Shown one piece after another: positions 1 through 64,000 of a stretch of 64,000 bases of DNA. The position numbers and the translations under genes are program-made. Under the pieces are notes generated by a model. The model did no database searches, was not told the DNA's origin, and saw nothing but the letters and a program-made list of their open reading frames with translations. The stretch is from an uncultured Clostridia bacterium (GTDB taxonomy: Bacteria > Bacillota > Clostridia > Oscillospirales > Acutalibacteraceae): NCBI GenBank assembly GCA_947589575.1, contig CANQBM010000009.1:1-64000 (forward strand), read 5' to 3'. How positions within the stretch are numbered: position 1 is the stretch's first letter; each line of letters starts with the position of its first letter.

Positions 1-139
1 CCTCTCCCCTCGCGCGCTCCTTATTTATATCTATCAAAACAAGCTCGTCGCAAATGTTCTGATTTAAAAGCGAGTAAGCATAGCTCATACCAACCATGCC
101 GACACCGACAATCACAACCTTTTTGTTATCAAGAAACAT
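1..139 (-). CDS. ldh: L-lactate dehydrogenase, N-terminal fragment
   Basis: Only the first 46 codons are in the window; the gene runs off the left edge. The translation has the Rossmann glycine motif GVGMVG near residue 10, followed by [10 protein letters not shown] and [10 protein letters not shown], the pattern of bacterial L-lactate dehydrogenases. The product reduces pyruvate to L-lactate with NADH in the cytoplasm and would regenerate NAD during sugar fermentation. The ATG at 139 is chosen because no other start lies before the nucleotide-binding motif. There is no classical Shine-Dalgarno sequence: a perfect 12-bp hairpin ends three bases before the start codon, and its last arm carries GGTGAT, which could act as a weak ribosome site. 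Confidence 0.85.
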
Positions 140-142
140 AAA

Positions 143-178
143 ATCACCCAAGAGTATTATTGACATCTCTTGGGTGAT
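143..178 (-). promoter_or_regulatory. 12-bp perfect hairpin abutting the ldh start codon
   Basis: ATCACCCAAGAG (143-154) pairs perfectly with CTCTTGGGTGAT (167-178) across a 12-base loop. Read on the minus strand, the stem ends three T residues before the ldh ATG, and the only ribosome-site-like bases (GGTGAT) lie in its 3' arm. No T-run long enough for a normal terminator follows. A weak promoter-like pair (TTGACG at 227-222, TCTACA at 204-199, 17-base gap) lies upstream, so the hairpin would be in the ldh 5' leader. Confidence 0.55.
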
Positions 179-233
179 AATTCCTAATTATTATGTGATG
201 TAGAAACATATGAGACTTTTCCGTCAACTGCAT

Positions 234-551
234 TTACATAAAAAGCTTTTTAGTGTTGCCGTTAACGTCATAATTAATTGTTGCCATATTATCGGACACA
301 TAGAAATCAGCGCCGGTTTCACTTTTGACATGACCTCCGTCATTAAAGCTGTAATAATTTCCGTTACATTCAAAAGGTATAAAATGAGCAATAAAATCAT
401 TACTGACAGACGAATTTTTATTTTCAACAGTTGAAACAGAAACTGATGTATTTTTATCATCGTTACTTTTTGATAATCTCATTCTTTACCGAACAACCGC
501 AATGGATATAGTGAGTATAAAAACTAAAATTAACAAAAACGTCTTTCTCAT
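234..551 (-). pseudogene. Small secreted protein gene with one in-frame stop codon
   Basis: Reading from an ATG at 551 gives a typical signal peptide or membrane anchor (MRKTF, then LLILVFILTISIAVV). A TAA at 488-486 interrupts it, and the same frame then continues for 83 codons to 234. The second part is Ser/Thr/Asn-rich, then has FECNGNYYSFNDGGHV and ATINYDVNGNTKK, resembling a small exported beta-rich domain. I do not recognise a family. The intact length would be about 105 residues. It lies 12 bases after the apt stop, so it would be the last gene of the alaS-hit-apt unit. It may be a recent nonsense mutation, a sequencing error, or translation may restart at the ATG at 482. Confidence 0.55.
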
Positions 552-563
552 ATTTTTACCTTT

Positions 564-1438
<875 letters not shown>

Positions 1439-1450
1439 TTATTACCTCTC

Positions 1451-4081
1451 TCACTTTATCATAGATTTTACTGTTTCTTCAACAGCGGTAATCGCGCTGT
1501 CAAGCTTAGACAAATCCTTTGCTCCTGCCATTGCCGAATCAGGACGGCCTCCTCCTCCGCCGCCTGCAAACTTTGCAATTTCGCGAACAAGGTCACCTGC
1601 TTTAACGCCCTTTGAAATTGCGTTTTTACCGCATACTGCGACAAGATTAGCCTTATTACCGTTTACACCCGCTATTACCGCGACAATATTGTCACCCTTT
1701 GCCTTAAGATCATCGCCCATTGAACGCAGGGCATCAGGAGTTGTATCATCAAGCTTTGCAGTATAAAGCTCAAGTCCGTCAATTTCAACAGGCTTTGAAA
1801 ACATATCGGCGCTCTTAAGCTTTGTAAGCTGAGCGTTAAGCTTTTGAATTTCCTTGTCCTTGTCTTTAAGCTCAGTAACAATCGCCGAAACTCTGCTGTT
1901 AATTTCATTGTCACTCGTTTTAAGAACAGACGCAATCTGCTTAACCGCGCTCTCGCTTTTATTAAGATAATTAAGCAGATTAAGTCCTGTAAGGGCAGTA
2001 ATTCTGCGTACACCTGCGGCAACCGAGGTTTCGGATATTATTTTAAAAAGACCGAGCTCGCCGCTGTTTGAAACGTGAGTACCTCCGCAGAACTCAGTTG
2101 AAAAACCGCCTGCCTTTACAACACGTACTATATCGCCATACTTTTCACCGAAAAGCATCATCGCTCCCATTTTCTTGGCCTCTTCAATAGGCATTTCCTG
2201 CATAGATACCGGCTGTGCCGTCATTATAAACTGATTAACAAGAAGTTCAACCCTTGCAATCTCTTCTGCACTCATAGGATTAAAATGCGTAAAGTCAAAG
2301 CGAACCTCATTTTCATTAACAAGCTGTCCCGCCTGCTCAACGTGAGTGCCGAGCACTTGACGGAGCGCAGCCTGAAGGAGGTGAGCCGCTGTATGATTTT
2401 TCATAATTGACCTGCGCCTGTCTTTGTCAAGGCATGATTTCACCCTGTCTCCGACGCTTATAATTCCCGATGAAACCTTACCTGTATGAAGATAAATTCC
2501 ATCAGCATTTTTTGATGTGTCGTCGACTTTGAATACATTTGTATCCCCGCTTTTTATTGTACCGCTGTCGCCTATTTGTCCTCCGGACTGAGCATAAAAC
2601 GGAGTCTTGTTAAGTACAATCGTACCGTTCTCGCCGGCGCCGAGCATATTTGTAAGTTCGCCGTCGGAATTGACGATTGCCAAAACTTCAGCGTCACATT
2701 CAAAGTCGGTATATCCGACAAATTCTGTCTTGCATGCGTTTATTTTAAGCGATTCGCCCTTCCAAGCGTCCGCGCCTGCATCTTTACGCGCCGCACGCGC
2801 AGTTGATTTCTGATTAGCAAGCAGCTCGTTAAACTTATCCTCGTCTACAGTAATACCCTTTTCTTCAAGAATATCCTTAGTCAAATCAAGCGGAAATCCA
2901 TAGGTATCGTTAAGTTTAAACGCGTCCTCGCCGGAAAAGACATTGCCCTTCATTTTTGCAACATATTCATCAAGGAGCGCCAAGCCGGCATCAATCGTTT
3001 TACCGAAGGATTCCTCTTCGGCAAGAATTACCTTTGTAATAAGCTCCTCTTTGTCGGCAAGCTCAGGATAAGCCGATTTGTTTTCCTCAATTACTGTTTT
3101 ACAAACCTTGTAAATAAAAGGTTCGTTAACGCCCAAAAGCCTTCCGTGGCGGCAGGCACGGCGGATAAGACGTCTAAGTACATATCCCCTGCCGTTATTT
3201 GACGGAATAACTCCGTCGCCAATCATAAATGTTGAAGAACGGACGTGGTCAGTAATTACACGAAGCGAAACGTCTTTTTTCTCATCTTCGTGGTAGGCGA
3301 CACCTGCTAATTCAGAAATCTTTTTCATAATATTTTGAACGGTATCAACCTCAAAAATATTGTCAACGCCCTGCATGATGCACGCAAGCCTTTCAAGTCC
3401 CATACCTGTATCTATATTCGGATGGTCAAGAGGCGTATAGTTATTCTTGCCGTCATTATCAAACTGTGTAAAAACATTGTTCCAAAACTCAGTATATCTG
3501 TCGCACTCACAACCCGGAGCGCAGTCAGGACTGCCGCATCCGTATTTTTCGCCGCGGTCAAAATAAATTTCAGAGCAGGGACCGCACGGACCCGAGCCGT
3601 GCTCCCAGAAATTATCCTCTTTGCCGAGCCTTACAATATGATCGGGTGAAACTCCGTTTTGCTTTGTCCAAATTTCAAACGCCTCGTCGTCATTTTCATA
3701 AATAGTTACATAGAGCCTGTCAACAGGCATTTCAAGCACCTTAGTGCAAAACTCCCAAGCCCATGCGGTAGCTTCTTTTTTAAAGTAATCGCCAAAAGAA
3801 AAATTACCAAGCATTTCAAAAAAAGTACCATGGCGGTCGGTCTTACCAACGCACTCAATATCCGGCGTGCGTATACATTTCTGACAGGTGGTTACCCTGT
3901 TACGTGGAGGTGTTACCTCGCCTGTGAAATACTTTTTCATAGGAGCCATACCCGAGTTTATAAGCAAAAGGCTCTTGTCCCCGTTTGGTACAAGCGAAAA
4001 ACTCGGCAGTCTTAAATGCCCCTTGCTTTCAAAAAAGGATAAATATTTTTCTCTTAAATCATTTAACGATGTCCATTTCAT
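1451..4081 (-). CDS. alaS: Alanyl-tRNA synthetase
   Basis: The full-length class IIc synthetase has 876 residues. The N-terminal aminoacylation domain begins near WTSLNDLREKYLSFFESKGH. The editing domain carries the zinc ligands HTAAH (His563, His567) and CGGTH (Cys665, His669), followed by a coiled coil and a C-Ala domain with a glycine run before RPDSAMAGAKD. It charges tRNA-Ala and clears mischarged serine or glycine. The reading frame extends to a TTG at 4096, but GAGG at 4095-4092 sits 9 bases before the ATG at 4081, so that ATG is the start. It heads alaS-hit-apt. The 5' leader is short and shows no T-box motif. Confidence 0.97.
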   Translation of the reverse strand: MKWTSLNDLREKYLSFFESKGHLRLPSFSLVPNGDKSLLLINSGMAPMKKYFTGEVTPPRNRVTTCQKCIRTPDIECVGKTDRHGTFFEMLGNFSFGDYFKKEATAWAWEFCTKVLEMPVDRLYVTIYENDDEAFEIWTKQNGVSPDHIVRLGKEDNFWEHGSGPCGPCSEIYFDRGEKYGCGSPDCAPGCECDRYTEFWNNVFTQFDNDGKNNYTPLDHPNIDTGMGLERLACIMQGVDNIFEVDTVQNIMKKISELAGVAYHEDEKKDVSLRVITDHVRSSTFMIGDGVIPSNNGRGYVLRRLIRRACRHGRLLGVNEPFIYKVCKTVIEENKSAYPELADKEELITKVILAEEESFGKTIDAGLALLDEYVAKMKGNVFSGEDAFKLNDTYGFPLDLTKDILEEKGITVDEDKFNELLANQKSTARAARKDAGADAWKGESLKINACKTEFVGYTDFECDAEVLAIVNSDGELTNMLGAGENGTIVLNKTPFYAQSGGQIGDSGTIKSGDTNVFKVDDTSKNADGIYLHTGKVSSGIISVGDRVKSCLDKDRRRSIMKNHTAAHLLQAALRQVLGTHVEQAGQLVNENEVRFDFTHFNPMSAEEIARVELLVNQFIMTAQPVSMQEMPIEEAKKMGAMMLFGEKYGDIVRVVKAGGFSTEFCGGTHVSNSGELGLFKIISETSVAAGVRRITALTGLNLLNYLNKSESAVKQIASVLKTSDNEINSRVSAIVTELKDKDKEIQKLNAQLTKLKSADMFSKPVEIDGLELYTAKLDDTTPDALRSMGDDLKAKGDNIVAVIAGVNGNKANLVAVCGKNAISKGVKAGDLVREIAKFAGGGGGGRPDSAMAGAKDLSKLDSAITAVEETVKSMIK

Positions 4082-4133
4082 AACTATATACCTCAAATTT
4101 CACTTTAAAACAAGTAAAATATTATTTTATCAT

Positions 4134-4183
4134 AACAAAACTTGAAGGGCAACAATACTGCTGCCCTTAAATTAAGTTTTGTT
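4134..4183 (-). terminator. Terminator after ydbC
   Basis: On the minus strand AAGGGCAGCA pairs with TGTTGCCCTT (one G-U) around a GTAT loop. An outer pair AACAAAACTT/AAGTTTTGTT extends the stem, with T-rich bases following. It separates ackA-ydbC from alaS. Confidence 0.75.
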
Positions 4184-4188
4184 CATCA

Positions 4189-4404
4189 TCAGAGATTATC
4201 AACAATTTTAGTAAGTTCCTTAACTTCATCAACTGTGAAGGTAAGACCCTTGCTCATTTTTGAATGGTCAGGCGACCAGTCTCTGACGTCGATTTTAGGC
4301 TCACGGCCATTCCATGAAATCATATTAACTTCTCGTGTCCAACCTCTTGCTGTTTCTGAAATAACACCGAGGTGCTCTGTGATTTCATACTTGATTTCAG
4401 GCAT
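4189..4404 (-). CDS. YdbC/PC4-family single-stranded nucleic-acid-binding protein
   Basis: This 71-residue protein has the conserved YdbC pattern: EITEHLGVISE, a central MISWNGREPKIDVRDWSPDH, then a C-terminal helix TVDEVKELTKIVDNL. The family (related to eukaryotic PC4) binds single-stranded DNA or RNA as a dimer; its cellular role in Firmicutes is not settled. It starts 51 bases after ackA, with a strong ribosome site (AGGAGGAG) before the ATG, and is followed by a good terminator, so it is either cotranscribed with ackA or has its own promoter in the gap. Confidence 0.82.
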   Translation of the reverse strand: MPEIKYEITEHLGVISETARGWTREVNMISWNGREPKIDVRDWSPDHSKMSKGLTFTVDEVKELTKIVDNL

Positions 4405-4455
4405 TTCTACTCCTCCTTTTTTGTAATAATCTATTTATTTAATAAATTTACATTG

Positions 4456-5676
4456 TTATTTTAAACTGCTAACAATATCGGCTGTATCACGCGCAATAGT
4501 AAGCTCTTCGTCTGTCGCAAGGATGAATACCCTTACTTTATCAGTCGGATCAGTAAGCTCCGCTTCATTGCCCTTCTGTGTTTTTTGGTTAAGGGATTCG
4601 TTAATATGAACACCCATATAACCGAAATACGAACAGATTTTTGAACGAAGCCAAAATCCGTTTTCACCTATTCCGCCGGTAAACACAATCGCGTCAACAC
4701 CGTCCATTGCGGCAATATAAGAACCGATGTATTTTGCTATTTCATATGCCTGCATCTCGTGGGCAAGAATAGCTCTTTCATTACCTTCAGCCTGAGCGGC
4801 GCATATGTCACGGTCGTCTGACGATACGCCGGAGATAGCGTTTACACCCGACTCCTTATTAAGCACCTTATCCATTTCATCAGGCGTAAGATTGAGCTTT
4901 TTCATAATAAACGTAACAACTGAAGGGTCAACACCTCCCGAACGTGTACCCATCATAAAACCGTCAAGTGGAGTAAAGCCCATTGATGTATCAATAACTT
5001 TACCGTATTTAACGGCGGCTATTGACGAGCCGTTACCGAGATGGCAGGTGATTATCTTTAAATCCTTAATGTTTTTTCCCATTTTATCAGCAACTCTGTG
5101 AGATACAAACTTATGGGAAGTACCATGAAAGCCGTAACGGCGCACACCGTATTTTTCATAATATTCATACGGAACAGCATACATATAAGCCTTTGGAGGC
5201 ATTGTGCTGTGAAAAGCAGTATCAAATACAGCCACCTGCGGCACGCCCGGACCTACAACCTCAAGGCAGGCTTTGTATCCCTGGAGATTTGCGGGGTTAT
5301 GAAGAGGAGCAAGAGGTGAAAGCTCATCAACAGTTTTTACTACATCCTCATCAATAAGAACGCTCCTTGTATACTTATCGCCGCCCTGAACAAAGCGGTG
5401 TCCGATAGCGTCAATTTCATCAAATGAGTCAATAACCTTATGCTCGCCCTCTGAAAGAATATACTTAACCTCGTTAAAGGCAGCCGTATGATTAGGAAGT
5501 TCCTTATCATAGGTAAATGTTTCTCCGTTTATCTTAACGATAACATTGTTTTCCCCGCCGTTAATTTCCATACCGATTCTTTCAATCGCGCCTTTACAAA
5601 GAACAGATTCGTTTGACATATCCATTAACTGATATTTAAGTGATGAACTGCCGCAGTTAATTACAAGTATTTTCAA
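4456..5676 (-). CDS. ackA: Acetate kinase
   Basis: The 406-residue protein shows ILVINCGSSSLKYQL at the N-terminus, GHRFVQGG, RRYGFHGTSHKFVS, LGNGSSIAA, DTSMGFTPLDG and FTGGIGENG, all acetate kinase signatures in order. It converts acetyl phosphate and ADP to acetate and ATP, the substrate-level phosphorylation step of acetogenic fermentation in the cytoplasm. The phosphotransacetylase gene often next to it is not in this window. GGAGGAAAT precedes the ATG. The gene is divergent from tmcAL across a 93-base A+T-rich gap. Confidence 0.97.
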   Translation of the reverse strand: MKILVINCGSSSLKYQLMDMSNESVLCKGAIERIGMEINGGENNVIVKINGETFTYDKELPNHTAAFNEVKYILSEGEHKVIDSFDEIDAIGHRFVQGGDKYTRSVLIDEDVVKTVDELSPLAPLHNPANLQGYKACLEVVGPGVPQVAVFDTAFHSTMPPKAYMYAVPYEYYEKYGVRRYGFHGTSHKFVSHRVADKMGKNIKDLKIITCHLGNGSSIAAVKYGKVIDTSMGFTPLDGFMMGTRSGGVDPSVVTFIMKKLNLTPDEMDKVLNKESGVNAISGVSSDDRDICAAQAEGNERAILAHEMQAYEIAKYIGSYIAAMDGVDAIVFTGGIGENGFWLRSKICSYFGYMGVHINESLNQKTQKGNEAELTDPTDKVRVFILATDEELTIARDTADIVSSLK

Positions 5677-5720
5677 AATATTTCCTCCAACTATTGAAAT
5701 AACATATTATATTTAGTATT

Positions 5721-5750
5721 ATAATAATATATAATATATAATATTGTCAA
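5721..5750 (-). promoter_or_regulatory. Predicted ackA promoter
   Basis: TTGACA (5750-5745) and TATTAT (5726-5721) are separated by 18 bases on the minus strand, 45 bases upstream of ackA. The alternating A/T sequence around it makes the exact -10 uncertain. Confidence 0.6.
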
Positions 5751-5769
5751 GGGTTTTCAGGTAAAATTT

Positions 5770-6834
5770 ATGATTACAGGCATAATTTGCGAATTCAATC
5801 CGTTTCACAGCGGGCATAAGCATCTTATTGATACGGTAACAAAATATTCCGACGGTGTTGTATGCGTTATGAGCGGCAACCTTGTCCAGCGCGGTGAATT
5901 TGCGGTGTACGATAAATTTAAAAGAACAAAATCTGCTTTGGAAAACGGTGCCGACTTAGTTATTGAACTGCCGTGCGTTTATTCCGTCATGTCGGCAAAC
6001 GGCTTTGCAAAATATGCCGTTCAGATATTAGAGGCAACTGGAATAGTTGACGAAATTGCTTTTGGCGCGGAGTGCGCAGACACCAATGAGTTAAAGAACG
6101 TCGCAGAGAAAATAAAATTATATGATAAACAAATTAAAGATAAAATGAAAGACGGGATTTCTTACCCCTGCGCCAGAAGAGAAATTATTAAAAGCAGGCT
6201 TCTTGATACTCCAAATAATATACTTGCGATTGAATATATTAACGAAACCTCCCTGCCCTGCCGCACTGTAAAAAGAATAGGTAAGGGGCACGATACAGAT
6301 GATATAAAATACAGCGCGTCGGCAATAAGAAAAAATCTTCCGCTTGATGAAATTTCATCTGTAAAAAACTGTGAAACCGCCGTTCTCTCAAAACTCAGAA
6401 CAATGAGCCGTGAAGATTTTTTAAAAATCGAGGACGTAAACGAAGGACTCGAAAACAGAATCGTTGAGGCAGTAAGAGAATCATTAAGCCTTGATGAAAT
6501 ATACGAAAGAATAAAAACCAAGCGTTATACACATTCAAGGATAAGAAGAATTATTTTAAAAGCATATTTGGGTATTACCAAGGAATACGTTAAGGATGTC
6601 CCTTATATCCGTATTTTAGGCTTTAACAATAAAGGCAGGGAACTTTTAAGCCGGATGAAAAAAACTGCAAAACTGCCGGTTATAAGCCGTTACGGCGATA
6701 CGGACAAGCTGACTGAAGACGGTAAAAAGTTATTTAATCTTGAATGTAAATGCACGGATTTGTATAATTTGGGATACAAAAATCCCCTGCCCTGCGGAAC
6801 AGAACAGAGGTCAAAAATAATTATTATAGATTGA
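5770..6834 (+). CDS. tmcAL: tRNA(Met) cytidine acetate ligase
   Basis: The protein has 354 residues. The N-terminal GIICEFNPFHSGHKHLI carries the nucleotidyltransferase HxGH motif, followed by VMSGNLVQRGEFAVYDKFKR and GADLVIELPCVYS, diagnostic of the YlbM/TmcAL family. TmcAL makes N4-acetylcytidine at the wobble base of elongator tRNA-Met using acetate and ATP, through an acetyl-adenylate. It lies divergent from acetate kinase, which shares acetate as a metabolite; that may be coincidence. The protein is somewhat shorter than B. subtilis TmcAL. A weak AT-rich stem (6831-6855) follows the stop codon. Confidence 0.92.
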   Translation: MITGIICEFNPFHSGHKHLIDTVTKYSDGVVCVMSGNLVQRGEFAVYDKFKRTKSALENGADLVIELPCVYSVMSANGFAKYAVQILEATGIVDEIAFGAECADTNELKNVAEKIKLYDKQIKDKMKDGISYPCARREIIKSRLLDTPNNILAIEYINETSLPCRTVKRIGKGHDTDDIKYSASAIRKNLPLDEISSVKNCETAVLSKLRTMSREDFLKIEDVNEGLENRIVEAVRESLSLDEIYERIKTKRYTHSRIRRIILKAYLGITKEYVKDVPYIRILGFNNKGRELLSRMKKTAKLPVISRYGDTDKLTEDGKKLFNLECKCTDLYNLGYKNPLPCGTEQRSKIIIID

Positions 6835-6904
6835 TTTTATTTATTTTAAAATCAAAGACAAATTTCAAAACTCATCTGCAATCAATACTTATCATAAGAA
6901 AATT

Positions 6905-7486
6905 TTATTTTATATTCTCTGCCAAATTCATAAATTCCTTTCTTGTCATTGAGGAATTTATGTAGGAAAGCAGTGAATTTTTTGAAAGAAACTCAGGCAA
7001 ATCAAGTGACTTTAAGAGTTTCTTTTTTTTCTGTCTTGAATTGTCCGAACCTGAAAATCCAAGAGCGTACAAATCATAATCAGTTACCGGGTCGGATTGT
7101 ATTACCTTTTTTGAAGAAATATCCGCGTCCCTGAAAAGTTTTATCAAAAGCTCGTCACTCATTCCCTCAACGCCGAGCTTCCCCTCTTTTGAAGGGCATG
7201 ACTTTCTTTTTTCCTTACCAGCAATATCTGGAATATAAATGTGCTTAATCTTATCCTTCGGTATTCCTGAGGAAATATAATTTCTGATTTGAAAACCGCT
7301 GTGGTCGGAATCGGTAAGGACAACCAAGCCTCTTTCGGCGGCAAGCTTTCTTATAAATTTAAGCTTTTCTTTATCCTTATATATACCAAATCCGTTTGTT
7401 TCAATAATAAGCGTATCAAGAAAATTTGAAAGTTTGAGCTTATCATACTTACCCTCAACAATAACCGCCTCATTGATTTTAAGCAT
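6905..7486 (-). CDS. RNase M5-like Toprim-domain protein
   Basis: The protein has 193 residues. The Toprim fold shows VIVEGKYDK with the conserved Glu near residue 10, then VVLTDSDHSGFQIRNYI with the DxD metal ligands near residue 55. A C-terminal part with GKLGVEGMSDELLIKL matches the RNase M5 GVEH-like region. RNase M5 matures 5S rRNA. The similarity outside the Toprim core is modest and there is a clostridial basic insert (AGKEKRKS), so I keep the name general. The frame opens at a TTG (7504), but AGAGG lies 7 bases before the ATG at 7486. It overlaps the end of holA by 8 bases. Confidence 0.75.
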   Translation of the reverse strand: MLKINEAVIVEGKYDKLKLSNFLDTLIIETNGFGIYKDKEKLKFIRKLAAERGLVVLTDSDHSGFQIRNYISSGIPKDKIKHIYIPDIAGKEKRKSCPSKEGKLGVEGMSDELLIKLFRDADISSKKVIQSDPVTDYDLYALGFSGSDNSRQKKKKLLKSLDLPEFLSKNSLLSYINSSMTRKEFMNLAENIK

Positions 7487-8525
7487 AACGCACCTCTCTT
7501 GCAATCAGAATTAACTTAATAATAAGCTCCTCCAAAAGCAGTTTTTTATCAGCGGATGTACTTTTTAATTTCAGGTCGGTATTCAATATTTCATCAAGTG
7601 ATTTTCTGAGCTGTTTTTCCGTCAGCGCCGTGCAATCCCTCGACGCGTATCTAAGAGCAAATTCCCTTCCCTTGTAATTATAATGCTTTGCGACATCATC
7701 ATAAGAAAGTCCGGCGGTTTTAGCGCACTTTACTCTGTACATATCCACATACACCCCGCCGATTGCGCCAAGGATTAAAACAGGGTCCTCTTTCATATTA
7801 AAAAGTGTATCAACTATTTTATATGCGCTGTCGCAATTACCCGCAACTACTGCCTTTGATAAGTCATAAACTCTCGCCTGAAGGCATTTAGTCGCCATAT
7901 TATCAATAATATCCTTTGTAATTTCATTCCCCTGAGCAAAGTATGACAGCTTATCAAGCTCATTTAACAGGTTCTTTAAATCATTACCCGATACGGAAAT
8001 AAGATATTTGGCATTATTTATGTCAAGCATAGCTCCCCTTTTTTCAGCACCGCTGACAAGCAGCTTTGCAGTGTCGCTTTCACTCCTTTTTTCAAGGTTT
8101 ACAACAGCGCCTGCATTGTCAAAAGCGTTTAAGATTTTCCTAAAACCCGCTGCTTTTATATCCGGCTCAACAGCATCATAAAGAAATATAAGCACGGTGC
8201 TTTCGGGAACTTCCTCTAAAAATCCGCTTAACAGCTTTATATCCGACTTTGACTTTTCAACAGGATAATCACGGACAAGTACAAGATTATATTCGCTCAT
8301 CATAGGTATCATTTGCGCGTCCTTAATTATATCGTCAACAGACGTATCCTTTCCGTCAAAGCGGTGGAAGTTAAAATCCTCAAAGGCAGGGTCAACTATT
8401 TTCTTCTTTAGCAGAGAGATATAGCGCTCCTTAAGATAGCTCTCCTCGCCGTATATCAAATAGGCATTTTTAATATTGCCGTTTCTGATTTCCTTTCTGA
8501 ACTGTTCTTCATTAAGCCTTGCCAC
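7479..8525 (-). CDS. holA: DNA polymerase III subunit delta
   Basis: The 348-residue protein matches the HolA family: NAYLIYGEESYLKERYISLL at the N-terminus (a degenerate P-loop-like element), NLVLVRDYP near residue 80, STVLIFLYDAVEPDIKAAGFRK, and the lid/C-terminal helices with SVSGNDLKNLLNELDKLSYFA. It is the clamp-loader subunit that opens the beta sliding clamp. The start lies two bases after the comEC stop, and the end overlaps the RNase M5-like gene, so lacZ-comEC-holA-rnmV-like are probably one transcript. comEC-holA adjacency is common in Firmicutes. Confidence 0.92.
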   Translation of the reverse strand: MARLNEEQFRKEIRNGNIKNAYLIYGEESYLKERYISLLKKKIVDPAFEDFNFHRFDGKDTSVDDIIKDAQMIPMMSEYNLVLVRDYPVEKSKSDIKLLSGFLEEVPESTVLIFLYDAVEPDIKAAGFRKILNAFDNAGAVVNLEKRSESDTAKLLVSGAEKRGAMLDINNAKYLISVSGNDLKNLLNELDKLSYFAQGNEITKDIIDNMATKCLQARVYDLSKAVVAGNCDSAYKIVDTLFNMKEDPVLILGAIGGVYVDMYRVKCAKTAGLSYDDVAKHYNYKGREFALRYASRDCTALTEKQLRKSLDEILNTDLKLKSTSADKKLLLEELIIKLILIAREVRYA

Positions 8526-8527
8526 CG

Positions 8528-10474
8528 TTATCCGTCCTTTATCTGAAGCTCTGAATTAGGTGTAACAATAAAAGTAAAGTCACCTTTTTCCGAAAATTTA
8601 TCATATATATTCCTGAAATATTTATACCCGTTTATTGTAACATAATCATTATCAATTTTAAAGACCTTATCTGAAACTGCCGCGGTAATTATACCGCTGT
8701 TATATTCAATAGTGATATTACTGCCCGCTGACATTGAAATTTTATTATCCGAAATAAACTCGGCGTAAGGCAAAATATCAGTAATTCTGCTTTCTTTATT
8801 ATACGAATTAAATATCAAAGCAGTATTAAAGCTTTTACTATCCGCAATCTCTTCAAGCGCATAGCAGTCACCGTTATCGTCCGCGTCAATAACCACAATG
8901 CTTTCTTTGTCATAGATAAAAACAGCACCATTATCGCTGACGGTAACATAGGCGTTTCTGTTATAGTCGTAAATACTAAGGACGGTTGAAACCGAAAGCA
9001 TAACGGCAATAAAAAATGATATAATTCTTATATCGGCTTTTGAAAAAATCAAAACCGAAACACCTGTAAGCAGTAATATACCTGAAATCGACAAGCCGAA
9101 AATACTGTCGGAAATATTAAGATACAGAAATTCAAAATGCTCCCGGGAAAAGTCTGCGATTTTTATAAGCGCTCCGAGTGAAAATGAAGCAGTATATTTT
9201 GGAATAAATACTAAAACAGGGATATACGATAATGGTATTAATAAGAATACCGAAATCAAAGCAATCTGCATAACAGGAACGGCTATAATATTTATTATTA
9301 GTGAAAGCAGGCTTACCTTACCGAAAAACAACCACAGCGCGGGAAGTGTTGCAATAAGCACGCTCAAACCTGCAAACATACCGTCATAAAAGTATTTGAT
9401 GACTCTGTTTTCTGGTTTGATATATTCATCAAAAGCGGGTTTTATTACAGTCAGCCCCATAACCGCCGACGACGTTAAAACCGCGCTTACATCTGTTACA
9501 GCAAACGGATTAAGGCATATTATAAATACCGCAAGTCCCAAAGAATTCAGCGCGTCGGCTTTGTTATTAAACAGCTTTGCAAGAAGCATTACGGTTATCA
9601 TTATGCCGGCTCTTATTACCGATTTTGAATAATCAGCAATTCCAGAATAAATAAAAAGAATAAACAATGTTATAAAAGTTCTTAAGAAATCCGGTATTTT
9701 AAGGAATTTCAAAAAAATGTATATGAGAAGGCATATTAGAGAAATGTGCAGACCTGAAACTGCAGTCATATGTGAAATACCGCATACCTTAAATGATTTT
9801 GCAACATTATCGCTCAGGCTCCTCTTATCGCCTGTAAAAATTGAAAGCGCAAGACCGGCTTTTTCCCCCTCAAGATTATTCTCAATGATTTCCCTTATTT
9901 TAAGTCTGAGTTTAATCAGATGATAATTAAAAGGCTTATTATCATTTGATGCAACATCATAATTGATTAGACCCGCTCTGACATATATTCCGTCGCCGTA
10001 GTCGCCGAATGAATCAAAACCGTTTTTTGCATAACTGTAAAAGGAAAGCATACCCGAAATATTATCATAATAATCCGAATAAATCTTTGCCTTAGATTTT
10101 ATTTTCAGCTTAATATTCTGCGGAGCATTAGGTAAATCAATACTGCTAGTTTTAACAGTATAAAGATATACGCCGTTTGATTTTGTTTCAATATCTACTA
10201 TCTGAAAACGAGCATAGGCGGTTTTCCCGTCAAGAGATTTTTGAGGCGCAACATTTACCTGCACACAAAAAACAAAAACAAGACAGGCAAAAAGTATACT
10301 GCAGAATGTAATCGGCAGAACTTTTTCCTGTCTGAGCTTTTTTACCGACAGCGATACTGATAAAAGCACCGCTGTCGTCAATAATATAAATTTTACATAA
10401 CTAAACGCAATTACATTAAGCAGAATCAGAGTAACCGCAGTTGAAAAGCCGACAAACGCAAATACCCGCTTCAT
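8528..10474 (-). CDS. comEC: ComEC/Rec2-type competence membrane protein
   Basis: The 648-residue protein has N-terminal membrane segments, an extracytoplasmic OB-like region (about 60-200), and a Competence domain with the family core SIFTGDKRSLSDNVAKSF and HMTAVSGLHISLICLL, then many membrane helices to about residue 480. ComEC forms the channel for single-stranded DNA uptake. The C-terminal region, where full ComEC proteins have a metallo-beta-lactamase-like nuclease domain, is only about 150 residues and contains no HxHxDH metal motif. The gene is 6 bases after lacZ and 2 before holA. DNA uptake is likely but nuclease function is doubtful. Confidence 0.88.
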   Translation of the reverse strand: MKRVFAFVGFSTAVTLILLNVIAFSYVKFILLTTAVLLSVSLSVKKLRQEKVLPITFCSILFACLVFVFCVQVNVAPQKSLDGKTAYARFQIVDIETKSNGVYLYTVKTSSIDLPNAPQNIKLKIKSKAKIYSDYYDNISGMLSFYSYAKNGFDSFGDYGDGIYVRAGLINYDVASNDNKPFNYHLIKLRLKIREIIENNLEGEKAGLALSIFTGDKRSLSDNVAKSFKVCGISHMTAVSGLHISLICLLIYIFLKFLKIPDFLRTFITLFILFIYSGIADYSKSVIRAGIMITVMLLAKLFNNKADALNSLGLAVFIICLNPFAVTDVSAVLTSSAVMGLTVIKPAFDEYIKPENRVIKYFYDGMFAGLSVLIATLPALWLFFGKVSLLSLIINIIAVPVMQIALISVFLLIPLSYIPVLVFIPKYTASFSLGALIKIADFSREHFEFLYLNISDSIFGLSISGILLLTGVSVLIFSKADIRIISFFIAVMLSVSTVLSIYDYNRNAYVTVSDNGAVFIYDKESIVVIDADDNGDCYALEEIADSKSFNTALIFNSYNKESRITDILPYAEFISDNKISMSAGSNITIEYNSGIITAAVSDKVFKIDNDYVTINGYKYFRNIYDKFSEKGDFTFIVTPNSELQIKDG

Positions 10475-10480
10475 GGCTAA

Positions 10481-13642
<3,162 letters not shown>

Positions 13643-13666
13643 TTATATAATTTCTTTATAAATAAT

Positions 13667-13694
13667 ATTATACTTGAATGGAAATAAAAGTCAA
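13667..13694 (-). promoter_or_regulatory. Predicted lacZ promoter
   Basis: TTGACT (13694-13689) and a perfect TATAAT (13672-13667) are 16 bases apart on the minus strand, about 37 bases before the lacZ ATG. Confidence 0.65.
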
Positions 13695-13696
13695 TA

Positions 13697-13725
13697 TAGA
13701 CAAGCCGTGCGTAATTTGCTATAAT
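13697..13725 (+). promoter_or_regulatory. Predicted promoter of the FemX-alr pair
   Basis: TAGACA (13697-13702) and TATAAT (13720-13725) are 17 bases apart, 37 bases upstream of the ligase start. It is back to back with the lacZ promoter, with only two bases between the -35 boxes. Confidence 0.65.
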
Positions 13726-13762
13726 ACTGTTTTGTAAACAATTAATTTTTGGAGTTAAAATA

Positions 13763-14800
13763 ATGATAGTAAGAGTAAACAAAGACAACCTTGAAGAATA
13801 CGAAAGTTTTATCAAAAGGCATCCCAAGGGTCTTTTCCAACACTCATCAAAATGGGCAAAGGTTAAGGACGCGTGGAAATTTGAGGCAATTATGCTGAAA
13901 GATGATAACGGAGAAATTAAAGGCTCGGCCTCTGTTCTTATTCGTTCAATTCCCGTAATAAAATACTCTCTTATGTACTGTTGCAGAGGATTTGTCTGCG
14001 ATGAAAATGATTTTGACACCTTTAACAAGTTATTTGATGGCATACTTGAAATCGGCAAAGAGTATAAAGCTTACTGCCTAAAAATCGACCCTGAAATTAT
14101 TATTGAAAATCAGGACTACAAAAAGCATCTTTTAAGCAAGGGTTTTATCGAGCTTAATCCGGGATGTATGGATTTTGAAAACGTACAGCCGAGATTTGTT
14201 TACTGCTTTGATTACAACGGTCTTAGTGAAGAAGAGCTTATGCTCACCTTTAAGTCAGACTACAGAAACAGAATAAGAAAAGCCCCTAAAAAGGGCGTTG
14301 AGGTTAAAATATGCGGTAAAGAGGCTCTTGATGATTTTGTAAGAATTATGAGCGAAACCGGTGAAAGAGACGGATTTTCAACAAGACCTAAAGCTTATTT
14401 TGAAAAAATACTTGACTGTATGACAGACGACGCAAGGCTCTATATGGCATATTATAACGGACAGGCTATTGCGGGAACAATCGCTATAAAATGGGGACAA
14501 AATGTTATGAAATACCAGTACGGCGCGTCCTCAAACGAACACCGCAATGTTTATCCGAACTATGCACTTCAATGGGCTATGATGCAATGGGGTATGGAAT
14601 GCGGATGTAAGGTTTATGATTTCGGTGGTATTTCCGGTGACTGTCAGAATCCCGACAATCCCCACTACGGTCTATGGAGATTCAAACACGGTTTCGGCGG
14701 ATATATGAAGGAATTTGTAGGCGAATTTGACTATGTAATTAATAAGCCTGTATACAAGCTTTACAGTTTCGCGTCAAAGGTTCTTGAAAAAATAAGGTAA
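13763..14800 (+). CDS. FemX/FemAB-type peptidoglycan aminoacyltransferase
   Basis: The 345-residue protein is of the lipid II aminoacyltransferase fold (two GNAT-like domains). Visible family marks are GLFQHSSKWAKVK near residue 22, FKSDYRNRIRKAPKKGVEV near 162, the second-domain AGTIAIKWGQNVMKYQYGAS, and VYDFGGISGDCQNPDNPHYGLWRFKHGFGG near the end. Such enzymes add the first residue of the interpeptide bridge using aminoacyl-tRNA at the cytoplasmic face. No long coiled-coil insertion is seen, so it is the short FemX-like form. It is followed four bases later by an alanine racemase. The amino acid used cannot be read from sequence. Confidence 0.85.
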   Translation: MIVRVNKDNLEEYESFIKRHPKGLFQHSSKWAKVKDAWKFEAIMLKDDNGEIKGSASVLIRSIPVIKYSLMYCCRGFVCDENDFDTFNKLFDGILEIGKEYKAYCLKIDPEIIIENQDYKKHLLSKGFIELNPGCMDFENVQPRFVYCFDYNGLSEEELMLTFKSDYRNRIRKAPKKGVEVKICGKEALDDFVRIMSETGERDGFSTRPKAYFEKILDCMTDDARLYMAYYNGQAIAGTIAIKWGQNVMKYQYGASSNEHRNVYPNYALQWAMMQWGMECGCKVYDFGGISGDCQNPDNPHYGLWRFKHGFGGYMKEFVGEFDYVINKPVYKLYSFASKVLEKIR

Positions 14801-14804
14801 ATAT

Positions 14805-15878
14805 ATGAGCAGATATGTAATTGACAAAAAACTCCTTGAAGAAAATATTAATATTGTTAAAGAAAAGGCAGGAGTGCCTGTAATCGCAGTTGTCAAGGGA
14901 AACGGCTACGGTTTCGGCATTAAGGAATTTACTGAGATACTCAAAAATAACGGCATAAAAACCTTCGCTGTAACCGAGGTTGACGATATTTCTCAGTTAA
15001 GAGAAATCCTAATGGACGAGGACATTCTTGTAATGCGTTCAACAGGAATTGAAGCTGAAGCCGAAATTATTGCAAAAAACAACTGTATTGCGACAATCGG
15101 CTCGCTTAACTCCGCCAAGGTTATGGACGAAGTATCACGGTCGCTCGGGGTAAAAACAAAATGCTATCTTAAAATAGACACAGGTATGGGGCGTTATGGC
15201 TTTATGCCCAACGAGGTTGAGGACGCTGTAAAATGCTATGATTTTGAAAATTTGGAATTTATCGGAGCGTATACTCATTTTTCGTCAGCATTTACTGATG
15301 AAAAGCTTACAAAAGCGCAGCTTACAGTTTTTAAGGACACGATGGCACAGATTGAAAAGGCCGGTAAAAATATCGGTATTCTGCACGCGAGCAACTCCCC
15401 TGCTCTTTTCAATTTTGATAAGGTCTGCCTTGACAGTGTGAGAATCGGCTCGGCCTTCACCGGAAGACTGATTACAAATAGAAAAACAAAACTTAACAGG
15501 CTCGGCTCTCTTGAGGCTGACGTCATTGAGATTAAAACAGTTCCTGCCGGCTACTCAATCGGCTATAACGGGCTTTATACCACAAAGAGAAAAACAAAAA
15601 TCGCGATTGTTCCGATAGGTCACTACGATGGATTCGGACTCACTAAGGAAAAGGAAAACGCTGATTTACATTCTGTCCTTTCACAGCTAAAAAAATATCT
15701 AAAAAAAGAACGGATTTATGTTAAAATTAATGGAAGAATGTATGGCGTTATCGGTGAAATCGGTCTTTCCCATACGGCAGTTGATGTTACCGGAAGCGAT
15801 GTAAAGGTCGGAGATTTGGCAAGTGTTGATATATCGCCGCTTATGGTTAATCCGAGAATACCAAGGGTTTATAAATAA
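14805..15878 (+). CDS. alr: Alanine racemase (divergent)
   Basis: This 357-residue PLP enzyme has Lys31 in VVKGNGYGFG (Schiff-base lysine), LKIDTGMGRYGF, HFSSAFTDE, and IGYNGLYTTKRKTKIA with the catalytic Tyr; it should interconvert L- and D-alanine for peptidoglycan. The C-terminal beta domain reads NGRMYGVIGEIGLSHTAVDV where canonical racemases have GRVCMDQLMVDV, so it is a divergent branch. Its substrate might be another small amino acid. It is cotranscribed with the FemX-type ligase (gap 4 bases, no separate promoter) and ends at a strong terminator. Confidence 0.85.
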   Translation: MSRYVIDKKLLEENINIVKEKAGVPVIAVVKGNGYGFGIKEFTEILKNNGIKTFAVTEVDDISQLREILMDEDILVMRSTGIEAEAEIIAKNNCIATIGSLNSAKVMDEVSRSLGVKTKCYLKIDTGMGRYGFMPNEVEDAVKCYDFENLEFIGAYTHFSSAFTDEKLTKAQLTVFKDTMAQIEKAGKNIGILHASNSPALFNFDKVCLDSVRIGSAFTGRLITNRKTKLNRLGSLEADVIEIKTVPAGYSIGYNGLYTTKRKTKIAIVPIGHYDGFGLTKEKENADLHSVLSQLKKYLKKERIYVKINGRMYGVIGEIGLSHTAVDVTGSDVKVGDLASVDISPLMVNPRIPRVYK

Positions 15879-15910
15879 CAGCCACTTGCAAAAATATAAG
15901 CAGAAAAAGC

Positions 15911-15936
15911 AAGACGGACGCACCGGCGTCCGTCTT
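15911..15936. terminator. Bidirectional terminator between alr and alkD-like gene
   Basis: AAGACGGACGC (15911-15921) pairs perfectly with GCGTCCGTCTT (15926-15936) around ACCG, followed by ATATTTT on the plus strand. It overlaps the alkD-like stop codon. Confidence 0.85.
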
Positions 15937-16597
15937 ATATTTTCAGCGTTTTAAGATATTTCTTTTTTTCTTTATCAACTTTGCAAGATTCGCAAATTTT
16001 CTGAATTGTTTTATTATGTACCCATATGGGCAGTTTCATGCTTTCGATAAATTGAAGCGTCTTATTTTCATATTTGACATATGCGGTTGAAAGAGCCCAC
16101 GCAACCGCCATATTCACATAATAATATTCAGATTTTATTTCAGATAAAATTTTCAAAGATTTATCAATATATTCATCGGTAAAAAAATAATCCATTATCA
16201 TTACCACGGCAAAGCGTATTTCATATTCCCCGCCCGAAAGATACGGTTTGATAAAATCCCAAACCTCTTTTCTGCTTTTTTCAGCAAATTTAAAAGTTGA
16301 ACAGGTACAGTCGCAGACAGCCCAGTTATCAATAAGCGTAACAAATTCAGTTAATTCTTGAAGATGGGTTTTTATATCGCCTTTTTTATAACCGATTATA
16401 AAACCCTTTATCATTATTTCTTCATAATATTCATCCAAAACCACAGCCTTTTCTTTAACAGCCTGCTTTGCGATTTTTCTTAATACGGGTATCCGAACGC
16501 CGATTATTTTATCGGCAGATACAGTAGGAATCAGCTTAGAATGAAAAGCCTTATAGTTTAAATCCTGATTTTTAAATAATTCTTCCCTTACGTTCAT
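15935..16597 (-). CDS. DNA alkylation repair protein (AlkD-like HEAT repeat)
   Basis: The 220-residue all-helical protein has the AlkD/DNA_alkylation_repair pattern: VRIPVLRKIAKQAVKE near residue 35, MIKGFIIGYKKGD, NWAVCDCTC near residue 105, and YVNMAVAWALSTAYVKY. The family consists of HEAT-like DNA glycosylases that excise alkylated bases without flipping them. The frame opens at a GTG (16600), but AAAGGA lies 9 bases before the ATG at 16597, which also overlaps the previous stop (TGATG). It is the last gene of abfA-DUF6171-radC-EIIC-like-alkD. Confidence 0.83.
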   Translation of the reverse strand: MNVREELFKNQDLNYKAFHSKLIPTVSADKIIGVRIPVLRKIAKQAVKEKAVVLDEYYEEIMIKGFIIGYKKGDIKTHLQELTEFVTLIDNWAVCDCTCSTFKFAEKSRKEVWDFIKPYLSGGEYEIRFAVVMIMDYFFTDEYIDKSLKILSEIKSEYYYVNMAVAWALSTAYVKYENKTLQFIESMKLPIWVHNKTIQKICESCKVDKEKKKYLKTLKI

Positions 16598-17844
16598 CAC
16601 AAATAATCCTTTAATTCAATTAACCTTTTATCCTTTGAGGTAACAATATTTTCATTAATTTCACATTCGATTGATACGGTATCAATTAACTTCGGATTTC
16701 TTACCTCCAGGGAGTCATCCTTATATCTGATAATATTATTAATTCCGCCGAGCGATTTTACAAACGGACTCAGCCTTTCGGGTATATAGTAATTAAACGA
16801 ATCCGAGATACCATGCTTTTCAAAACTGAATTTGAATATAAAATAACCTATTGCTATAAATACAACGCCGCCTGCAAAGAGATATACGGGATTATTTAGA
16901 TTAATTATCATTTCAACAATTCCGCCGTTAAAATCATACCCCATTCCGAGCTGAAGAACATATGCCGACAGGTAAGCTATTGCTCCTATAAAGAGAACTG
17001 AGAGAAATAAGAAAGGACTTTCTAAAAATAAAAACAATAAAAATATGCTTATATTGCCGCTGAACACAGCGCCGACTGTTACCGCAATGAGAATATATCT
17101 CTGCACACCCTTAAGTGTAAAAAAGAGCGCCAGCGCTAATCCAGCAAGAGCAAAAAGCATAAAATAATGTCCCGAAAGGTATGTTGAAACAAGCTCGCCG
17201 TTATATCCGCAAGCAAACAAATCCTTTACGCCTGTTACTATTTCACCGCCGTAAACAACCGAACCGCCGTAGCTTTTATAAAAGATCATATCCTTAAGCG
17301 TATCAATACCAAACAACGACAAAATGTTATCCGACACGCTGAAAAGCACAGGTGAAAAAATCCCCTTTCCTGAAATCAGACGTGAAATTGACATAACGAA
17401 ATTGTGCCAGTAATCAATTAAATAACCAATAAGTACGCCAAACAAAACTGCGCAAATCATTGTGAGCGAAAGTGAAAGCACTCTGTCAAGCCTGTTAAAA
17501 CAATACGCGCAGAAAACAGCAACGATTATTCCCAAAATATAGGGAGTACCATCATCATAAAAGGAGGAAACAGCCGTATTGATAACAGCAAGACAAAGCA
17601 CACTCCAAAAAGCAGTAAACGCGGCTTTTTTTTCGACAAGATTAAGTGTTATAAAATAGCAGAACACATATCCCGATAATCTGTATAAAAGGTCTGAAAA
17701 ATTATAAAAAAACATTTCATTACCTATACTGATATTATTTTCTATAAGGCGCAACACTTCAGCAATTAAAATAAATGCCGAGCAAAATATAAAAGGGAAA
17801 AGTGATGCTGTCTGTAATTTATTAATACCGTTATAAAATCTCAT
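16597..17844 (-). CDS. PTS EIIC-like membrane protein with vestigial EIIB domain
   Basis: The 415-residue protein has about ten membrane helices. I see the layout of the glucose/GlcNAc EIICB family: GYNGELVSTYLSGHYFMLFAL resembles the loop before the large EIIC helices, and the last helices end in AIGYFIFKFSFEKHGI like NagE-type FxFxFxIxKFN. A short tail (LSPFVKSLGGINNI, about 365-395) resembles the start of an EIIB domain. However, the conserved GITEPxEF segment reads SGNISIFLLF, and the EIIB C-x-TRLR phosphocysteine is replaced by KDDSLEVRNP. It therefore cannot work as a phosphotransferase. A 13-bp hairpin overlaps its start codon. No partner HPr-type gene is nearby. Confidence 0.6.
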   Translation of the reverse strand: MRFYNGINKLQTASLFPFIFCSAFILIAEVLRLIENNISIGNEMFFYNFSDLLYRLSGYVFCYFITLNLVEKKAAFTAFWSVLCLAVINTAVSSFYDDGTPYILGIIVAVFCAYCFNRLDRVLSLSLTMICAVLFGVLIGYLIDYWHNFVMSISRLISGKGIFSPVLFSVSDNILSLFGIDTLKDMIFYKSYGGSVVYGGEIVTGVKDLFACGYNGELVSTYLSGHYFMLFALAGLALALFFTLKGVQRYILIAVTVGAVFSGNISIFLLFLFLESPFLFLSVLFIGAIAYLSAYVLQLGMGYDFNGGIVEMIINLNNPVYLFAGGVVFIAIGYFIFKFSFEKHGISDSFNYYIPERLSPFVKSLGGINNIIRYKDDSLEVRNPKLIDTVSIECEINENIVTSKDKRLIELKDYL

Positions 17845-17873
17845 ACCATCATTATGCGCAATAATGATGGTAT
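17843..17873 (-). promoter_or_regulatory. 13-bp perfect hairpin overlapping the EIIC-like start codon
   Basis: ATACCATCATTAT (17843-17855) and ATAATGATGGTAT (17861-17873) pair perfectly around GCGCA. On the minus strand the stem starts 8 bases after the radC stop and its last two bases are the first two of the next gene's ATG. There is no T-run, so a simple terminator is unlikely. Confidence 0.55.
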
Positions 17874-17881
17874 CAATTCAT

Positions 17882-18589
17882 TTACCTCTTAATATTTTTA
17901 AAATGCTTTTGAAAAAAAGGATTATTAATAATTGACTCGCAGCTATCATCGGCAATAATCAAATGGTCAATCAAAGTTACCTTCATATCATTAAGCATAC
18001 CTTGCAGTCTGAATGTAAAATCAATGTCCTCGCCTGACGCATATGCGCTTCCGTTAGGATGATTATGCGCAATCAGAATATACGCGGCATTATCCCTAAG
18101 CGCATTATTAATAATTGCTCTGCAGTCAATATTCGTTCCGTTTACGCAACCCTTGCTTATAACATATTTATTAATAATTGAACCGTCATTTCTGACGGTG
18201 ATTTCAATAAGAATCTCAACCGTTTCATTAGAAAGCTCATTTATACAGTATTCTCGCGCGTCTTTGAAATTAATTATCCTTTTTACTCTCTTATTTTTGT
18301 TCTGCGAAATTCTGTTATTCAGCTTTTTGACTGAGGAAATGGCGACAGCCGCCGATTCTCCTATGCCCTTAACAGTCATAAGATCCTGCGGTGAGGCGTT
18401 AATCACTCCTTCAAGAGAACCGAACTTATTAATCAGGTCATATGCGAGGGGCTTGACATCGCGTCTGGGAATTACTACAGACAGGAAAATTTCAAGCAGA
18501 TTATGGTCAGGAGCATTGTCCATACTGCCTGAAAAATAAGAATCTCTCAGTCTTTTTCTGTGACCTTCTCTGCCTTCTTTATCTGACAT
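17882..18589 (-). CDS. radC: RadC family JAB-domain protein
   Basis: The 235-residue protein has an N-terminal helix-hairpin-helix region (TVKGIGESAAVAISS, about 65-80) and a C-terminal JAB/MPN metal-binding domain with the JAMM motif HNHPNGSAYASGED near residue 180. The RadC/DUF2466 family is widespread; despite its name a DNA-repair role is unproven. The ribosome site is AAAAGGAGGAG. It lies 15 bases after the DUF6171 gene. All JAMM ligands appear intact. Confidence 0.9.
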   Translation of the reverse strand: MSDKEGREGHRKRLRDSYFSGSMDNAPDHNLLEIFLSVVIPRRDVKPLAYDLINKFGSLEGVINASPQDLMTVKGIGESAAVAISSVKKLNNRISQNKNKRVKRIINFKDAREYCINELSNETVEILIEITVRNDGSIINKYVISKGCVNGTNIDCRAIINNALRDNAAYILIAHNHPNGSAYASGEDIDFTFRLQGMLNDMKVTLIDHLIIADDSCESIINNPFFQKHFKNIKR

Positions 18590-18604
18590 AATAACTCCTC
18601 CTTT

Positions 18605-18859
18605 TTACCACTTCGGACTGTTATAATCGGGACATTTCTTATCCTTAAGCACAGCCCTTATCTCAACATAGCAACCGCATTTCAGACACATACCCGATAT
18701 TAGAAAATCACAATTTTTACAACGGTTAAGCCTGCTGATATATGTGTCCTTGCTTACCTTAAGCTCAGCGTTCAAATTTGAAATATAATCCTTAACTGTT
18801 TCAAAGGATTTATTCTCGCCTGCTTCTAAAAGCAGGCATTTTTTACATTGATGAGCCAT
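18605..18859 (-). CDS. Small cysteine-rich protein, DUF6171-like
   Basis: The 84-residue protein begins with QCKKCLL and carries RCKNCDF, GMCLKCGCYVEIR and KKCPDY. These four cysteine groups probably bind one or two zinc ions as ribbon-like knuckles. The C-terminal half matches the clostridial DUF6171 pattern; the function is unknown. The start ATG overlaps the abfA stop by one base (TAATG), so it is translationally coupled to the arabinofuranosidase. Confidence 0.72.
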   Translation of the reverse strand: MAHQCKKCLLLEAGENKSFETVKDYISNLNAELKVSKDTYISRLNRCKNCDFLISGMCLKCGCYVEIRAVLKDKKCPDYNSPKW

Positions 18860-20343
18860 TATTCAATAACAAATTTAACTACACTGCATGGAGGAATTAT
18901 TGCGGTAAAGCCGTCTGACAGTTTTCTGAAATCTGTAAATTCTACAACCTTTACTTTATCTTCATTTTCAAAATCGTTTTTATCGTGGATTTCACCGGTA
19001 AGAATTTCAGCCCTGATACTCTTAACCTTTGTGTCTGCAATCTGGCACTTAATCTTTGATTTCTTCGTTGCGGAAGTATTTGTAATAGTTGAATAAATAA
19101 CTCCGTTTTCATCTGTTGATGCCGACTCTATTAACTGAGGGCAGGTTCTTCCGATTTCCTTTGACTCAACATTATCTGTTGTGATATAAGAGCCGAGAAG
19201 CATATTATTCTGATGCTCCTTATACATTTTAAATACATAATATGTCGGAGTAAGCACCATTTTTTCTGCGTCTGTAAGAATAACCGCCTGAAGAACATTA
19301 ACCGTCTGCGCAATATTAGCCATAACAACTCTGTCAGAGTGCTTATTAAAAATATTGAGCGTAAGACCGGCAACGATTGCGTCGCGCATTGTATTCTGCT
19401 GGTAAAGAAATCCCGGATTAGTACCCGGCTCAACATCATACCATGTTCCCCACTCGTCAACGATAAGCTGTACCCATTTCTTAGGGTTGACGCAGTCCAT
19501 TACAGCAATATGATTATTAATCAGCTCATCCATTCTATACGCCTTACAAACAGTTCTGTAATAATCGTTTGTATCAAACTGTGTTGAGGAGCCTTTTCTT
19601 TCCCAGTTGTCATTCGGCAGAGTGTAGTAATGAAGAGATATTGCGTATGCCATATTCTTAACCTTATCCATTACCTCTCTCGTCCACTTGTAATCATCAA
19701 CATTAGGACCGCAGGCTATTCTTTTAATCCTTGAATTTGAATCATAATCTCTTACATATGTATTATATCTTTTAAACAGGCAACCATAATACTCGGGGTC
19801 CATATTACCGCCGCAGCCCCACGATTCGTTGCCGACACCGAAATATTTAATATTCCACGGCTTTTCATGACCGTTTTTTTTGCGAAGCTCTGCCATAGGA
19901 GATACTCCGTCAAAAGTCATATACTCAACCCACTCATTCATCTCCCGAACAGTTCCCGAGCCGACGTTTCCGTTTATATATGTATCACAGCCAAGCTGAC
20001 GGCAAAGCTCAAAATATTCGTGGGTGCCGAAGGAATTATCCTCTACAAGTCCGCCCCAGTGTGTGTTGACCATCTTCTTTCTTGCCTCTTTAGGACCTAT
20101 GCCGTCTTTCCAGTGATATTCGTCCGCAAAGCAGCCTCCGGGCCATCTTAAAACAGGTATTCCCATATCCTTAAGAGCCTTTACTACATCGCATCTCATA
20201 CCGTTTACATTCGGTATTTTTGAGTTTTCGCCGACATAGATACCGTCATAAATACATCTTCCCAGATGCTCAGCAAAATGACCGTATATATCCTTATTAA
20301 TTCTACTGATTTTCTGATTAGGATTGATAAGATATTTTTCCAT
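18859..20343 (-). CDS. abfA: Alpha-L-arabinofuranosidase, GH51
   Basis: The 494-residue enzyme has [21 protein letters not shown] at the N-terminus, [14 protein letters not shown], the acid/base Glu173 in [11 protein letters not shown], and the nucleophile Glu297 in VDEWGTWYD, then a C-terminal beta-sandwich. There is no signal peptide: it is a cytoplasmic GH51 enzyme releasing L-arabinose from imported arabino-oligosaccharides. The promoter upstream is near-consensus with an inverted repeat in its spacer. It heads the five-gene unit ending with the alkD-like gene. Confidence 0.95.
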
Positions 20344-20374
20344 AATTTACTCCTAAAAAAATTTTTATATTGTC

Positions 20375-20403
20375 ACATTATCATAAGAACTGATAATTGT
20401 CAA
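20375..20403 (-). promoter_or_regulatory. Predicted abfA promoter with inverted repeat in the spacer
   Basis: TTGACA (20403-20398) and TAATGT (20380-20375) are 17 bases apart on the minus strand. ATTATCA and TGATAAT, separated by 7 bases (20377-20397), fill the spacer, a likely repressor site. Confidence 0.65.
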
Positions 20404-20423
20404 TAAAGTAATTAAATTAAGTA

Positions 20424-20459
20424 TTGACTTTGTTAAGGAATATTGCTACAATATTCCTA
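20424..20459 (+). promoter_or_regulatory. pepP-copA-copZ promoter overlapped by a 23-bp palindrome
   Basis: TTGACT (20424-20429) and TACAAT (20447-20452) are 17 bases apart. The arms AGGAATATTG (20437-20446) and CAATATTCCT (20450-20459) form a perfect palindrome with a 3-base centre that covers the -10 box. This is the expected position for a repressor operator. Confidence 0.7.
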
Positions 20460-20482
20460 TAAAATTAATAGGAATTATGTTT

Positions 20483-21553
20483 ATGCGTATTGAAAAAATA
20501 GTTGAATTAATAAAAAAGAATAACGCCGACGCACTGATTTTGTTTAATGAAAGCAATATGCACTACGCCTGCGGTTTTTCGCCGAGCGAGGGAATCGTTG
20601 TTATTACAGAAAGCGGAAAAGGTTATCACATTGTTGATTCAAGATATACCGAAACCGCGCAGAATTATTCAGGCAAAACGGGACTTACCGTGCTTGAAAT
20701 CTCCTCTTCTTTCAGCTCTGAAGTTCAAAGTATTGTTAAAAAACATAATATCAAAACAATCCTTTTTGAAAATGAAACAATTTCCTTCGCGCAGTATGAA
20801 AAATACACAAAGCTTTTAGAAAATGTATCATTTATCCAATTAGGAAATCAGTTAATGCTCCTTAGAAATGTCAAAGACATTGATGAAATCAATTTGATTA
20901 AGGACGCAAACAACATTGCGGAAAAATCCTTTCTTGAACTGTTGCCGGAGGTTAAGGCAGGCAAAACCGAAAAAGAGCTTGCCTCGCTTTTTGATTATTT
21001 AATGGCTAAAAACGGTTCTGACGGCGTCAGCTTTGACACTATTCTTTTAACAGGCAGTCATACTTCAATGCCTCACGGCGTTGCGGATAACAGGAAAATA
21101 AAAGACGGCGATTTTGTTCTTTTTGATTTCGGCGCTACCTGTCAGGGTTATCACTCCGATATGACAAGAACAATAGCGGTAGGGCATGCTACTGACGAAA
21201 TGATTGAGTGTTATAATCTTGTTTTAAAAGCACAGCTTGCAGGTATAAAAGCGCTTGCGGACGGTGTAAAATGCGCTGACGTTTACAAAGCGTCATATGA
21301 TGTTTTGCAGGAAAAAGATATGGCAAAGTATTTCAGGCACAGCTTGGGACACGGAGTAGGTCTTGATATTCACGAGGGCTACAATGCCTCGCCAAAAAGC
21401 GCGGATACTTTTGAAACGGGAAATGTAACATCAATCGAACCCGGCATTTATATACCAAACAAATTCGGAATCAGAATTGAGGATTTGCTCTACATCTCAC
21501 CGAGGGGAAGAGAAAATCTTTCCAAAATAACAAAGGAGTTGATTATAGTTTAA
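20483..21553 (+). CDS. Xaa-Pro aminopeptidase (M24 family)
   Basis: This is a 356-residue creatinase-like N-domain plus pita-bread M24 domain. Metal ligands are in FDFGATCQGYHSDMTRT (two Asp), HSLGHGVGLDIHE (His), SIEPGIYIP (Glu) and GIRIEDLLYI (Glu). It releases N-terminal residues preceding proline. Two in-frame ATGs exist (20477, 20483); AGGA lies 9 bases before the second and only 3 before the first, so I prefer the second. The stop is followed directly by the copA ATG, a tight coupling of a peptidase to copper export that is not an obvious functional pair. Confidence 0.9.
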   Translation: MRIEKIVELIKKNNADALILFNESNMHYACGFSPSEGIVVITESGKGYHIVDSRYTETAQNYSGKTGLTVLEISSSFSSEVQSIVKKHNIKTILFENETISFAQYEKYTKLLENVSFIQLGNQLMLLRNVKDIDEINLIKDANNIAEKSFLELLPEVKAGKTEKELASLFDYLMAKNGSDGVSFDTILLTGSHTSMPHGVADNRKIKDGDFVLFDFGATCQGYHSDMTRTIAVGHATDEMIECYNLVLKAQLAGIKALADGVKCADVYKASYDVLQEKDMAKYFRHSLGHGVGLDIHEGYNASPKSADTFETGNVTSIEPGIYIPNKFGIRIEDLLYISPRGRENLSKITKELIIV

Positions 21554-23665
21554 ATGAAACAAAAGTTTCTTGTAACGGGTATGAGTTGTGCCGCCTGCTC
21601 CACCAGAGTTGAAAAGGCGGTTTCCAAAATCAGCGACAGTGTGACTGTTAATCTGCTTGCAGGCACTATGGTTGCTGAATACAGCTGTGATACAGATAAT
21701 ATTATTAATGCCGTTAAAAGCGAAGGCTATGGTTGTGAGCCTTTTAAGCTGAAAAAATCTGAAAATACTGCTGAAATAAAGGAAATGAAAATAAGAGTAA
21801 TTGTTTCCGTAATATTTCTTATTCCGCTTATGTACCTTTCAATGGCGCATATGCTCGGATACACGCTCCCGTGGATACTCGGCGAACATATGCCGAATGC
21901 GGTAGGTCAGCTTGTATTTTTAATACCCATATTAATTGTAAACAGAAAATTTTTCACAAACGGATTTTCAGCTCTTATTAAACTAAATCCGAATATGGAC
22001 AGCTTGGTAGCAGTCGGCTCAGGCGCATCATTTATATACAGTTTAATTTCAATGTTTATATTTGACAATCACCATTTATATTTTGAGTCAGCAGGAATGA
22101 TACTTGCACTGATAACGGTCGGAAAGCTTTTGGAAACAATAAGCAAGGGAAGAACTAAAGATGCCATAAACTCCTTAATCGACCTTGTCCCAGAAAAAAG
22201 TATTATTTTAAAGGACGGCGCGGAAACAGAGATTGAATCATCGCTTATTCAGGCGGGCGACCTTGTTGTGATTAAGCCGGGTATGAGAATTGCCGTTGAC
22301 GGAATTATAACCGATGGTTCGGGCTCGGTTGACCAAAGCGCCGTAACAGGTGAAAGCGTACCTGTTGACTTGACGGTTGACGACAAGGTAATAAGCGGTA
22401 CGGTAAATAAAAACGGCAACTTTATTTTCAAAGCGACGCAAGTAGGCGAAGAATCTACTTTATCAAGAATTATTGCTCTTGTTGAAGATGCGTCATCATC
22501 AAAGGCGCCTGCGCAGAGACTTGCTGACAAAATCGCCGCTGTTTTTGTTCCTGCTGTTATTGCAATAGCAATTATTGCTTTTATAGTATGGATGATAATA
22601 GGCAAAGGTTTTGAATTTGCTTTTTCAATCGGTATTTCTGTTTTAGTTATAAGCTGTCCGTGCGCGCTTGGACTTGCGACTCCCTGCGCTATAATGATAG
22701 GCACGGGCAAGGGAGCTGAAAACGGAATATTATTTAAAGACGCGTCTGCGCTTGAAAATCTCGGTAAATGCAACACCATTGTATTTGACAAAACAGGAAC
22801 TATCACAAAAGGTGAAATGTTTGTTACCGATATTACAGATGAACAATATCTTGACATAATTTACACTATCGAAAATATTTCCGACCATCCGCTTTCAGCC
22901 GCTGTTTGCAATTATTGCAGAGAAAACGGTGCTGAGCTCCTTGAAATTGAAGAGAGCGAATATATAATCGGAAAAGGGATTACCGCTAAAATTAACGGCA
23001 AAATATATAAGGCCGGCAACGAAAAGCTGACCGGATTTGCTGACAATGAGTTTTCATACAGCGGAAAGACTCCAATTATTTTCACCCGCGACGGTGAATA
23101 CCTCTGTACAGTTGCAGTTGCTGATAAAATCAAGGACGACGCAAAGGAAACAATTAAAAGTATTAATGCTGACACAATTATGATAACAGGTGACAACGAG
23201 GTAACCGCCTATGCAATAACCAGGCAGGCCGGAATAAAAAATTTTATTGCATCTGCTCTCCCTGACGACAAGGAGAAAAAGATAAGAGAACTTATTGAAA
23301 GCGGAAAAACTGTTGCAATGATTGGCGACGGAATTAACGACTCCCCTGCCCTCACGCGTGCGGACGTCGGTATTGCCATAGGCGCAGGCTCGGATATTGC
23401 CATTGAATCTGCCGACGTTGTACTTGTATCAAACAAGCTTTCCGATGTTTCAAAGGCAATCAGACTTTCAAAGAAAACTCTTAAAAATATCAGGGAAAAT
23501 CTTTTTTGGGCATTCTTTTACAACTGCTTGGGCATACCGCTTGCCGCCGGCTGTTTTTACGGAATATTCGGCTGGACGCTTAATCCGATGATTGCAGCGG
23601 CTTGTATGAGCCTGAGTTCTGTAACAGTAGTATTAAACGCATTAAGACTAAGGAGGTTTAAGTAA
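21554..23665 (+). CDS. copA: Copper-exporting P-type ATPase
   Basis: The 703-residue P1B ATPase has an N-terminal heavy-metal domain with GMSCAACS (Cys residues near 11-14), then membrane helices, an actuator domain with VTGES, the ion-binding CPC (Cys368-Pro-Cys370), phosphorylated Asp412 in FDKTGT, an HP motif (DHPLSA) and the hinge MIGDGINDSPALTRADVG. The CPC motif with a terminal helix MSLSSVTVVLNALRL points to Cu(I) export. It starts immediately after the peptidase stop and overlaps copZ by one base (TAATG). No CsoR- or CopY-type regulator is adjacent. Confidence 0.95.
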   Translation: MKQKFLVTGMSCAACSTRVEKAVSKISDSVTVNLLAGTMVAEYSCDTDNIINAVKSEGYGCEPFKLKKSENTAEIKEMKIRVIVSVIFLIPLMYLSMAHMLGYTLPWILGEHMPNAVGQLVFLIPILIVNRKFFTNGFSALIKLNPNMDSLVAVGSGASFIYSLISMFIFDNHHLYFESAGMILALITVGKLLETISKGRTKDAINSLIDLVPEKSIILKDGAETEIESSLIQAGDLVVIKPGMRIAVDGIITDGSGSVDQSAVTGESVPVDLTVDDKVISGTVNKNGNFIFKATQVGEESTLSRIIALVEDASSSKAPAQRLADKIAAVFVPAVIAIAIIAFIVWMIIGKGFEFAFSIGISVLVISCPCALGLATPCAIMIGTGKGAENGILFKDASALENLGKCNTIVFDKTGTITKGEMFVTDITDEQYLDIIYTIENISDHPLSAAVCNYCRENGAELLEIEESEYIIGKGITAKINGKIYKAGNEKLTGFADNEFSYSGKTPIIFTRDGEYLCTVAVADKIKDDAKETIKSINADTIMITGDNEVTAYAITRQAGIKNFIASALPDDKEKKIRELIESGKTVAMIGDGINDSPALTRADVGIAIGAGSDIAIESADVVLVSNKLSDVSKAIRLSKKTLKNIRENLFWAFFYNCLGIPLAAGCFYGIFGWTLNPMIAAACMSLSSVTVVLNALRLRRFK

Positions 23666-23880
23666 TGAAAAAGATAATTTCAGTCGAGGGTATGTCGTGC
23701 GAGCATTGCGCCGCAAGCGTAAAGTCATCGCTTGAAAAACTTGACGGAGTTAAATCGGCAAAAGTTGATTTAAAGAAAAAATCAGCAACAGTTAAACTTA
23801 CGGAAAACGTTGCGGACGATGTTTTGAAATCAGCCGTAACCGAAGCGGGATTTACCCCTGTTTCCGTTATTGAAAAGTAA
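23665..23880 (+). CDS. copZ: Copper chaperone, heavy-metal-associated domain
   Basis: The 71-residue single HMA domain has the metal motif GMSCEHCAAS near residues 9-18 and the ferredoxin-like betaalphabeta-betaalphabeta length. It would bind Cu(I) and deliver it to CopA. It is translationally coupled to copA and followed by a strong terminator, so the transcript ends here. Confidence 0.92.
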   Translation: MKKIISVEGMSCEHCAASVKSSLEKLDGVKSAKVDLKKKSATVKLTENVADDVLKSAVTEAGFTPVSVIEK

Positions 23881-23895
23881 ACATACCGAAAAAAC

Positions 23896-23925
23896 AGCGC
23901 ACATTTGAAAAATCAAATGTGCGCT
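23896..23925. terminator. Bidirectional terminator after copZ
   Basis: AGCGCACATTTGA (23896-23908) pairs perfectly with TCAAATGTGCGCT (23913-23925) around AAAA, followed by TTATTCATTT. It also serves the converging FRG gene. Confidence 0.85.
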
Positions 23926-23929
23926 TTAT

Positions 23930-24901
23930 TCATTTAATATTATTATCTATTGCCTCTTTGAACGCGCCTTCAACATCCATCAAATACTTATATGAATACC
24001 ATGGCGCCTTGTCATTAATCATTTTGCGGACATCATTACAAATATCCTTATTTATAATAAATTTTGTAATTGAAAACTGCTCACGGATATTTTTTGTAAA
24101 ATATGTGACATTAAACAGCTGAAAATCAGTAAGAAGCAAAAATACGCCCTGCTGAAATTTCATTCTTGTATTTGTCGGAACGTCTATAAGTTTTGCCTTG
24201 GGAGATGGGTTTGAACCTATACGCTCAAGATGCTTTTTAAAATCATCGGGAATAACCGGCAACTGTTTATTGCTTATCATATCACGGACCGCGCTTTTAA
24301 CCGCCTTATCATCAAAATGACCTGCATACACGCTCAAATCCTTTATCCACTGATTTGCAACATTAATATTGTTTGTATAATCGTCCTCATTCTTAAGTTC
24401 AAGCACATAGAGAATAATATCGTCTTCAAAATTTTCCCTGTCCTTAAGTGCGAATGAAAGAGACGGATAAAGACTCTTTGTAAAATCAATCAGCGGAGAA
24501 AAATCACAATAATGCTGTGCAAAGGCGCAAATCTCATACAGATGCTCAACGTCAACTTTTCCCATTGTACTGCTGAAAACGTCAACAAAATTCCCAAGTT
24601 GAGAATAGTAGTCATAAATAAATTTTGAATCAATATGTATAATGCCTAAATCGCTGTCCTTTAAAAGTTCCTTTGAGTGTCTAAGCATTGTCGGGAGAAG
24701 ATGACGGTTAGGGTCGTCAATTCTTTCACCCCTGTAAAAAAGCCTCTTACAGCTTAAAAAATCATTCATAATAAGCCTATAAAAATCATCCATTGTTTCA
24801 ATACGCCTACTTACTGCGCTGAAATCAAAATCAAGATTTTCACTTATTCTTGAATTTAAGGAATGTAATTTTTCCTTTAAATGCTCTCTTGCAGAAAACA
24901 T
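23930..24901 (-). CDS. FRG-domain protein
   Basis: The 323-residue cytoplasmic protein has LFYRGERIDD near residue 54 (the FRG-domain F-x-R-G core), HLLPTMLRH, and AQHYCDFSPLIDFTKSLYPSLSFAL near residue 128, matching the QHYGLPTRLLDWT element. The rest is not recognised. FRG domains are of unknown chemistry and occur in stand-alone proteins and in some defence or toxin settings. It starts 12 bases after the OYE-family gene stop with a GGAG ribosome site, so they are cotranscribed. There are no other defence genes nearby. Confidence 0.78.
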   Translation of the reverse strand: MFSAREHLKEKLHSLNSRISENLDFDFSAVSRRIETMDDFYRLIMNDFLSCKRLFYRGERIDDPNRHLLPTMLRHSKELLKDSDLGIIHIDSKFIYDYYSQLGNFVDVFSSTMGKVDVEHLYEICAFAQHYCDFSPLIDFTKSLYPSLSFALKDRENFEDDIILYVLELKNEDDYTNNINVANQWIKDLSVYAGHFDDKAVKSAVRDMISNKQLPVIPDDFKKHLERIGSNPSPKAKLIDVPTNTRMKFQQGVFLLLTDFQLFNVTYFTKNIREQFSITKFIINKDICNDVRKMINDKAPWYSYKYLMDVEGAFKEAIDNNIK

Positions 24902-24913
24902 ATTCCATCTCCG

Positions 24914-26983
24914 TTAAATATTCATTACCAACTGATATGCTGACTCAGTAGCATCGGCGATTCTGCCGATTTTGACACTGTCTCCGATATTATAAACCTT
25001 ATAGCAGTCAGATGATTTAATATCGTCATAAAGGCTTGTGTCAGGTCTTACGCCGAGCGACAGCACAACATAGTCGGTATCGATAATGACTTTCTTGCTG
25101 TCACTGATTCTTTCAAGAGTGATTGAGCTGTTATTGACGGATATAAGCTTATGCCCTGTTAAAAACTCGGTATTCCCAGCCTTAAGCTTAGCCATAGCGT
25201 CATCAAGATGCTGAAACCACGCACCCGGAGCAATGGTATCGGACATTTCAACCACAGTCACTCTGTTGCCATATTCAATCAAAAGTTCGCTTGTTTCAAG
25301 TCCTGTCATACCAGAGCCGATAACGGCAACTTTTTTATTTTCAAGTCTGACGGTTCCGTCGAGTATTTGGGTAACTGTTGAAACATTATCACCTTTAAAT
25401 ACATGAGGAAATATTGCGTTTGCGCCTGTAGCGTTAATTACGATTTCTGGCTTATAAGCATCAATTATGTCCTTAGTTGCGGTAATTCCGAACTCAACCT
25501 TAACGCCAAGAGCGTTTACATTTTCCAAAAGGTCAGTGCACACCCAACCCATTTTACCCTTGTGCGGCGGCTGCTTTGCAAGGTTAAGCTGACCGCCCGC
25601 CTCTTCCTCTTTTTCAAGAACAGTCACATCAAAGCCGCGCTTTGCAAGCAGTTCGGCGGCAGTAAGCCCCGCAGGTCCTGCTCCGATAACAACGACTTTT
25701 CTTCCTCTTCCGTTTTTATTAAGCTGTACATTCTCCCGTCCGACAAATTTGTTGACCGAGCAATTACCGTGACTGTAATGATAAGCATTTTCCATCATAC
25801 TTTCAAAGCAATACAGACAGCATACACATCTTTTAATTAAATTTTCATTTCCGCTTTTAACCTTATTAACCCATTGAGGATCCGCAATCAGCGGTCTGCC
25901 AAGAGAAACAAAATCCTGTATACCGTCCTCAAGCTGCTTTTCTGCCTGCTTGGGTGAACGGATAAGATTTGCCGCGATAACAGGAATGTCAACAATCTTT
26001 TTGACCTCTTCGGCAAGATTTTTTCTCCAGCCGCATTCAAAGGTTGACGGCTCAAGCCAGTAGTTAAAAGTGTCATAAGCTCCTGATGAAACATCAATAG
26101 CGTCAATTCCCTTATCACTTAGAATTTCGGCCATCTTCAATCCTTCATCAAGTTCGTAACCTTTATTCCTTTGTCCGATTCTGTCATACATTTCGTCAAC
26201 GGTCAGGCGGACAACAATCGGAAAATCCTGACCGCAGTTTTTTCTTATCCCGTCAATAATTTCAGTAAGAAATCTCATACGGTTTTCAAGGCTTCCGCCG
26301 TATTCGTCAGTGCGTTTATTTGTATTAGGTGACAGAAACTGCTGTATAAGGTAACCGTGCGACGCGTGCAGTTCAACACCGTCACAGCCTGCCTTTTTAA
26401 CTCTTACAGCGCCTTCGATAAACTGTGAAATAATCTTTTTTACACCTTTTTTTGACAGCGGTCTGCTTATGCTGTTACTCATTTTACTTTTCTCGCATTT
26501 GCTCGGAGCAACAACTCTCGGTACGATATTTTTATCCTGTAACTTTTTTCCGGGAGGAATAACAGCGCCTGTCAAAATCTTTGTGTAAAGATTTCCCATC
26601 AACTTATCCCCCGCAACGCAAAGCGGAACGGTACCAATCATCAGCCCCAAATTCTGTCTGCCGGGATGATGAAGCTCAACCATAATTTTACAGCCGTGCT
26701 TATGTACACGCTTTGCCATTTCTCTTAAAGCAGGAATCTGATAATCGTGACTCATTGCGAGCTGACCGTATGACGACGCGCCGGTAATATCATTCACTCG
26801 TGTTATTTCAGTAAATATTAAACCTACTCCGCCCTTTGCGCGCTCCTCATAGTAATTCATCATTTTCTCGGTTGCACAGCCGTTATATTGCCCGAAACCC
26901 ATGCACATCGGTGCCATTACAACTCTGTTTTTTATTTCAACGTTACCTATTTTCATAGGAGAAAACAGCTTACTGTATTCCAT
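24914..26983 (-). CDS. NADH:flavin oxidoreductase / enoate reductase family (BaiCD/BaiH-like)
   Basis: The 689-residue two-module flavoenzyme starts with KLFSPMKIGNVEIKNRVVMAPM and an FMN TIM barrel with ELHHPGRQN and GCDGVELHASHGYLIQQFLSP. The Cys cluster CVCCLYC plus GNCSVN (about 385-410) probably binds a 4Fe-4S cluster. It is followed by an FAD/NAD module starting KVVVIGAGPAGLTAAELLAKRG. The architecture fits 2-enoate or 2,4-dienoyl-CoA reductases and bile-acid BaiCD/BaiH; the substrate is not predictable. The frame opens at a GTG, but AGGTGA lies 5 bases before the ATG at 26983. Confidence 0.88.
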   Translation of the reverse strand: MEYSKLFSPMKIGNVEIKNRVVMAPMCMGFGQYNGCATEKMMNYYEERAKGGVGLIFTEITRVNDITGASSYGQLAMSHDYQIPALREMAKRVHKHGCKIMVELHHPGRQNLGLMIGTVPLCVAGDKLMGNLYTKILTGAVIPPGKKLQDKNIVPRVVAPSKCEKSKMSNSISRPLSKKGVKKIISQFIEGAVRVKKAGCDGVELHASHGYLIQQFLSPNTNKRTDEYGGSLENRMRFLTEIIDGIRKNCGQDFPIVVRLTVDEMYDRIGQRNKGYELDEGLKMAEILSDKGIDAIDVSSGAYDTFNYWLEPSTFECGWRKNLAEEVKKIVDIPVIAANLIRSPKQAEKQLEDGIQDFVSLGRPLIADPQWVNKVKSGNENLIKRCVCCLYCFESMMENAYHYSHGNCSVNKFVGRENVQLNKNGRGRKVVVIGAGPAGLTAAELLAKRGFDVTVLEKEEEAGGQLNLAKQPPHKGKMGWVCTDLLENVNALGVKVEFGITATKDIIDAYKPEIVINATGANAIFPHVFKGDNVSTVTQILDGTVRLENKKVAVIGSGMTGLETSELLIEYGNRVTVVEMSDTIAPGAWFQHLDDAMAKLKAGNTEFLTGHKLISVNNSSITLERISDSKKVIIDTDYVVLSLGVRPDTSLYDDIKSSDCYKVYNIGDSVKIGRIADATESAYQLVMNI

Positions 26984-27021
26984 AGCTATCACCTGTTTTT
27001 TATTGAATGATGTAAGATAAC

Positions 27022-27039
27022 GGCACCTGAAGAGGTGCC
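27022..27039 (-). terminator. Weak hairpin between the 27.0-kb membrane gene and the OYE gene
   Basis: GGCACCT and AGGTGCC form a 7-bp stem with a 4-base loop. No T-run follows on the minus strand, so it may be a partial terminator or a processing stem. Confidence 0.35.
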
Positions 27040-27048
27040 GGGTAAAAT

Positions 27049-27573
27049 CTATTTTTTACTTTTAGGGGTCTTTTTTCCTCCGTACTTTTTTTCCTTTTCA
27101 GCGTCTTGTCTTTTTGACCACAAAAAGAACCATAACAATATTAAGCCTACTGCCAAAAGTACTGCAATTACCGCTCCAACGATTTTGGCTATTGACTTAA
27201 TATGATTAATATTATCTATTGACTTTATGAAAAAATATGCGTAAGGAGAACCGTTATCAACACCTTCATAAATCAGCTTGCCGTTTCCGGGAATTGAAAC
27301 TTCATTTCCGTCTTTATCATAGTAATAAAACTCCATAAAATAAATAGCTTCATCTTCCTTAGGGTCGAAATCAGTATTCAGTCTTTTATACAGAGTAAGC
27401 GGTATATCCTCATTTACGGTTGCGTCAATATGGTCGGGCATTACCATATAGAGCAATCTTGATTCAATTAAATCTCTATTTAATGCAACAGCAATTATAC
27501 CGCCGATAACCACGACAATAACAAGAACCGCAACAGTAATCTTTTTTGTTTTTTTCTTTTTTATATTATCCAT
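27049..27573 (-). CDS. Membrane protein of unknown function, two helices
   Basis: The 174-residue protein has a lysine-rich N-terminus (KKKKTKK), a first membrane helix (about 12-31, ITVAVLVIVVVIGGIIAVAL), an extracytoplasmic domain of about 90 residues with FMEFYYYDKDGNEVSIPG, a second helix (about 130-152, IVGAVIAVLLAVGLILLWFFLW) and a highly basic tail. I do not recognise a family. It lies downstream of the zinc-ribbon membrane protein after a likely terminator, and before the OYE gene. Confidence 0.65.
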   Translation of the reverse strand: MDNIKKKKTKKITVAVLVIVVVIGGIIAVALNRDLIESRLLYMVMPDHIDATVNEDIPLTLYKRLNTDFDPKEDEAIYFMEFYYYDKDGNEVSIPGNGKLIYEGVDNGSPYAYFFIKSIDNINHIKSIAKIVGAVIAVLLAVGLILLWFFLWSKRQDAEKEKKYGGKKTPKSKK

Positions 27574-27623
27574 AATTTCTCACTCCGCACAATGTTATAA
27601 AAGCATATAAAATCAAGAAAAAA

Positions 27624-27646
27624 GGAGCATAGCAAAAGCCTGCTCC
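27624..27646 (-). terminator. Terminator after the zinc-ribbon membrane protein gene
   Basis: GGAGCA and TGCTCC pair across an 11-base loop, followed on the minus strand by TTTTTTCTT. Confidence 0.65.
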
Positions 27647-27661
27647 CTTTTATTCACAAAA

Positions 27662-28585
27662 TTATTTTTTCTTCTTTTTTGCAGCATCAGCAGCAAGCTT
27701 TGCCTTAGCCTCTTCAACCTTTTTAGCCTCTTCCTCGGCAGCAAGCTTTTCAGCCTCTTCACGAGCCTTTTCCCTCTCAATTTGCTTTTTGCGTTCTTTT
27801 TCATCCTTAACTGCCTTGCGGGCAAGTCTTTCCTCTTCAAGAGTTTCATCGCTCTTAGCGGGAGCCTTGGCAACAGCGATATTAATTCCTGTTGCAACAA
27901 GCAGGAGTACAAGAGCCACAAAGTAACCCCATGAGATTGACGCGCTGCCGTTGATTACCGCAAAATCGCCAAAATTGTATGCAGTAAAGTCAGCAGCAAG
28001 CGAACCGCTCATCACAAAGCATACAACAGATGCAACAGAGGCCGTAATTGAAAGAATATCAAAAACGACTGTCGATTTTGTCTTTGGTTTCTTGCACATT
28101 ATAATGTTGAGGAAAAACGCAATAACAATAAACAGCGCGCTGAGAACAAAAAGAATATATCCCAAAACGCCGAGAGTCAGCGCGCCTCCGAAGTTCTCAA
28201 ACTTCATATTTGTAATATACAGATTAATATTTCCGAAAAAGCTGGTAAAGAAATCAATCAAGGATTTGTTACCGCTGAAAGAAATAATACTTAAATCAAA
28301 GCTTGTGGCATCACTTTTAAGCACAGCCCACGGAAGTATAAAACCAACGGCGGGAAGAAATGTTAAGATAAGCCTAACAATACGAAGCTTGGTTCCCCAA
28401 ATTGAATAAGCGATTCTGTTCATTGTTTTGTTAAAAACAGCAAACTGCTTTTCAGCTCTGACATTATCCTCCTCAAGTCTCTCCTGCCAGTTAAAATTTG
28501 GTATAGAAACACCGCAAGCAGAGCATTCGGCTTTTACATTCCAGATATGTAATTTTTTTCCGCAATTAGGACAGGTACTTGCCAT
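27662..28585 (-). CDS. Zinc-ribbon, multi-helix membrane protein with charged tail
   Basis: The 307-residue protein has an N-terminal zinc ribbon (CPNCGKKL and CSACGVSIP), a coiled or linker segment, four predicted membrane helices between about 70 and 245, and a C-terminal tail of about 60 residues almost entirely Lys, Glu and Ala (RKAVKDEKERKKQIEREK), probably a long cytoplasmic helix. No family is recognised. The frame extends to 28603, but GGGGTG lies 7 bases before the ATG at 28585, just ahead of the CPNCG motif. It has its own promoter and terminator. Confidence 0.7.
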   Translation of the reverse strand: MASTCPNCGKKLHIWNVKAECSACGVSIPNFNWQERLEEDNVRAEKQFAVFNKTMNRIAYSIWGTKLRIVRLILTFLPAVGFILPWAVLKSDATSFDLSIISFSGNKSLIDFFTSFFGNINLYITNMKFENFGGALTLGVLGYILFVLSALFIVIAFFLNIIMCKKPKTKSTVVFDILSITASVASVVCFVMSGSLAADFTAYNFGDFAVINGSASISWGYFVALVLLLVATGINIAVAKAPAKSDETLEEERLARKAVKDEKERKKQIEREKAREEAEKLAAEEEAKKVEEAKAKLAADAAKKKKK

Positions 28586-28620
28586 TAAAGGCACCCCTTT
28601 CAAAAGTTTGTTACTAAAGT

Positions 28621-28649
28621 ATTTTATAATTATTTTTCCGGAATGTCAA
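28621..28649 (-). promoter_or_regulatory. Predicted promoter of the zinc-ribbon membrane protein gene
   Basis: TTGACA (28649-28644) and TAAAAT (28626-28621) are 17 bases apart on the minus strand, 36 bases before the start. Confidence 0.65.
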
Positions 28650-28741
28650 TACAATTTCAAATATAATTAATCTAAATTCAACAATATTTGCGGGTTGGTA
28701 AAATATGTTGCAAAAATATTATTTTTGGAAATAAAAAAGTA

Positions 28742-28770
28742 TTGATTTCAACTGTCTAATATGATAGTAT
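28742..28770 (+). promoter_or_regulatory. Predicted promoter of the GPH symporter gene
   Basis: TTGATT (28742-28747) and TAGTAT (28765-28770) are 17 bases apart, giving a leader of about 65 bases before the TTG start. Confidence 0.5.
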
Positions 28771-28839
28771 ATGTATGTTACTAACAATCCATAGGTTGCT
28801 TTATATATAATGAGCTGCCTAAAGAAATGAGGGAATATC

Positions 28840-30384
28840 TTGGCAGAAGAAATCATTACCGATGAATTGACACAGGCTGAGATGGACGAGCTTGATAAAC
28901 TCGCCTATACTCACAAGCGCTACCTTACGCCAAAGGAAATTGCCGCTTATGTGCTTGTTAATTTCGGACAAAAGAATCTGAGCCAGTTTGTAAGCGCTTT
29001 TAAGGAATTCTTTATGATTCAGTTCCTCAAGCTCAATACAACTGCTTACGCTAACATTAACTTATTTGCATCTATCTATGACGCTGTCGATGATACCATT
29101 TCAGGACTTATCATTGACCGTACACGTACAAGATGGGGACGTATCAGACCTTTCTTCATCATTCCGTTGCCGCTTTGGGTAGTCGGCGGCGCAATGATGT
29201 TCACAGCTCCCGATATTAATTCAACACAGAAAATTATATGGGCTGCTATTGCCATTGTTATTTACGGTCTCGGAATGAGTTATTTTGGTGCTTGGAATCT
29301 TATGATTTATAACATCACTCCAAACACTGACGAAAGAAATAACCTTATAACAGTAACGAAATTCGTTGAGCTTTTCGGTACATGGCTTCCTTCCCTGGTT
29401 CCTATTCTTGTTACTCTTCTTCCCAAAATAAATGAGAAAATAACAATGAAGGGCATTTATACGGGATTTGCTTACTTTATGCTCATTGTAGCAACATTTT
29501 TCACCATTTTCGGCTTCTTTAATATGAGGGAACGTGTTCCGCTTATGAGCCGTGAGGAAATGAATGAGACATCAGTTCTCGGCTCAATTAAAAATATCTT
29601 CACCAACAGACCCCTTTTCGCAATTATCCTTTCTGATTTCTTTAATCAGTTCAAGGCTGTCGGAGGCTCATCAGAGCAGTATTTTTGGCTTAACAATACC
29701 GGCTCGCTTATGAACCAGACTATTTGCGGACTTTTTACAGGTATTCCAAACTATGTTATGGTTCCGTTCGCAGCAACACTTGTTAAAAAGTTCGGCGCAA
29801 GATTAACGGCAATCGGCGCGGGTGTTTTCGGCGGTATCGCTTATATGGCAACATTCTTTATCGGCTATCATCCGTTCGGTCAGACATTTAATGATAACTA
29901 CATATTAAATCTTATTTGGTGCATATTCGCTTTGACAATTTGCGGTCTTCCAAATAAAATTATTCAGGTTTGTAACCCCATACTAAGCGCGGAAGCTTTA
30001 GATTATATGGAATGGAAGCACGGTCTTAGAAACGAGGCGCTCGTTACAACCGTACAGGGTTATTTCGGTAAGCTTGCTACATCAGTAACAGGCTGGCTTT
30101 CAGGTATGGTTCTTACATGGATTAACTACATACCGCTTACAGACTCACTCGGCAATGCTGTTCCTCAGACAGACCCGACGATGCTTAACGGTATTTGGGC
30201 AATCTTCTGTATTCTTCCCGCAATCGCCCGCGGTTTTTACGGTTTATCATTTATACTCTATCCGATTCATGGTAAACTTCAGCAGCAGATGATTGTTGAG
30301 CTTGCTGACAAGCGCGCGGACAGACTTGCTGAACAGCACGCAAAGGAACAGGCATTATTAAATAATAACGAAAATAATGATTAA
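28840..30384 (+). CDS. GPH-family sugar:cation symporter (MFS)
   Basis: The 514-residue protein has about twelve membrane helices. The glycoside-pentoside-hexuronide family signature is the loop AVDDTISGLIIDRTRTRWGRIRPFF near residue 85, with MSREEM in the central loop. Such carriers import disaccharides, glycosides or uronides with Na+ or H+. The start is a TTG with GAGGG 7 bases upstream; no ATG fits better. The N-terminal cytoplasmic extension of about 30 acidic residues and the charged C-terminus are unusual but not diagnostic. It stands alone; lacZ and abfA in this window are plausible users of its substrates (inference). Confidence 0.87.
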   Translation: MAEEIITDELTQAEMDELDKLAYTHKRYLTPKEIAAYVLVNFGQKNLSQFVSAFKEFFMIQFLKLNTTAYANINLFASIYDAVDDTISGLIIDRTRTRWGRIRPFFIIPLPLWVVGGAMMFTAPDINSTQKIIWAAIAIVIYGLGMSYFGAWNLMIYNITPNTDERNNLITVTKFVELFGTWLPSLVPILVTLLPKINEKITMKGIYTGFAYFMLIVATFFTIFGFFNMRERVPLMSREEMNETSVLGSIKNIFTNRPLFAIILSDFFNQFKAVGGSSEQYFWLNNTGSLMNQTICGLFTGIPNYVMVPFAATLVKKFGARLTAIGAGVFGGIAYMATFFIGYHPFGQTFNDNYILNLIWCIFALTICGLPNKIIQVCNPILSAEALDYMEWKHGLRNEALVTTVQGYFGKLATSVTGWLSGMVLTWINYIPLTDSLGNAVPQTDPTMLNGIWAIFCILPAIARGFYGLSFILYPIHGKLQQQMIVELADKRADRLAEQHAKEQALLNNNENND

Positions 30385-30488
30385 TTTTCTACACACCGGC
30401 AGTCATTGAAAAATGAAACCGAATTTACCTTTTGGCAATTTACGGCATACAAAGGTACGGCAAAACTGCTGAAAGACAAACACAAACG

Positions 30489-30521
30489 AAAGCCGCTTGA
30501 ATATCAAATTCAAGCGGCTTT
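30489..30521 (+). terminator. Terminator after the symporter gene
   Basis: AAAGCCGCTTGAAT and ATTCAAGCGGCTTT form a perfect 14-bp stem with a 5-base loop, 105 bases after the stop. The trailing sequence is T-poor. Nothing else is recognised in 30385-30488. Confidence 0.7.
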
Positions 30522-30579
30522 AACAATATAATAAAACTTTATACTGGATTAAAATGTGTAAATATTTATATGTGTTGTT

Positions 30580-30650
30580 TATATTAGGGCGTGGTTCAGA
30601 CCGCTTTATCGACAATCCGAGGCACCGGTCATTAATGACGGTGCTTTTTT
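30580..30650 (+). ncRNA. Short leader-like RNA ending in a terminator, upstream of hppA
   Basis: A TATATT box (30580-30585) is followed by a small stem GTGGT/ACCGC (30591-30604), an unpaired stretch TTTATCGACAATCCGAG, and a bulged hairpin GCACC-GTCAT/ATGAC-GGTGC (30622-30644) with six T residues. The pyrophosphatase start lies 84 bases on. This could be an attenuator or riboswitch controlling hppA, or a small RNA with its own end. No known riboswitch consensus is recognised, and the -35 box is poor. Confidence 0.4.
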
Positions 30651-30733
30651 GCATTTTTTATAATTCATAGTATTTGACAGAGTACATAATAGGTGATAAA
30701 ATATACTTAATATATTTTGGGAAGTGGATAAAA

Positions 30734-32761
30734 ATGGAAAAAATGATAATTATTGCTCCTGTTGCGGGTTTAATAGCCATTTTGTTTGCTGTTATTTCCG
30801 CAATATCAATCGGCAGAAAAGATCCGGGCAACAGCAAAATGAAAGAAATTGCCGATGCGATTTCAACAGGCGCGAGAGCGTTTCTCTTCAGCGAATATAA
30901 GGTGCTTGTATTCTTTGTTGCAGCTCTGTTTCTTTTAATCGGATTTTTACTTCCTAACGGCTGGCTTACCGCGGTTTGTTTTTTAATCGGAGCCGTGTTT
31001 TCAACGCTCGCCGGCTATTTTGGTATGTCTGTAGCAACAAAAGCAAATGTCAGAACTGCGAATGCCGCAAAAAACGGCGGTATGCCTGCTGCACTTAAAA
31101 TTGCTTTCAGCGGCGGCACAGTAATGGGAATGTCTGTCGTTGGATTAGGCGTAATCGGTATCAGCCTTATTTTTCTTATTTTAATCAAAGATTCGCCCGA
31201 GCGGATTAACATTCTTACAGGCTTTTCGCTCGGCGCGTCATCAATAGCTCTTTTTGCAAGAGTAGGAGGAGGCATATATACTAAAGCCGCAGATGTCGGC
31301 GCGGATCTTGTTGGCAAGGTCGAAGCCGGAATACCCGAGGACGATCCGAGAAACCCGGCAACCATCGCCGATAATGTCGGCGATAACGTAGGCGACGTTG
31401 CGGGTATGGGCGCGGATTTATTTGAATCTTATGTGGGTTCGATTATCTCAGCAATTACTCTTGCAATGCTTGCAAGTACAATCAATATTAACCAGGCATA
31501 TTTTCCTTTGATAATTTGCGCAACAGGTATTATCGGCTCTGTTATCGCAGCCTTTTTTGTAAACATTTCTAAGGGGAATAATCCCCAAAGAGCCCTTAAT
31601 GCGGGAGAGTACATTGCAACTGCTCTTGTAATTTTAACATCCGCTGTTTTTTCAAAGGTGATGCTTGACAGTCTCAAAGCTTTTTGGTGCGTGCTTGCGG
31701 GACTTGTCGTAGGTACAGCGGTAGGTAAACTGACCGAAATATATACATCTGATAATTACCGACCTGTTAAGGACATTGCAGAGGCATCAAAAACAGGCGC
31801 TGCAACTAATATTATTACAGGTATGAGCGTGGGACTGAAATCAACAGCCGTTCCTATTATATTTATTGCCATAGGAATTTTAGTCGCATACAAATCATTA
31901 GGTCTTTACGGCATAGCGGTTGCCGCTGTCGGTATGCTCTCAACAACAGGAATGACTGTCGCTGTTGACGCTTACGGCCCGATTGCCGACAATGCCGGCG
32001 GAATAGCTGAAATGAGCGGACTTGAAACAAGCGTAAGAGATATAACGGATAAACTTGATTCTGTCGGAAATACTACCGCCGCCATTGGCAAAGGTTTCGC
32101 AATAGGCTCTGCAGCTCTTACAGCTCTCGCCCTTTTTGCATCATACGCGGAAACAACCAATATCTCAAATGGAGCTATGAGCATACTTGACGCAAAGGTT
32201 GTTGTAGGCTTATTTATCGGTGCTATGCTCCCCTATCTCTTCTCTGCATTTACTATGAGCAGCGTGGGCAAAGCGGCTAATAAAATGATCGACGAGGTAC
32301 GCCGTCAATTCAGAGAAAATCCGGGTATACTCAAGGGTACTGAAAAACCTGATTACACAAAATGTGTTTCTATCTCAACAAACGCTGCTTTGCATGAAAT
32401 GATTTTGCCCGGAATAATGGCAGTAATTGTTCCTCTTTTTATAGGCTTTCTTCTCGGTGTTGAGAGTCTTGGCGGACTGCTTGCAGGCGCGCTTGTAAGC
32501 GGTGTTATGATGGCGATATTTATGGCAAATTCCGGAGGCGCGTGGGATAATGCCAAAAAGTACATTGAGAGCCTTAAAGAGCATGGAAAAGGCTCTGAGG
32601 CACACAAAGCAGCCGTTGTCGGCGATACTGTAGGCGACCCCTTTAAAGACACATCGGGACCTGCAATCAATATTCTTATCAAGCTGATGACAATAGTTTC
32701 TCTTGTTTTTGCCTCTGCCTTTATGATGATAAACGGCGGTAACGGAATTATACAGCTTTAA
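30734..32761 (+). CDS. hppA: Membrane-bound ion-translocating pyrophosphatase
   Basis: This 675-residue protein has about 16 membrane helices. Pyrophosphate-site motifs are [47 protein letters not shown] (written here in overlapping known blocks near residue 175-215), [16 protein letters not shown] and [13 protein letters not shown]. It hydrolyses PPi to pump Na+ and/or H+ across the membrane. The Ala in GNTTAA, instead of Lys, is the mark of K+-dependent enzymes; K+-dependent members include the Na+ pumps, so the pumped ion is open. The frame extends to 30674, but the ATG at 30734 fits the first helix and has GGAAG/GTGG upstream. A potassium uptake system follows convergently. Confidence 0.95.
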
Positions 32762-32780
32762 TCAATATTATTACGGACAG

Positions 32781-32817
32781 AAAAATCCCTAAGCAGAAAT
32801 TGCTTAGGGATTTTTTT
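32781..32817. terminator. Terminator between hppA and trkH
   Basis: ATCCCTAAGCA (32785-32795) pairs with TGCTTAGGGAT (32801-32811), extended by A4/T4 and a T7 run on the plus strand; the A-run makes it usable from both sides. Confidence 0.85.
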
Positions 32818-32826
32818 ATACAGATG

Positions 32827-34302
32827 TCAGCTTTTTTTCCATGTATTAGGTGAGAGAAGGAGCAATATCGGGAAAAGTTCAAGCCTTCCCGCAAGCATAT
32901 TGAAAATAAGAACAAGCTTTGAAAATACATTGAAATCGGCATAATTACCTGTCGGTCCGACTAATTCGAGTCCGGGACCTACGTTATTGATACAGGTAAT
33001 AACGCTTGTAAACGTAGTAGTAATATCAAATCCGTTTAGTGAAACAAGAATTATTGAAATAACAATCGTAATAACGTGGGCAGTAAAATATGAATTAACA
33101 CCTTTGATTATATGCTCGTCAACAACCCTTTTATTCATCCTGACATTTATAACCTGATGAGGATGAATCATCTGCTTTAAATCTCTGTTTACCTGTTTAA
33201 TATAAAGAACAATTCTTGATACCTTCATTCCTCCGCCGGTCGAACCCGCACAGGAACCTACAAACATAAGAAATACTAACAGCACCTTTGAAAATGTCGG
33301 CCAAAGGTTAAAATCCGCTGTTGAAAAACCTGTTGTACTCATAACGGCATTGACTGTAAAGAAAGAATCTCTTATCGCGTCTGAGATATTGTTATAAAGG
33401 CTCATTATGTTAAGTGTTATCAGCCCTACAGACATCAGATTTATAATAAGATATACTTTGAACTCATCGTCCATAAAAGTGAGACGAAATCGCTTTGTCA
33501 ACATATAAAAATACAGGTTAAAGTTAATTCCGAAAAGGAACATAAATACTATTATAACCCATTCAACAAACGGACTGTGATAGCCCAAAATCGAATTGTT
33601 CAATACTGCAAATCCGCCTGTACCCGCAGTAGAAAAAGCAGTTACAACACTATCATAAAACCGGATATTTACACCTGTAATTCTTCCGCCGATAAAAAGG
33701 ACTAAGATTTCAGCAATCGTTATGACGAAATAGATTATGTAGAGTATCCTGGCGCTCTGTGAAATCTTTGCTGAAATTTTTCCTGCTTTGGGACCGGGCA
33801 TCTCCGCTTTCATAACAAACATTGAATTACCGCGTGATTTTGGAACAACGGCTATTAAAAACACAAGAATGCCCATTCCGCCTATCCAGTGTGTAAAGCT
33901 TCTCCAAAAAAGTATTGACTTCGGCAGGGATTCAATTTCGTTTAAAATAGAAGCGCCCGTCGTTGAAAATCCTGATGCGGATTCAAAAAATGCGTCAATA
34001 AAATCAGGAATAGCGCCGCTTATTACAAAAGGAAGAGCGCCGAAAAAAGAAACTAATATCCAGCCGACGCCGCATACGACAAATCCTTCTTTTGAATATA
34101 TGCGTATATTTTTTTGTTTCCTCCCTCTCATAATAAATCCGAATACAATCAGCAAAATTATAGGAATAATAAAGCTTAAATATGACGCTTCATTATATCC
34201 GTGCAGGTTGTAATAAATTCCGACAGCAAGAGGAAGTAACATAAGTAATCCTAAAATAATCAGAATTTGCCCTAATACATAAAAAACAGATTTATAATTC
34301 AT
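32827..34302 (-). CDS. trkH: TrkH/KtrB-type potassium transporter subunit
   Basis: The 491-residue membrane protein has four M1-P-M2 repeats. Filter-like segments are ASGFSTTGASIL, FSTAGTGGFAVL, NAVMSTTGFSTADF and TCINNVGPGLELVGP; FVGSCAGSTGGGMKVSRI is the TrkH signature. It imports K+ under control of the cytoplasmic RCK protein TrkA encoded 8 bases upstream. It is the last gene of the ABC-ABC-trkA-trkH unit. Confidence 0.94.
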   Translation of the reverse strand: MNYKSVFYVLGQILIILGLLMLLPLAVGIYYNLHGYNEASYLSFIIPIILLIVFGFIMRGRKQKNIRIYSKEGFVVCGVGWILVSFFGALPFVISGAIPDFIDAFFESASGFSTTGASILNEIESLPKSILFWRSFTHWIGGMGILVFLIAVVPKSRGNSMFVMKAEMPGPKAGKISAKISQSARILYIIYFVITIAEILVLFIGGRITGVNIRFYDSVVTAFSTAGTGGFAVLNNSILGYHSPFVEWVIIVFMFLFGINFNLYFYMLTKRFRLTFMDDEFKVYLIINLMSVGLITLNIMSLYNNISDAIRDSFFTVNAVMSTTGFSTADFNLWPTFSKVLLVFLMFVGSCAGSTGGGMKVSRIVLYIKQVNRDLKQMIHPHQVINVRMNKRVVDEHIIKGVNSYFTAHVITIVISIILVSLNGFDITTTFTSVITCINNVGPGLELVGPTGNYADFNVFSKLVLIFNMLAGRLELFPILLLLSPNTWKKS

Positions 34303-34310
34303 AAAACCAC

Positions 34311-35669
34311 CTATGCAAGAATATCATTAAGATTATATACTTTATGCTCCTTTGAAACGACAATAACCGTATCGCCCATTTCAATCGTATCGTCACCGCT
34401 CGGGAAAATTATTTTATTTTTACGGTTAATTGCGGCAATAAGTATATTTTTCTTCATCTTAATTGAGGATAACGGCTTACCGATAAATGAAACATAATCT
34501 CCTGCAACAAATTCAATAGCCTCAATTTTACCGTCAACAAGATTATAAAGGGTTTTCATATATGATGAATTTACGCTCATTTTAGCGCGAACATACTGTG
34601 TAATTGTATCACCCGTAATTTCAGAAATATTAATAATAGAATCTCTTCCGATTTTATCAAGCATTTTTGTCAGGTTTTGATTATTGATTTTAGTTACATT
34701 CTTTGATACGCCGACATTATGAGAATACATTGAAATAAGAAAATTCGTTTCATCAGTATCGGTTAAAGTAACTACCGCGTCCATCCTCTCAATTCCGATT
34801 TCCAAAAGAAAATCATAGTCGCTGGCATCACCGCAGAGAACTGAAGCGTCAGGACAGTATTCGCACAATCTTTTACATTTGCTGTTGTTTTTTTCAACTA
34901 TAATAACATTTTTTCCTATTGACGCTAAAAGATTTGCAAGATAAATACAAATTCTTGAACCGCCTATAATCATAACATCTTTAATGCTTGAGCTTCTTTT
35001 TCCCGAAAGATACTTAACAATTCTGCTCAGGTATCTGTGAGAACCTGTTATATGTATAATATCATTCTCTTTAATGACAAAATCGCCGTTAGGAATATAA
35101 ATATCATCATCACGGCTGACGGCGCATATTAACATTCTGTCGCGGTAATCCGGTGAAATATCACTGATTTTGACATTATTTACGGGACTCTCTCCGCTTA
35201 TTTTTAACTCCGCCATATCAATTCTGCCGTTTGCAAATGTGTCAATATTAATTGCGGACGGAAATTGAAGAATCCTAAAAATTTCAAGCGCTCCCGCATA
35301 ATCTGGATTAATCATCATTGATATACCGAGCTCTCCGCGCATAAAGTCAGTCTGTCTTAAATATTCAGGATCCCTTACTCTTGCAATAGTATTTTTCACT
35401 CCCATTTTGCTCGCAATTAAACAGGTAAGAATGTTCTTCTCGTCAGACGGAGTTGTCGCTATCAGCAAATCGGTTGATTTAATATTAGCCTCCTCCAAAA
35501 CGTCACAATGCGTTCCGCTTCCGAAAACGCCCTGAACATCATAGGTTTCAACTATCTGATCAACCTTTTCCTCACTGATGTCAATGACAGTTATATTATG
35601 ATTTTCATCCGATAATAATTCAGCAAGTCTTTTTCCGAGCTTTCCTGCTCCTACAATGGTAATATCCAT
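34311..35669 (-). CDS. trkA: TrkA-type potassium channel gating protein
   Basis: The 452-residue protein has two tandem RCK units. Each has an NAD-binding Rossmann domain (ITIVGAGKLGKRLAELL at the N-terminus; VMIIGGSRICIYLANLL near residue 230) and a TrkA-C domain (about 140-220 and 370-450). It sits on TrkH and gates it in response to nucleotides. The second glycine motif is GGSRIC rather than GxGxxG, so nucleotide binding in the second half may be weakened, as is common. It starts 21 bases after the second ABC gene. Confidence 0.94.
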   Translation of the reverse strand: MDITIVGAGKLGKRLAELLSDENHNITVIDISEEKVDQIVETYDVQGVFGSGTHCDVLEEANIKSTDLLIATTPSDEKNILTCLIASKMGVKNTIARVRDPEYLRQTDFMRGELGISMMINPDYAGALEIFRILQFPSAINIDTFANGRIDMAELKISGESPVNNVKISDISPDYRDRMLICAVSRDDDIYIPNGDFVIKENDIIHITGSHRYLSRIVKYLSGKRSSSIKDVMIIGGSRICIYLANLLASIGKNVIIVEKNNSKCKRLCEYCPDASVLCGDASDYDFLLEIGIERMDAVVTLTDTDETNFLISMYSHNVGVSKNVTKINNQNLTKMLDKIGRDSIINISEITGDTITQYVRAKMSVNSSYMKTLYNLVDGKIEAIEFVAGDYVSFIGKPLSSIKMKKNILIAAINRKNKIIFPSGDDTIEMGDTVIVVSKEHKVYNLNDILA

Positions 35670-35690
35670 AATAACCTCACATTTTAATAA

Positions 35691-37433
35691 TTATTTATTA
35701 TTAGGAAACTGTGAATTATACAAAGCATAATAAAAACCTTTTTTGTTAAACAGCTCCCTGTGATTTCCCTGTTCAATAATATTTCCGTCATTCATAACAA
35801 GAATGATGTCTGCATTTTTTATTGTTGAAAGACGGTGTGCAACGATAAATGTCGTTCTGCCGTTCATCAGCTTGGTAAAAGCCTTTTGTATTTTTATCTC
35901 CGTTCTTGTATCAATGGACGAGGTTGCCTCGTCAAGTATAAGAATAGGCGGAGGCGAAAGCATAAGACGCGTAATGCACAAAAGCTGTTTCTGCCCCTGT
36001 GAGAGCGAACCGCCGTCTTCTCCGATAAAGGTTTCATAGCCGTGAGGCAGACGTTTTATAAATGAATGAGCATGCGCCGCCTTTGCCGCGCTGATTACCT
36101 CATCATCTGTTGCTTCAGGATTTGCAAGTCTGATATTTTCAGAAATTGTACCGCTTTTGAGCCATGTATCCTGCAAAACCATACCGATATTTTTTCTTAG
36201 AGAATTTCTGGTAATGTCAAGCATATTAGTGCCGTCAAGCAAAATCTCACCGCTGTCAGCATCATAAAAACGCATAAGCAGATTTATAAGCGTTGTTTTA
36301 CCGCATCCTGTCGGACCGACAATAGCGACTGTCATACCTTTTTTAACTTTAAGATTAAGGTTGGTAATAAGTTTTTTATCGGGTGAATACGAAAACGCAA
36401 GATTTCTTATTTCAATTTCTCCCTGCGGATTTTCAATAGTAACCGCATTTTTGTTATCCGGAGCAACGCCCTTCTCTTCAATAAGATTAAACACACGTGA
36501 TGCGCACGCAAGCGCGTTTTGAAGTTCAGTAACAACGGCGCTTATTTCATTAAACGGTTTTGTATATTGGTTTGCATACGCTAAAAAGCTTGACAGTATT
36601 CCTACCGTAATAACGCCTCTGACTGCTAATATTGCGCCGAAAAGCGCTACGCTTGCATAAACAATGCTGTTTACAAAACGTGTTGCCGGATTTGTAATGG
36701 AAGAAAAAAATGTCGCTTTAAGTGAATAATCCGCAAGCCTGTCATTAATGTCATCAAAACGTTTAAGATTATCCTTATCCATATTATAGGCGTCCGCAAC
36801 TCTTTGATTTGAAATCATTTCATCAATAAACGCGGTCTGCTCTCCCCTTGTTTGAGACTGAAGAGAAAACATTTTAAAAGTTTTCTTTGCAATAAACCTT
36901 GCGATAAAGAACGAAAGAGGGGTCACAAGAACTACCACAAGCGTTATCCATACATTAATTGAAAGCATAAAACCTATTGTGCCGATGATTGTAACAACGC
37001 CTGTGAAAAACTGTGTAAAACCCATTAACAGCCCGTCAGAAAGCTGGTCGACATCATTTATAACACGGCTTACTATATCGCCCTTTGAATTTGCGTCAAG
37101 ATACGAGAACGGCAAACTTTCAATTTTAACAAACGCTTTTTCCCTTAAATCTCTTGAAACATTATAAGCAATCCTGTTGTTGCAAACATTCATCAGCCAC
37201 TGGACTATTGCTGTTATGGCCACTGCAATAACAAGCTTTAACAGTATTTTTACTATATTAGTAAAATCAACATTCCCCTTTGAAACAATGCAGTCAATCG
37301 CTCTGCCTATAAGTATAGGTGCGTAAAGCGTAAGCGCAACGCTGATTAAAGCAAAAACCATTGACAAGATAAGATAAACTTTATACTTGTCTATATAGAG
37401 TATAACCTTTTTAAGAGTATCTTTACTGTTCAT
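35691..37433 (-). CDS. ABC exporter subunit with consensus ATPase site
   Basis: This 580-residue half-transporter has an N-terminal type IV exporter membrane domain (six helices, about 15-310) and a C-terminal nucleotide-binding domain with Walker A GPTGCGKTTL, signature LSQGQKQLL, Walker B ILILDEATSSID (catalytic Glu present) and switch FIVAHRLS (His present). Its partner is the preceding gene, whose stop overlaps this ATG. The degenerate partner plus the altered signature (LSQGQ) here indicate a heterodimer of the BmrCD/LmrCD/TM287-288 class. The substrate (drug, lipid or peptide) is unknown. Confidence 0.92.
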   Translation of the reverse strand: MNSKDTLKKVILYIDKYKVYLILSMVFALISVALTLYAPILIGRAIDCIVSKGNVDFTNIVKILLKLVIAVAITAIVQWLMNVCNNRIAYNVSRDLREKAFVKIESLPFSYLDANSKGDIVSRVINDVDQLSDGLLMGFTQFFTGVVTIIGTIGFMLSINVWITLVVVLVTPLSFFIARFIAKKTFKMFSLQSQTRGEQTAFIDEMISNQRVADAYNMDKDNLKRFDDINDRLADYSLKATFFSSITNPATRFVNSIVYASVALFGAILAVRGVITVGILSSFLAYANQYTKPFNEISAVVTELQNALACASRVFNLIEEKGVAPDNKNAVTIENPQGEIEIRNLAFSYSPDKKLITNLNLKVKKGMTVAIVGPTGCGKTTLINLLMRFYDADSGEILLDGTNMLDITRNSLRKNIGMVLQDTWLKSGTISENIRLANPEATDDEVISAAKAAHAHSFIKRLPHGYETFIGEDGGSLSQGQKQLLCITRLMLSPPPILILDEATSSIDTRTEIKIQKAFTKLMNGRTTFIVAHRLSTIKNADIILVMNDGNIIEQGNHRELFNKKGFYYALYNSQFPNNK

Positions 37434-39145
37434 TATTCACCCTCCTTTTCAAATTGAGAGGAATAAATCTCGCTGTAAACCTCACAGTTTTCAAGGAGCT
37501 CGCTGTGAGTGCCTGCGCCAACACATTCTCCGTCATCAAGAACGATAATTTTATCAGCGCTCATAACAGACGAGGCGCGTTGTGAAACAATAAACACCGT
37601 CGGTTTGTAGAAAAGAGAATATATAGCTTCTCTGAGCCTTGCCTCCGTCGCGTAATCCAGAGCCGAGGAGGAATCATCAAGTATTAAAATGTCAGGTCTG
37701 CGTACGAGCGCACGCGCAACAGAAAGCCTTTGTTTCTGACCGCCTGAAAGATTTGCGCCGTTTTGCTCAATTTCAAAATCAAGTCCGCCCTTTTCAGCAA
37801 TATTATCATAAATCTGCGCTTGCTTTAACGCCTCGATTATCTCACCGTCAGACGCGTCCTTTTTACCCCATTTCATATTATCGCGTACTGTACCTTTAAA
37901 AAGAGCGGGCTTTTGCTGAACAAAACCGATTTTTTCTCTTAGTTCATCATCATCTATGCTCTTTACATCTCTTCCACCAACATATACACAACCGTCTGTC
38001 GCATCATAAAAATGTGGAATAAGAGAAACAAGACTTGACTTGCCGGAGCCTGTACCGCCGATAATACCTATAACGTCTCCCCTGTACGCCTTAAAAGTAA
38101 TATTATTAAGCGTTTTTTCTCCTGCGTTCTTATATGTTAATGAAACATTATCAAATTCTATAAAGGACTGTGATAATTTGTTATTTCTGTTATGCTCAAG
38201 TGTATTTTCCTGTTCAAAGACACTGTTAATTCTGTCAGCGGAGGCGAACGCTTTGGTAACAGTAATAATTAGGGAAGCCAGCTTTATAAGCTCAATTAAA
38301 ATCTGGCTCATATAGTTATAAAGCGCTACAACCTCGCCCTGTGTGAGATTTCCCGCATTGACACGCAGCGCGCCCGTATACACAAGAACGGCAATCGCCA
38401 GATTAATGATAACATATGTTAACGGATTTAAAAGAGCGGAAATTCTTCCGACAGCCTTCTGGAGAGAGGACAGCGCGGTATTTCTTTTTTTAAATTCCGC
38501 TATTTCATTTTCCTCGCCTGTAAATGCCCTTATAACCCTCGCTCCCGAAAGATTTTCACGAGTAATAAGTGTAACGCTGTCAAGCCTTGACTGTATATTC
38601 CTGTGTTTCGGAATCGTATACACCATAATGCCGAAAACAACAGCGGACAAAAGAATAATGCAAACAAGAAAAATCAGAGCGCACCTGACATCAATAAAAA
38701 ACGCCATAACCATTGCGCCGATTACAATGAAAGGCGAACGCAGCAGCAAACGCAAAACAAGATTGACTCCGTTTTGAACTTGGTTTGTGTCATTTGTCAT
38801 TCTCGTTATAAGAGTTGACGTTCCGATGCTGTCAAGCTCACTGAAAGAAAGGGACTGAATTTTACTGTATAAGGAATGTCTGAGTTCCCTGCCAAATCCT
38901 GTTGCCGCCTTTGCGGCAAAATACTGAGCAGTAATTGCGGCAACCATACCAATAAGAGCAAGGCAGACAAGAACACCACTTCGCTCTAATATATAGGATA
39001 TATCATTATTTTTAATTCCCACATCAATTATTGATGCAATAACAAGCGGCACAATAAGTTCAAACGAAGCCTCCAACAGTTTAAAAAGCGGAGCAAGAAC
39101 ACACTGAACTCTATAGCCCTTTAAATAAATCAGAAGTTTTTTCAA
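37433..39145 (-). CDS. ABC exporter subunit with degenerate ATPase site
   Basis: The 570-residue half-transporter has six membrane helices, then a nucleotide-binding domain with Walker A GGTGSGKSSL and signature LSGGQKQRL. Walker B is ILILDDSSSALD, with Asp in place of the catalytic Glu, and the switch reads FIVSQRAS, with Gln for His. This is the non-hydrolysing half of a heterodimeric exporter. The start is TTG (AGGTG, 5 bases upstream); an ATG would truncate the first helix. It heads the ABC-ABC-trkA-trkH operon from a near-consensus promoter. Confidence 0.92.
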   Translation of the reverse strand: MKKLLIYLKGYRVQCVLAPLFKLLEASFELIVPLVIASIIDVGIKNNDISYILERSGVLVCLALIGMVAAITAQYFAAKAATGFGRELRHSLYSKIQSLSFSELDSIGTSTLITRMTNDTNQVQNGVNLVLRLLLRSPFIVIGAMVMAFFIDVRCALIFLVCIILLSAVVFGIMVYTIPKHRNIQSRLDSVTLITRENLSGARVIRAFTGEENEIAEFKKRNTALSSLQKAVGRISALLNPLTYVIINLAIAVLVYTGALRVNAGNLTQGEVVALYNYMSQILIELIKLASLIITVTKAFASADRINSVFEQENTLEHNRNNKLSQSFIEFDNVSLTYKNAGEKTLNNITFKAYRGDVIGIIGGTGSGKSSLVSLIPHFYDATDGCVYVGGRDVKSIDDDELREKIGFVQQKPALFKGTVRDNMKWGKKDASDGEIIEALKQAQIYDNIAEKGGLDFEIEQNGANLSGGQKQRLSVARALVRRPDILILDDSSSALDYATEARLREAIYSLFYKPTVFIVSQRASSVMSADKIIVLDDGECVGAGTHSELLENCEVYSEIYSSQFEKEGE

Positions 39146-39177
39146 AATTACACCTAAAATTACATTTTAATTATTTT

Positions 39178-39206
39178 ATTATAAAATCATTATATGTAAC
39201 TGTCAA
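39178..39206 (-). promoter_or_regulatory. Predicted promoter of the ABC-trkAH operon
   Basis: TTGACA (39206-39201) and TATAAT (39183-39178) are exactly 17 bases apart on the minus strand, 33 bases before the TTG start. Confidence 0.75.
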
Positions 39207-39295
39207 TATTTAAAAAATTTTTTTGTATATCTCTTTATTTTTATATTAGATAGTTGTATAATTGATAAAAATAAAAACATCAGAGGTAACTGAAA

Positions 39296-40606
39296 ATGGA
39301 AAATTCTCCGGTAACGGCAATAATAGTAGGTGCGGGCCACAGAGCTTTAGTATACAGTGAGCTTGCGAAAACCAATCCCGAACAGTTAAAAATAGTAGGC
39401 GTAGCAGACCCTAATCCCGTCAGACGCAAGCACTGTATGGAATATTTCGGCTTCGGTGAGGATATGTGCTTTGAGTCGGCTCAGGAGCTCGCTGAAAAAG
39501 GCAGGCTTGCTGACACGATTATAAACGGCACGATGGACGAACAGCACATCGAAACAGCCGTTCCTCTTTTAAATGCGGGCTATGATATGCTGCTTGAAAA
39601 GCCTTTCGCCGTAAATGAAAAGGAAATGAGAGAGCTTGTTGAATGCGCAAAAAAGAACAACTCTAAGGTTATGATTTGCCATGTTTTAAGATATACTCCT
39701 TTTTATTACGGAATTAAAGAAAGAGTTGCTAAAGGTGAAATCGGCGATATTATCAATATCCAAACAACCGAGCACGTTTCATATCATCACCTTTCAACGT
39801 CTTATGTAAGAGGAAAATGGGCTAACTCTGACAAATGCCACACAACAATGCTCCTTGCCAAATGCTGTCACGACATTGACCTTATGATGTGGTTTATGAG
39901 CGAAACAAAGCCTGTTTCTATCTCTTCATTCGGAAGCAAATATCAGTTCAAGCCCGAGAATGCCCCCAAGGGTGCGGGAACAATCTGTATGAAGGATTGC
40001 CCTTATGTTGACACCTGTAATTTTTCAACAAAAAGGCTTTACATTGATCACCCGGACAGATGGGCATTTTATGTATGGGATAAGCTTGAGCATATCGAAA
40101 ATCCTACAATTGAGGACAAAATTGCTCTTATGAAAAGCGATAGTCCTTATGCGAGATGTATTTATAAATGCGATAACAATGTTGTTGACCACCAGTCTGT
40201 GCTTGTAAACTTCGCAAGCGGCGCAACAGGTACTCACAATATGGTAGGCGGCTCTTCACAGTCACTCAGAAAAATACATATTATCGGAACAAAGGGTGAG
40301 ATTTACGGCAACTTTGAGGAGTCAAAGTTCTATGTTTCCAAAATCAACCCGTCACCCGACGCGCACAACGGCGAATGTGATATTGAGGAAGTTGACCTCA
40401 ATGTTACGGGCGATATGGTCGGTGCGTACGGCGGACACGGCGGCGGCGACGAAAGACTGACCGCCGACTTTGTTAAATTCATAAGAGGCGAAAAGCCGAG
40501 CCTCGCCTGTACCTCAATTTTTGATTCAGTTGCGGGACATCTCTGCGTTTACCTTGCGGACGAATCAAGAGAAAACGGCGGTAAACCGATTAAGGTTGAA
40601 TATTAA
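39296..40606 (+). CDS. Gfo/Idh/MocA-family oxidoreductase with cysteine cluster
   Basis: The 436-residue protein has an N-terminal NAD(P)-binding fold (AIIVGAGHRALVYSELA; VGVADPNPVRRKH), then EKPFAVNEKEM with the EKP motif, and the C-terminal dimerisation domain with HDIDLMMWFM carrying the catalytic His/Asp region. Inserted near residue 225 is CMKDCPYVDTCNFSTKRLY, and CIYKC follows near 285. This cysteine set recurs in a subgroup of these enzymes and may bind metal. It should oxidise or reduce a sugar or inositol derivative; the substrate is unknown. It is monocistronic with a strong terminator. Confidence 0.87.
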   Translation: MENSPVTAIIVGAGHRALVYSELAKTNPEQLKIVGVADPNPVRRKHCMEYFGFGEDMCFESAQELAEKGRLADTIINGTMDEQHIETAVPLLNAGYDMLLEKPFAVNEKEMRELVECAKKNNSKVMICHVLRYTPFYYGIKERVAKGEIGDIINIQTTEHVSYHHLSTSYVRGKWANSDKCHTTMLLAKCCHDIDLMMWFMSETKPVSISSFGSKYQFKPENAPKGAGTICMKDCPYVDTCNFSTKRLYIDHPDRWAFYVWDKLEHIENPTIEDKIALMKSDSPYARCIYKCDNNVVDHQSVLVNFASGATGTHNMVGGSSQSLRKIHIIGTKGEIYGNFEESKFYVSKINPSPDAHNGECDIEEVDLNVTGDMVGAYGGHGGGDERLTADFVKFIRGEKPSLACTSIFDSVAGHLCVYLADESRENGGKPIKVEY

Positions 40607-40619
40607 TTATTATATTATT

Positions 40620-40652
40620 AAAAGTGCGGACAGCAATGCTGTCCGCACTTTT
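40620..40652. terminator. Bidirectional terminator after the Gfo/Idh gene
   Basis: AAAAGTGCGGACAGC and GCTGTCCGCACTTTT pair perfectly (15 bp) around AAT. It serves also the converging kinase-like gene. Confidence 0.88.
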
Positions 40653-40654
40653 TC

Positions 40655-41140
40655 TTAGCTGTTTATATACCAAACATCTATTTCTTCTCTTGTTGGTTCT
40701 TCAAATTTTGATAATAACTTTTTCATAAGACCATCATCTAAATAAAAATCAGAACTGCCGTTTCCTTCTTCAATTCTTTTATTTCTTTCTTCTATCAGCT
40801 TTTCCCATCTGTTTTTCTCTATATTAATATAATGCCATTCAACATCAATACCGTAAATATTAAAGTAATCTGTTGTTTCTTTTCTTTCTTCTCTTGTCCA
40901 AAAGCCCCAGTCTAAAATAACATTGCACCCTGCGCTGACGATTTCAGCAGCCTTTTTTCTTAAATATTTATTAACTCGGTCAGCAAAGATATCGTAAAAT
41001 TCACCTTGCTCATTTTTTATTAAATCATAAGTTGCTTCATCTGTTGATAAGATAACTGCATTATATTTTGCTTTAATTTGCTTGGCATAATAAGATTTAC
41101 CGCTACAAATTTTTCCGCATATTGCTATGACCTTTGCCAT
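40655..41140 (-). CDS. P-loop kinase-like ATPase (AAA_33 type)
   Basis: The 161-residue protein has Walker A in CGKICSGKSYYAK near residue 8, STDEATYDLI, and NVILDWGFWTREERKE with a Walker B-like Asp near residue 77, followed by a C-terminal region with lid-like arginines (EERNKRIEEGNGSSDF). This resembles small-molecule or nucleic-acid kinases of the AAA_33/zeta fold. The substrate is unknown. It is the last gene downstream of nifS-iscU-nadA-mnmA-nudix, after a 60-base gap, and its functional link to them is uncertain. Confidence 0.75.
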   Translation of the reverse strand: MAKVIAICGKICSGKSYYAKQIKAKYNAVILSTDEATYDLIKNEQGEFYDIFADRVNKYLRKKAAEIVSAGCNVILDWGFWTREERKETTDYFNIYGIDVEWHYINIEKNRWEKLIEERNKRIEEGNGSSDFYLDDGLMKKLLSKFEEPTREEIDVWYINS

Positions 41141-41200
41141 TTTGTCGCCTTTCTTATCTTTTTGTAAAATTATTTTATCTGTGAAATGAGCAGAAATCTT

Positions 41201-41665
41201 TCATTTTGCATAAAGGGAATACGGCTTATTTTTTTCAGAACTTTTAAATTCCGTTTTCTTTAAAGGATTCTTATTATTCAAAGCACTTTCAATCAATTTC
41301 TTGGTAAGATCAGGAACATCACCACGTGTCAACGCTTCATTAACATCAACCCAAAGTATTTCGCTGTTTTCATCTTGGTCAGACCTTGCAGTTCCGCTGA
41401 TATATTCCGCTGAAAATGCTACATACCAATCGTGAGAATTAAATCTTATTCCTATAATATCCTTTGGCTCAATTACAATGTTTGTTTCCTCCAGATATTC
41501 CCTTTTAACTGCCTCCTGCACAGACTCACCTATATTGACATAACCTCCGGGTACAATCAGCATTCCTTTGCCTGCACCGTATGTATGCTTTGCAAGCAAG
41601 ACCTTGCTGTCTTTAATAACAACTGCAGTCACAGACTGTCCCCAATTTGTATTTCCACATTCCAT
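41201..41665 (-). CDS. NUDIX hydrolase
   Basis: The 154-residue protein contains the complete Nudix box GGYVNIGESVQEAVKREYLEET near residues 40-61 with REYLEE metal ligands. It would hydrolyse a nucleoside diphosphate linked to another moiety; the substrate cannot be named. Its ATG overlaps the mnmA stop by one base (TAATG), so it is translationally coupled to tRNA thiolation. A C-terminal basic tail (KKTEFKSSEKNK) is not part of the fold. Confidence 0.87.
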   Translation of the reverse strand: MECGNTNWGQSVTAVVIKDSKVLLAKHTYGAGKGMLIVPGGYVNIGESVQEAVKREYLEETNIVIEPKDIIGIRFNSHDWYVAFSAEYISGTARSDQDENSEILWVDVNEALTRGDVPDLTKKLIESALNNKNPLKKTEFKSSEKNKPYSLYAK

Positions 41666-42729
41666 TATATTATTGTTCCTCCGCCGAGGACTGTGTCACC
41701 GTCATATAGAACAACTGCCTGTCCTCTTGTTATCGCCCTTTGCGGTGTGTCAAAATGAACCTTTACATCACCGTTATCCAAAGTATATGCTGTGGCGTCC
41801 TGCTCTTTCATATTGTATCTCACGCGGGCCTTGCATCTGATCACCTTTTGAGGATTAGGAATCAGCCAGTTAAAATCGTCAGCAGCAAGCTCGCTTGTAA
41901 AAAGCTCTTCGTCAGTACACAGAGTAACCGTGTTATCTATAATATCCTTACCGGCAACATACATAGGCTTTCCAAACGCTATTCCAAGTCCCTTGCGCTG
42001 ACCGTTTGTATATCTTATTATACCATTATGTTGACCGATAATATTTCCCTGCCTGTCAATAAAATTTCCGGGGGGATATTTTTTTCCCGTATATCTTTCA
42101 ATAAAAGCGGCGTAATCTCCGTCAGGAACAAAGCAAATATCCTGACTGTCCTTTTTCCTTGCATTCAAAAAGCTCTGCTCATCGGCAATATCTCTTATTT
42201 GAGACTTTGTATATTCACCGAGAGGAAAAAGAATGTGTGAGAGCTGGTTTTGAGTTAGAGAATACAGCACATAGCTTTGGTCTTTGGAAAAATCACGGGC
42301 TTTTTTCAAATAAAACCAGCCGTCCTTCTCAACTACTCTCGCATAATGCCCCGTAACGACACAGTCACAAGACAACTCCCTCATACGCTGAAAAAGCTTT
42401 TCAAATTTAAGATACCTGTTACAGTCAATACAAGGATTAGGCGTACCGCCGTTTTCATACACAGAAATGAATTTATCTATTACTTTTTTCTCAAATTCAT
42501 CCTTGAAATTAAAGACATAATAAGGGATTGAAAGACGTCTTGCGACTGAACGCGCGTCCTCAATATCATCAAGCGAACAGCAGGTCTTTTCTCTGCCCAT
42601 ACCTATATCGTCGTTATCATACAGCTTCATCGTCGCGCCTATACAGTCAAAGCCCTTTTCTTTCATTAAAAAAGCGGCAACGCTGGAATCAACGCCACCG
42701 CTCATTGCGATAATCACTTTTTTACTCAT
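41665..42729 (-). CDS. mnmA: tRNA 2-thiouridine(34) synthase
   Basis: The 354-residue enzyme has the PP-loop AMSGGVDSSVAAF near residue 8 and the catalytic cysteines in NPCIDCNRYLKF (near 100) and SQDICFVPDGDYA (near 200), then GQRKGLGIAFG and a C-terminal beta-barrel ending RAITRGQAVVLYDGD. It thiolates U34 of tRNA-Lys, -Glu and -Gln using ATP and persulfide sulfur. It lies 10 bases after nadA in the nifS-iscU operon, so its sulfur donor is encoded by the same transcript. Confidence 0.96.
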   Translation of the reverse strand: MSKKVIIAMSGGVDSSVAAFLMKEKGFDCIGATMKLYDNDDIGMGREKTCCSLDDIEDARSVARRLSIPYYVFNFKDEFEKKVIDKFISVYENGGTPNPCIDCNRYLKFEKLFQRMRELSCDCVVTGHYARVVEKDGWFYLKKARDFSKDQSYVLYSLTQNQLSHILFPLGEYTKSQIRDIADEQSFLNARKKDSQDICFVPDGDYAAFIERYTGKKYPPGNFIDRQGNIIGQHNGIIRYTNGQRKGLGIAFGKPMYVAGKDIIDNTVTLCTDEELFTSELAADDFNWLIPNPQKVIRCKARVRYNMKEQDATAYTLDNGDVKVHFDTPQRAITRGQAVVLYDGDTVLGGGTII

Positions 42730-42739
42730 TTGGTTTCAC

Positions 42740-43651
42740 CTAACCGAGTCTTATCATTTCATCAATACATCTTTTTGCGCCTTCAAAAACATCCTTATCG
42801 AGAGTTATCTCCTCGCCGAATTTACCCTTACAGCAATTGAGAACGTCAACAAGCGTAGTTGCCTTCATATTATGGCAGATGCAGTCCTTTGAAAGCGGAT
42901 AAAACATCTTATCCGGACAGGCAAGCTGAAGATGTGTAACAATACTGTTTTCTGTACCTATTATAAACTCTTTGGCGCTGCTTTCCTTTGCGAAATTCAT
43001 AATACCTGTGGTTGAGCCGACATAATCTGCAAGTGCGACAACCTCCGGCTTACATTCGGGATGAACAAGGAAAAGAGCATCAGGATGCTTCTTTTTTGCT
43101 TTTATGACGTCACTGTCGGAGAATTTTGCGTGTGTCGGACAGCCTCCGTTCAACAGCTTGAAATTCTTTTCAGGTAGCTGTTTTGCAATCCAGTCACCCA
43201 AATTACAGTCAGGTATAAAAAGAATATTTTTATTTTCAATTTTTTTACAGATTTTAAGAGCTGATGACGATGTAACGCACACGTCGCAAACTGTCTTTAG
43301 TTCGCTTGTAGTATTTATGTAAGCTACGACGGTATAATCAGGATAAAGCTGTTTAACCTCAGCTATAACCTCCTTATCCATCATCTCAGCCATGGGACAT
43401 CCCGCGTCGGGATTTGAAAGTATAACCTTTTTATCGGGAGAAAGGATTTTAACGGTTTCAGCCATAAAGCGCACTCCGCACATTATGACCGTCTTATTCT
43501 TAACCTTTGACGCCTCAACCGAAAGAGCAAAGGAATCACCTACAAAATCGGCAATTTCAATTATATCCGGCGACTGATAACAATGAGCTAAGATGCAAAT
43601 ATCCTTTTCCTTTTTTAATTTAAGAATTTCATGCTGAATGTCCTTAATCAT
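42740..43651 (-). CDS. nadA: Quinolinate synthase A
   Basis: The 303-residue protein has ILAHCYQSPDIIEIADFVGDSF near residue 20, the 4Fe-4S cysteines in IMCGVRFMAET, CVTSSSA and MFYPLSKDCICHNMK, and HPECKPEVVALADYVGSTTGI. It condenses iminoaspartate with dihydroxyacetone phosphate to quinolinate for NAD synthesis. The frame opens upstream of 43651, but GGAG lies 7 bases before this ATG, which overlaps the iscU stop (TAATG). nadB and nadC are not present; its neighbours are Fe-S assembly genes, fitting its cluster requirement. Confidence 0.95.
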   Translation of the reverse strand: MIKDIQHEILKLKKEKDICILAHCYQSPDIIEIADFVGDSFALSVEASKVKNKTVIMCGVRFMAETVKILSPDKKVILSNPDAGCPMAEMMDKEVIAEVKQLYPDYTVVAYINTTSELKTVCDVCVTSSSALKICKKIENKNILFIPDCNLGDWIAKQLPEKNFKLLNGGCPTHAKFSDSDVIKAKKKHPDALFLVHPECKPEVVALADYVGSTTGIMNFAKESSAKEFIIGTENSIVTHLQLACPDKMFYPLSKDCICHNMKATTLVDVLNCCKGKFGEEITLDKDVFEGAKRCIDEMIRLG

Positions 43652-44085
43652 TAATGCTCTCCGCAGCACTCGCAATTACCCTCGCAAAACTGTGAAGGGT
43701 CATACTCAATGCCTTTCTTATCATAATAGTCTTTTACTGCCATTTTAACAGCCTCTTCTGCAAGAACGGAGCAGTGAATTTTAACAGGAGGCAAACCGTC
43801 AAGCGCCTCAACAACTGCCTTGTTAGTGAGCTCAAGCGCCTTGTCAATCGGCTGTCCCTTAATCATTTCGGTAGCCATTGAGCTTGACGCAATAGCGGAA
43901 GCGCAGCCGAAGGTATTAAATTTAACATCCTCGATAATTCCGTCATCTGACACTTTGATATACATTTTCATAATGTCGCCGCACTTAGCGTTACCTACTT
44001 CACCAACGCCGTCTGCGTCTTCAATTTTACCAACATTTCTTGGATTTGTAAAGTGATCCATTACTTTTTCTGAATAAAGAGCCAT
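43651..44085 (-). CDS. iscU: Fe-S cluster scaffold IscU/NifU-like
   Basis: The 144-residue scaffold has cluster ligands in NAKCGDIMKMYI (near 35), FGCASAIASSS (near 61) and KIHCSVLAEEAVKMAV (near 105), typical of the IscU-type N-domain. The C-terminal extension of about 20 residues carries three more cysteines (FCEGNCECCGEH), common in clostridial members. It receives sulfur from the NifS-type desulfurase encoded 12 bases upstream and passes clusters to targets such as NadA. Confidence 0.93.
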   Translation of the reverse strand: MALYSEKVMDHFTNPRNVGKIEDADGVGEVGNAKCGDIMKMYIKVSDDGIIEDVKFNTFGCASAIASSSMATEMIKGQPIDKALELTNKAVVEALDGLPPVKIHCSVLAEEAVKMAVKDYYDKKGIEYDPSQFCEGNCECCGEH

Positions 44086-44097
44086 AAAAATTCCTCC

Positions 44098-45276
44098 TTA
44101 ATTATTTTGTTCTTTCATTATTTTCTCCCATACAGGAGAGATGGAACGAAGATATGAAACAACCTCGGGAACTGAGTTAACAATATGTTCCATTTCCTCC
44201 ATGGTGTTGTACTCGCTGATTGATAGGCGAAGTGAGCCGTGCGCAATTTCAACAGGAACTCCGATTGAAAGAAGAACGTGCGACGGGTCAAGACTTCCGC
44301 TTGTGCACGCAGAACCGCTTGAAGCGCAAATACCACGCGCGTCAAGAAGGAGCAAAAGACTTTCTCCCTCAATCCCCTCAAAGCACATATTGAGAGTACC
44401 GGGCAAACGGTTTTCCAAATCTCCGTTAATTCTGCTTCTCTCTATTGATTTAAGTCCGTCTATAAGCCTGTCTCGCATTGCGGAGACCTTTTTTGCATTT
44501 TCCTCAAGATTTTCAACAGAGTCCTTCAAAGCCGCCGCCATACCGACAATTCCCGCAGTATTTTCCGTTCCCGCGCGCTTTCCCCGCTCCTGCGCGCCGC
44601 CCTCAATAAGATTTTTTACTGGAATACCCGTTCTTACATACAGCAGACCGACGCCTTTAGGTCCGTGAAATTTATGGGCTGATACCGAAAGCATATCAAC
44701 ATTCATATCATTAACATTTACGGGGATATGTCCTACCGCCTGTACTGCGTCTGTGTGGAAAAGAACACCCTTTTCTTTACATATCTTTCCTATTTCAGCG
44801 ATCGGCTGAATTGTGCCGATTTCATTATTAGCAGTCATAATTGTTACTAGACAGGTATCGTCGGTAATTGCCTTTTCAACATCTAAAGGCTTTACAATTC
44901 CATTTGAATAAACGTCAAGGAGCGTTACGGTAAAGCCTTCTTTTTCAAGAGCGTTTAATGTATGCAAAACGGCATGATGCTCAAATTTTGAGGATATAAT
45001 ATGCTTTTTTCCTTTTTTGGCGCCTAAATATGCCGCTGTTCTGATTGCCTGATTATCAGCTTCGCTTCCGCCTGATGTAAAATAAATTTCTTTCGGCTTT
45101 GCGCCAATCAGATTTGCAATACTTTCTCTTGCCTCTTCAAGATATTCCTTAGCCTTCTGCCCAATAGAGTGCAGAGAGGACGGATTTCCGTAATCTTCCT
45201 TTAAAAGCGGCATCATCGCATTAAGTGAATTTTCACTTAATTTTGTTGTCGCCGCATTATCAGCATATACTGTCAT
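44098..45276 (-). CDS. nifS: Cysteine desulfurase (NifS/IscS)
   Basis: The 392-residue PLP enzyme starts VYADNAATTKLS, then has NPSSLHSIGQKAKEYLEEAR, FTSGGSEADNQAI, the Schiff-base lysine in SVSAHKFHGPKGVG (near 205), and the persulfide cysteine in SSGSACTSGSLDPSHVLLSIG (near 325). It strips sulfur from cysteine for Fe-S and thio-tRNA synthesis. It is first in its operon, under a promoter carrying two copies of a 17-bp operator, the proximal one including the ribosome site. The regulator itself is not in the window. Confidence 0.95.
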   Translation of the reverse strand: MTVYADNAATTKLSENSLNAMMPLLKEDYGNPSSLHSIGQKAKEYLEEARESIANLIGAKPKEIYFTSGGSEADNQAIRTAAYLGAKKGKKHIISSKFEHHAVLHTLNALEKEGFTVTLLDVYSNGIVKPLDVEKAITDDTCLVTIMTANNEIGTIQPIAEIGKICKEKGVLFHTDAVQAVGHIPVNVNDMNVDMLSVSAHKFHGPKGVGLLYVRTGIPVKNLIEGGAQERGKRAGTENTAGIVGMAAALKDSVENLEENAKKVSAMRDRLIDGLKSIERSRINGDLENRLPGTLNMCFEGIEGESLLLLLDARGICASSGSACTSGSLDPSHVLLSIGVPVEIAHGSLRLSISEYNTMEEMEHIVNSVPEVVSYLRSISPVWEKIMKEQNN

Positions 45277-45285
45277 TTTAATTTA

Positions 45286-45302
45286 CCTACCTTTTCAATA
45301 GG
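45286..45302 (-). promoter_or_regulatory. 17-bp operator overlapping the nifS ribosome site
   Basis: CCTATTGAAAAGGTAGG on the minus strand; GGTAGG is also the apparent ribosome site, 9 bases before the nifS ATG. It differs by one base from the copy at 45321-45337. Confidence 0.65.
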
Positions 45303-45304
45303 AA

Positions 45305-45337
45305 ATAATACCACCAAAATCCTACCTTGTCAATAGG
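45305..45337 (-). promoter_or_regulatory. nifS promoter with 17-bp operator over the -35 box
   Basis: TTGACA (45333-45328) and TATTAT (45310-45305) are 17 bases apart. The operator CCTATTGACAAGGTAGG (45337-45321) contains the whole -35 box. The site type suggests an Rrf2-family (IscR/CymR-like) repressor by analogy. Confidence 0.72.
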
Positions 45338-45429
45338 AAATACATTTTTTATTATTATTTCTAAAATAAATTTAATTAACAAAAATATTTGCTTTTAATA
45401 CATTATAATAATTACTTATTCCATAAACA

Positions 45430-45460
45430 AAAACACAAAGGCAGCAAACCTTTGTGTTTT
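45430..45460 (-). terminator. Terminator after cysK
   Basis: AAAACACAAAGG and CCTTTGTGTTTT form a perfect 12-bp stem with a 7-base loop, followed by TGTTTATGG on the minus strand. Confidence 0.78.
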
Positions 45461-45476
45461 GTTATTATTGAGATTA

Positions 45477-46406
45477 TTATTCTGAAAACAGCGGAGTTGA
45501 GAGGTACCTGTCGCCCGTATCCGGTAAAAGGGCAACGATTGTTTTACCTTTATTCTCGGGTCTTTTTGCAAGCTCCTTGGCTGCCCACAAAGCAGCGCCG
45601 CTTGAAATTCCCACAAGAACGCCCTCCGCCTTTGCAAAAGCTCTGCCTGTTACAAAAGCATCGTCATTTTCTACTGTTATGATTTCATCATAAACTTCAG
45701 TATTCAACGTGTCGGGAACAAAGCCCGCGCCGATACCCTGAATCTTATGAGGTCCTGCCTCTCCCTTTGAAAGAACCGGTGAACTTGCAGGCTCTACTGC
45801 AACAATCTTTACATCGGGATTTTTAGATTTGAGATATTCGCCGACCCCCGAAATAGTACCGCCTGTACCGACACCAGCAACAAAGATGTCAACCTTGCCT
45901 TCCGTGTCATTCCAGATTTCAGGTCCCGTGGTTGCCTTATGAGTTGCAGGATTAACAGGATTAACAAACTGACCGGCAATAAAGGAATTCGGTATCTCCT
46001 TAGCAAGCTCATCAGCTTTAGCAATAGCCCCTTTCATGCCCTTTGCGCCGTCTGTAAGCACAAGCTCCGCTCCGTACGCTTTCATCAGATTACGTCTTTC
46101 AACGCTCATTGTTTCGGGCATAGTAATAATAAGTCTGTATCCCTTTGCTGCTGCAACGGCTGCAAGACCTATTCCCGTGTTACCGCTGGTAGGCTCAATG
46201 ATTACTGAGCCTTCCTTAAGTACGCCCTTTTTTTCCGCATCCTCGATAATCGCTTTCGCAATTCTGTCCTTTACTGAGCCCGCAGGATTAAAATACTCAA
46301 GCTTAACAAGAAGCTTTGCCTCTAAATTATTTTTTTTAGAAAAATTGTTTACCTCAACAAGCGGTGTATTGCCGACAAGGTCAAGTGTAGATTTATAAAT
46401 TGCCAT
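45477..46406 (-). CDS. cysK: Cysteine synthase (O-acetylserine sulfhydrylase)
   Basis: The 309-residue PLP enzyme has [10 protein letters not shown], the Schiff-base lysine in [11 protein letters not shown] (near 46), [39 protein letters not shown] and [11 protein letters not shown], all CysK signatures. It makes cysteine from O-acetylserine and sulfide. It is downstream of metY (gap 21 bases) and ends at a strong terminator; no cysE (serine acetyltransferase) is in the window. Confidence 0.95.
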
Positions 46407-46427
46407 AATATTATCTCCCTATATAAA

Positions 46428-47714
46428 TTAATCTATTTTGCTGAATGCCGTGTCTAAATCGTGAATTATATCATCAATATGCTCTGTACCGATTGAAAGT
46501 CTTATGGTATTCGGCTTTATATTCTGCTCCTCAAGCTCTTCAGGACTTAGCTGGCTGTGAGTAGTCGTAGCAGGATGAATAACAAGTGATTTAACATCAG
46601 CAACATTTGCAAGAATTGAAAAGATTTTTAAACTGTCAATAAACTGTTTTGCCTCTTTCTCGCCTCCCTTGATTTCAAAGGTAAAGATTGAGCCTGCACC
46701 ATTTGGAAAATATTTGTTGTATAAGTCCTTATATTTTTCATCAACACTCGGATGGTTTACCTTTACTACCTTTGGATTATTCAAAAGATAGCTGATAACC
46801 TTCTTTGTGTTTTCAACATGGCGCTCCACACGAAGTGAAAGCGTTTCAAGTCCCTGCAAAAGTAAAAATGCGTTAAACGGTGAAATTGCCGCTCCAGTAT
46901 CACGGAGAAGAATGGCTCGGATATAAGTTACAAATGCGGCAGGACCGGCAGCGTCAACAAAGCTGATACCGTGGTAGCTTGGATTAGACTCAGCAATCTG
47001 CGGATATTTTCCGCTTGCCTTCCAGTCAAAATTACCGCCGTCAACAATTACTCCGCCGAGAGTGGTACCGTGACCACCGATAAACTTTGTTGCCGAGTGA
47101 ACAACAATGTCTGCACCGTACTCAATAGGTCTTAAAAGATAAGGTGTTGCAAAGGTTGAATCAACAACAAGCGGGATATTGTGATTGTGGGCGATTTCGG
47201 CAAGCTTTTCAATATCTACTAAATTAGAATTCGGATTACCAAGCGTTTCAAAGAAAATTGCTTTTGTATTATCATTAATTGCGTTTTCAAAATTTGACAG
47301 GTCATCGGGGTCAACAAATGTCGTTGTAACGCCGAACTGCCTGAAAGTATGCTCAAGATAATTATATGTACCTCCGTAAATTGTCTTGGCTGATACAATG
47401 TTGTCACCGGCTGTGGCAAGCGCCTGAAATGTATAAGACAGCGCGGAAGCGCCCGAAGCGGTTGCAAGAGCCGCAACGCCGCCCTCTAAGGCTGCCACAC
47501 GTTTTTCAAATACATCCTGAGTAGAGTTTGTAAGCCTGCCGTAGATATTTCCGGCATCAGACAGATTAAATCTTGCCTGTGCGTGTTCACTGTTTCTGAA
47601 CACATATGATGTTGTTTGATAAATCGGAACCGCCCTTGAATCAGTTGCCGGATCGGGCTCTTCCTGTCCTACGTGAAGCTGTAATGTTTCAAAATGATAT
47701 TTATATTCTGACAT
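46428..47714 (-). CDS. metY: O-acetylhomoserine (thiol)-lyase
   Basis: The 428-residue Cys/Met-metabolism PLP enzyme has YQTTSYVFRNSEHAQARF, GRLTNSTQDVFEKRVAALEGG, VVDSTFATPYLLRPIEYGADIVVHSATKFIGGHG with the Schiff-base lysine near 208, and NVADVKSLVIHPATTTHSQL. Length and the latter motif fit MetY, which makes homocysteine (or methionine) from O-acetylhomoserine and sulfide. The ribosome site is AAAGGA, 11 bases from the ATG. The leader contains a 23-codon ORF rich in terminal cysteines, plus the 17-bp operator shared with nifS. Confidence 0.93.
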   Translation of the reverse strand: MSEYKYHFETLQLHVGQEEPDPATDSRAVPIYQTTSYVFRNSEHAQARFNLSDAGNIYGRLTNSTQDVFEKRVAALEGGVAALATASGASALSYTFQALATAGDNIVSAKTIYGGTYNYLEHTFRQFGVTTTFVDPDDLSNFENAINDNTKAIFFETLGNPNSNLVDIEKLAEIAHNHNIPLVVDSTFATPYLLRPIEYGADIVVHSATKFIGGHGTTLGGVIVDGGNFDWKASGKYPQIAESNPSYHGISFVDAAGPAAFVTYIRAILLRDTGAAISPFNAFLLLQGLETLSLRVERHVENTKKVISYLLNNPKVVKVNHPSVDEKYKDLYNKYFPNGAGSIFTFEIKGGEKEAKQFIDSLKIFSILANVADVKSLVIHPATTTHSQLSPEELEEQNIKPNTIRLSIGTEHIDDIIHDLDTAFSKID

Positions 47715-47762
47715 AATTATTATATTCCTTTCGTGTTATAGCTTAATTAATGTTATTTAAGA

Positions 47763-47834
47763 TTAGCAACATCGAAAGCACATTCGCTCATTTTTATAAT
47801 TACTGTCTAAAAGCTTTGAAAATGTTTTACTCAT
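47763..47834 (-). CDS. Cysteine-rich leader peptide upstream of metY
   Basis: A 23-codon ORF starts at the ATG at 47834, with a near-perfect ribosome site (AGGAGGGAAGAAA) in front, stronger than metY's own. It starts MSKTFSKLL and ends ERMCFRCC, then TAA. Three of the last five codons are cysteine. The stop lies 48 bases before metY, and no terminator-like hairpin is seen in those 48 bases, so control would act through ribosome stalling on metY translation or through Rho. This is the form of an amino-acid-responsive leader; function is inferred. Confidence 0.65.
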   Translation of the reverse strand: MSKTFSKLLDSNYKNERMCFRCC

Positions 47835-47851
47835 TTTCTTCCCTCCTATTA

Positions 47852-47868
47852 CCTACTATATCGGTAGG
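47852..47868 (-). promoter_or_regulatory. 17-bp operator in the metY leader
   Basis: CCTACCGATATAGTAGG (minus strand), an inverted repeat CCTAC-N7-GTAGG, lies about 11-27 bases after the expected transcript start and matches the two nifS sites. Confidence 0.68.
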
Positions 47869-47885
47869 CTTTCTGTGTTTTCTAT

Positions 47886-47914
47886 ACTATACATCATCTT
47901 CAATGCATTGTCAA
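47886..47914 (-). promoter_or_regulatory. metY-cysK promoter
   Basis: TTGACA (47914-47909) and TATAGT (47891-47886) are 17 bases apart. The -35 box sits in CCTATTGACA (47918-47909), an exact half of the nifS operator. Confidence 0.78.
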
Positions 47915-47985
47915 TAGGATTTCAGGAAAAATTTGAATATTTTTTTGTGAGTTTTTTATTTATAACTAATTAATAAATATGTAAA

Positions 47986-48014
47986 AAAGTCAAAGCAAAA
48001 ACTGCTTTGACTTT
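47986..48014. terminator. Terminator after the Fe-ADH gene
   Basis: AAAGTCAAAGCA and TGCTTTGACTTT pair perfectly around a 5-base loop, overlapping the stop codon; TTTTTAC follows on the minus strand. Confidence 0.75.
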
Positions 48015-49035
48015 AATTTATATTCATAAATGAGCGGTAAATATTTTCAATATCATCATAATCAAATTTCATAGGATGATTACTCATACGTTTTATATTA
48101 ACTCCGCTTATACATTCTTCAAGCTCATTTTCTGTGAGGTTCAAATCATCACAAAGATTCAAATTTTTCAATAAAATCTGAAAAGATTGAGGAGTAAAAC
48201 CTGAAATAATTTCAGTCTCCGCAAGAAGAATTTCAAGCTCGGCTGTTTTGCAGTTTTCAAGCATATACTGCCAAATGTACGCAAGACAGAGCGCCACTGC
48301 CTGACCGTGGGAATATCCCTTCAGTTTATGAAGTTTATAGCTCATTGCGTGCGGAGCGGCAGTCTGCGCAATATTAATTGCCCTCCCCGCAAGTTCACTG
48401 CATTTCATCATCGGCTCGTACGATGATTTATCATCATCAAGATATTTTGTAAAATATTTATTGAAAAGCTCAAGAGCCTCTGCCGAATATTTCCTACTCT
48501 CATCTGTTGCATCTGACGACCAGTAAGCCTCTATACTGTGTGAAAAGGCATCAAGACCCGTTACGACTCTTTGATAATGCGCAAGAGAAGCAAGAGTAGT
48601 ACAATCAAACACCGCAAAATCGGGAATTATGTCATAACTTCTTACGGATTCCTTATCGCCGTGATTATAAAGCACCGCAAAACGTGTAACCTCCGCCCCT
48701 GTTCCTGCGGTTGTAGGAACAGCAAGAATTTTTACATCGGACTTTGAAAAAAATTTTATTGCTTTTGCAACATCTATTGCGCTTCCGCCGCCTACAGTTA
48801 CTATAAAATCACACTTTTCTTTTTTAAAAACATCAACGCCTGCCATTACGGACGATACCTCGGGACAAGGCTCAAAATCCGTAAATGCGACACTTCCAAA
48901 AGAAAGCTCGTCAATAGCCTTTCTGTATCCGAACCTGTCATACTCACGGCTTGCCACAAACAGAATTTTTTTCGGCTTTTTAACGGTTAACATTGATTTA
49001 AACTGATTAACATATTTATCATTTTCATAAATCAT
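48013..49035 (-). CDS. Iron-containing alcohol dehydrogenase family protein
   Basis: The 340-residue protein has the nucleotide motif VGGGSAIDVAKAI near residue 88, PTTAGTGAEVTRFAV near 118, the metal ligands in GLDAFSHSIEAYWS (Asp and His) and in APHAMSYKLHKLKGYSHGQAVALCL (two His). It is shorter than typical group III alcohol dehydrogenases (about 380) and resembles the phosphonate or hydroxyacid branch. The substrate is not predictable. It starts 4 bases after ispE in lrp-aminotransferase-ispE-ADH. Confidence 0.85.
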   Translation of the reverse strand: MIYENDKYVNQFKSMLTVKKPKKILFVASREYDRFGYRKAIDELSFGSVAFTDFEPCPEVSSVMAGVDVFKKEKCDFIVTVGGGSAIDVAKAIKFFSKSDVKILAVPTTAGTGAEVTRFAVLYNHGDKESVRSYDIIPDFAVFDCTTLASLAHYQRVVTGLDAFSHSIEAYWSSDATDESRKYSAEALELFNKYFTKYLDDDKSSYEPMMKCSELAGRAINIAQTAAPHAMSYKLHKLKGYSHGQAVALCLAYIWQYMLENCKTAELEILLAETEIISGFTPQSFQILLKNLNLCDDLNLTENELEECISGVNIKRMSNHPMKFDYDDIENIYRSFMNIN

Positions 49036-49039
49036 AAAA

Positions 49040-49912
49040 TCACTTCACAATCCTACAGCCCTTTGATACAGGGACTGTAACCGCAATATCCTTAGCATAT
49101 GTATCGAGCATTTTGGCTGCTGTATGCGCTTTTGTCTTGTCGTTAAATATGCCGAAAACAGTCGGACCGCTGCCGCTCATACAAACGCCGAGCGCGCCGT
49201 TTTCACGCATTATGCTTTTTATATCAACCTTATTCGGCACATCAATAAACTGCTCAAAAACATTTTCCATTCTTGATGAAATATCCGCAATATCCCTGCC
49301 CTGCATTGCGCAAAGCATACCTAATTTGTCAGGGGTGTGTACCTTATTACACTCATCAAATTGCTTATAAGCATAAGCCGTGTTTACGCTTACATCGGGC
49401 TTGGCAATAAGTATAAAACAGCGTTTCAGCGGCTTGACCTTATTAAGCACATCACCTATTCCCTGAGCGAGAAGGGTGCCTCCCCTGATACAAAACGGCA
49501 CGTCCGCGCCGATTTTAACTCCTATATTACACAGTTCATCATCAGTAAGTTCTGCACCGGTAAGCTCGTTAAGAGCGACAAGTACGCCCGCGCCGTCAGC
49601 GCTTCCTCCCGCAAGACCTGCCGCATGGGGTATTCTTTTTATAATATCAATATTAATACCCTCGTTTTTAATTTTTGTTGATTTAAAAAATTCCGATGCC
49701 GCTTTATACGCAATATTTCTTTCATCTAAAGGTATATCTTCAATATTACAGGAAATTGTTATTTTTTTCGATTTTGTCCAAGTAACCGTAACAGTATCAT
49801 AAAGACCTATGCTCTGCATAATCATAAACAAATCGTGGTAGCCGTCAGCACGCTTTGCAACGATGTCAAGCATTAAATTAATTTTAGCGTATGCCTTAAC
49901 CTTAATCTCCAT
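49040..49912 (-). CDS. ispE: 4-diphosphocytidyl-2-C-methyl-D-erythritol kinase
   Basis: The 290-residue GHMP kinase starts KVKAYAKINLMLDI, has PHAAGLAGGSADGAGVLVAL near residue 92 (ATP-binding GLGGGSSN-type motif) and GVCMSGSGPTVFGIF near 250. It phosphorylates CDP-methylerythritol in the non-mevalonate isoprenoid pathway. The frame extends to 49924, but GGAG lies 6 bases before the ATG at 49912. It overlaps the end of the aminotransferase gene by 11 bases. Confidence 0.94.
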   Translation of the reverse strand: MEIKVKAYAKINLMLDIVAKRADGYHDLFMIMQSIGLYDTVTVTWTKSKKITISCNIEDIPLDERNIAYKAASEFFKSTKIKNEGINIDIIKRIPHAAGLAGGSADGAGVLVALNELTGAELTDDELCNIGVKIGADVPFCIRGGTLLAQGIGDVLNKVKPLKRCFILIAKPDVSVNTAYAYKQFDECNKVHTPDKLGMLCAMQGRDIADISSRMENVFEQFIDVPNKVDIKSIMRENGALGVCMSGSGPTVFGIFNDKTKAHTAAKMLDTYAKDIAVTVPVSKGCRIVK

Positions 49913-51089
49913 TAAAAACTCCAAGTTCTTTTAAAAATTCACTAATACGCTTAACAGCTTCTCTGATATTGTCTATCGAGTAGCAATATGAAACGCGAAT
50001 AAAACCCTCACCGCTGTCGCCAAAAGCATTTCCCGGAACAACGGCAACACGCTTGCTCATTATAAGTCTTTCACAAAATTCTTCAGAAGAAAGACCTGTT
50101 GATTTGATACAAGGGAAAATATAGAATGCACCTTCAGGCTCAAAACAGTCAAGACCTATTTCACGAAAAGCATTAACCGCATATCTTCTTCTCATATCAT
50201 AATCAAGAATCATTTTCCGTATATCTTCATCTCCGTTGCGAAGCGCCTCAATAGCTGCCTGCTGGGAAGTAGTCGGAGCCGACATAATAGCATATTGATG
50301 CAGTTTTGTCATCTGTTTAATAACAGGCTCGGGTCCCAATGCGTAACCCAATCTCCACCCTGTCATCGAATATGTTTTGGAAAATCCGTTGATAACAACA
50401 GTTCTCTCCTTCATTCCCGTAACAGCCGCAATAGAAAAATGCTTTTGATCTCCGTAAGTCAGCTCACTGTATATTTCATCGGAAAGAACAAATAGATTAT
50501 GTGACTTAATCACCTTTGAAATAGCAACAAGGTCATCCTTACGCATAACGGCGCCTGTGGGATTATTAGGATACGGTAGAATAAGTAATTTTGTTTTGTC
50601 AGTAACGGCGTCCTCAAGCTCCTTAGCGGTAAGCCTGAAATTGTTTTCGTTTTTCGTTTCAAGAGGTACGGCAACGCCGCCGCACATCTCAACTATCGGC
50701 TTATAGCAGACAAATGACGGCTCAATAACAAGCACCTCGTCGCCCGGACACACAAGCGAGCGTATGCACATATCTATGCCCTCAGAGCCTCCGACGGTTA
50801 CAGTTATTTCATTTTTGGGATCATATTTAACATTATATTTTCTGTTATAAAATCTTGAGATTTCTTCTCTTAAAGTTATAAGTCCTGCGTTTGCGGTATA
50901 TCTTGTAGCTCCGCGCTCAAGATTTTCAATACCCTTTTGGCGTATATGCCATGGAGTCAGGAAATCAGGCTCGCCTACGCCGAGTGAGATAACATTGTCC
51001 ATTTCCTCGGCAATAGAGAAAAATTTTCTAATTCCGCTCGGCTTAATATTTAAAATTCTTTCATTCAAAAATTCTTCGTAGTTAATCAA
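49902..51089 (-). CDS. Class I/II pyridoxal-phosphate aminotransferase
   Basis: The 395-residue enzyme has ISLGVGEPDFLTPWHI near residue 34, GATRYTANAGLITLREEI, PYPNNPTGAVM near 172, SDEIYSELTYG near 203, the Schiff-base lysine in NGFSKTYSMTGWRLGYALG (near 235) and FIRVSYCYSIDNI with the carboxylate-binding Arg. Such enzymes use aspartate, alanine or aromatic amino acids. The upstream overlapping lrp-type gene recalls the B. subtilis alaR-alaT pair, so alanine is a reasonable guess. It overlaps lrp by four bases. Confidence 0.9.
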   Translation of the reverse strand: MINYEEFLNERILNIKPSGIRKFFSIAEEMDNVISLGVGEPDFLTPWHIRQKGIENLERGATRYTANAGLITLREEISRFYNRKYNVKYDPKNEITVTVGGSEGIDMCIRSLVCPGDEVLVIEPSFVCYKPIVEMCGGVAVPLETKNENNFRLTAKELEDAVTDKTKLLILPYPNNPTGAVMRKDDLVAISKVIKSHNLFVLSDEIYSELTYGDQKHFSIAAVTGMKERTVVINGFSKTYSMTGWRLGYALGPEPVIKQMTKLHQYAIMSAPTTSQQAAIEALRNGDEDIRKMILDYDMRRRYAVNAFREIGLDCFEPEGAFYIFPCIKSTGLSSEEFCERLIMSKRVAVVPGNAFGDSGEGFIRVSYCYSIDNIREAVKRISEFLKELGVFNGD

Positions 51090-51565
51090 AAGGAAATGTT
51101 CCCCCTATCGTCGGCAGGACGCTCGGAAAACAAAACTCCCTGTTCCTTATATTTCTTTAAAATAAAATGAGTGGCAGTTGACATAACGCTGTCCATAGGC
51201 GCCAAACGGTTTGCAACAAACATTGCAACCTCCTGAAATGACTTATCGGTTACCATACAGCAAAGGTCAAATCCTCCGCTCATAAGATAAATGCTCTCTA
51301 CCTCGTCAAGCTGGGCAATACGATTCGCTACTTCATCAAAACCGTTTTCAAACTTTGGATGAATTTTAATTTCTATCAACGCAGTAACCGTTTGCGCATC
51401 AGCTTTTTCCTTATCAATCAAAGCACGATAGCCCTTTATAACCCCTGTTTCTTCATATAAGCGTATTTTTTCCTCAACTTCCTCTTCTGAAATACCAATC
51501 ATTACGGCAATTTCTTTGTTAGTCAGTCTCGGATTTTTTTCGAGCAATAATAAAAGCTTATCCAT
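51086..51565 (-). CDS. Lrp/AsnC-family transcriptional regulator
   Basis: The 159-residue protein has an N-terminal winged HTH (LLEKNPRLTNKEIAVMIGISEEEVEEKIRLYEETGVIKGYRALID written as its known core, about 5-50) and a C-terminal RAM effector domain (TVTALIEIKIHP; EVESIYLMSGGFDLCCMV). It probably senses an amino acid and controls the overlapping aminotransferase gene (ATGA). The ribosome site before the ATG is weak. Confidence 0.9.
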   Translation of the reverse strand: MDKLLLLLEKNPRLTNKEIAVMIGISEEEVEEKIRLYEETGVIKGYRALIDKEKADAQTVTALIEIKIHPKFENGFDEVANRIAQLDEVESIYLMSGGFDLCCMVTDKSFQEVAMFVANRLAPMDSVMSTATHFILKKYKEQGVLFSERPADDRGNISF

Positions 51566-51733
51566 AAATTAATTCCTATAACCTTTCCGGCTGCTGAAAA
51601 TTTATTGAATATTTCCATACGCCTTATTGCAGCCTGTAAAGCGTATAACGGTAATCACCGACCGCCACAAAAATATGCCATAGGCAAATTTTTAGGAAAT
51701 ATAATTCTATCCGTGTGATTTTCACACTAACAT

Positions 51734-52546
51734 TTACTCAATAGGTATCAGCACAGGCTGACGGCTTTTAAATATTGTAATATTTCGAAATCCTGCTTCA
51801 TAAGCAGTTTCAATTCCCCTTTCAATTCCCTGTGCAATTCTGTCAGCGTAATGCGCGTCGGAGCCTATCGTAATATATTCTCCTCCTGCCTGCCTGAAAC
51901 GTTTGACAAGACTTAAGTTCGGAAGTGTGTCGGAGAGTTCCATAAAAAGCCCCGATGTATTAATTTCAAGCGCCTTTTTATTTTTTACAAGATTTTCAAA
52001 AATCCCGTCAATGATTTCACTAAATCTTGACATATCAACATTTATCTTTTCCCTTGCGACAATATATCTTAAAGGATATGTGAGATGAGCAAGCGAATCA
52101 AATGATAAATCCCATTCAGACAGCTCCAAAAGCCCCTGAAAATACTGATTTAACAGTTTATACACATCAAGTTTGCCATAATCGAGGAAATAGAAATCGT
52201 CCATATTTTCAAGATTATGAAGAGAGCCTAAAATGAAATCATAGTTGTAACGGCTTAAAATTTTCTCAGTTTCATCCTTTCGGTATATTCCCTGACCTAT
52301 TTCAAGCCCTTTTAATATACAAAGCCTGCCCTTAAATTTTTCCTGTAAAACAGACAGTTCTTTTGTCTGTTCAAAACAGAGCGCGTCTGCATTAAAATCT
52401 GCTCCGTCAATATCACAATGGTCTGTGATAGCAAGCACCTTTACGCCCTTTTCCACAGCACTTTGACACATTTTTTCACATGAATCATTCCCGTCAAAGC
52501 TAAAAACGCTGTGAGTGTGCAAATCGACAATATCGCTAAAATCCAC
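51734..52546 (-). CDS. PHP-domain phosphatase (histidinol-phosphatase type)
   Basis: The 270-residue PHP protein has metal-ligand motifs DLHTHSVFSFDGND near residue 10, LAITDHCDIDG near 38, LKGLEIGQG near 80, FILGSLHNLEN near 105 and TIGSDAHYADRIAQGIERG near 235. This is the layout of HisK/HisJ-type histidinol phosphatases, with no his genes adjacent, so another phosphomonoester is possible. It stands alone, with 168 bases to lrp downstream. That gap contains only a small GTGTGA/TCACAC hairpin (51713-51727). Confidence 0.82.
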   Translation of the reverse strand: MDFSDIVDLHTHSVFSFDGNDSCEKMCQSAVEKGVKVLAITDHCDIDGADFNADALCFEQTKELSVLQEKFKGRLCILKGLEIGQGIYRKDETEKILSRYNYDFILGSLHNLENMDDFYFLDYGKLDVYKLLNQYFQGLLELSEWDLSFDSLAHLTYPLRYIVAREKINVDMSRFSEIIDGIFENLVKNKKALEINTSGLFMELSDTLPNLSLVKRFRQAGGEYITIGSDAHYADRIAQGIERGIETAYEAGFRNITIFKSRQPVLIPIE

Positions 52547-52635
52547 AAAAATTCCTTTCCTGTATTTTTATTCAAAAACATTTAAACATATTTTAGCACA
52601 TAACAAAAAAAAATTAAATATATTTCTGTACTTTA

Positions 52636-52664
52636 TTGAAAAAAGTTTTTTACTCTGTTATAAT
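52636..52664 (+). promoter_or_regulatory. Predicted promoter of the ACT-UPF0210 pair
   Basis: TTGAAA (52636-52641) and TATAAT (52659-52664) are exactly 17 bases apart, 28 bases before the ACT gene ATG. Confidence 0.75.
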
Positions 52665-52692
52665 TTTCACATCTATTGATGGAGGTAAGATT

Positions 52693-52962
52693 ATGAGAGC
52701 GGTTATAACGGTTGTAGGAAAAGACACGGTTGGAATACTTGCGAAAGTCTCTGAAATCTGTGCAAAAAGCAACGTAAATATTACGGAAGTATCACAGACA
52801 GTTATGGAGGATATGTTCTGTATGATTATGATGGCTGACATTTCGTCAAGCAGTGTTGAATTCACTAAATTTTCTGACGAGCTTACGAAATACGGTGAGG
52901 ATAATAATTTATCAATACACGCAATGCACGAAGAAATTTTTAATTCAATGCACAGAATTTAG
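52693..52962 (+). CDS. ACT-domain protein, UPF0237 family
   Basis: The 89-residue single ACT domain (MRAVITVVGKDTVGILAKVSE; NITEVSQTVMEDMFCMIMMAD) matches UPF0237. ACT domains bind amino acids or similar ligands. GGAGG lies 8 bases before the ATG at 52693; upstream in-frame codons cover the promoter and are not used. It pairs with the UPF0210 gene 12 bases downstream, an arrangement conserved in many Firmicutes, so it probably regulates that partner. Confidence 0.9.
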   Translation: MRAVITVVGKDTVGILAKVSEICAKSNVNITEVSQTVMEDMFCMIMMADISSSSVEFTKFSDELTKYGEDNNLSIHAMHEEIFNSMHRI

Positions 52963-52974
52963 GAGGACGGTTTC

Positions 52975-54330
52975 TTGATTAATACAAACGATATTCTTGA
53001 AACAATAAGAATGATACAGGATGAATGTCTTGACATACGCACAACAACAATGGGTATTTCTCTTTTGGACTGCGCCGACTCAAGTATTGACAAATCCTGC
53101 AAAAAGATATATGACAAAATTTGTACAAAGGCGGAAAAGCTTGTTGAAACCGGAGAACAGATTGAAAAAGAATACGGTATACCTATTATTAACAAGCGTG
53201 TAAGCGTCACTCCGATTGCAATACTTGCCGGAATAAGCGGCGGTGACCCTGTTAAATACGCGCTTGCGCTTGAAAAGGCGGCAGGAACAATAGGTGTTAA
53301 CTTTATCGGCGGCTACAGCGCGCTTGTGCAAAAAGGATTTGCCGCCGGCGATGTTGAGCTTATTAATTCAATTCCGCAGGCGCTTGCGCAGACAGAGCAT
53401 ATATGCTCGTCCGTTAATATCGGCTCAACCAAAGCGGGTATAAATCTTGACGCTGTCAAAATAATGGGTCAAAAGGTTAAAGAAGCAGCCGAACTCACAA
53501 AGGAAAATGATTGTATAGCGGCAGGAAAGCTTGTAGTATTCTGCAACGCGCCGGAGGACAATCCTTTTATGGCAGGCGCATTTCACGGCATATCCGAGCC
53601 TGACTGTGTAATCAATGTAGGTGTGTCGGGTCCCGGAGTTGTAAGAAGTGCCGTTTCAAAGCATCCTGAATATTCTATTAACGAAATTGCTGAACTTATA
53701 AAAAAGACCGCTTTTAAGGTAACAAGAATGGGTCAGCTTGTCGGTGTTGAGGCATCCAAAAGACTCAAAGTTCCTTTTGGAATTGTTGACCTTTCACTTG
53801 CTCCTACGCCGGCGGTCGGTGATTCGGTTGCTCATATTCTCGAGGAAATCGGTCTTGAGCAGTGCGGCGCCGCCGGAACAACCGCGTGCCTTGCAATGCT
53901 CAATGACGCTGTTAAAAAAGGCGGCGTTATGGCGTCCTCAAGCGTCGGCGGTCTTTCGGGAGCGTTTATACCTGTTTCCGAGGACGCAGGTATGATTGAC
54001 GCTGCAAAATCAGGCTCGCTTACAATAGAAAAACTTGAAGCAATGACGGCAGTCTGCTCCGTCGGTCTTGATATGATTGCCATACCGGGCGACACAACAC
54101 CGGAGGTTATAAGCGGTATAATCGCAGACGAAGCTGCAATTGGTATGGTAAACGGCAAAACTACCGCTGTCAGAATTATTCCGGCAATCGGTAAAAATAT
54201 CGGAGATGAGCTTGAATTCGGCGGACTTTTAGGAAACGGACCTGTTATGAGAGTAAATACCTGCTCCCCTGCACAGTTTATCAACAGGGGCGGTAAAATT
54301 CCCGCACCCCTCCACAGCCTTAAAAACTAA
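52975..54330 (+). CDS. UPF0210/PFL-family protein (DUF711)
   Basis: The 451-residue protein matches the UPF0210 family: [27 protein letters not shown] at the N-terminus, [53 protein letters not shown] near residue 215 and [18 protein letters not shown]. Structures show a fold related to glycyl-radical (PFL-like) barrels, but the function is unknown. The start is TTG with AGGAGGACGG upstream. There is no glycyl-radical RVSGY-type motif at the C-terminus. It ends at a strong terminator. Confidence 0.92.
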
Positions 54331-54340
54331 TATATATATA

Positions 54341-54372
54341 ACCGCACGGCACATATACCGTGCGGTTTTTTT
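54341..54372 (+). terminator. Terminator after UPF0210
   Basis: ACCGCACGG and CCGTGCGGT form a 9-bp stem with an 8-base loop and a run of T on the plus strand. Confidence 0.9.
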
Positions 54373-54390
54373 ATTAAGAGATATAAAAAG

Positions 54391-54417
54391 AGAACCTTTG
54401 CAGTTTGCAAAGGTTCT
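54391..54417 (-). terminator. Terminator after the lysine-rich membrane protein gene
   Basis: AGAACCTTTGCA and TGCAAAGGTTCT pair perfectly (12 bp) around a 3-base loop, with CTTTTTAT following on the minus strand. Confidence 0.85.
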
Positions 54418-54431
54418 TTAATCGTTATTTA

Positions 54432-55313
54432 TTATTCACCGAAAATATAATTAGTGTTATTAAATGTTATCGGTGTAAATTCTCCGCCGTGGTAATAGTA
54501 AGCGGCTGATAGCTTAACAGATACGGCGAATGTCTTACCGGCGCAGGTGAACATATAACAATCAGCGCCATTAACGCTTTCAATTCTGTTATTATACGAA
54601 ATTGCACTGCTTGAAGGATCACTGCTGTAGCCGAGGTCAGCCCAGTTATCACTGAGAACCTGCTTTAAGTAAAGCTTTGCGTCGGCAATACTGTAATCGG
54701 GAGTAGTTGTAATTTCGTGCGGATTTGAGTATGTTTCATACTCTGCAGGCGCTTTCTCACTGCTTGCCGTCGTAGTTTCGTCAACTTTATTATTAGGAGA
54801 ATACTGATAAGTAATAAACATAATCATAAAGTAAATAAGGAACCAAATAAGAAGTATAAGAATAATCATTAAAATGATTTTTCCTGCTTTGTTATTGTTG
54901 ATAACCGCTGTATTGACAAATTCCTCTTCTGTGGGAACAGCAATAGGAACAAACGGCTTACCCTTCTTTGCGCACTTCTTTTCAGCTTTGGCGTTCTTCT
55001 TTTCAATCTTCTTTATGTATTTTGTATAGGCGACGTGCGCAGCTTTTTCAGCCTTAATTTCACTCTTAGTCTGATAAGCGTCCATCGCAGGAATTGCGAT
55101 AGGAGTAAAATCTTTGCCGTCTTTGGCAGCCTTGGCCTGCAGCTTTTGATTTTTCTTTTCAGTATCCTTTACAAATTTTTGATAATTTTTTGCATGCTGT
55201 TTATCTGCTTTAGCCTTTGCTTTGGCAGCAGCGGCCTCCGCCTTCGTATTTTTCTTTTCTAACTTAGCTTCCTTTTTGGCAAGCTTTTTTTCATTCTTTT
55301 CTTCTTTACTCAA
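54432..55313 (-). CDS. Lysine-rich single-span membrane protein with a tandem repeat
   Basis: The 293-residue protein has a very basic cytoplasmic region (about 1-140) rich in Lys, Ala and Glu, one membrane helix (about 143-168, KIILMIILILLIWFLIYFMI), a Thr/Ser-rich linker and an extracytoplasmic C-domain of about 100 residues (YSIADAKLYLKQVL; ESVNGADCYMFTCAGKTFAVSV). Within the cytoplasmic part two similar units occur: EKKNQKLQAKAAKDGKDF-TPIAIP and EKKNAKAEKKCAKKGKPF-VPIAVP, about 53 residues apart. No family is recognised. It is monocistronic. Confidence 0.68.
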   Translation of the reverse strand: MSKEEKNEKKLAKKEAKLEKKNTKAEAAAAKAKAKADKQHAKNYQKFVKDTEKKNQKLQAKAAKDGKDFTPIAIPAMDAYQTKSEIKAEKAAHVAYTKYIKKIEKKNAKAEKKCAKKGKPFVPIAVPTEEEFVNTAVINNNKAGKIILMIILILLIWFLIYFMIMFITYQYSPNNKVDETTTASSEKAPAEYETYSNPHEITTTPDYSIADAKLYLKQVLSDNWADLGYSSDPSSSAISYNNRIESVNGADCYMFTCAGKTFAVSVKLSAAYYYHGGEFTPITFNNTNYIFGE

Positions 55314-55447
55314 GGCATTAACCCCCTTTTAAGTCTGTATTTAGTATAACATTATAAATATAAAATTTCAATAAAAATTTTTTTATAAATAGCCGTATTT
55401 TGTGAACATTTTGTAAACATTGCAACAATATACTGTGTATTTATAAA

Positions 55448-55476
55448 ATTTTGTTAAAAGAATTTATTAACAAAAT
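55448..55476 (-). terminator. A+T-rich hairpin after larC
   Basis: ATTTTGTTAA and TTAACAAAAT form a 10-bp stem with a 9-base loop, followed on the minus strand by TTTATAAATA. The rest of 55314-55482 holds nothing recognisable. Confidence 0.5.
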
Positions 55477-55482
55477 GTTATT

Positions 55483-56652
55483 TCATCCATTTTTTATAAT
55501 GTTCTTTATTTGATTAATCGACATATTTTTTTCAACTGCAAGTCGTTTTAAATCATCATACTCGTACTTGCTTTTAACAACACCGTAACCTGTTGAAACT
55601 TTTTTGCGTAGCGCGCCGGACTTAGTATTGACAATTTCTGTTTTTCGGTCAAGAACATAACGCTTACAAATATGCTCTCTGATACCTATTGTAGAGGTGT
55701 GTTTAAATATCAGCTTAACTATATCGCTTTTTATCTCTTTTTTACACAAAACAGTATAAATCATCCCGAGCCGTGACTTTTTCATATATGCAGGCTGGGT
55801 GTAAACGTCAACCGCCCCCGCATTAAAAAGCGTTTCTGTCGCAAATGAAAGTTCCTCCGGCGTCATATCGTCGATATTACAAACAAGCTCAATAATCTCG
55901 TCAACAGGACTTTCTTCACTTTCACCCAAAAACACTCTTACACAGTTTGCCCGCTCAAATTCTCTACTGCCTATACCGTAACCAAGTTTTTCTACTGCCA
56001 TACACGGCATATCTGAAAATTCACAACCAAACGCCTTAATAATCGCCGCGCCGGTTGGAGTACAGAGTTCCCCGTCAACATTACTCTTATAATAAGGTAC
56101 ACCTGTTAATATTTCAGCAGTTGCGGGCGCGGGAACAGGCAGTATGCCGTGAGCGCAATTAACCGTACCGCTGCCGACATTAATCGGAGATACAATGATT
56201 TTTTCAACTGCCAGCTTATCTATAAATAATGAGCAAACAACAATATCTGCAACTGCGTCAAGCATACCAAGTTCGTGAAAGTGAACAACCGCTGCGTCGG
56301 TATTATGTACTTTTCCCTCCGCATCAGCAATTATATTATAAACAGATTTTGCCTTATCTTTTATACTGTCTGATACTTTAAGACTGTTAATAACGCTATT
56401 AACATCCAACAGATTTCTGTGATGATGAGGGTGAAAGGTTTTTCCCTCCTCCTCTCCATCAATAACAACTTCAGCTTTTGTACCGCTTATTCCGCAGGTC
56501 ACAGCATCCTCAAAAGCGATATTTGTAATCGGAAGCCCGATTGAGTTAATTTCATCAATAACATTATTCTTATCATCAATAAGCTCCCAAAGAGCAGCCA
56601 TAAGCATATCCCCGGCAATACCCATATTACATTCTATAAATAAAGTTCTCAT
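55483..56652 (-). CDS. larC: Nickel-pincer cofactor biosynthesis protein LarC
   Basis: The 389-residue protein begins LFIECNMGIAGDMLMAAL, has a His-rich loop FHPHHHRNLLDV (about 72-83), VHFHELGMLDAVADIV, PVPAPATAEIL and a C-terminal domain with CNIDDMTPEELSFATETL. LarC is the CTP-dependent nickel insertase of the pincer nucleotide used by lactate racemase. It is a single ORF here, unlike the frameshifted larC of Lactobacillus. It lies 9 bases after larB; larE and larA are not in the window. Confidence 0.92.
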   Translation of the reverse strand: MRTLFIECNMGIAGDMLMAALWELIDDKNNVIDEINSIGLPITNIAFEDAVTCGISGTKAEVVIDGEEEGKTFHPHHHRNLLDVNSVINSLKVSDSIKDKAKSVYNIIADAEGKVHNTDAAVVHFHELGMLDAVADIVVCSLFIDKLAVEKIIVSPINVGSGTVNCAHGILPVPAPATAEILTGVPYYKSNVDGELCTPTGAAIIKAFGCEFSDMPCMAVEKLGYGIGSREFERANCVRVFLGESEESPVDEIIELVCNIDDMTPEELSFATETLFNAGAVDVYTQPAYMKKSRLGMIYTVLCKKEIKSDIVKLIFKHTSTIGIREHICKRYVLDRKTEIVNTKSGALRKKVSTGYGVVKSKYEYDDLKRLAVEKNMSINQIKNIIKNG

Positions 56653-56661
56653 ATACCCACC

Positions 56662-57411
56662 CTATAATTTATTTATCATATTTGCAAGGTAGCCCGCGCC
56701 GAAACCGTTATCAATATTTACAACGCTGACACCGCTCGCGCACGAATTGAGCATTGACAAAAGAGCTGAAAGCCCTCCGAAATTTGCACCGTAGCCGACA
56801 GATGTCGGAACGGCAATTACGGGGCAGTCAACCATTCCGCCGATAACGCTTGCGAGCGCTCCCTCCATTCCTGCAACCGCAACAACAACTCTTGCCGTCA
56901 GCAAATCGTCAATGTGGTTTGCAAGTCTGTGAATACCGGAAACGCCGACATCATAAAGCCTTAAAACATTGTTACCGTAAAACTCTGCCGTAAGAGCAGC
57001 CTCCTCGGCTACAGGAATATCACTTGTGCCGCCCGTTGCAATAACTATTTTTCCGGCGCCGTTTTCATTGAACGGTTTCTTACCTGCAATACCTATTTTT
57101 GACAGCTTGTCATAAAACAGCTCAACTTCTTTGGAAACATATTCATATGCGCTTTGACTCATTCTTGTAATAAGAACTGATTTTTCACCGTTTGCAAGCA
57201 TCGCTTTAACAATTTTAAGTATCTGCTCTTCAGTCTTACCTGCTGCGTAAATTACTTCAGCAGCGCCTTGACGTACTCCCCTGTGGTGGTCAACCTTCGC
57301 AAAGCCCAAATCCTCAAACGGTTCTGTTCTTATTTTCAGCACCGCCTCATCGCAGGAAATTTCGCCATCTGCAACCTGCTTTAGAATTGATTGCAATTCC
57401 GACTTATCCAT
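56662..57411 (-). CDS. larB: Nickel-pincer cofactor biosynthesis protein LarB
   Basis: The 249-residue protein has an N-terminal region with FEDLGFAKVDHHRGVRQGAAEVIYAAGKT and a C-terminal PurE-like domain with GKIVIATGGTSDIPVAEEA (near 122), YDVGVSGIHRL, VAGMEGALASVIGGMVDCPVIAVPTSVGYGANFGGLSALLSML (written as its family core). LarB carboxylates and hydrolyses nicotinate adenine dinucleotide, the first step of the pincer cofactor. It is cotranscribed with larC. Confidence 0.92.
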   Translation of the reverse strand: MDKSELQSILKQVADGEISCDEAVLKIRTEPFEDLGFAKVDHHRGVRQGAAEVIYAAGKTEEQILKIVKAMLANGEKSVLITRMSQSAYEYVSKEVELFYDKLSKIGIAGKKPFNENGAGKIVIATGGTSDIPVAEEAALTAEFYGNNVLRLYDVGVSGIHRLANHIDDLLTARVVVAVAGMEGALASVIGGMVDCPVIAVPTSVGYGANFGGLSALLSMLNSCASGVSVVNIDNGFGAGYLANMINKL

Positions 57412-57532
57412 TAATACATCTTCCCTTTACAGCAAAGCTAATATTATTTTCATAACAATACTATAACAAAACACGTTAAAAAAATAAAGAGAAAATATAT
57501 GAATATAAATAACGGCCGTAAAAAATATCAGT

Positions 57533-58882
57533 CTATCCGTCAATATTTTTAATACATTCCTTAGCGGCAAGCTGACCGGAAATTACTGCTCCCTCCATTG
57601 TTGCAAAAGAAGGTGTGAGCGTGTAATCACCTGCTAATGTCAGACCGGGAATATCTGTTTTCTGTGTCGGTCTGAGCTTTTGACTGCCCTTATCAAGCGA
57701 ATAAAACTCGTCTTTTTCGGCAACCTTTCTATAATTTAAAATACCGTCTTTATCTAAATTAACGCCAAGCGACTCCATTTGTTTAATAACTGTTTTTAAA
57801 ATATCGTCCGCTTCTTTATCAATGTATTCGTTTGGATTTCCTAAGATAACGGACAATCTTCCGCTTAGATTTCTGAATGTCGAGCGTGACTGCTCTGCAA
57901 AGCTGACCATATCAGTTCCGGGACCGAAAACGGTAATATCCTTTTCAAGCGCAGGCTTATCAAGCTCAAGCTGAATAGTGCAGGCGGACATCGCCGGCAG
58001 GTCGTATAATTTACTTAGAAATATATTTTTTTTAAGCGGCATAAGAATATTTTTTGCGCTTGGCAGCGTAGTAGCAATAACCGTTTCGCTTGCTGAATAT
58101 TCCATACCGCTTTTTGCTCTAACGCCGGCTACCTTATTGTTTTCAAGAATAACGCTCTCTACAGGTTCTCCGAAAATGAAACGTCCTCCGAGAGAACGTA
58201 TCTTATTAACAATAGGATTGCACATCACCTCCGTCATTCCGCCGAGAAACGCTCCGATTCTCATTTTGTAAAATCTACTGACGGCAGGTGCAAACAGGCC
58301 AAAAAAGGCATACGCGGAATAATTTTCGGGCGGCATAAAGAATATACCGCTGCTAAGAGGCTCAAGAATCAACCTTTTGCTTTTTTCCGATACCTTATGC
58401 AGATTTGCATATTCAGCTACAGAATAATTGTCAAGATTATTAGAAAATATATAGTTTGAAAAACCCGATAAAAAAAACGGAATTAAGGAAAGTTTATCCT
58501 GCAGACTAAGTATATCGTTGTTACCGAGAACGCCGCGGGCAGTCTTTACCGGTCCGAATAAAGGCGCTAAGCCAAGAACCATCTTTTTGTTTTTATCCTT
58601 TATCAGTATATCTACCTTTTCCTCCCACGTAACTATATCGCCTATTTTAACACCGCATTTTTTAAGCAGTCTAGGCAAAGCGGAATAATATCCTATATAT
58701 CTGTGAAGGCCCGATTCAACCCGCATACCGTTATCATCAAAGGACGACGTTCTTCCGCCTGCATAATCCTGCGCCTCAATGACTAAAACCTTTTTTCCCT
58801 TTTCGCTTAGCTCGTACGCGCAGGAAAGCCCTGCAAGCCCTGCTCCTACAACTATTACATCATATTTATCTGAATTTACCAT
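57533..58882 (-). CDS. FAD-dependent amine-oxidase-fold oxidoreductase
   Basis: The 449-residue protein has the dinucleotide motif VIVVGAGLAGLSCAYELSEKGKKVLVIEA at the N-terminus (GxGxxG near residue 12), AGGRTSSF, a middle substrate domain and the FAD-closing C-terminal GLTLAGDYTLTPSFATMEGAVISGQLAA. It resembles phytoene desaturase, hydroxysqualene dehydroxylase and protoporphyrinogen oxidase. No carotenoid, hopanoid or heme genes are nearby, so the substrate is open. It is separated by 121 bases from larB downstream. Confidence 0.82.
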   Translation of the reverse strand: MVNSDKYDVIVVGAGLAGLSCAYELSEKGKKVLVIEAQDYAGGRTSSFDDNGMRVESGLHRYIGYYSALPRLLKKCGVKIGDIVTWEEKVDILIKDKNKKMVLGLAPLFGPVKTARGVLGNNDILSLQDKLSLIPFFLSGFSNYIFSNNLDNYSVAEYANLHKVSEKSKRLILEPLSSGIFFMPPENYSAYAFFGLFAPAVSRFYKMRIGAFLGGMTEVMCNPIVNKIRSLGGRFIFGEPVESVILENNKVAGVRAKSGMEYSASETVIATTLPSAKNILMPLKKNIFLSKLYDLPAMSACTIQLELDKPALEKDITVFGPGTDMVSFAEQSRSTFRNLSGRLSVILGNPNEYIDKEADDILKTVIKQMESLGVNLDKDGILNYRKVAEKDEFYSLDKGSQKLRPTQKTDIPGLTLAGDYTLTPSFATMEGAVISGQLAAKECIKNIDG

Positions 58883-58998
58883 AAACTCACCTGTTATTAT
58901 TGATTTAAAATTAGGTTGTCCCGTTTTATTTTAAGTATTTAATAAATCTGCCAAATTGATTTCAATAAAATATAATACTAATAATTTTATTTAAACTA

Positions 58999-59028
58999 TT
59001 GAACAATTAATATATTATGTGGTAAAAT
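58999..59028 (+). promoter_or_regulatory. Predicted promoter of the structured RNA
   Basis: TTGAAC (58999-59004) and TAAAAT (59023-59028) are 18 bases apart. The expected start, seven bases on, falls exactly at the first base of the long stem at 59035. Confidence 0.6.
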
Positions 59029-59034
59029 AAACTT

Positions 59035-59187
59035 GCCAAATCCAAGTAAATATTTTAAAAACAAACGAAAGCGTGTATTCCGGTAAAAAAATACAGGCTC
59101 TATTTCAGCATGCTTCGTTTGTGTGTTTGACTTGGATTTGGCGATCGAGAGCTGTGTTTTTGGCGCGGCTTCGGTCGCGCTTTTTTT
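59035..59187 (+). ncRNA. Candidate structured non-coding RNA with own promoter and terminator
   Basis: GCCAAATCCAAGT (59035-59047) pairs perfectly over 13 bp with ACTTGGATTTGGC (59130-59142). Inside, ACAAACGAA (59061-59069) pairs with TTCGTTTGT (59113-59121), and TGTATT with AATACA form a third stem. After a 20-base linker comes a terminator GCGCGGC-TTCG-GTCGCGC (59163-59180) with seven T residues. Total about 153 nt. No ORF of note lies in it and no known family is recognised; a glycosyltransferase gene begins 125 bases later. Apart from it, the promoter and the hairpin at 59263, the gap 58883-59311 shows nothing. Confidence 0.6.
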
Positions 59188-59262
59188 ATTTTATTGAACC
59201 TCAGATAATATTAAAAGCGCTTAATTTCATATATTTATGCCTTAAACTTCTAAAGCAAGGCA

Positions 59263-59290
59263 TCTGCAAATTTTAAAAATTATTTGCAGA
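59263..59290 (+). promoter_or_regulatory. Hairpin just before the glycosyltransferase ribosome site
   Basis: TCTGCAAAT (59263-59271) and ATTTGCAGA (59282-59290) form a 9-bp stem two bases before GGAAAGGAA, the ribosome site of the next gene. Confidence 0.4.
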
Positions 59291-59311
59291 CGGAAAGGAA
59301 TAGAAATTAAT

Positions 59312-60229
59312 ATGTCTGAAATAAATAATTATTTAAATAAAATAAAAAATACAGCGTCATTAAAATCATTAATTCATATATTAATTAACAGTTTTAATTA
59401 CAGAAGAAAAATTTTTGTTGTAAAAGATGTAAAAATCAGGGAATTATTATTGCTGCTTAAGGCTTATAAAAAGCTAAAAAAGAAATACTCAAAAGTTCTG
59501 CATAATACAGAATACTGCAAAAAAGAAAGCAGAAAAAGCGATACGGTATGGTTTTGCTGGTTTCAAGGAGTGGAAAACGCTCCGCTTTTAGTTCAAAAAT
59601 GTTATGAAAGAGCAGAAAAGACATTTGGTAAAAGCAGAATAACAGTTATTACCTCAGATAATTTTAAAGACTATGTTGATCTGCCTGAATTCATTATACA
59701 AAAATGGCATAAAGGGATAATAAGCCACGCGCACTTTTCTGATATTTTAAGAACTTGGTTATTAGCAGAATATGGCGGAATATGGTTAGATTCAACAGTT
59801 TTTATTCTGGACAGTAACCTGCCTGATTATTTAACCGAATCAGAATTATTTTTATTTAATAATTGCAGAACAAATTCAATAATTAACATTTCTAGTTGGT
59901 ATATTTGTTCATATAGTCACAATATAATTTTTGAAAGTGTGAAGAGCCTTCTAACAGAATATTGGCGGAAAGAAAATTATTCTGCTCACTATTTCATTTT
60001 TCATTTGTTTTTCAAAATCGCAACTGAATATTATCCTGAGGAATGGAAAAAAGTCCCCAAATTTTCTAACGCACCGCCGCATATGCTCATATCTGAAATT
60101 TTTGAAAAATATACAGAAAAAAGAGAAAAAGAGCTCGCCTTAATGTCGCCGATACATAAATTGACTTATAAACTAAAAATACCGCCCGCAACCGACGGAA
60201 CATTTTATGAAAAATATATTTTGAAATAA
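59312..60229 (+). CDS. Capsular-polysaccharide-synthesis type glycosyltransferase
   Basis: The 305-residue protein has TVWFCWFQGVENAPLLVQKCY near residue 78, then SHAHFSDILRTWLLAEYGGIWLDSTVFI near 150, the DxD-like nucleotide-sugar motif of the GT32/Caps_synth fold, and PPATDGTFYEKYI at the end. It probably transfers a sugar to a surface polysaccharide at the inner face of the membrane. It is alone, with no polysaccharide cluster around it, is strikingly A+T-rich and Lys/Asn/Ile-rich compared with the housekeeping genes in the window, and so may have been acquired. The ribosome site is GGAAAGGAA. Confidence 0.8.
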   Translation: MSEINNYLNKIKNTASLKSLIHILINSFNYRRKIFVVKDVKIRELLLLLKAYKKLKKKYSKVLHNTEYCKKESRKSDTVWFCWFQGVENAPLLVQKCYERAEKTFGKSRITVITSDNFKDYVDLPEFIIQKWHKGIISHAHFSDILRTWLLAEYGGIWLDSTVFILDSNLPDYLTESELFLFNNCRTNSIINISSWYICSYSHNIIFESVKSLLTEYWRKENYSAHYFIFHLFFKIATEYYPEEWKKVPKFSNAPPHMLISEIFEKYTEKREKELALMSPIHKLTYKLKIPPATDGTFYEKYILK

Positions 60230-60279
60230 AAGCATTAATACCAAAAACTGATTTTATCAATAGAATACAGAAAAATTAA

Positions 60280-60306
60280 AGCCATCAGTTTATCTGATGG
60301 TTTTAG
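60280..60306 (+). terminator. Terminator after the glycosyltransferase gene
   Basis: CCATCAG and CTGATGG pair around TTTAT, extended by A-T pairs and followed by TTTTAGTTT. The rest of 60307-60550 is A+T-rich with nothing recognised. Confidence 0.75.
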
Positions 60307-60550
60307 TTTACCAAAAATCATAACTTAACTATAAATCTTTTTCATTCTATCAAATTGCTAATATACACATAAGATTTCCGCAAGTAACGCTCTAACAACA
60401 ATCGCATAATTTAATCCGTAAAATCCGCATAAACAATCTTACTATTGTATAACAATTATAAACAATAATAAAATATGTTCAGACATTATATATAATGTTA
60501 TTTCAGTCTCAGACAATTGAATTTAATCTCTAATTTTTTCAATAAAACGC

Positions 60551-60586
60551 TTGCAATTTTATATATAAGTTGATATAATATCAACT
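60551..60586 (+). promoter_or_regulatory. Predicted tRNA-Trp promoter within a palindrome
   Basis: TTGCAA (60551-60556) and TATAAT (60574-60579) are 17 bases apart. The -10 is the centre of a perfect palindrome AGTTGATAT-A-ATATCAACT (60568-60586). Confidence 0.55.
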
Positions 60587-60672
60587 GTTGTTTGCAATAA
60601 GTGATAGCTTTGCATTTTATATAGAGTAAAGTTTAAATCACATAAACTGATAAACAACTAAATTAAATACAC

Positions 60673-60748
60673 AGGGGTATAGCTCAGTTGGTAGAGCAGC
60701 GGTCTCCAAAACCGCGTGCCGAGGGTTCAAGTCCTTCTGCCCCTGCCA
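60673..60748 (+). tRNA. tRNA-Trp (anticodon CCA)
   Basis: This 76-nt cloverleaf has acceptor AGGGGTA pairing with TGCCCCT (one G-U), D-arm GCTCAGTTGGTAGAGC, anticodon stem GCGGT/ACCGC with loop CTCCAAA (anticodon CCA), T-arm loop GGTTCAAGTCC, and an encoded CCA end. It is followed five bases later by a strong terminator and is transcribed alone. Confidence 0.97.
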
Positions 60749-60752
60749 AATA

Positions 60753-60782
60753 AAAACGACCGCAAAAGCGGTCGTTTTTTTA
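60753..60782 (+). terminator. Terminator after tRNA-Trp
   Basis: AAACGACCGC and GCGGTCGTTT pair around AAAA, followed by a T-run. Confidence 0.9.
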
Positions 60783-60798
60783 CCGATGCTCTTAAGTT

Positions 60799-61395
60799 TT
60801 AATCAGCGATAGCCGGAGATTCTTCGCCCTTTAAAGCTTTTATCCTTCGCTTTTTAATATCCTTTGCGAAAATGAGTTTGAATACCGTTCTTACAAATGG
60901 TTGGATAAAGAAAATCTGTGTGAAAAATGCAAACGGAAAATTAAAACATATGAGTTTCAGCCACTCAGAAAGGAGCGTCCATATATTAAATCCCGCATTA
61001 TAATTGTAATAAAGAAACGATGCAATAAAGCTCATTGCAGGGCACATTATCCCTACTGTCGCACAAATGATTGCAGTTTCAAAAAGTACGGGATGAGTAT
61101 TTTTCGGGTCAAAATTTCTGCAAGCTAATTTGAAAGAAAGAGGTGCACCTAAAACATTTTCAAGTGTATAAGCAAGAGCAAATTCTATAATGATAACAGC
61201 CCAAATAGGTACAGGTTTACCAAATACAGGAACACCGCCCATTTTACTGATAGCATCAAGAACGCTGTTTTCACCTGTCATTTCCATAAACATACCGCCG
61301 TGAATAACATAAAGGCTATAAAAAACGTAAGCATGAACTGTTATTACCACTGTAATAAACGCAAATACCATTCTTTGAAATTGATTTTTCGGCAT
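60799..61395 (-). CDS. DUF2798-like membrane protein
   Basis: The 198-residue protein has two similar halves, each starting with a basic segment and two membrane helices: KNQFQRMVFAFITVVITVHAYVF (about 4-27) with a second helix near 60-80, then FETAIICATVGIMCPAMSFIASFL and FNFPFAFFTQIFFIQPFVRTVF. The FxxxMxxxMxxxM-like repeat and NFPFAFFTQ element fit DUF2798. The function is unknown. The frame opens at 61416, but AAAGGAG lies 7 bases before the ATG at 61395. It has a structured leader and a promoter with a palindrome at the -10. Confidence 0.72.
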   Translation of the reverse strand: MPKNQFQRMVFAFITVVITVHAYVFYSLYVIHGGMFMEMTGENSVLDAISKMGGVPVFGKPVPIWAVIIIEFALAYTLENVLGAPLSFKLACRNFDPKNTHPVLFETAIICATVGIMCPAMSFIASFLYYNYNAGFNIWTLLSEWLKLICFNFPFAFFTQIFFIQPFVRTVFKLIFAKDIKKRRIKALKGEESPAIAD

Positions 61396-61423
61396 AATAT
61401 AACTCCTTTTAAGCAAACAAAAA

Positions 61424-61481
61424 ACACATGCCTATAAATCTATACCGTTATCAGATTTACGCACCGAAGTGCCACATGTGT
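61424..61481 (-). promoter_or_regulatory. Structured leader of the DUF2798-like gene (three-way junction)
   Basis: On the minus strand ACACATG (61481-61475) pairs with CATGTGT (61430-61424). Between them lie GCAC-TTCG-GTGC, a stable tetraloop hairpin, and AAATCT/AGATTT. A run of six T follows the closing stem. The gene starts 29 bases downstream. The shape suggests a riboswitch-like or attenuating element; no known consensus fits. Confidence 0.45.
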
Positions 61482-61505
61482 CGTTGATTACTTTTATTTA
61501 TTTTT

Positions 61506-61538
61506 TGTGATTTTATCACACAAATTAAATAAAATCAA
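61506..61538 (-). promoter_or_regulatory. Promoter of the DUF2798-like gene with palindromic operator
   Basis: TTGATT (61538-61533) and TAAAAT (61515-61510) are 17 bases apart on the minus strand. TGTGAT-TTT-ATCACA (61506-61520) covers the -10 box. It recalls a Rex-like TTGTGA/TCACAA site, but the spacing is one base short. Confidence 0.55.
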
Positions 61539-61724
61539 GAAATTTTTGCATATAAGTTAAATTTATTTGAATGTTTTTCAGTAAAGCGTTTTCTATATCA
61601 TATGTATCTTTTTCTAATGTCAATTAGTTGTTTTCACCTGTTAAATGCTTTTTTCGACCTCTTGTTTGAATTTTTGTTTTAAAGAATTTATTATAATGTA
61701 TAATGAATTACAGGAGGTGATTAA

Positions 61725-62168
61725 TTGAAAATTCGTTTAGAGCAGTCATCTGAACAAGAATTGGAAATTATTGTTAAGGGAGACATAAATGATAATAATA
61801 CCATTGAGATTTTATCATTGCTAAATAATTTTTCTGATTTTGGGAAAATAATACTGCGTAATGAAAATGAAAATCTTATTTATGACGCGAATAAAATAAT
61901 TTATTTTGAATCGTCATCAGGAAAGACATATGCTTATACCGAAGCGAATAAATATGAAGTTAAAGAAAAGCTGTATGAAATAGTCGAACGCTTCAAGAGT
62001 AAAGGATTTATTCAAATCAATAAAAGTACGGTTGTAAACATTAATTACATAAAATCAATATCCGCGGAATTCAGCGGTAACTACTGCGCACGATTAAAAG
62101 GAAACGGCAACACTCTTACTATTTCGCGTAAGTATTTTAATTCGTTTAAAAAATTTATAAGGGGATGA
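61725..62168 (+). CDS. LytTR-domain transcriptional regulator
   Basis: The 147-residue protein has a short N-terminal region (about 1-50) that is not a receiver domain, and a C-terminal LytTR DNA-binding domain: DANKIIYFESSSGKTYAYTEANKYEVKEKLYEI written as its known core (about 52-85), FIQINKSTVVNINYIKSI and LTISRKYFNSFKKFI. The start is TTG with a perfect AGGAGGTGA upstream. It is paired with a DUF3021 gene four bases downstream, a common LytTR partner in Firmicutes. The autoregulatory target is likely its own promoter. Confidence 0.9.
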   Translation: MKIRLEQSSEQELEIIVKGDINDNNTIEILSLLNNFSDFGKIILRNENENLIYDANKIIYFESSSGKTYAYTEANKYEVKEKLYEIVERFKSKGFIQINKSTVVNINYIKSISAEFSGNYCARLKGNGNTLTISRKYFNSFKKFIRG

Positions 62169-62172
62169 TACT

Positions 62173-62577
62173 GTGAAAAAAATATTTGATATATTTCGTT
62201 TTGGAATTACAGGTGCCGGAATCGGCTCAATAATAACAACAATATACCTATACTTTATGGCGGGAGGAATCTGCAAAACGAAGGATTTTGCGGTATGGAT
62301 TACGGCATCTGCGGTTATAGGGATTCTGACTATGTTAATATATTCGGATAAACTGAATTTAATTGTTGCAACACTAATACATTTTGTTTTCAGTTTTGTA
62401 ATTGTTTTTTCAGCATCGCTTATCTGTGGATACGGGAGTAATGCAATAGAAATAATAAAAAACATTCTTCCTATATTTTTGATTATTTATTTAGTAATCT
62501 ATATTGCTTTTTTCCTGATTTCAAAATTAAATGAAAAAAAGATAAATAATTCACTGAAAGAAAAAAACAGTAATTAA
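62173..62577 (+). CDS. DUF3021 membrane protein
   Basis: The 134-residue protein has four membrane helices (about 8-28, 39-58, 64-88, 95-117) and a lysine-rich C-terminus. Length, topology and its position behind a LytTR gene fit DUF3021. In the LytTR regulatory systems of streptococci, a membrane protein inhibits the regulator; this one may act the same way (inference). The start is GTG with GGGG upstream. Confidence 0.82.
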   Translation: MKKIFDIFRFGITGAGIGSIITTIYLYFMAGGICKTKDFAVWITASAVIGILTMLIYSDKLNLIVATLIHFVFSFVIVFSASLICGYGSNAIEIIKNILPIFLIIYLVIYIAFFLISKLNEKKINNSLKEKNSN

Positions 62578-62602
62578 AAAAATTTATAATAGTATACAAA
62601 CA

Positions 62603-62646
62603 AAAAGGACTGTATTAACCGACTTACTTATAAAAACAGTCCTTTT
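62603..62646 (+). terminator. Terminator after the LytTR-DUF3021 pair
   Basis: AAAAGGACTGT and ACAGTCCTTTT pair perfectly (11 bp) across a 22-base loop, followed by ATTTTATTT. Confidence 0.7.
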
Positions 62647-62712
62647 ATTTTATTTAAAATAAATTGACGGAAACATAATTTTTTGCTATGATGAAATTAA
62701 AGAGGAGTAAAT

Positions 62713-62984
62713 ATGAAAAAAATTATTGTTGATAACGGGCAGGATTTTGATTTCGGTAAGACATCCGCCGAATATGCTAAATACAGAGATATTTATCCCC
62801 AAGAATTCTCACAAGAGAAACCTGGCATGGGAGAGTAAAGGCAAGCAGGGGTGTCCTCGCTTCTATGGATAAGGAAACATTACAGCTTTTTAAAGAAAAG
62901 CATTATAAATTTATGGAAACACTTCCCGAACATTTTTTTGTAAAGCATAAAGTATTTCTGACATATTATTATATTTCAAAATAA
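62713..62984 (+). pseudogene. Remnant of a class I SAM-dependent methyltransferase
   Basis: From the ATG at 62713 (AGAGGAG upstream) the frame gives KKIIVDNGQDFDFGKTSAEY and KYRDIYPQEF, the usual start of one clostridial methyltransferase family, then drifts into a stop near 62838. Another frame from about 62822 gives WHGRVKASRGVLAS, then KETLQLFKEKHYKFMETLP, the usual C-terminus of the same family, ending at 62984. About 150 internal residues, including the whole SAM-binding core, are missing. This is a deletion-derived remnant with no function expected. Confidence 0.72.
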
Positions 62985-63051
62985 TATCATCAAAAACAAT
63001 CAAAATAAATTATTTACCGAAATACTAAGATTAATTTTAGAGGAATAATTC

Positions 63052-63583
63052 ATGGAAAAGCTCACATTGATGGTGCCTACAAAAGAATTCAATAATGAGA
63101 TTATATCCTTTAGAGAAGAATTTTTAAGCTTTGGAAGTTCCATGGACGGTTGCAGTTCGCTGAAAAGGATGAATAATCCGAACGACTGGCTTAAACATAT
63201 TGAGGATTTGTCCAAAATTGAGACTGTTCCTGAAAATTTGGTTTTATCAACTCAATTTATTTATGTACGTGAAAGTGATAATCAAATTATCGGTATGATT
63301 GATATTCGTCATTACTTCAATGATTTTCTTGAAAAATACGCGGGAAATATCGGATACGCTGTCCGTCCTACCGAAAGACGAAAGGGGTATGCAAAGAAAA
63401 ATGCTGCACGACTGTCTCACCTATTGCCGTAAAATCGGACTTTCAAGGGTATTGATATCCTGTGCTGATACAAATGAAGCAAGCCGTAAAACTATTCTCT
63501 CAAATGGAGGCAAATATGAATCCACCGTGTTTGAGCCAAAGAGTTCAGTCTATTTAGAAAGATACTGGATTGATTTAAATTAA
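63052..63583 (+). pseudogene. GNAT acetyltransferase gene with a frameshift
   Basis: From the ATG at 63052 the frame reads a GNAT N-acetyltransferase up to the acetyl-CoA motif RPTERRKGYAKK near residue 117, then leaves the family and stops at 63432. The continuation MLHDCLTYCRKIGLSRVLIS, DTNEASRKTILSNGG and YLERYWIDL follows in the frame ending at 63583. Removing one A from the five-A run at 63397-63401 restores a continuous protein of about 176 residues. It may be a true mutation, slippage or a sequencing error. Confidence 0.78.
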
Positions 63584-63630
63584 CTTTAAAATAAAATTAA
63601 TTCTTTAACGCTGATAAAAATTAACAAATG

Positions 63631-63659
63631 AAAAAAGCTGCTTAAAAAGCAGCTTTTTT
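63631..63659. terminator. Bidirectional terminator between the GNAT gene and tRNA
   Basis: AAAAAAGCTGCTT and AAGCAGCTTTTTT pair perfectly around AAA; both flanks are T-rich in the reading direction. Confidence 0.85.
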
Positions 63660-63736
63660 TGGTGGGCCATCAGGGACTCGAACCCCGGACCGACCGGTTA
63701 TGAGCCGGTTGCTCTGACCAACTGAGCTAATGGCCC
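63660..63736 (-). tRNA. tRNA with anticodon CAT (elongator Met or Ile2)
   Basis: The 77-nt cloverleaf on the minus strand has acceptor GGGCCAT pairing with ATGGCCC, D-arm GCTCAGTTGGTCAGAGC, anticodon stem ACCGG/CCGGT with loop CTCATAA, T-arm GGGGTTCGAGTCCC, and an encoded CCA. The first acceptor pair is G-C, so it is not initiator tRNA. The CTCATAA loop fits either elongator tRNA-Met or the isoleucine tRNA whose C34 becomes lysidine; sequence alone does not decide. Confidence 0.93.
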
Positions 63737-63822
63737 GCATCGCAGTCAGTATTGGCATATATAACAGTTTTGCTCAATCCGACCTTGATATAATACCACT
63801 ATTAACTTTTAATGTCAATAGC

Positions 63823-64000
63823 TTATTTTACGAACATTACGGACGCGGCAATTAAATACTGACCTGCGTAATAAAGAAAATGATTTATAAATAGGTGGTG
63901 CTTTTTATCCTTTCCTCTGCCGAAAAATGTATTTGAAAGCACAGCGTCGGACAAAAGAAACAAAACAGAGCCGACAGACATAAGAATATATCCTTTTTGA
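63823..64000 (-). CDS. YhhN/lysoplasmalogenase family protein, C-terminal fragment
   Basis: The last 58 codons of a minus-strand gene that runs off the right edge. The reading includes YILMSVGSVLFLLSDAVLS followed by LFINHFLYYAGQYLIAAS, matching the last membrane helices of YhhN-family proteins (the LLSDxxL and YYxxQxLI elements). The family includes lysoplasmalogenases. The stop is at 63823-63825. The stretch 63737-63822 between it and the tRNA holds no recognisable feature. Confidence 0.75.
   Translation of the reverse strand, partial: QKGYILMSVGSVLFLLSDAVLSNTFFGRGKDKKHHLFINHFLYYAGQYLIAASVMFVK

Follow-up and report, generated by a model that had tools for sequence, protein, structure and literature searches.

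The metY and cysK genes in the window, that is, the whole 64,000-nucleotide stretch of clostridial DNA analyzed here, are preceded by a short ORF that probably acts as a translational attenuator sensing shortage of methionine and cysteine, as judged from its sequence and from those of its relatives. The invariant element of the leader family to which this ORF belongs is CGA-ATG (Arg-Met), not Cys.

The leader ORF lies at positions 47763-47834 on the minus strand and consists of 23 codons followed by TAA, encoding the peptide MSKTFSKLLDSNYKNERMCFRCC with Cys at codons 19, 22 and 23. Its stop codon is separated by 48 nt from the ATG of metY (46428-47714, minus strand), which encodes an O-acetylhomoserine sulfhydrylase (TIGR01326, 614.4 bits, above cut-off), and metY is followed by cysK (45477-46406, minus strand), encoding cysteine synthase A (TIGR01139, 468.4 bits, above cut-off). 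An earlier note on this DNA had described a 23-codon ORF with a strong ribosome site and a Cys-rich end in front of metY-cysK, an upstream promoter and the lack of a terminator hairpin, and these elements were all recovered. The leader Shine-Dalgarno sequence AGGAGGGAAG (47838-47847, minus strand) lies just upstream of the ORF; a consensus scan placed the promoter of the leader-metY transcript, TTGACA-17-TATAGT, at 47914-47886 on the minus strand (11 of 12 matches); and no terminator-like hairpin was detected on the minus strand of 47700-48020. The end of the ORF contains CGA-ATG (47781-47786, minus strand), in which a presumably slow Arg codon stands before the Met codon, then Cys codon 19 (TGC, 47778-47780, minus strand), and then CGA-TGT (47769-47774, minus strand), where a putatively slow Arg codon precedes Cys codon 22. 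When the 300 nt upstream of metY were shuffled with preservation of dinucleotides, none of 20000 shuffles yielded a comparable ORF, defined as one of 10-40 aa that follows GGAGG or AGGAG and has at least three Cys among its last six codons; together with the presence of the leader at 45 of 60 metY loci of the genus, this result led us to reject a chance ORF. The leader peptide matched none of the Pfam and NCBIfam families, and an Rfam search of 44000-50000 revealed no T-box or SAM riboswitch among the matches up to E = 5, so that a known small protein or riboswitch was likewise rejected.

Conservation of a Cys-rich ORF with its own Shine-Dalgarno site and ATG before metY in relatives had been suggested as a check, and such conservation was found. 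In the genus set, comprising 80 genomes searched for metY upstream regions, a leader with CGAATG was present at 45 of the 60 metY loci that had 150 nt or more of upstream sequence, and all 45 leaders have Cys after Arg-Met, counts that do not represent independent events because the leader sequences are related. The leader is absent from the other 15 loci; at seven of these (L220, L221, L223, L225, L230, L232 and L233) iscU immediately precedes metY. A profile built from 22 leader peptides matched 25 places at E ≤ 2.2e-5 in the genus and 29 places with loci, at E values from 2.1e-10 to 2.6e-3, in a class sample of 391 genomes. Among the 35 loci that were examined out of the 59 returned by two profile searches, metY was the next gene in 30, and the other five comprised one MetQ/NlpA-family lipoprotein gene, one gene for a sulfate ABC transporter binding protein, two contig ends and one spurious match. 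Upstream regions were also collected by searching genome contigs for the metY protein, with 80 of 156 loci kept; among these, the Parabacteroides- and Prevotella-labelled metY loci that were inspected by eye showed no such leader.

To identify what is constant in these regions, we ranked 6-mers in 142 distinct metY upstream regions. CGAATG (Arg-Met) was second, present in 93 of the 142, between AAAGGA (97) and TTGACA (87); eight of the regions with CGAATG had no leader under our filter, and by eye seven of these contain leaders with a weaker site. Arg codons were then counted in all Shine-Dalgarno-led ORFs of 8-46 aa in the 142 regions, without motif selection, to avoid the bias of the set of 89 metY leaders used below, which are Shine-Dalgarno-led ORFs picked by CGAATG, CGGATG or GTCATG. 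CGA accounts for 85 of 88 Arg codons before Met and 47 of 58 before Cys in these small ORFs, and for 31 of 276 before any other codon. The metY genes behind the leaders (n = 87) use CGA for 22 of 1004 Arg codons and for none of six before Met; similarly, window ORFs of at least 150 aa use it for 19 of 695, and for none of the 19 that precede Met or the 10 that precede Cys. The same preference is evident within single peptides: N-[FYW]-R-x-G-R-M occurs in 32 leaders, where its first Arg is encoded by AGA (14), CGT (7), CGA (5), AGG (4), CGG (1) or CGC (1), and its second by CGA in 31. The Collinsella leader MNCLPRRMPGSCLRPSA (L033 and other Collinsella loci) retains AGA-CGA-ATG, with CGA before Met. 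Exceptions to CGA occur in Spirochaete-labelled leaders, three of which have GTC-ATG and one CGG-ATG.

The second CGA is tied to the first in frame. All 40 copies of CGATGTTG (Arg-Cys), located with no ORF required, follow a CGAATG at spacings divisible by three, namely 6, 9, 12, 15, 18, 24 or 36 nt from the nearest one. No other feature points as strongly to an element that acts by translation. The Cys codon after CGA is TGT in 47 of 47 cases; metY genes favor TGC (21 vs 6), and CGA-TGC occurs in the L110 leader, outside the set of 47. The codon following CGA-Cys begins with TG in 38 of the 47, whatever it encodes. The sensing of Cys-tRNA proposed in the earlier note remains a tenable idea for this locus, in whose lineage Cys was found in 45 of 45 leaders; it does not extend to the whole family, in which 11 of the 89 metY leaders contain no Cys after Arg-Met. 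In 12 of the 35 examined leader-search loci the leader terminates in GRM-stop, leaving no Cys after Arg-Met, and Cys alone as the conserved signal of the family was rejected on account of these GRM-stop leaders. The leaders lacking Cys, the GRM-stop form before a MetQ/NlpA-family lipoprotein gene and the Cys versions before cysK favor a response to methionine shortage, to which most leaders would add cysteine as a second signal, over a response to cysteine alone.

Beyond these codons, the leader peptides differ between lineages. Peptides of the window's kind have the forms FSKLL..N.KN.RMCFRCC and F..LLR.NFR.GRM, and the other metY leaders include YSS[FY].RM.RC, [YF]A[SA]LFEMRMC..RC and the Collinsella form, as well as single forms such as LHLLCRM-stop and that of L409. 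The same CGA-ATG is present in mutually dissimilar metY leader peptides (YSSY.RM.RC, ALFEMRM, MNCLPRRMPGSC, LHLLCRM-stop and L409), and a conserved nascent peptide is found within the NFRxGRM lineage and not across lineages. Overall, the family spans at least four dissimilar peptides and occurs in Clostridia and in Collinsella/Slackia.

The sensor codons fit the gene downstream: Met, with or without Cys, precedes metY and one MetQ-type lipoprotein gene, and Cys precedes cysK. CGA-Cys occurs in seven cysK leaders, six of which have no Arg-Met. Examination of 89 cysK upstream regions gave a CGA-Cys call in five (L257, L268, L269, L316 and L326, the last being doubtful, at a distance of 162 nt) and none in 84; other Arg codons before Cys numbered five in the same regions. 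Searches for a Shine-Dalgarno sequence, ATG and a motif were carried out in 371 genomes for CGATGTTG and in 366 for CGAATGTG, each returning 30 loci. Two of the CGATGTTG loci were in frame, both inside longer genes, and were dismissed as chance. Four of the CGAATGTG loci were in frame, namely the metY leaders L406 and L409, the latter a new peptide unlike the others located 36 nt before metY, one match inside a longer gene, and one longer than 46 aa. Five further regions from the motif searches included the new metY leader L423 and the new cysK leaders L421 (MIIVKHERC-stop) and L422 (MCIIRNKERCCR-stop), with cysK 49 and 115 nt downstream, respectively; these two, short in-frame candidates from the CGATGTTG search, were chosen before their surroundings were known, yet they resembled L257, and the guess was thus not blind. 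A genome-wide search for CGAATGN{0,12}CGATGTTG, the source of L208 (a cysK leader) and L209, found 65 matches, spread over 58 of 391 genomes, against about 66 in its reversed control; since the counts are alike, we discarded these matches as new target genes, most being attributable to chance. The lipoprotein case is L424, in which positions 135-191 encode the leader MSIIFTRLVRENFRFGRM-stop, of the GRM-stop type and without Cys, 51 nt before a MetQ/NlpA-family gene. It is a single example, because none of the 30 best-scoring MetQ upstream regions, taken with approximate gene starts, contained a CGA-Met/Cys leader. Another single example, L159 (1501-1590), is a leader containing NWRNGRMCNIC before the gene for a sulfate ABC transporter binding protein.

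Transcription of these leaders shows common features as well. Of the 89 metY leaders, 81 have TTGAC no more than 110 nt from their start, and 52 have CCTA-N6-12-TAGG within the 70 nt upstream of that start. In the window, the inverted repeat CCTACTATATCGGTAGG (47852-47868) sits between promoter and leader and looks like an Rrf2/CymR-type operator, the candidate regulator being assigned by this resemblance, from which it follows that transcription and translation may both be under sulfur control. Three Rrf2 matches were found in the window's genome. Repeats resembling CCTACTATATCGGTAGG are also visible before four cysK leaders.

The leader tail is complementary to the region that would have to be accessible for metY translation. 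In the window, the leader arm GTGCTTTCGATGTTGC (47766-47781, minus strand), which runs from the final base of the Met codon through the C-F-R-C-C codons, forms a predicted duplex of -10.9 kcal/mol with the metY Shine-Dalgarno arm TAACACGAAAGGAA (47725-47738, minus strand), and none of 100 shuffles was as good. This complementarity is in line with the earlier suggestion that the leader might act on metY translation. The same helix is found in several relatives in the genus, and L006 and L131 share, by eye, a compensating T-A to A-T change. In a second lineage, designated EMRM, the codons before and at Arg-Met are those that pair with the Shine-Dalgarno region. The duplex test found yet other codons involved in the Spirochaete-labelled L046 and L056, and folding of these whole leaders left the site mostly open (0.62 and 0.72). 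We compared 81 leaders (the 89 minus six over the length limit and two with no metY site called) with footprint shuffles, and in 27 the Shine-Dalgarno site was at or below the 5% tail, where about 4 were expected (Wilcoxon p = 1.3e-5, for sequences that are not independent). By group, the tail contained 9 of 10 EMRM leaders, 7 of 19 in the FRC group, whose regular expression includes three NFRCGRM leaders, 6 of 17 other NxRxGRM leaders with a tail, 2 of 9 YSS, 2 of 12 Collinsella and 0 of 7 Cys-less GRM-stop leaders.

Unpaired probability of the site was then modelled for the free leader and for a ribosome at codon 4 (the control), at Met or at the last Cys. The means for all 87 leaders were 0.41 free, 0.35 at codon 4, 0.58 at Met and 0.50 at the last Cys. 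The EMRM leaders gave 0.17, 0.09, 0.68 and 0.17, respectively, and the difference between 0.68 at Met and 0.17 at the last Cys implies that in this model only a ribosome near Met frees the site. The FRC leaders, which are of the window's own type (n = 17), gave 0.47, 0.47, 0.61 and 0.63, with five of the 17 going down on the modelled stall at Met (L003, from 0.29 to 0.06, L006, L008, L012 and L014), and the window's leader gave 0.48 free, 0.79 at Met and 0.84 at the last Cys. No sequestration was found in the GRM-stop leaders (n = 8; 0.66 free, 0.70 at codon 4 and 0.68 at Met). RNAalifold returned no Shine-Dalgarno helix for the FRC alignment, which may be due to differences in gap length, and weak covariation for EMRM, with one of 17 pairs doubly changed. 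The hairpin test detected an intrinsic terminator before metY in three of the 89 leaders (L022, L023 and L168), from which we infer that a single leader type can probably drive either output, terminator or translation. These three terminators also suggest that the output mechanism may switch between lineages.

In the mechanism that we propose, ribosomes would start at the strong leader Shine-Dalgarno site. With Met-tRNA and Cys-tRNA plentiful, the ribosome would read to the stop codon and leave, after which the last leader codons would pair with the metY Shine-Dalgarno region and metY translation would be held down. When either amino acid runs short, the ribosome would pause once the Met (or Cys) codon has entered the A site; there its footprint would cover the anti-Shine-Dalgarno codons, and metY would be translated. 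The P site of the paused ribosome would hold CGA, presumably read by inosine wobble, which would slow the step that follows and so render it highly sensitive to the supply of charged tRNA. In Salmonella, CGU, CGC and CGA are described as being read by the same tRNAs, with CGA slow in a his-leader assay (PMC4046918), and in yeast P-site CGA is described as destabilizing elongation via the I-A wobble pair, with an influence of the tRNA supply for the next codon (PMC6301793). Bacterial CGA before a starved codon may behave by analogy as it does in yeast. The window's genome contains a TadA-type match that scores 149.3 bits, slightly short of the curated cut-off (150), and the matching stretch includes two stop codons. 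A general codon-syntax rule can be advanced tentatively, in which leaders of sulfur amino-acid genes have CGA directly on the 5' side of the sensing codon. The P-site I-A pair formed by CGA could allow just one Met or Cys codon to serve as a hypersensitive sensor of charged tRNA, the amino acid that follows setting the response.

We weighed this attenuator against other readings of the same data. TnaC is a ribosome arrest peptide that responds to tryptophan, and the nascent F..LLR.NFR.GRM peptide could likewise stall the ribosome on a sulfur metabolite, the Cys tail being secondary. That N-[FYW]-R-x-G-R-M is kept in 32 leaders with synonymous variation of its N, F/Y, first R and G codons, that it recurs at Lachnospiraceae-, Acetatifactor- and Spirochaete-labelled metY loci, and that the exact GRM-stop end occurs in 12 of 35 examined leaders would all suit such a peptide; however, dissimilar peptides before metY carry the same CGA-ATG, and a peptide leaves the fixation of CGA at the codon level unexplained. 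We regard arrest as rather unlikely. If CGAAUGUG/CGAUGUUG were instead a site for a protein, a small RNA or an RNase, with the reading frame incidental, the TGT after CGA, with CGA-TGC in the one further leader L110, and the TG that begins most of the next codons irrespective of their meaning would be accounted for. Such a nucleotide motif is nevertheless improbable in view of 40 spacings that are all multiples of three and take seven different lengths, of the location of most copies within Shine-Dalgarno-led ORFs and of the fit between the sensor amino acid and the downstream gene.

An attenuator that responds to cysteine only and acts via Rho, one of the options in the earlier note, or via mRNA decay, not through the Shine-Dalgarno site, agrees with the Cys present in every one of the 45 genus leaders and with the absence of an intrinsic terminator at the window locus, and the mycobacterial cys leaders, too, are described as having no hairpins (PMC1262725). 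The 11 leaders with no Cys after Arg-Met and the complementarity between leader tail and Shine-Dalgarno site speak against it, and we give this reading little credence. An attenuator sensing both methionine and cysteine remains our preferred explanation.

Polycysteine leaderless short ORFs have reportedly been described in mycobacteria by Canestrari and colleagues in 2020. Judged by the features named in the title of that paper, the window ORF is not of the leaderless polycysteine kind, having its own Shine-Dalgarno sequence and a Met before three scattered Cys. The mycobacterial ORFs, whose action has been termed translation attenuation (PMC13236596), resemble the present family in that short ORFs with cysteine codons stand in front of cysteine genes; our family differs in being Shine-Dalgarno-led, in its invariant Met, in CGA before the sensors, in its genes (metY and cysK) and in its distribution in Clostridia and Collinsella/Slackia. 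Leader peptides with runs of Cys are described before the cys operons of Mycobacterium and P. acnes and cbs of B. longum (PMC1262725); these are also Cys-rich with no conserved terminator, and they differ in their genes and in that the features described include no Met/CGA rule. In Rhodobacterales, uORFC-8-2 before cysS is described as having tandem Cys codons and an intrinsic terminator (PMC8632094), and like our leaders it is a Cys-containing uORF that belongs to a gene linked to cysteine; the terminator sets it apart, as we found one in three of 89 metY leaders. The Cys T-box before cysK/cysP of Clostridium perfringens, described as sensing tRNA-Cys charging (PMC2940859), has cysK among its genes as well, unlike the window locus in being a T-box, for which the latter gave no match. 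Cys leaders are, according to the sources cited, already known in Actinobacteria and Rhodobacterales. Titles and abstract openings, with subscription papers mostly outside this coverage, contained no metY leader of such a kind and no CGA before sensor codons. As in a classical transcription attenuator, the window's leader has sensor codons for its pathway (Met and Cys), and unlike one it has no intrinsic terminator. In the erm and cat translational attenuators, a ribosome stalled on the leader frees a sequestered Shine-Dalgarno site; the release proposed here is the same, with a lack of amino acids as the presumed signal in place of a drug.

Leaders that sense amino acids usually depend on runs of sensor codons. 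The family described here seems to need one or a few, with the same slow codon before them. If the codon-syntax rule is true, sensors would be findable and readable by searching for CGA together with the product's codon, and the leader family would provide a searchable signature for control by Met and Cys in gut bacteria. It would also constitute a natural test of the tuning of A-site decoding by a P-site wobble pair, which in yeast was studied with CGA codon-pair reporters.
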